A DNA stretch of 15,317 nucleotides. It comes from Bacilli bacterium (lineage in GTDB: Bacteria; Bacillota_I; Bacilli_A; Haloplasmatales; Haloplasmataceae). Made by a program: the position numbers and the translations under genes. This document shows positions 1-15,317 of this stretch, piece by piece. The notes under the pieces were generated by a model, which saw only the letters and a program-made list of their open reading frames with translations, was not told the origin of the DNA and searched no databases. The DNA lies in the NCBI GenBank assembly GCA_012513195.1, contig JAAZCR010000310.1, positions 1 to 15,317 on the forward strand. Reading direction: 5' to 3'. Each line of letters opens with the position of its first letter. Position 1 is the first letter of the stretch.

Positions 1-845
1 GAATTAGTAGTTTTAAAATGTACCTTAGCGACTTTTCTTAATATATCACTACCATGTTTTTTTACCAACTGTATAGCTTGTTCTTCGACAATATCATTAG
101 TTCCTTTATGTAAAGTAATGCCAAGTTTATTACTCAAATTAGCTAGTTCTAAGAGAAACTTATAACGGGCCATAATTGAAGCACAAGCGACAGACGCATA
201 TTTTGATTCTGCTTTCATGGTAAAGATTAATTGCGAAGTAAAGAGTGGATCGTTGGTGTATTTTGCGAAGTTTTCTTTTGAGGTGAACTCGTCAACAATT
301 ATGGATGGTTTAGTGTTGATTTTCTTTAAAAGGTGTTGTATTGCTTGTTTATGGAGTTTAGCCTTTAATTGATTTAAGTTCATTCTTTCGTCTATAGTTA
401 ACTCGTTGTATTTTTCATTATTTACTACAAGGAGTGAATAGGGCAATTCTTTAAATAATATAGGTGCTATTTTTTGGATTACATCGTCGGATAATTCTTT
501 AGAGTCACGAATATGCAACTTTTGAAGAAGTTCCTTTTTTTCATCACTTAAGTAACAACTAACAACAACTACAGGACCGAAATAATCTCCTGTGCCTACT
601 TCATCGCTACCAATACTTGTTAAATAAAAATTGGAATCTGTAAGTGCCATCCAAATACTAGCTTCTTCTTCAGCATTTTTCCCCTGAAAGAGGACTTTAT
701 TAGTTGTGTAGGCAGTTATCACACAATTGGCAGTTTTTGCGGTAAACAGAACATATTGGTTATTACTTTTAATGATAAAATCTTGATAAAACGACTTAAT
801 TTTTTCTATAATTTCGTCAGTGACATGTAAAGTTATACTATTCAT
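1..845 (-). CDS. rnhC: Ribonuclease HIII, 3' end outside window
   Basis: RNase HIII cuts the RNA strand of RNA-DNA hybrids (R-loops, primers) in the cytoplasm. Reading the complement from ATG at 845-843 gives 281 open codons running off the left edge; family members are about 310 residues, so roughly the last 30 are missing. Residues 1-70 fit the TBP-like N-terminal substrate-binding domain that separates HIII from HII. The catalytic domain shows GSDEVGTGDYFGP at 79-91 (acidic pair D81/E82), DSKELSD at 114-120, a further catalytic Asp at 185 in IIVDEF, and KAESKYASVACASIMAR at 211-227. The start is set by AAGGAG a few bases upstream on the minus strand. In Bacillus rnhC lies near mutS2 with zapA, a cvpA-like gene and polX between them; here those are absent and rnhC is divergent from mutS2. 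Identification is secure. Confidence 0.95.
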   Translation of the reverse strand, partial: MNSITLHVTDEIIEKIKSFYQDFIIKSNNQYVLFTAKTANCVITAYTTNKVLFQGKNAEEEASIWMALTDSNFYLTSIGSDEVGTGDYFGPVVVVSCYLSDEKKELLQKLHIRDSKELSDDVIQKIAPILFKELPYSLLVVNNEKYNELTIDERMNLNQLKAKLHKQAIQHLLKKINTKPSIIVDEFTSKENFAKYTNDPLFTSQLIFTMKAESKYASVACASIMARYKFLLELANLSNKLGITLHKGTNDIVEEQAIQLVKKHGSDILRKVAKVHFKTTN

Positions 846-873
846 ATTGCACTCCTTAAATAGAACTACTGTT

Positions 874-898
874 ATTTTACCATAATGTTTGGTAAAAT
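874..898. promoter_or_regulatory. Mirror-image divergent promoter elements between rnhC and mutS2
   Basis: The 75-bp gap holds a perfect 9-bp inverted repeat, ATTTTACCA (874-882) and TGGTAAAAT (890-898), with a 7-bp spacer. Read outward, each arm is an extended -10 element (TG-n-TAAAAT), one for each strand. The plus-strand copy would start transcription near 905, just before the mutS2 Shine-Dalgarno (907-913); the minus-strand copy near 867 for rnhC. No good -35 hexamer is seen for either, which fits extended -10 promoters. The repeat could also be an operator. The promoter role is inferred. Confidence 0.5.
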
Positions 899-920
899 TA
901 AATAATGTGGAGGTTTTGTT

Positions 921-3263
921 ATGAAAACTGTTGAAAAAACGCTCGAACTAGATAAAATACTGCAGAAACTTAAAGAATATGCTAGTACATCTTTAGGTAT
1001 TGAAGCTATTAACGAAATGAAAGTTAGCACCGATATTGACGAAATTAACAATAAGTTAGATGAAACGGATGAAGCATTAAAACTAATTGTGCGTATCGGT
1101 AATATACCGTTAGGTGGGATTAGCGATATCAGACAAGCGGTTAAAAGAGCACAAATCGGTGGCGTATTATCGATCGAGGAATTAGTAAATATTAGTAGTT
1201 TCGCTTATGGTGTAAATCAAATAAAACTATATTTAGATCGCGTAAACAGTGAAAGAATTGGTTCAATATATATAAGTAAATATATAAATCAACTTATCCC
1301 ATTGACTAACTTACGTAAACGAATTGATGCTTGTATAGATAATAATGGCAACATTCTCGATGATGCATCACCTAAATTAAAAGATATTCGTCAGCAAATT
1401 AAGGTATTAGAAGCACGTATTAGAGAAAAGATGAACCAAATTTTAAGTACTAAGAGTAGTTATTTAACTGATACGATTATCACAATCCGTAACGACCGTT
1501 TTGTAGTACCTGTAAGAGTAGAATATAAGAACACTTTTGAAGGAATTATCCATGATATTTCGCAAAGTGGCAATACTGTATTTATTGAACCTAAAGTAGT
1601 CGTAGAACTAAATAATCGTGTCAACTCCTTGAAACATGAAGAAAATGAAGAAATCTATCACATATTACGAGAACTCTCAGAAGAAGTAAGTAACGTAGCA
1701 AATGAACTATTACAAGACGTGATGATTGTTAAGCAATTGGACTTTATCTATGCGAAAGCTAGGTTTGCTTTAGATATAAATGCGATTAGACCAAAATTAA
1801 ATGATCAAGGAGTAATTAAGATTATTAAGGGTAGACACCCATTAATTGACCCTCAAATAGTTGTCGCCAATGATGTGTTTTTAGGTGATGAGCATCAAGC
1901 GATGATTATAACAGGGCCAAATACTGGTGGGAAAACAGTTACCTTAAAAATGGTCGGACTCTTAACATTAATGATGCAGTCTGGTTTACTCGTACCTTGT
2001 AACGAAGAATCTCAATTGGCAGTGTTTGATAATGTCTTTGCGGATATTGGTGATGAACAAAGCATTGAACAGTCTTTATCAACATTTTCTAGTCATATGA
2101 AGAATATCATCAATATTACTAACAATATTACCATTAATAGTTTAGTCTTACTAGATGAGTTAGGAGCAGGTACTGATCCAAAAGAAGGGGCTGCACTTGC
2201 AGAAAGTATTTTGGATTATCTTTTAAAACGCGGTGCGAGAATTATTGCGACTACCCACTATTCTGAACTAAAAACTTATGCATATAACACTGATAAAGTG
2301 ATAAATGCTTCGGTAGAGTTTGATGTAGAAACATTAAGGCCCACGTATAAACTCTTAATTGGCATTCCTGGTCGCAGTAATGCGTTAGAGATATCTAGGC
2401 GTTTAGGATTAAATGAAAAAATTATAGCACAAGCAAGTTCTCGGATTGAAACAGAAAAAACAGATGTCAGTAAGTTGATAACGCAACTAGAGAATCAAGG
2501 ATTATACTTGGATAAACTAATTAATGAAAATGAAGCACTAAAAAAAGAACTTCAAAGTCAAATATTAAAATATGAATTATTAAACAATGAGTTAGCTAAT
2601 CAAAAAGATACATTAAAAGAAAAGGCTTATGAAGAAGCTCGGCAAATCGTAAGAAAAGCGCAAAAAGAAGCAAATCTCATAATTGAGGAGTTAAAGCGGA
2701 TAAAGAAAGAAAGAGTATTAGATGTAAAAGATCATGAAATTAGTGAATTGAAGGGTAAATTAAGACATCTGATTGAACAAGATACGGATGAACAACTTTC
2801 TAGTACTTCTGATATCTTAAAACCAGGTGATGTGGTAAAAGTACTAACTCTTAATAGAACAGGAGAGTTAATTGAACAAGTTAATGAAGATGAATGGTTA
2901 GTTCGCCTTGGTAATCTCAACTCTCGTATACATAAGCAATATTTAGAATTAGTAAAATCTAGTGATGCAGAAAAGAAACGTAAAAAAGAAGCAGAGGTAA
3001 GAGTTATTAAGAAAAGTACAGCTCACTTAGAGTTAGATTTACGTGGTGAACGATACGAAGAAGCAATAATAAAACTTGATAAGTTTATTGATGAAGCATT
3101 GATAAATAATATTTCGCAAGTTGTAATTATCCACGGACATGGTACAGGAGCATTACGAAAAGGTGTGCAAGATTATCTCAAAAAATGTCCATATGTGAAA
3201 GAATTTCGTTATGGAGGAGAAGGTGAAGGTGGCGTAGGTGTTACTGTTGTAACACTTAGCTAA
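921..3263 (+). CDS. mutS2: MutS2 family ATPase with Smr domain
   Basis: MutS2 is a dimeric ABC-type ATPase. It is not a mismatch repair protein: it is linked to suppression of recombination and, in Bacillus, to sensing and splitting collided ribosomes (RqcU). At 780 residues it is full length for the family. Visible parts: core/lever region 1-310; Walker A GPNTGGKT at 332-339; Walker B ending VLLDE with D412/E413, followed by the MutS signature GAGTDPKEGAALAE; a coiled-coil stretch at about 515-610 rich in Glu, Lys and Leu; a KOW/SH3-like segment from about 635 (LKPGDVVKV); and a C-terminal Smr domain from about 703 with LDLRG at 705-709 and HGHGTGAL from 738. The start has GTGGAGG seven bases upstream. 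No convincing terminator follows, so some transcripts may run into trxA. All key motifs are intact. Confidence 0.97.
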   Translation: MKTVEKTLELDKILQKLKEYASTSLGIEAINEMKVSTDIDEINNKLDETDEALKLIVRIGNIPLGGISDIRQAVKRAQIGGVLSIEELVNISSFAYGVNQIKLYLDRVNSERIGSIYISKYINQLIPLTNLRKRIDACIDNNGNILDDASPKLKDIRQQIKVLEARIREKMNQILSTKSSYLTDTIITIRNDRFVVPVRVEYKNTFEGIIHDISQSGNTVFIEPKVVVELNNRVNSLKHEENEEIYHILRELSEEVSNVANELLQDVMIVKQLDFIYAKARFALDINAIRPKLNDQGVIKIIKGRHPLIDPQIVVANDVFLGDEHQAMIITGPNTGGKTVTLKMVGLLTLMMQSGLLVPCNEESQLAVFDNVFADIGDEQSIEQSLSTFSSHMKNIINITNNITINSLVLLDELGAGTDPKEGAALAESILDYLLKRGARIIATTHYSELKTYAYNTDKVINASVEFDVETLRPTYKLLIGIPGRSNALEISRRLGLNEKIIAQASSRIETEKTDVSKLITQLENQGLYLDKLINENEALKKELQSQILKYELLNNELANQKDTLKEKAYEEARQIVRKAQKEANLIIEELKRIKKERVLDVKDHEISELKGKLRHLIEQDTDEQLSSTSDILKPGDVVKVLTLNRTGELIEQVNEDEWLVRLGNLNSRIHKQYLELVKSSDAEKKRKKEAEVRVIKKSTAHLELDLRGERYEEAIIKLDKFIDEALINNISQVVIIHGHGTGALRKGVQDYLKKCPYVKEFRYGGEGEGGVGVTVVTLS

Positions 3264-3286
3264 CTGAGGTTTTTCAGGCAAATGGG

Positions 3287-3315
3287 TTGTATTTTAATTA
3301 GTTTATTCGTATAAT
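3287..3315 (+). promoter_or_regulatory. Housekeeping (sigma-A type) promoter of trxA
   Basis: TTGTAT (3287-3292) and a perfect TATAAT (3310-3315) are separated by exactly 17 bp. The predicted start is near 3322, about 25 bases before the trxA ATG, leaving a short leader holding AGGAGG (3334-3339). This allows trxA to be expressed apart from mutS2. Confidence 0.8.
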
Positions 3316-3347
3316 AAACTTGTAGAAAACTTTAGGAGGTTAATACG

Positions 3348-3659
3348 ATGGCAGTAATGTATGCTGATCAATCAAACTTTGATCAAACAATTGCCCAAGG
3401 AACGGTCTTAGTTGACTTTTACGCTGATTGGTGTGGACCATGTAAACGGATTGCGCCGATTATTGAACAACTATCCGAAGAAATGACAGATGTGACATTT
3501 GTGAAAATCAATGTTGATAATGATCGTTCTTTAGCTGAAAGATTCCAAGTTATGAGTATTCCAACATTAATTCTATTTAAGAATGGCGTAGCTGTAGCGG
3601 AAACTATGGGGTTACAGCCCAAAGAACAATTAAAAGCATGGATTAATGCGAATAAGTAA
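3348..3659 (+). CDS. trxA: Thioredoxin
   Basis: Small cytoplasmic dithiol-disulfide oxidoreductase that reduces protein disulfides, for example in ribonucleotide reductase, and is recharged by thioredoxin reductase. The 103-residue length is typical. The redox site WCGPC is at residues 28-32, preceded by DFYAD, and the cis-proline of the family is P72 in MSIPTLILF. The invariant buried Asp is D23, and a lysine-rich C-terminal helix closes the fold. The start at ATG 3348 has a perfect AGGAGG (3334-3339) eight bases upstream. The gene has its own promoter and a hairpin directly behind its stop codon, so it can act as a single-gene unit. In Bacillus trxA also lies downstream of mutS2, with several genes between. 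Confidence 0.97.
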   Translation: MAVMYADQSNFDQTIAQGTVLVDFYADWCGPCKRIAPIIEQLSEEMTDVTFVKINVDNDRSLAERFQVMSIPTLILFKNGVAVAETMGLQPKEQLKAWINANK

Positions 3660-3696
3660 ACATAAAAGGATTTGAGCAATCAAATCCTTTTATGTT
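3659..3696 (+). terminator. Intrinsic terminator after trxA
   Basis: A perfect 17-bp stem, AACATAAAAGGATTTGA (3659-3675) and its complement (3680-3696), has a GCAA loop. The left arm begins at the last base of the trxA stop codon. No clean T-run follows the full stem, but the inner 12-bp stem (3664-3675/3680-3691) ends in TTTT followed by a T-rich stretch, so the U-tract is partly inside the stem. Confidence 0.75.
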
Positions 3697-3737
3697 ATTA
3701 AGAAATGATAAAAAAATCTATATTTTCTTGTTGAAAT

Positions 3738-3746
3738 TGATATAAT
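3738..3746 (+). promoter_or_regulatory. Extended -10 promoter for the orphan-truB-ribF unit
   Basis: TGATATAAT reads as TG-n-TATAAT, an extended -10 with a perfect core. The hexamer at -35 spacing (3718-3723) is poor, as extended -10 promoters permit. It lies right after the trxA terminator and about 30 bases upstream of the next start codon, so it probably drives the three-gene run up to ribF. Confidence 0.6.
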
Positions 3747-3778
3747 GATAGTGATAAATGTAATAGGAAGTGATGACA

Positions 3779-4333
3779 ATGATTAACCCTTCACTATATA
3801 ATGACTTTATTAATTACGTGAATGAGAACCATCAGTTAATAACTTATTTAGATGAATCGCAATCGGTATTAAATGATTATGTAGGACATATAATTAAGGC
3901 GTTATATTATCTTAATAAGATTTCTGAAGAAGATGAAGATGTAAATAAAGAAATTGAGGATGTTTTTCAATTTGGTGTCAATTATTTGTTTGAAAATATT
4001 GAGCAAATCAAGTTGTATTTACGCCAATTAAACAATGATTATCAACTTCTAGATAAGATGGCTTTTTATATTAAAGTTGTTTTTGATTTAGAAGAACTAA
4101 AACTAGAAATTGATAAAGTTAGTGATATTGACCAAGATGAGAAAGAGCGAGATATTAAGATTATTGATGAAATCCTTGAATTTTTCGAAGAAAACATCGT
4201 TCCCGATGTGACTTTTAATGAGTTAGAATTAGATAATTATTTACGTAGTTACTATGATATGATTGATAAATACCGCGATATTCCTCTTACTGCAGAAGCA
4301 TTTATGGAGTATTGTGCGTCCTACGGAATTTAG
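3779..4333 (+). CDS. Acidic, helix-rich protein of unknown function
   Basis: I do not recognise this 184-residue protein. It is very rich in Asp, Glu, Ile and Leu, has no signal peptide, no hydrophobic segment long enough to span a membrane and no cysteine motif (a single Cys near the C-terminus). The periodicity suggests an all-helical cytosolic protein, with the strongest acidic run near residues 50-62 and another amphipathic stretch at about 105-140. Three in-frame starts are possible (GTG 3770, ATG 3773, ATG 3779). AGGAAG at 3765-3770 overlaps the first and gives normal spacing only for ATG 3779, so that one is chosen. The stop codon TAG lies inside the truB ribosome binding region, so the gene is probably translationally coupled to truB and in one operon with truB and ribF. 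Function is not inferred. Confidence 0.75.
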   Translation: MINPSLYNDFINYVNENHQLITYLDESQSVLNDYVGHIIKALYYLNKISEEDEDVNKEIEDVFQFGVNYLFENIEQIKLYLRQLNNDYQLLDKMAFYIKVVFDLEELKLEIDKVSDIDQDEKERDIKIIDEILEFFEENIVPDVTFNELELDNYLRSYYDMIDKYRDIPLTAEAFMEYCASYGI

Positions 4334-4341
4334 GTGAGAAG

Positions 4342-5229
4342 ATGCAGGGAATTTTGTTACTTAATAAACCTAAAGGATTAACAAGTCACGATTGTGTTCA
4401 AAAGGTACGTAAACTTTTCCATACGAAAAAGGTTGGTCATATCGGGACATTGGATCCAGAGGTGACAGGTGTTTTACCTATTTGTCTTAATGAAGCAACG
4501 AAAATTATACCTTTTATTGAAAACACGGATAAAGAATATATTGCTACAGTTCGTTTAGGTTATAGTACGAATACTGATGACGCAACGGGAGAAATAATCA
4601 ATCATGATGAAAGTTATAAGCAAATCACACGAGAAGAACTATTGAGCGTATTAAAGGGATTTATAGGTGAAATAGAACAAGTTGTTCCACTTTATTCAGC
4701 AGTAAAGGTCAATGGAAAACGATTATATGATTATGCCTTTAACAATGAAGCAGTAGAAAGACCTAAGCGTAAAGTTTATATTAAAGAGATTGAATTATTA
4801 TCAAATGAAGAAATATTTAGTGGTACAATTATTGATTTTCAAATCAGGGTACTTTGTGGTAAAGGTACTTATATAAGAACTTTAGCTTATGATATTGGTC
4901 AATGTTTAGGTATACCAAGTCATATGTTGACATTAATACGCACTAAGGCAGGTAAGTTTAGATTAGAAGATTGTGTAACGTTTTCCGACATCGAGATAGG
5001 TAAATTTTCGCTTATAAGTATGTATGATGCTTTAAGTGAGTATCCACGAGTTTTTGCTGATTCTGATTTACAGAAGCGAATTAAAAACGGTCAAAAACTC
5101 AAATATACCGCAAATGATTTTACATTTATTGTGTTTCATGATATAGTTAAGCGGGTATTGGCAATCTATGAAAAGGATGATAAAAACCCAGGTTATATTA
5201 AACCAGCTCGCGTTTTTCATGTAGAATAG
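4342..5229 (+). CDS. truB: tRNA pseudouridine-55 synthase
   Basis: TruB converts U55 in the T-loop of tRNA to pseudouridine and also acts as a tRNA folding chaperone. The 295-residue product has the family start LLLNKPKGLTSHD, then GHIGTLDP at 32-39 with catalytic Asp38, and GVLPICL just after. Further family signatures include VPLYSAVKVNGKRLYDYA in the middle and GKGTYIRTLAYDIG, the substrate-binding stretch. The last 60 or so residues fit a short PUA-like domain. An earlier TTG at 4312 would add ten residues inside the upstream gene; ATG 4342, with AGGTGA at 4332-4337, matches the family N-terminus. The gene follows the orphan with an 8-bp gap and is followed by ribF 12 bp later, the usual truB-ribF-rpsO order of Bacillota. 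Confidence 0.96.
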   Translation: MQGILLLNKPKGLTSHDCVQKVRKLFHTKKVGHIGTLDPEVTGVLPICLNEATKIIPFIENTDKEYIATVRLGYSTNTDDATGEIINHDESYKQITREELLSVLKGFIGEIEQVVPLYSAVKVNGKRLYDYAFNNEAVERPKRKVYIKEIELLSNEEIFSGTIIDFQIRVLCGKGTYIRTLAYDIGQCLGIPSHMLTLIRTKAGKFRLEDCVTFSDIEIGKFSLISMYDALSEYPRVFADSDLQKRIKNGQKLKYTANDFTFIVFHDIVKRVLAIYEKDDKNPGYIKPARVFHVE

Positions 5230-5241
5230 GAAGTGGCATTG

Positions 5242-6174
5242 ATGAAAGTAGTTTATTTAAATGCGAATAGCACCGTACTCCCCATTAAAAATGGTATAAC
5301 ATTAGCTCTAGGATATTTTGATGGGTTACATCTAGCTCACCAACGTCTAATTACAAGAACCATTGAAATAGCGAAAGAAAATCAAACTAGAAGCGGTGTT
5401 TTAACCTTTCAACCTAATCCCAAAACCTTTTTGGGGCATCAAAGTGTAGAGTATCTCCTTACTCCACATCATGCGAAAGTAAATCTTTTAGTTGAAATGG
5501 GTATTGATTATTTGTTTGTGATAAAGTTTGATGCACAATTAGCGAAAATGTCTCATAAAGATTTTGTGACGAAATTCTTATTACCATTAGATACACGCCA
5601 TGTCGTTACAGGCTTTGATTTCAATTATGGTTATAAGGGTAAAGGGAATATCAACACCTTAATTGAAGATGGTGAGCACCGTTTTGGCATTACAGTCATC
5701 CCTGAACAACGCATCGATGGCGAAAAGATTAGTTCAAGTCGTATTCGTGAACTTATTATGACTGGACAAGTTCACGAGTGTGTTAAATATTTAGGTAGAT
5801 ATTATACTACGGAAGGAATTGTCATTCATGGCTTTAAACGTGGTCGTGAGTTAGGTTTTCCTACCGCTAATATTTCTACTGTCGATAATTACTTATTACC
5901 ACAAAAAGGTGTCTATATTGTCAAAGTAAGAGTCTTTCGCAAAGATTATTGGGGAATTTGTAATGTTGGGAATAATCCGACGTTTCATGAAAATAATAAT
6001 AAAAGTGTAGAAGTTCATATTTTTGATTTTAATCAAGAAATTTATAATGAGAAAATTGCGATCACATGGATTAAACGCCTGCGTGATGAAAAGAAATTTA
6101 ATAGTGTAGATGAGTTAGTTGAACAACTAAAACAAGACAAAGAAAATGCATTGGATTATATAAATAACGCTTGA
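5242..6174 (+). CDS. ribF: Bifunctional riboflavin kinase / FAD synthetase
   Basis: RibF phosphorylates riboflavin to FMN and adenylylates FMN to FAD in the cytoplasm. The 310 residues hold both modules. The N-terminal nucleotidyltransferase shows LALGYFDGLHLAHQ at 21-34, a form of the GxFDGxHxGH motif with Ala for the usual Gly at position 32, and ISSSRIR ahead of the domain junction. The C-terminal flavokinase has GRELGFPTAN at 201-210, with Thr208 as expected Mg/ATP ligand, and a NVGNNPTF strand. GTG 5233 and TTG 5239 are in frame, but AGGAAG (5228-5233) is correctly spaced only for ATG 5242. That ribosome site contains the truB stop codon, so the two are likely coupled. The TGA stop lies within the -35 box of the rpsO promoter. 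Confidence 0.96.
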   Translation: MKVVYLNANSTVLPIKNGITLALGYFDGLHLAHQRLITRTIEIAKENQTRSGVLTFQPNPKTFLGHQSVEYLLTPHHAKVNLLVEMGIDYLFVIKFDAQLAKMSHKDFVTKFLLPLDTRHVVTGFDFNYGYKGKGNINTLIEDGEHRFGITVIPEQRIDGEKISSSRIRELIMTGQVHECVKYLGRYYTTEGIVIHGFKRGRELGFPTANISTVDNYLLPQKGVYIVKVRVFRKDYWGICNVGNNPTFHENNNKSVEVHIFDFNQEIYNEKIAITWIKRLRDEKKFNSVDELVEQLKQDKENALDYINNA

Positions 6175-6199
6175 TTATTTCCTTAATATAAGATAAAAT
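6171..6199 (+). promoter_or_regulatory. Sigma-A type promoter of rpsO
   Basis: TTGATT (6171-6176), 17 bp, then TAAAAT (6194-6199). The -35 box overlaps the stop codon of ribF. The predicted start near 6206 gives an rpsO leader of about 78 bases. Confidence 0.75.
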
Positions 6200-6212
6200 A
6201 TTTATTGGCTTT

Positions 6213-6262
6213 TATCGAAGCTTAACGAAGCTCCGACGTAGGTTTCGATAATTGCGACAATT
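6213..6262 (+). promoter_or_regulatory. Structured rpsO leader, candidate S15 autoregulatory RNA
   Basis: TATCGAA (6213-6219) pairs with TTCGATA (6244-6250), enclosing hairpin GCTT-AACG-AAGC (6220-6231) and a small CC...GG element (6233-6242), which together draw a three-way junction. A further hairpin AATTG-CGA-CAATT (6250-6262) ends five bases before the GAAAAGGAGG ribosome site. S15 binds a three-way junction in 16S rRNA, and several bacterial rpsO leaders mimic it to repress their own translation. The pairing is seen; the regulatory role is inferred. Confidence 0.55.
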
Positions 6263-6283
6263 TTGAGAAAAGGAGGATATATT

Positions 6284-6553
6284 ATGGCTTTATCAAAAGA
6301 AGAAAAAGCGCAAATTATTAAAGATTTCGCAATTCACGAAGGCGATACTGGTTCAGTTGAAGTTCAAATTGCGATTTTAACGCATGAAATCAATCGTATC
6401 AATGAACATTTAAAGAATCATCCTAAAGATTTTCATACCCGTCGTGGATTGTTAAAGAAAGTTGGTAGACGTAAGCGCTTATTAACCTACTTAAGGGTCA
6501 ACAATTTTGAAAGTTACCGTAATGTAGTTGAAAAATTAGGACTTCGTCACTAA
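6284..6553 (+). CDS. rpsO: 30S ribosomal protein S15
   Basis: S15 is a primary 16S rRNA binding protein of the small-subunit platform and forms an intersubunit bridge. The 89 residues match the family throughout: [12 protein letters not shown] start, [11 protein letters not shown], an [22 protein letters not shown] segment containing the conserved His/Asp rRNA-contact region, and [14 protein letters not shown] 6284 is chosen over the in-frame TTG at 6263 because it has an excellent AGGAGG (6271-6276) and gives the normal N-terminus. The gene has its own promoter, a structured leader and a strong terminator, so it can be controlled apart from truB-ribF and pnp. Confidence 0.98.
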
Positions 6554-6560
6554 TCTGATA

Positions 6561-6589
6561 AAGCTATATACTTGGTATATAGCTTTTTT
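6561..6589 (+). terminator. Intrinsic terminator after rpsO
   Basis: AAGCTATATAC (6561-6571), loop TTG, GTATATAGCTT (6575-6585), then a T-run to 6589. It starts seven bases after the stop codon and is a textbook intrinsic terminator. Confidence 0.9.
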
Positions 6590-6615
6590 ATTAATTTAGT
6601 TCATGTTAATTTTAG

Positions 6616-6644
6616 TTTATTTAAACAAAAAAATGAGGTAAAAT
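6616..6644 (+). promoter_or_regulatory. Possible promoter of pnp
   Basis: TAAAAT (6639-6644) preceded by TTTATT at 17-bp spacing (6616-6621). The -10 core is the same TAAAAT as in the rpsO and mutS2 promoters; the -35 is weak. Some promoter is needed because the strong rpsO terminator lies just upstream. Confidence 0.4.
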
Positions 6645-6668
6645 ATAAAAAAATGTCGAAGTTTATGG

Positions 6669-6689
6669 TATTATTATCTCGTAATAATA
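6669..6689 (+). promoter_or_regulatory. Hairpin in the pnp leader
   Basis: TATTATTA (6669-6676) and TAATAATA (6682-6689) form a perfect 8-bp stem with loop TCTCG, ending five bases before the AAGGAG of pnp. Enteric pnp leaders carry hairpins cut by RNase III for autoregulation. This one is short and entirely A-T paired, so any such role is speculative. Confidence 0.3.
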
Positions 6690-6708
6690 TGGATAAGGAG
6701 TAAAAAAC

Positions 6709-8799
6709 ATGAGCGAGAAAAAAGTATATGAACTTGAGTTTGCAGGTAGGAAGCTTGTTGTTGAATATGGTGAACTTGCAAAACAAGCTAACGGAGCTGT
6801 TTTGGTCCGTTATGGTGATACTGTTGTTTTATCAACAGTAACTTGCTCAAAAGAGCCCAAGGACTTAGACTTCTTTCCGTTAACTGTTGGATATGAAGAA
6901 CGCTTATATGCTGTCGGTAAACTCCCTGGTGGCTTTATCAAACGTGAGGGACGTCCCACGGAACATGCTATTTTAGCTGGGAGATTAATTGACAGACCAA
7001 TTCGCCCATTATTCCCTGAAGGTTTTCGGAATGAAGTTCAAGTCGTCAACATAATTTTATCAGTTGATCACGATTGTTCACCAGAAATGACCGCGATGTT
7101 TGGTTCTTCACTAGCATTAATGATTAGTGACATTCCCTTTAATGGACCGATCGCTGGTGTATATGTTGGTCGAGTTAATGGTGAATTAATCATTAATCCT
7201 ACAGTTGAACAAAAAGAACATTCCGACATTGATCTAGCAGTTGCAGGGACAAAAGATGCAGTAAACATGGTTGAAGCAGGTGCTGACCAAGTACCTGAAG
7301 AAGATATGCTAGAAGCAATTATGTTCGGTCATCAAGAACTACAAAAACTGATTGAGTTCCAAGAAAAGATCATTCAAGAAGTTGGCAAACCAAAGATGGA
7401 AGTCGTATTATACGAAGTTCCTCAAGAAATCAATCAACGTGTTCGTAATCTATCTGAAGTAGAACTCAAAGAAGCAATTCGTACCGCTGATAAACTCGAA
7501 AGAGAAGCTAAAATTGAAGAAATAAATCAAAAAGTAGTCGCAATCTTTGAAGGTGAAGAAGCAGACGAAACGACGACTAAACAAGTTAAAGAAGGTCTCC
7601 ATGATATTCTTAAAGAAGAAGTCCGTCGTTTAATCACTGAAGAAAAAGTTCGTCCTGATGGTCGTAAGTTGGATGAAATTCGGCCTTTGTCAAGTGCCAT
7701 CGATGTTTTACCCAGAGTACATGGTTCTGGTTTATTCACAAGAGGACAAACTCAAGTTTTATCAGCCTGTACACTAGGCTCAATTAGCGAATATCAAAAA
7801 CTCGATGGTCTTGAAGAAGAAGAAATGAAACGCTTCATGCACCATTACAACTTCCCACCATTCTCTGTAGGCGAAACAGGTCGTTATGGCTCACCAGGTA
7901 GACGGGAAATTGGTCACGGTGCTTTAGGCGAACGGGCATTAAAATATGTAATCCCTGATGAAGAAGAGTTCCCTTATACAATCCGTTTAGTATCAGAAGT
8001 ATTAGAATCAAATGGTTCAACATCACAAGCATCGATATGTGCATCAACGCTCGCATTGATGGCAGCTGGTGTACCAATTAAAGCACCTGTAGCTGGTATT
8101 GCGATGGGACTTGTTAAGAAAGATGAGAACTACACAATACTCACTGATATTCAAGGTCTAGAAGACCATCTTGGTGATATGGACTTCAAAGTTGCAGGTA
8201 CAAGAAAAGGTGTTACCGCAATTCAAATGGATATTAAGATTGAAGGTATTACGAGAGAAATCCTTAAAGAAGCGCTTGAACAAGCAAGACGCGGTCGCAT
8301 GCAAATCTTAGATCATATGATGACAACAATTGCGGAACCACGCAAAGAATTATCGAAATACGCTCCTAAAATTAAATGCATTAGAATCAATCCTGAAAAG
8401 ATTCGTGATATCATCGGACCTAACGGCAAACAAATCAATGCGATTATCGATAAGACTGGTGTTAAGATTGATATTGAACAAGATGGTAGAGTCTATATCA
8501 TGCATCAAGATGTTAAGAATATCGATGAAACCATCAAGATAATTGAAGATATCGTTCGTGAAGTTGTAGTCGGTGCTGTTTATACTGGAAAAGTAACACG
8601 AATTGAAAAATTCGGTGCCTTTGTGGAAATCTTCCCTGGTACAGAGGGATTAGTACACATCTCACAACTTGATAAGAATCGTGTCGCAAAAGTTGAGGAT
8701 GTCGTTAAGATTGGCGATGAAATTCTTGTTAAAGTTACGGATATTGATGAGAAGAATCGCATTAACTTATCCAGAAAGCAAGCATTATCAGGAGAGTAA
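6709..8799 (+). CDS. pnp: Polyribonucleotide nucleotidyltransferase (PNPase)
   Basis: PNPase degrades RNA 3' to 5' using phosphate, releasing nucleoside diphosphates, and can add tails in reverse; it forms a trimeric ring. At 696 residues it is full length. It shows a first RNase PH-like domain ([12 protein letters not shown] near 36, [14 protein letters not shown]) and an all-helical linker at about 215-310. The second RNase PH-like domain has [19 protein letters not shown], the phosphate-binding GSTSQAS stretch and the metal-binding Asp pair in [19 protein letters not shown] domain has IIGPNGK at 568-574, and an S1 domain lies at about 622-690 ([23 protein letters not shown]). ATG 6709 has AAGGAG (6695-6700). 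It sits between rpsO and a membrane gene as in the Bacillus order, and a terminator overlaps its stop codon. All catalytic motifs look normal. Confidence 0.98.
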
Positions 8800-8826
8800 G
8801 CATATGACACACACATATGCTTTTTT
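8798..8826 (+). terminator. Intrinsic terminator after pnp
   Basis: GCATATG (8800-8806) pairs with CATATGC (8814-8820); flanking AA/TT extends the stem to start inside the pnp stop codon. The loop is ACACACA and six T follow (8821-8826). Only 21 bases separate it from the next start codon. Confidence 0.85.
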
Positions 8827-8847
8827 CATTAATTAAGGAGTGAAATT

Positions 8848-9708
8848 ATGGCTAATAACTCTTTTTATGAATTTGCGAAGAATTATGACTATGAGATTCA
8901 TAATAACATCGCTTATGGTAAAGTAGATGATTACTTAATCACACTTTATCAAGATATTAAATATAAGATGATTATAATTCCCCTTCCTAAAATCACTGAT
9001 ACAGAAAAGAAACAATTAATTGATTATTTAAAATTCCGCAAAAAGGATTTACCAAGGACATATGCTTATTTTGACAACCGTGTACTAGTTGTAAAAATCA
9101 AGGAACCCTTTGTCCAAATAATGCTCAATCAATTAATACAAATTTTTGATATCATCATCGGTTATATTAAAGACAATAACATTAGTCCCGGAAAAACTTG
9201 TATTATCTGTGGTAATGATGGAGCTTATGAAACGATTAAAATTACGAATATAGAATACTATTATCATCGTAATTGTTATAATAAAGTTCTTAAAGAAATC
9301 GATGAAGAAAATGAAGAATTAGCCCAAGAACAGGAAAAACCGTCTTACAATGGGTTCATTGGAGCATTAATAGGTAGTATGCTCTTTGGAGTTTTATGGG
9401 CAATCTTCTATGAAAAAGGGCTAATTCCTGCTTTATTCATGTTCTTCCTACCAACTATTGCTCTTCGGTTTCATCAAGCATTTAAAGGAAAGATATCGAA
9501 GAATTTGGTTAATGAAATTATGGGAGCCAACTTCTTAGTGCTTTTTGTGGTGATTGTTGTGATTATAATCAGGGCGCAAATTAATCTTGCTGAACTCTTT
9601 GCGAAAGAAAACCAACCAGTAGTAACTAATATCTTTATTGGTTTAGCGATGACTGTATTTGGAAATTTGATGTTAAGAAACAGATTTAAAAGGTACATGC
9701 AACAATAA
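8848..9708 (+). CDS. Membrane protein with C2HC zinc site, function unknown
   Basis: I do not recognise this 286-residue protein. Residues 1-110 look like a soluble alpha/beta domain. A likely zinc site follows: C118-x2-C121-x18-H140-x2-C143, inside CIICGNDG and YHRNC. Then comes an acidic linker (about 147-164) and four probable membrane segments at about 169-189, 192-208, 229-245 and 261-277, ending in a basic tail. There is no signal peptide, so the N-terminal part and zinc site are probably cytoplasmic. ATG 8848 has AAGGAG (8835-8840). The pnp terminator ends 21 bases upstream and leaves no room for a promoter, so expression probably depends on read-through or a promoter inside pnp. In Bacillus this position is held by ylxY-mlpA-ymxH, none of which this resembles. 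Confidence 0.75.
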   Translation: MANNSFYEFAKNYDYEIHNNIAYGKVDDYLITLYQDIKYKMIIIPLPKITDTEKKQLIDYLKFRKKDLPRTYAYFDNRVLVVKIKEPFVQIMLNQLIQIFDIIIGYIKDNNISPGKTCIICGNDGAYETIKITNIEYYYHRNCYNKVLKEIDEENEELAQEQEKPSYNGFIGALIGSMLFGVLWAIFYEKGLIPALFMFFLPTIALRFHQAFKGKISKNLVNEIMGANFLVLFVVIVVIIIRAQINLAELFAKENQPVVTNIFIGLAMTVFGNLMLRNRFKRYMQQ

Positions 9709-9733
9709 GAAAATAGAATAAATTCGTTAGATT

Positions 9734-9759
9734 AGAGGTTAAGTTTGACCTCTTTTTTT
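9734..9759 (+). terminator. Intrinsic terminator after the zinc-site membrane gene
   Basis: AGAGGT (9734-9739) and ACCTCT (9748-9753) pair across an 8-base loop that can gain a T-G wobble, followed by six T (9754-9759). It separates this gene from the dipicolinate operon. Confidence 0.8.
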
Positions 9760-9804
9760 ATTTTATAGGCAAATATCGATAGGCGAAAGTACAAAAAATA
9801 TAGA

Positions 9805-9849
9805 TATAATTAATAAATTACATGTAACCGAGTCATCTTAGCATACATA
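9805..9849 (+). promoter_or_regulatory. Candidate promoter region of the dpaA operon, possibly sporulation sigma
   Basis: Two signals are visible. CATACATA (9842-9849) resembles the -10 of the mother-cell factor sigma-E (CATACAnT) and shares the CATA core with sigma-K; CATGTA (9821-9826) lies 15 bp upstream where the sigma-E -35 (about MATATT) would be, matching partly. A perfect TATAAT sits at 9805-9810 but has no -35. A 6-bp inverted repeat CATAAA/TTTATG (9846-9860) overlaps the first signal. In Bacillus the dipicolinate synthase genes are sigma-K dependent. The assignment is inferred. Confidence 0.4.
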
Positions 9850-9880
9850 AACTATTTATGAAGTATTAAGAGGTGGAAAG

Positions 9881-10705
9881 ATGACACGGGGACTAATTAT
9901 TTTAAATCAAGACCGTCGCTTTAACCATACTTACACCTTTTTACAAAGTAAACTGTCCATCGAGCCTGTAAAAACATTGGAGGAGTTTATCAATAGTATT
10001 CAACATGAGGATTGGAAGTTTATTATATTACCAGTCAGGGGGGTAAACGATACAGGGTATATTGATGGTACTGATATTGTTTTACATGATGCTATATTAC
10101 CAAAATTTACAGGAAAAGTGATTTATACCGGACTAATAAGTTCATTACTGGAAAAACTTGCAGAACAATATGGTTTTAGAATTGTTAGTTACTTAACTAA
10201 TGATTTTGCCATCAAAAATAACTATATTACTGTTGAAGGTATAATTGAAACAATCGTTAATCATAGTGATAAAGCGATATATGGTAGTAAGATTGCCATC
10301 TTAGGTTATGGGAAGTTAGGTGTTATCTGCGCTAAGGTGTTAAAAAACATGAAGGCGCAAGTTACAGTAGTAGCACGTAATGATAAAGACCGTCTTCATG
10401 CGTCAATATATGATTTTGCTGTTCTAGATTATTCTGAATTTGCCAAGAGAATAACAGAATATGACTTTATCATTAACACTGTACCCAATAAAGTTATAGC
10501 TAATGATACGTTAGCTAGTTTGATAGGTACAGAGACGACGATTATCGATGTAAGTAGTCCACCCTTTGGGTTAGATCATGAGTTTGCGAATACGAATCAA
10601 ATTAAAGCCTTCCTTCTTCCCGGGATACCTGGTAAGATTGCTCCAAAGACAAGTGGTCTTATTTTAGGTGAAACAATCTATAAACAGATTATTGGGGGTG
10701 AATAA
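9881..10705 (+). CDS. dpaA: Dipicolinate synthase subunit A
   Basis: DpaA (SpoVFA) is the dehydrogenase-like subunit of dipicolinate synthase. With DpaB it converts the product of DapA into dipicolinic acid, which is loaded into the spore core with calcium. The 274 residues are a little shorter than the Bacillus protein (about 297). The N-terminal part matches the family (IILPV near residue 49, TVEGIIETIV before the junction). A Rossmann nucleotide-binding motif GYGKLG sits at 142-147, and the family hallmark LLPGIPGKIAPKTSGLIL lies near the C-terminus. ATG 9881 has AAGAGGTGG (9868-9876). It leads an operon with dpaB, dapG and a dapA-like gene. Its presence is the strongest sign that the host belongs to a spore-forming lineage. 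Confidence 0.92.
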   Translation: MTRGLIILNQDRRFNHTYTFLQSKLSIEPVKTLEEFINSIQHEDWKFIILPVRGVNDTGYIDGTDIVLHDAILPKFTGKVIYTGLISSLLEKLAEQYGFRIVSYLTNDFAIKNNYITVEGIIETIVNHSDKAIYGSKIAILGYGKLGVICAKVLKNMKAQVTVVARNDKDRLHASIYDFAVLDYSEFAKRITEYDFIINTVPNKVIANDTLASLIGTETTIIDVSSPPFGLDHEFANTNQIKAFLLPGIPGKIAPKTSGLILGETIYKQIIGGE

Positions 10706-10706
10706 T

Positions 10707-11282
10707 ATGGGGGAGAAAGGGACGCTGAAGATTGCGATTGGTATTACGGGTTCACTCGAAAAGATAAAAGAAATAAAACCGATAATCCGCAACATGTTGC
10801 TTAAGGGATATGAGATTAAACTCTTTGGAACACCAATGGTTGAGCGCCACAAAGAGTTAGTTAAAGACCTTGAAGAAATGGTAAATCACCAAGTTATTTA
10901 TACGATAGAAGAAGCGGAAGTATATGGACCAAGCAAATATTTCGACTGCATGCTAATTGCACCTTGTTCAGGTAATACATTGAGCAAACTAGCAAATGCG
11001 ATTACAGATAATGCGGTACTAATGGTTGCAAAAGCCACTTTACGGAACAATCGTCCCATCATCTTAGGAATCTCCAGTAACGATGCTTTAGGATTGAATG
11101 GTGCTAATTTGATGAAATTGTTAGTGAGCAAAAATATATACTTTGTACCATTCGGTCAAGATAATCCTACTGATAAACCTAACAGTTTGACCGCTGACTT
11201 CAGTAAGACCGAAGAAGCAATTCGGTATGCACTGATGAATAAACAACTTCAACCAATCATTATCGTGAGGAGTAATACCTAA
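10707..11282 (+). CDS. dpaB: Dipicolinate synthase subunit B
   Basis: DpaB (SpoVFB) is the flavoprotein-like partner of DpaA. The 191 residues fit the family length of about 200 and belong to the phosphopantothenoylcysteine decarboxylase-like flavin fold: GITGS at 12-16 for the phosphate end of the flavin, APCSGN at 85-90, SKLANAITD at 93-101, then the highly conserved AKATLRNNRPIILGIS, NDALGLNG and FVPFGQDNP stretches. The start is ATG 10707. A longer reading frame from 10668 overlaps the end of dpaA and lacks a ribosome site, while GGGGGTG (10694-10700) lies six bases before 10707. Only one base separates it from the dpaA stop codon, so the two are coupled, as expected for complex subunits. 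Confidence 0.94.
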   Translation: MGEKGTLKIAIGITGSLEKIKEIKPIIRNMLLKGYEIKLFGTPMVERHKELVKDLEEMVNHQVIYTIEEAEVYGPSKYFDCMLIAPCSGNTLSKLANAITDNAVLMVAKATLRNNRPIILGISSNDALGLNGANLMKLLVSKNIYFVPFGQDNPTDKPNSLTADFSKTEEAIRYALMNKQLQPIIIVRSNT

Positions 11283-11291
11283 GGTGAGACT

Positions 11292-12347
11292 ATGAAGCTA
11301 GTCGTGCAAAAATTTGGGGGAACATCCATTCGTACCAAAGATGGTTTTGCGAAAGCAAAAATGCATATTGAAAAAGAACTTAAACTCAACCATAAAGTTG
11401 TGTGTGTGGTATCAGCGATGGGAAGGATTGGTGATCCCTATGCGACTGATACCTTAAAAAATTTAATCAAGAATAATGTTTCGAAAAAGGAACAAGACCG
11501 CTTGCTTTCCCTTGGAGAAATTATTACGAGTGTCGTATTCGCTGATTACTTACTTGAAGAAGGGATAAATGCTACTAGTTTATCAGTGAAAGAAACTGGT
11601 ATTATTACTAATAATAACTTCACGAATGCGGATATTATTAAAATTGATAAAAGAATTATCATGCATAAACTCCTCCTATATGATGTTGTTGTCGTTCCTG
11701 GTTTCCAAGGACTCACAGTGGATTATGAAGTCGCTACCTTAGGTCGAGGAGGAAGCGATACTACGGCCATCGCGTTAGGATATGCCTTAAATGCCGAAAG
11801 GGTAGATATTGTAAGCGATGTGTTAGGTGTGTTTACTGTAGATCCACGCATTGTTCCAGAAGCGGTTAAAACACCTAAACTAAACTATGATGTGTTAGTA
11901 GATATGACACAAAACGGCTCCCGGATTTTACATGTAAAAGGGGCTCAAATGGCCAAAAATCATCGTATAAAACTACGGTTTGTGGGGATTGATGATTATA
12001 ACTCATTCACCGAAGTAGAAGATACAGAAGTGATAGTCACTAATCTTTCTTATAAGAATGATTTCATTAAATATGAAATTATTGGTGATATAGATGATAT
12101 TAATATAAAGAGTAAGGATGAGATTTATCAGGATCAAGATTACTTATATGTTCATCAAGATAATGAAGTTAAGTTAGTAAAACTATTAAATGAAGCGAAT
12201 GTTGCATATAAGCGTTTTTCAGGTTACAGTAAAATTGCTTTAATTAAATACGATTCTACTAAGGAAATTACTCATTTCTTTGTTGAAACTAGTCAAGTAA
12301 AAGAAAAACTACGCGAATTGCACTATAAGTATGTGTTAAAGGGGTGA
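11292..12347 (+). CDS. dapG: Aspartokinase, DapG-like, with reduced regulatory domain
   Basis: Aspartokinase makes 4-phospho-L-aspartate, the first step towards diaminopimelate, lysine and dipicolinate. The kinase core is intact: KFGGTS at 7-12, VVSAMGRIGDPYATD, a GE pair in LLSLGEIITSVVF, GFQGLT, GRGGSD at 151-156 and TVDPRIV with D184. After about residue 245 only some 105 residues remain, against about 160 in DapG of Bacillus (404 residues in all), which carries two ACT domains there. What is left could make about one ACT unit, and the family stretch containing NCAKVSAVG is not seen. The segment after the core is also diverged (HVKGAQMA in place of the usual PRAVEIA-like motif). ATG 11292 has AAGGTGAG (11281-11288). 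Spacing to dpaB is 9 bp; in Bacillus asd lies between. Feedback control is probably altered or lost. Confidence 0.9.
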   Translation: MKLVVQKFGGTSIRTKDGFAKAKMHIEKELKLNHKVVCVVSAMGRIGDPYATDTLKNLIKNNVSKKEQDRLLSLGEIITSVVFADYLLEEGINATSLSVKETGIITNNNFTNADIIKIDKRIIMHKLLLYDVVVVPGFQGLTVDYEVATLGRGGSDTTAIALGYALNAERVDIVSDVLGVFTVDPRIVPEAVKTPKLNYDVLVDMTQNGSRILHVKGAQMAKNHRIKLRFVGIDDYNSFTEVEDTEVIVTNLSYKNDFIKYEIIGDIDDINIKSKDEIYQDQDYLYVHQDNEVKLVKLLNEANVAYKRFSGYSKIALIKYDSTKEITHFFVETSQVKEKLRELHYKYVLKG

Positions 12348-12351
12348 GGTA

Positions 12352-13089
12352 ATGTTCGGTAAGATCATTACTGAAATGCTGACCCCTTTAACTTCGTGTA
12401 ACGATATAGATTTAGATGTATTACAGGATTATTTAAGTTATCTATCTCAGAATTATACCGATTCGTTAATAATTAATGGTGAATTGAGCGAATTTGACAA
12501 GTTAACATATAAAAATAAACTAGCATTTGTAGAAAAGGTTGTTGCTTTAAAAAGTGCTAAAATGAAGATTTTATATCTTATTGATCGAAAAAACACATTT
12601 CTAGATAAAATCGATAAGTATATAGATGGATATATTGTAAAAAATAATCCACAAGATATAAAACAGATAAGCAATAAACCATTCATGATATATAATCCAG
12701 ATTTAAACATGATTAATAAATATAAGATACAGCATATTATTCTTACTAAAGAAAACATAACATTAATCACAAGATATAAGAAACAATTTCCTGATGTTAA
12801 TATCTACATTAATAAACCAGAATTCATGTTTACTGGATTAATACATGGTATTGTAACACCTATGAGTAATTTGTATGGTGATACTATTCATTTATTGATG
12901 CAACTGATAAAAAAGAAGGAATATGAATTAGCTCATGACTTGCTCTTCATTTATAAAGCACGATTTACATTATTAGAAAATTATTCAAATAAATCAAACA
13001 TATTCAAATCAGCTTTAAGTAAGATTGGTATAGGTTTTAAGGTTCATAATATTGCCAAAAAGGAGTTATTAAGGTTTATTGGAGTATAA
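12352..13089 (+). CDS. DapA-family protein lacking catalytic residues
   Basis: Its position after dapG and its N-terminus identify it as a 4-hydroxy-tetrahydrodipicolinate synthase (DapA) homologue: FGKIITEMLTP, then a TDSLIINGE strand aligning without gaps to the DapA strand that leads to the TTGE motif. However, Thr-Thr-Gly of that motif is Glu44-Leu45-Ser46. The stretch around Tyr114 (FMIYNPD) keeps the tyrosine-asparagine but not the PGRT that follows. The segment matching AIKEASGD reads ILTKENIT, so the Schiff-base lysine aligns with Thr132 unless a one-residue gap recruits Lys133. The GTGSNNT loop is gone and the protein is 245 rather than about 290 residues. The frame is open and has a good ribosome site (GGGGTGAG, 12341-12348, containing the dapG stop), so it is probably a translated pseudoenzyme. 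Another true dapA would be needed for the pathway. Confidence 0.75.
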   Translation: MFGKIITEMLTPLTSCNDIDLDVLQDYLSYLSQNYTDSLIINGELSEFDKLTYKNKLAFVEKVVALKSAKMKILYLIDRKNTFLDKIDKYIDGYIVKNNPQDIKQISNKPFMIYNPDLNMINKYKIQHIILTKENITLITRYKKQFPDVNIYINKPEFMFTGLIHGIVTPMSNLYGDTIHLLMQLIKKKEYELAHDLLFIYKARFTLLENYSNKSNIFKSALSKIGIGFKVHNIAKKELLRFIGV

Positions 13090-13125
13090 ACCAAGACTTT
13101 AGAACTCCTTTTAGTTTATTTTTTT
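13058..13125 (+). terminator. Two-tier terminator overlapping the end of the dapA-like gene
   Basis: Outer stem AAAAGGAGTT (13058-13067) with AACTCCTTTT (13103-13112); inner stem GGTTTAT (13073-13079) with ATAAACC (13086-13092), loop TGGAGT. A T-rich stretch follows, with seven T at 13119-13125. The left arm is about 30 bases inside the coding sequence and the stop codon (13087-13089) lies in the inner stem. Confidence 0.6.
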
Positions 13126-13137
13126 CCGAAAGTAAGA

Positions 13138-13143
13138 TATAAT
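13138..13143 (+). promoter_or_regulatory. -10 element of the RNase J gene promoter
   Basis: A perfect TATAAT, with only a weak TTTATT (13115-13120) at 17-bp spacing. Transcription would start near 13150, giving a leader of about 75 bases. Confidence 0.55.
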
Positions 13144-13192
13144 AAAATACATGAAATGATTTTAATCCATACTATATAAAGCAAGAAATAGA

Positions 13193-13227
13193 AAGGAAGG
13201 TGAAGTCCGTATTGGACTTTCCACGTG
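13193..13227 (+). promoter_or_regulatory. Unusual translation start: Shine-Dalgarno, hairpin, GTG
   Basis: AAGGAAGG (13193-13200) is the only strong ribosome site, but the GTG start is at 13225, 24 bases further on. Between them AAGTCC (13203-13208) pairs with GGACTT (13214-13219), loop GTATT, with a closing G-T wobble. Folding removes about 19 bases and would bring the site to about 5 bases from GTG. An in-frame TGA at 13201 and no other start codon after it exclude an upstream start. Confidence 0.5.
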
Positions 13228-14913
13228 AGTAAAGATAAAAGTGTTAAAATTAAAATCTTTGCGTTAGGTGGCATAGGTGAAACTGGAAAAAACAATTACA
13301 TTGTTGAAGTTGATTCCAAAATTTTTATTTTAGACGCTGGTTTAAAATATCCTGGTGAAGATTTACTAGGAGTTGATGCGGTAATACCCGATTTTAAATA
13401 TTTAATTGAAAATAAAGAGCGTATCGTTGGTTTATTTTTATCAAATGCTCATGAAGAGCATATCGGTGCCGTACCTAATTTATTAAAAGAGGTCAATGTT
13501 CCTGTTTATGCTACTCGTTTTACTATGGCATTGGTTGAAGATGCTTTACGTGAAATGGGTGAAGATGTAAGTAAATATAAATTGAATGTGATTAAGCACA
13601 CTAATGTGCTTCAATTTGATGATGTAACTGTATCATTTTTTAGTACCACTCACAGTATACCTGACAGTATAGGTATAAGCATCAATACAAGTGACGGTGC
13701 GGTTGTTTATACTTCGAATTATACTTTTGAACAAACCGTAGAAAAACGTTATCAGACGAGTTATGAACAAATTGTTCAGTTAGGGAAAAAAGGTGTTTTA
13801 GCTGTATTATCGGACAGTTTATCTGCTCATAATGTGGGACATACGACTGGGGAAAGTTTCTTTATCTATGAAATTAGTAAATATATTTCACAATCTCCTA
13901 GTCGGGTTATTGTCTCAGTATACTCATCGGATTTACAACGGATTCAAAAAATTATAAATGTAGCGAATGAGCACAACAAAAAGATTGCGATTATTGGGCG
14001 CAAGATGCAACGGATTGTTGATATCGCTGTCAAAATGGGATATCTTAAGTTTCCGACACCTGGAATGCTAGTTAATTTAAAATATATCGATGAGACCAAC
14101 GACAATAATTTACCAAACTTGGTAGTACTGGCGACAGGTGAACGGCATGAGCCATTTGATGCGTTAATAAGAATGAGTCGTAAACTTGATCGCTTAATTA
14201 ATATTGAACCTACTGATACCATTATTATCGCTAGTCCTGCTGTACCTGGTACGGAAATCAAAGCAGCTCGTACTCTTGACATTCTTTATCGGACAGGCGC
14301 TAAAGTCATCACGATCAACAAGAGTTATTTACCTTTACCGCATCCCTCCGCAGAAGATATCAAATTAATGATAAACTTACTTAAACCCAAATACATTATT
14401 CCCATTATCGGTGAATATCGTCATCAGTATGCTCACACAAAATTAGCGGAAGAAATGGGCTATGATACGGAAAACATCATAATCCTTGATAATGGTATGG
14501 TAGCTGAGTTTGAACAAGGGGAGTTAGTAAGTATTAGCGCAGATTTAGAGGTTGACCAAATCTTAGTTGATGGCTTAAGCGTAGGCGAAATCAGTAGCGT
14601 GGTATTAAAGGATCGGGTGCTCTTAAGCCAAGATGGTATCGTCTTAGCGATAGCTACTTTAGATGCGAAAACCAAGAAGATTATCGCTGGTCCTGAGATC
14701 GTTTCCCGCGGTTTTATCTATGTCAAGGATAATGAGGAAATGATTAATGAAATCTCCCAAATCATGGTTTCAACGATAACTGAAGGCACCACTAATCCAC
14801 GCACTCTTGATATGAATAAACTTAAGAATGATATTAAAGATAAGATTAGTAAGTATTTATATAAAGAAACAAAACGTAAACCGATTGTAATGCCAATTAT
14901 AAATGAAATTTAA
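13225..14913 (+). CDS. rnjB: Ribonuclease J family protein with degenerate active site
   Basis: RNase J enzymes are metallo-beta-lactamase/beta-CASP nucleases that mature and degrade RNA; J1 and J2 form a complex in Bacillus. The 562 residues match end to end: FALGGIGETGKN near residue 12, ILDAGLKYPGEDLLGVDAVIPD, the beta-CASP domain in the middle, LKPKYIIPIIGEYR and a full C-terminal domain (IVSRGFIYVKD). The metal site is damaged. The usual HGHEDH reads NAHEEH (74-79), so H74 is Asn and D78 is Glu; H143 in THSIPDS remains; the Asp of TGDFK is Asn165 (TSNYT); the His of PxHGE is Ile395. Four of seven ligands are thus changed. Position after the dapA-like gene equals that of rnjB in Bacillus, whose J2 is also degenerate and weakly active. 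A structural partner role for a J1 encoded elsewhere is likely. The start is GTG. Confidence 0.9.
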   Translation: MSKDKSVKIKIFALGGIGETGKNNYIVEVDSKIFILDAGLKYPGEDLLGVDAVIPDFKYLIENKERIVGLFLSNAHEEHIGAVPNLLKEVNVPVYATRFTMALVEDALREMGEDVSKYKLNVIKHTNVLQFDDVTVSFFSTTHSIPDSIGISINTSDGAVVYTSNYTFEQTVEKRYQTSYEQIVQLGKKGVLAVLSDSLSAHNVGHTTGESFFIYEISKYISQSPSRVIVSVYSSDLQRIQKIINVANEHNKKIAIIGRKMQRIVDIAVKMGYLKFPTPGMLVNLKYIDETNDNNLPNLVVLATGERHEPFDALIRMSRKLDRLINIEPTDTIIIASPAVPGTEIKAARTLDILYRTGAKVITINKSYLPLPHPSAEDIKLMINLLKPKYIIPIIGEYRHQYAHTKLAEEMGYDTENIIILDNGMVAEFEQGELVSISADLEVDQILVDGLSVGEISSVVLKDRVLLSQDGIVLAIATLDAKTKKIIAGPEIVSRGFIYVKDNEEMINEISQIMVSTITEGTTNPRTLDMNKLKNDIKDKISKYLYKETKRKPIVMPIINEI

Positions 14914-14938
14914 GCATGGATAAAATCCATGCTTTTTT
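14912..14938 (+). terminator. Intrinsic terminator after the RNase J gene
   Basis: AAGCATGGAT (14912-14921), loop AAA, ATCCATGCTT (14925-14934), with a T-run 14933-14938. The left arm includes the last two bases of the stop codon. Confidence 0.92.
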
Positions 14939-15025
14939 ATTTGTAAAAAGAAATTTATTCTACGAGAATTCGCCATTTTTTTGATATCTACTTCGTTAGA
15001 ATTAGATAAGAAAGAAGGTGATATC

Positions 15026-15317
15026 TTGTCAAAAGAGAAGAAACGAAAAACCAATGATGAAAAGACCAAAGAGGGGTTGGTCTATTTTGAGATATGGGGT
15101 CTATTTTTTATTTTAATTTCTTTAATTCTTATTTCTCAGTTAGGCTTAGTAGGTAGAAGTTTAAATACTTTAGTCAAAATGATCTTTGGTGATTGGTATT
15201 GGCTTATTCTCCTCTTTTTGTTTTATTATGGGATAATGATGATAATTCGACATGAGTTTATCACTTTTTCCTCGATAAAAATCAAAGGTTTTTTATTTAT
15301 AAGTGCAGGTTTACTAA
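15026..15317 (+). CDS. spoIIIE: DNA translocase SpoIIIE/FtsK, N-terminus only
   Basis: This family pumps DNA through the closing division or sporulation septum by an ATPase motor anchored in the membrane. Only the first 97 residues are in the window. They show a lysine-rich cytoplasmic tail (SKEKKRK), a first membrane segment at about 21-40, the family signature QLGLVGRSLNTLVKMIFGDWYW, which parallels LGVVGQ...GEWF of Bacillus SpoIIIE, a second membrane segment at about 58-75, and the start of a third. The chosen TTG start at 15026 has AAGGTGAT (15015-15022) upstream and gives the normal basic N-terminus. Placement after the RNase J gene matches spoIIIE in Bacillus, where tepA intervenes. The motor domain lies outside, so FtsK and SpoIIIE cannot be told apart from sequence; the symbol rests on synteny. 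Confidence 0.85.
   Translation, partial: MSKEKKRKTNDEKTKEGLVYFEIWGLFFILISLILISQLGLVGRSLNTLVKMIFGDWYWLILLFLFYYGIMMIIRHEFITFSSIKIKGFLFISAGLL

Follow-up and report, generated by a model that had tools for sequence, protein, structure and literature searches.

The protein encoded at positions 13225..14913 on the forward strand of the window, by which we mean the whole 15,317-nucleotide stretch of Haloplasmataceae DNA analysed here, is by sequence comparison an RNase J2 orthologue (rnjB-type; an open reading frame of 562 amino acids with a GTG start), and its metal site is broken. It is probably a non-catalytic partner of the RNase J1 of the same cell. According to this model, J2 would pair with J1, which would do the cutting. 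J2 itself would hold no catalytic metal and hydrolyse no RNA, and it would keep both the heteromer with J1 and an RNA-binding groove (Y42, Y233 and R259), thereby stabilising, positioning or tuning J1. The metal site retained by an active J2 from another species (site 1, defined below) is, by sequence, broken in five of the eight members of the window's family, by several separate changes.

The gene and its J1 paralogue

The window protein has the full RNase J architecture, with the Pfam models RNase_J_C, RNase_J_b_CASP, RMMBL and Lactamase_B all exceeding their cut-offs, the weakest of them, Lactamase_B, barely (24.5 against 22.7). The RNase J family profile TIGR00649 scores 518.3 bits against a cut-off of 400, and the RNase J1 profile NF047419 scores 543.9 bits, below its cut-off of 820. 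The C-terminal domain (14602..14910, forward strand; PF17770, E 6e-30) retains all eight of its J1-conserved positions. Retention of such positions is 28 of 45 in the N-terminal lactamase part, 18 of 33 in the beta-CASP domain and 12 of 16 in the C-terminal lactamase part; Staphylococcus epidermidis J2 keeps 34, 21 and 11 of the same positions, along with all 8 in the C-terminal domain. Relatives titled Haloplasmataceae are 72-75% identical to the window protein.

Alignment with J1 and J2 sequences, which the earlier note had proposed as a check, places the protein with the J2 enzymes. In a tree of 48 picked sequences, built without the ligand and pocket columns, it joins S. epidermidis J2 with support of 100/100, and its family is monophyletic at 100/99. 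Trees of 157 and 81 sequences agree with this placement; the members of the 81- and 48-sequence trees were hand-picked, and Bacillus subtilis J2 is absent from the trees. A phylum-wide search yielded genomes of the window's own class alone and contributed no J2 from Bacillus or Staphylococcus. Counts from the trees exclude exact duplicates and proteins that trimming left with fewer than 480 residues (partial, split or with in-frame stops), the window genome's split J1 among them. The J2 counts given below are of sequences among the matches listed, with near-copies counted separately, and do not describe the class.

The earlier note had also suggested a search for a second, intact RNase J in the genome, and one is present, in two contig-end pieces (C173 from position 9487 to the contig end, and an end piece on C252). 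The larger piece contains HGHEDH, TGDFK, GSQGEP, SGHAGQ and PVHGEYR, all intact. The congener, a metagenome-assembled genome (L033), encodes a full-length J1 that matches B. subtilis J1 at E 7e-240. Across the eight genomes of the order, rnjB is open without stops in every one, and every one also has a J1 with seven ligands, that of the window genome being split.

A third RNase J with seven ligands occurs in four of the eight genomes of another family of the same class, f11, among the matches listed (L047, L049, L158 and L159). Two of these third copies branch as sister to the whole J2 clade (join 100/98 in the 48-sequence tree), and the third RNase J of f11 is perhaps an undegraded early J2 copy.

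Metal ligands in the family and in other J2 proteins

The seven ligand positions were set by alignment with B. subtilis J1, for which the published ligands are H74, H76, D78, H79, H142, D164 and H390 (PMC7864078, PMC5383250). One metal is held by H74, H76, H142 and D164 (site 1) and the other by D78, H79, D164 and H390 (site 2) (PMC7864078, PMC5383250). The window protein reads NHEHHNI at these positions (N74, H76, E78, H79, H143, N165 and I395), against HHDHHDH in 43 of 43 J1-type sequences, a set that includes two PDB references and the four third copies of f11. It lacks the HHDHHDH set of a two-metal beta-CASP nuclease, and with N74 and N165 it also lacks the site-1 set of an active one-metal J2 (H74, H76, H142 and D or E at 164).

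The earlier note had described four of seven ligands as replaced (N74, E78, N165 and I395) and H76, H79 and H143 as retained, and this was accurate to the residue. NAHEEH, in place of HGHEDH, is encoded at 13444..13461 and contains N74 (codon AAT, 13444) and H76 of site 1 and E78 (GAG, 13456) and H79 of site 2; this and the following features are on the forward strand. H143 (13651..13653) is the equivalent of the site-1 ligand J1 H142, and is Tyr in the congener and Ser in a more distant family member, L008. N165 (AAT, 13717..13719) replaces J1 D164, which contacts both metals, and I395 (ATC, 14407..14409) replaces the site-2 ligand J1 H390. Two motifs that the note had read as altered prove to be so: GERHE for GSQGE at 14137..14151 (residues 305-309), in which R307 is Arg in all eight family members, and LPHP for SGHG at 14335..14346 (residues 371-374), in which H373, corresponding to J1 H368, is kept and S366 and G367 are replaced (the roles of J1 S366 and H368 are taken from PMC7864078). 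Since N74, E78, N165 and I395 all recur in the congener, whose protein is 91% identical, assembly error is unlikely. L004, with a trimmed protein the same as that of L033, probably represents the same genome.

S. epidermidis J2 (PDB 6k6w) resembles the window protein in clade, in domains, in its degraded site 2 and in the presence of a J1 paralogue. Its ligand positions (HHHAHEQ) also differ from those of J1 at four of seven, yet site 1 is kept: the protein is reported to bind one Mn via its H76, H78, H80, H144 and E166, equivalent to J1 positions 74, 76, 78, 142 and 164, and to be active (PMC7864078). A bare count of changed ligands therefore says little. The earlier note's proposal that this lineage has gone further than Bacillus RNase J2 does not hold as such a count, but it does hold for site 1, two of whose four ligands are replaced in the window protein together with both pocket motifs, which read GMQGE and SSHG in S. 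epidermidis J2. The authors of the S. epidermidis study suggest that the metal is perhaps more structural than catalytic, and regard the one-metal site in other J2 proteins as remaining to be determined (PMC7864078). They also cite work in which matching the B. subtilis J2 motif to that of J1 abolished its residual exonuclease activity (PMC7864078), which indicates that odd motifs can work.

Among the 105 listed J2 sequences outside the family, 85 have an intact site 1 (H, H, H, D/E), against three of eight inside it. One ligand is missing in 18 of the 105 and two in 2. All seven positions considered, four differ from HHDHHDH in 9 of these outside sequences and five in 2. The equivalent of J1 H390 is His in 5 of them and Ile in 38; as judged from the alignment, I395 and the altered phosphate pocket typify most of the group's J2 clade, not the window lineage specifically.

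Within the family, site 1 is intact in L005 (HHDHHDI), L006 (HHEHHDI) and L010 (with E165). One of its ligands is missing in L034 and L035, and two are missing in the window protein (N74 and N165) and in L008 (S143 and S165), the latter also having N78. The congener misses three (N74, Y143 and N165), and of the seven ligands keeps H76 and H79 only. H76 and H79 are kept in all eight members and H143 in six. Whether the substitutions are conserved in relatives, as the earlier note had asked, depends on the position: I395 is found in eight of eight, E78 and N165 in four each, and N74 is common to the window and congener only. The substitution set, as aligned, is not family-wide, given that L005 and L006 keep site 1.

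On the family tree, parsimony assigns six changes to site 1 (one at position 74, two at 143 and three at 165), one of which is D165E, which may work. Conservation-matched positions show 0.92 changes on average, and the excess at site 1 has P = 0.00023 (100000 draws), a value to be read with the caveat that it was the finding that led to the choice of this family. An alternative pool, of positions at least 90% conserved, gives 0 of 100000 draws and is not a fair comparison for positions 143 and 165. In the J2 part of the picked 81-sequence tree, site 1 switches between intact and lost at least nine times.

The J2 proteins of f11 are 50-59% identical to that of the window and share with it a TG-x-R pocket, with I, T or N at position 395. 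Unlike the window protein, five of the eight keep HHDHHD, and the site-1 losses in this family, in L091 (N143) and L092/L093 (Q74), are separate. Another separate line of loss is found in 11 J2 proteins assigned by title or grouping to Erysipelotrichaceae, Holdemania or Anaerorhabdus (L037, L038, L041-L045, L140, L152, L156 and L174). Position 143 is Q in 10 of these proteins and E in 1; they also have V79, and two of them have N76.

Possible functions of the protein

Degenerate J2 partners are already known, and a search of the open-access literature found no natural J2 in which the remaining metal site is also lost. The rate of change of rnjB was compared with those of its neighbours. Between the window genome and the congener, rnjB has a dN of 0.053 and an NG86 dS of 1.78, which is saturated, as dS by this method is for most of the genes, beyond its reliable range. 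Eight of the 14 window genes are comparable, as the L033 stretch does not reach the other six. The dN values are 0.023 for pnp (partial), 0.031 for ftsK (partial), 0.043 for dpaB and 0.083 for dapG, and the faster neighbours are an unknown gene (0.145), dpaA (0.166) and the dapA-like gene, dapA2 (0.356); J1 has 0.027 over 432 codons. The rnjB gene is constrained about like dpaB and ftsK, and the whole protein is under purifying selection. Taken together, the dN of 0.053 and the NHEHHNI set give the combination expected of a pseudoenzyme, in which ligands are lost and purifying selection is kept.

The residues that would form an RNA-binding groove are also retained. Positions F42, F231 and R257 of J1 read Y42, Y233 and R259 in the window protein, and across the family they are Tyr in seven of eight (one His), Phe or Tyr, and Arg in eight of eight. 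They match the stacking residues reported for Streptomyces coelicolor RNase J, F52, F241 and R267 (PMC4652760), the numbering being converted by a constant offset of ten inferred from D88 = D78. The window protein may thus still bind RNA. Variation within the family is highest in the C-terminal domain, where 48 of 122 positions are invariant and the number of changes per site is 1.38, compared with 0.80-0.96 in the other regions. Because of this variability, and because the domain's eight kept positions are few, the predicted J1 binding rests on orthology. The same variability, along with the ability of position 78 to bind metal, reduces confidence in a non-catalytic partner.

Mutants of other J2 proteins offer useful comparisons. 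In S. aureus, J2 with H76A/H78A is reported to grow like wild type and deletion of J2 to be harmful, and the authors propose that the active site comes from J1 and that the part played by J2 is mainly structural, with minor J2 activity not excluded (PMC3937233). This case is like that proposed for the window protein, with site 1 broken, the protein kept and the active site supplied by J1; it differs in being engineered, the window protein being natural and carrying other substitutions. In Enterococcus faecalis, J2 with H69A or H71A reportedly loses all or most of its activity and keeps J1 binding; the activity of J2 is needed for pili, and its exonuclease activity is far below that of J1 (PMC5383250). 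Streptococcus mutans J2 is reported to be potent in vitro, with a catalytic centre nearer the J1 consensus (PMC6759994). Both of these are J2 paralogues beside a J1, like the window protein, but unlike the reading proposed for it, both are reported to be active nucleases.

The E. faecalis result also bears on the most serious alternative, which is nonetheless improbable: that the window protein is a weak one-metal nuclease with a rearranged site, made up of H76 and H143 with N165/N74, or of H76, E78 and H79. With H76, E78, H79 and H143 still present in the window species, loose binding of a metal is conceivable, and the family-wide counts for H76, H79 and H143 given above are in keeping with it. 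S. epidermidis J2, moreover, is reported to work with one metal despite differing at four of seven positions, with position 78 as a ligand. However, the congener has only H76 and H79 left and L008 has N78, S143 and S165, and the family shows no rebuilt site shared by its members; in E. faecalis J2, Ala at the equivalent of H74 or H76 is reported to kill or greatly reduce activity (PMC5383250).

It is less probable again that the protein is a pseudo-nuclease with a role independent of J1, such as an RNA-binding regulator that uses the GxRxE pocket. The invariance of R307 in the family, the recurrence of a TG-x-R-x-E pocket in much of the J2 clade, the kept stacking positions and the variable C-terminal domain would all suit such a role, but J1 co-occurs in all eight genomes of the order, and J1-J2 association is known biology (PMC3937233). 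General decay of the gene following loss of function is very improbable, for although the upstream dapA2 is missing active-site segments and changes rapidly, and although J2 is less conserved in the family than J1 (276 of 562 positions are identical across eight sequences, against 343 across seven), rnjB is open in all eight genomes and its dN, with dS saturated, is about seven times below that of dapA2.

A metal site broken more than once in a gene that stays open and constrained suggests that a non-catalytic J2 can be worth keeping. A more doubtful extension of the preferred reading is that J2 proteins of the Haloplasmataceae type are metal-free subunits with a selected role of their own, as an RNA clamp or an allosteric gate for J1, with the GxRxE pocket of the clade replacing the 5'-phosphate sensor; the J1-J2 complex would then have the active sites of J1 only, and the lost J2 site would be free to vary. 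The case bears on the question of why a second RNase J, weak or dispensable, persists in Firmicutes: the active site of J2 is reported to be dispensable for growth in S. aureus (PMC3937233), and the activity of J2 is reported to matter in E. faecalis (PMC5383250). The lineage would offer a natural, testable split between the structural and catalytic roles of J2.

The surrounding locus and the rnjB leader

The neighbouring genes are, in order and by their presumed names, pnp, an unknown gene, dpaA, dpaB, dapG, a dapA-like gene, rnjB and an ftsK/spoIIIE-like gene, with a presumed PNPase-like gene at 6709-8799. This arrangement resembles the B. subtilis order, dapG-dapA-rnjB. As expected of a J2 locus, rnjB lies near the presumed pnp and J1 lies elsewhere, on other contigs. 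In S. aureus, PNPase and J2 are SAR1250 and SAR1251.

The name of the dapA-like gene (12352..13089, forward strand), which lies upstream of rnjB, is supported by a DHDPS domain match. The gene is shortened, and its dN between the congeners, which are 56% identical here, is the 0.356 given above, about 7-fold above that of rnjB. In the window's genus it has GELSE for GTTGE, is without the YYNKP and NIPSRT segments and is about 45 amino acids short; in the remaining six genomes of the family, the dapA copy at this locus is longer and has both segments. A separate dapA that exceeds the curated cut-off is found at C161 in the window genome. Two genes in the window, at 8848-9708 and 3770-4333, are without a Pfam match, and the former is 75% identical in the congener and seemingly has membrane segments when inspected by eye.

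The rnjB leader (13190..13219, forward strand) consists of an extended Shine-Dalgarno sequence at 13190-13202 and a hairpin in which 13203-13208 pairs with 13214-13219; the 3' end of the hairpin is 5 nt upstream of the GTG start. The leader pattern, with up to two mismatches allowed, occurs once in the window genome. A hairpin between the Shine-Dalgarno sequence and the start is present, with its sequence much changed, in six of eight members of the family (the window, L033 and L005-L008) and six of eight of f11 (L011-L013 and L089-L091), and ends 5 to 8 nt upstream of the start across these 12; none was seen in the leaders of L009, L010, L092 and L093. Pairing would loop out 22 to 69 nt of spacer, measured from AGGTG or AGGAGG onward.

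When the leader segments are folded by themselves, z is -2.8 to -7.1 in 11 of the 12, and the L008 leader, whose Shine-Dalgarno sequence was missed by the script, gives -1.84 over a longer stretch. With more flank, the values are -1.83 for the window, -0.54 for L033, -0.83 for L006 and -4.19 for L005, so that those of L033 and L006 are weak. The congener's leader is without the outermost hairpin pair. In f11, the outer stem pairs in 43 of 48 cells, against 11 to 35 when slid, and L091 is one base out of register. The leader matches no Rfam family at gathering score, and it has the look of a translational control element or of a spacer that is looped out. As an alternative to the hairpin, a short upstream reading frame was considered and rejected, as its frame and stop vary, by eye, between relatives. 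Elsewhere in the window, an ordinary ribosomal S15 leader (RF00114) is found at 6231-6340, before rpsO.
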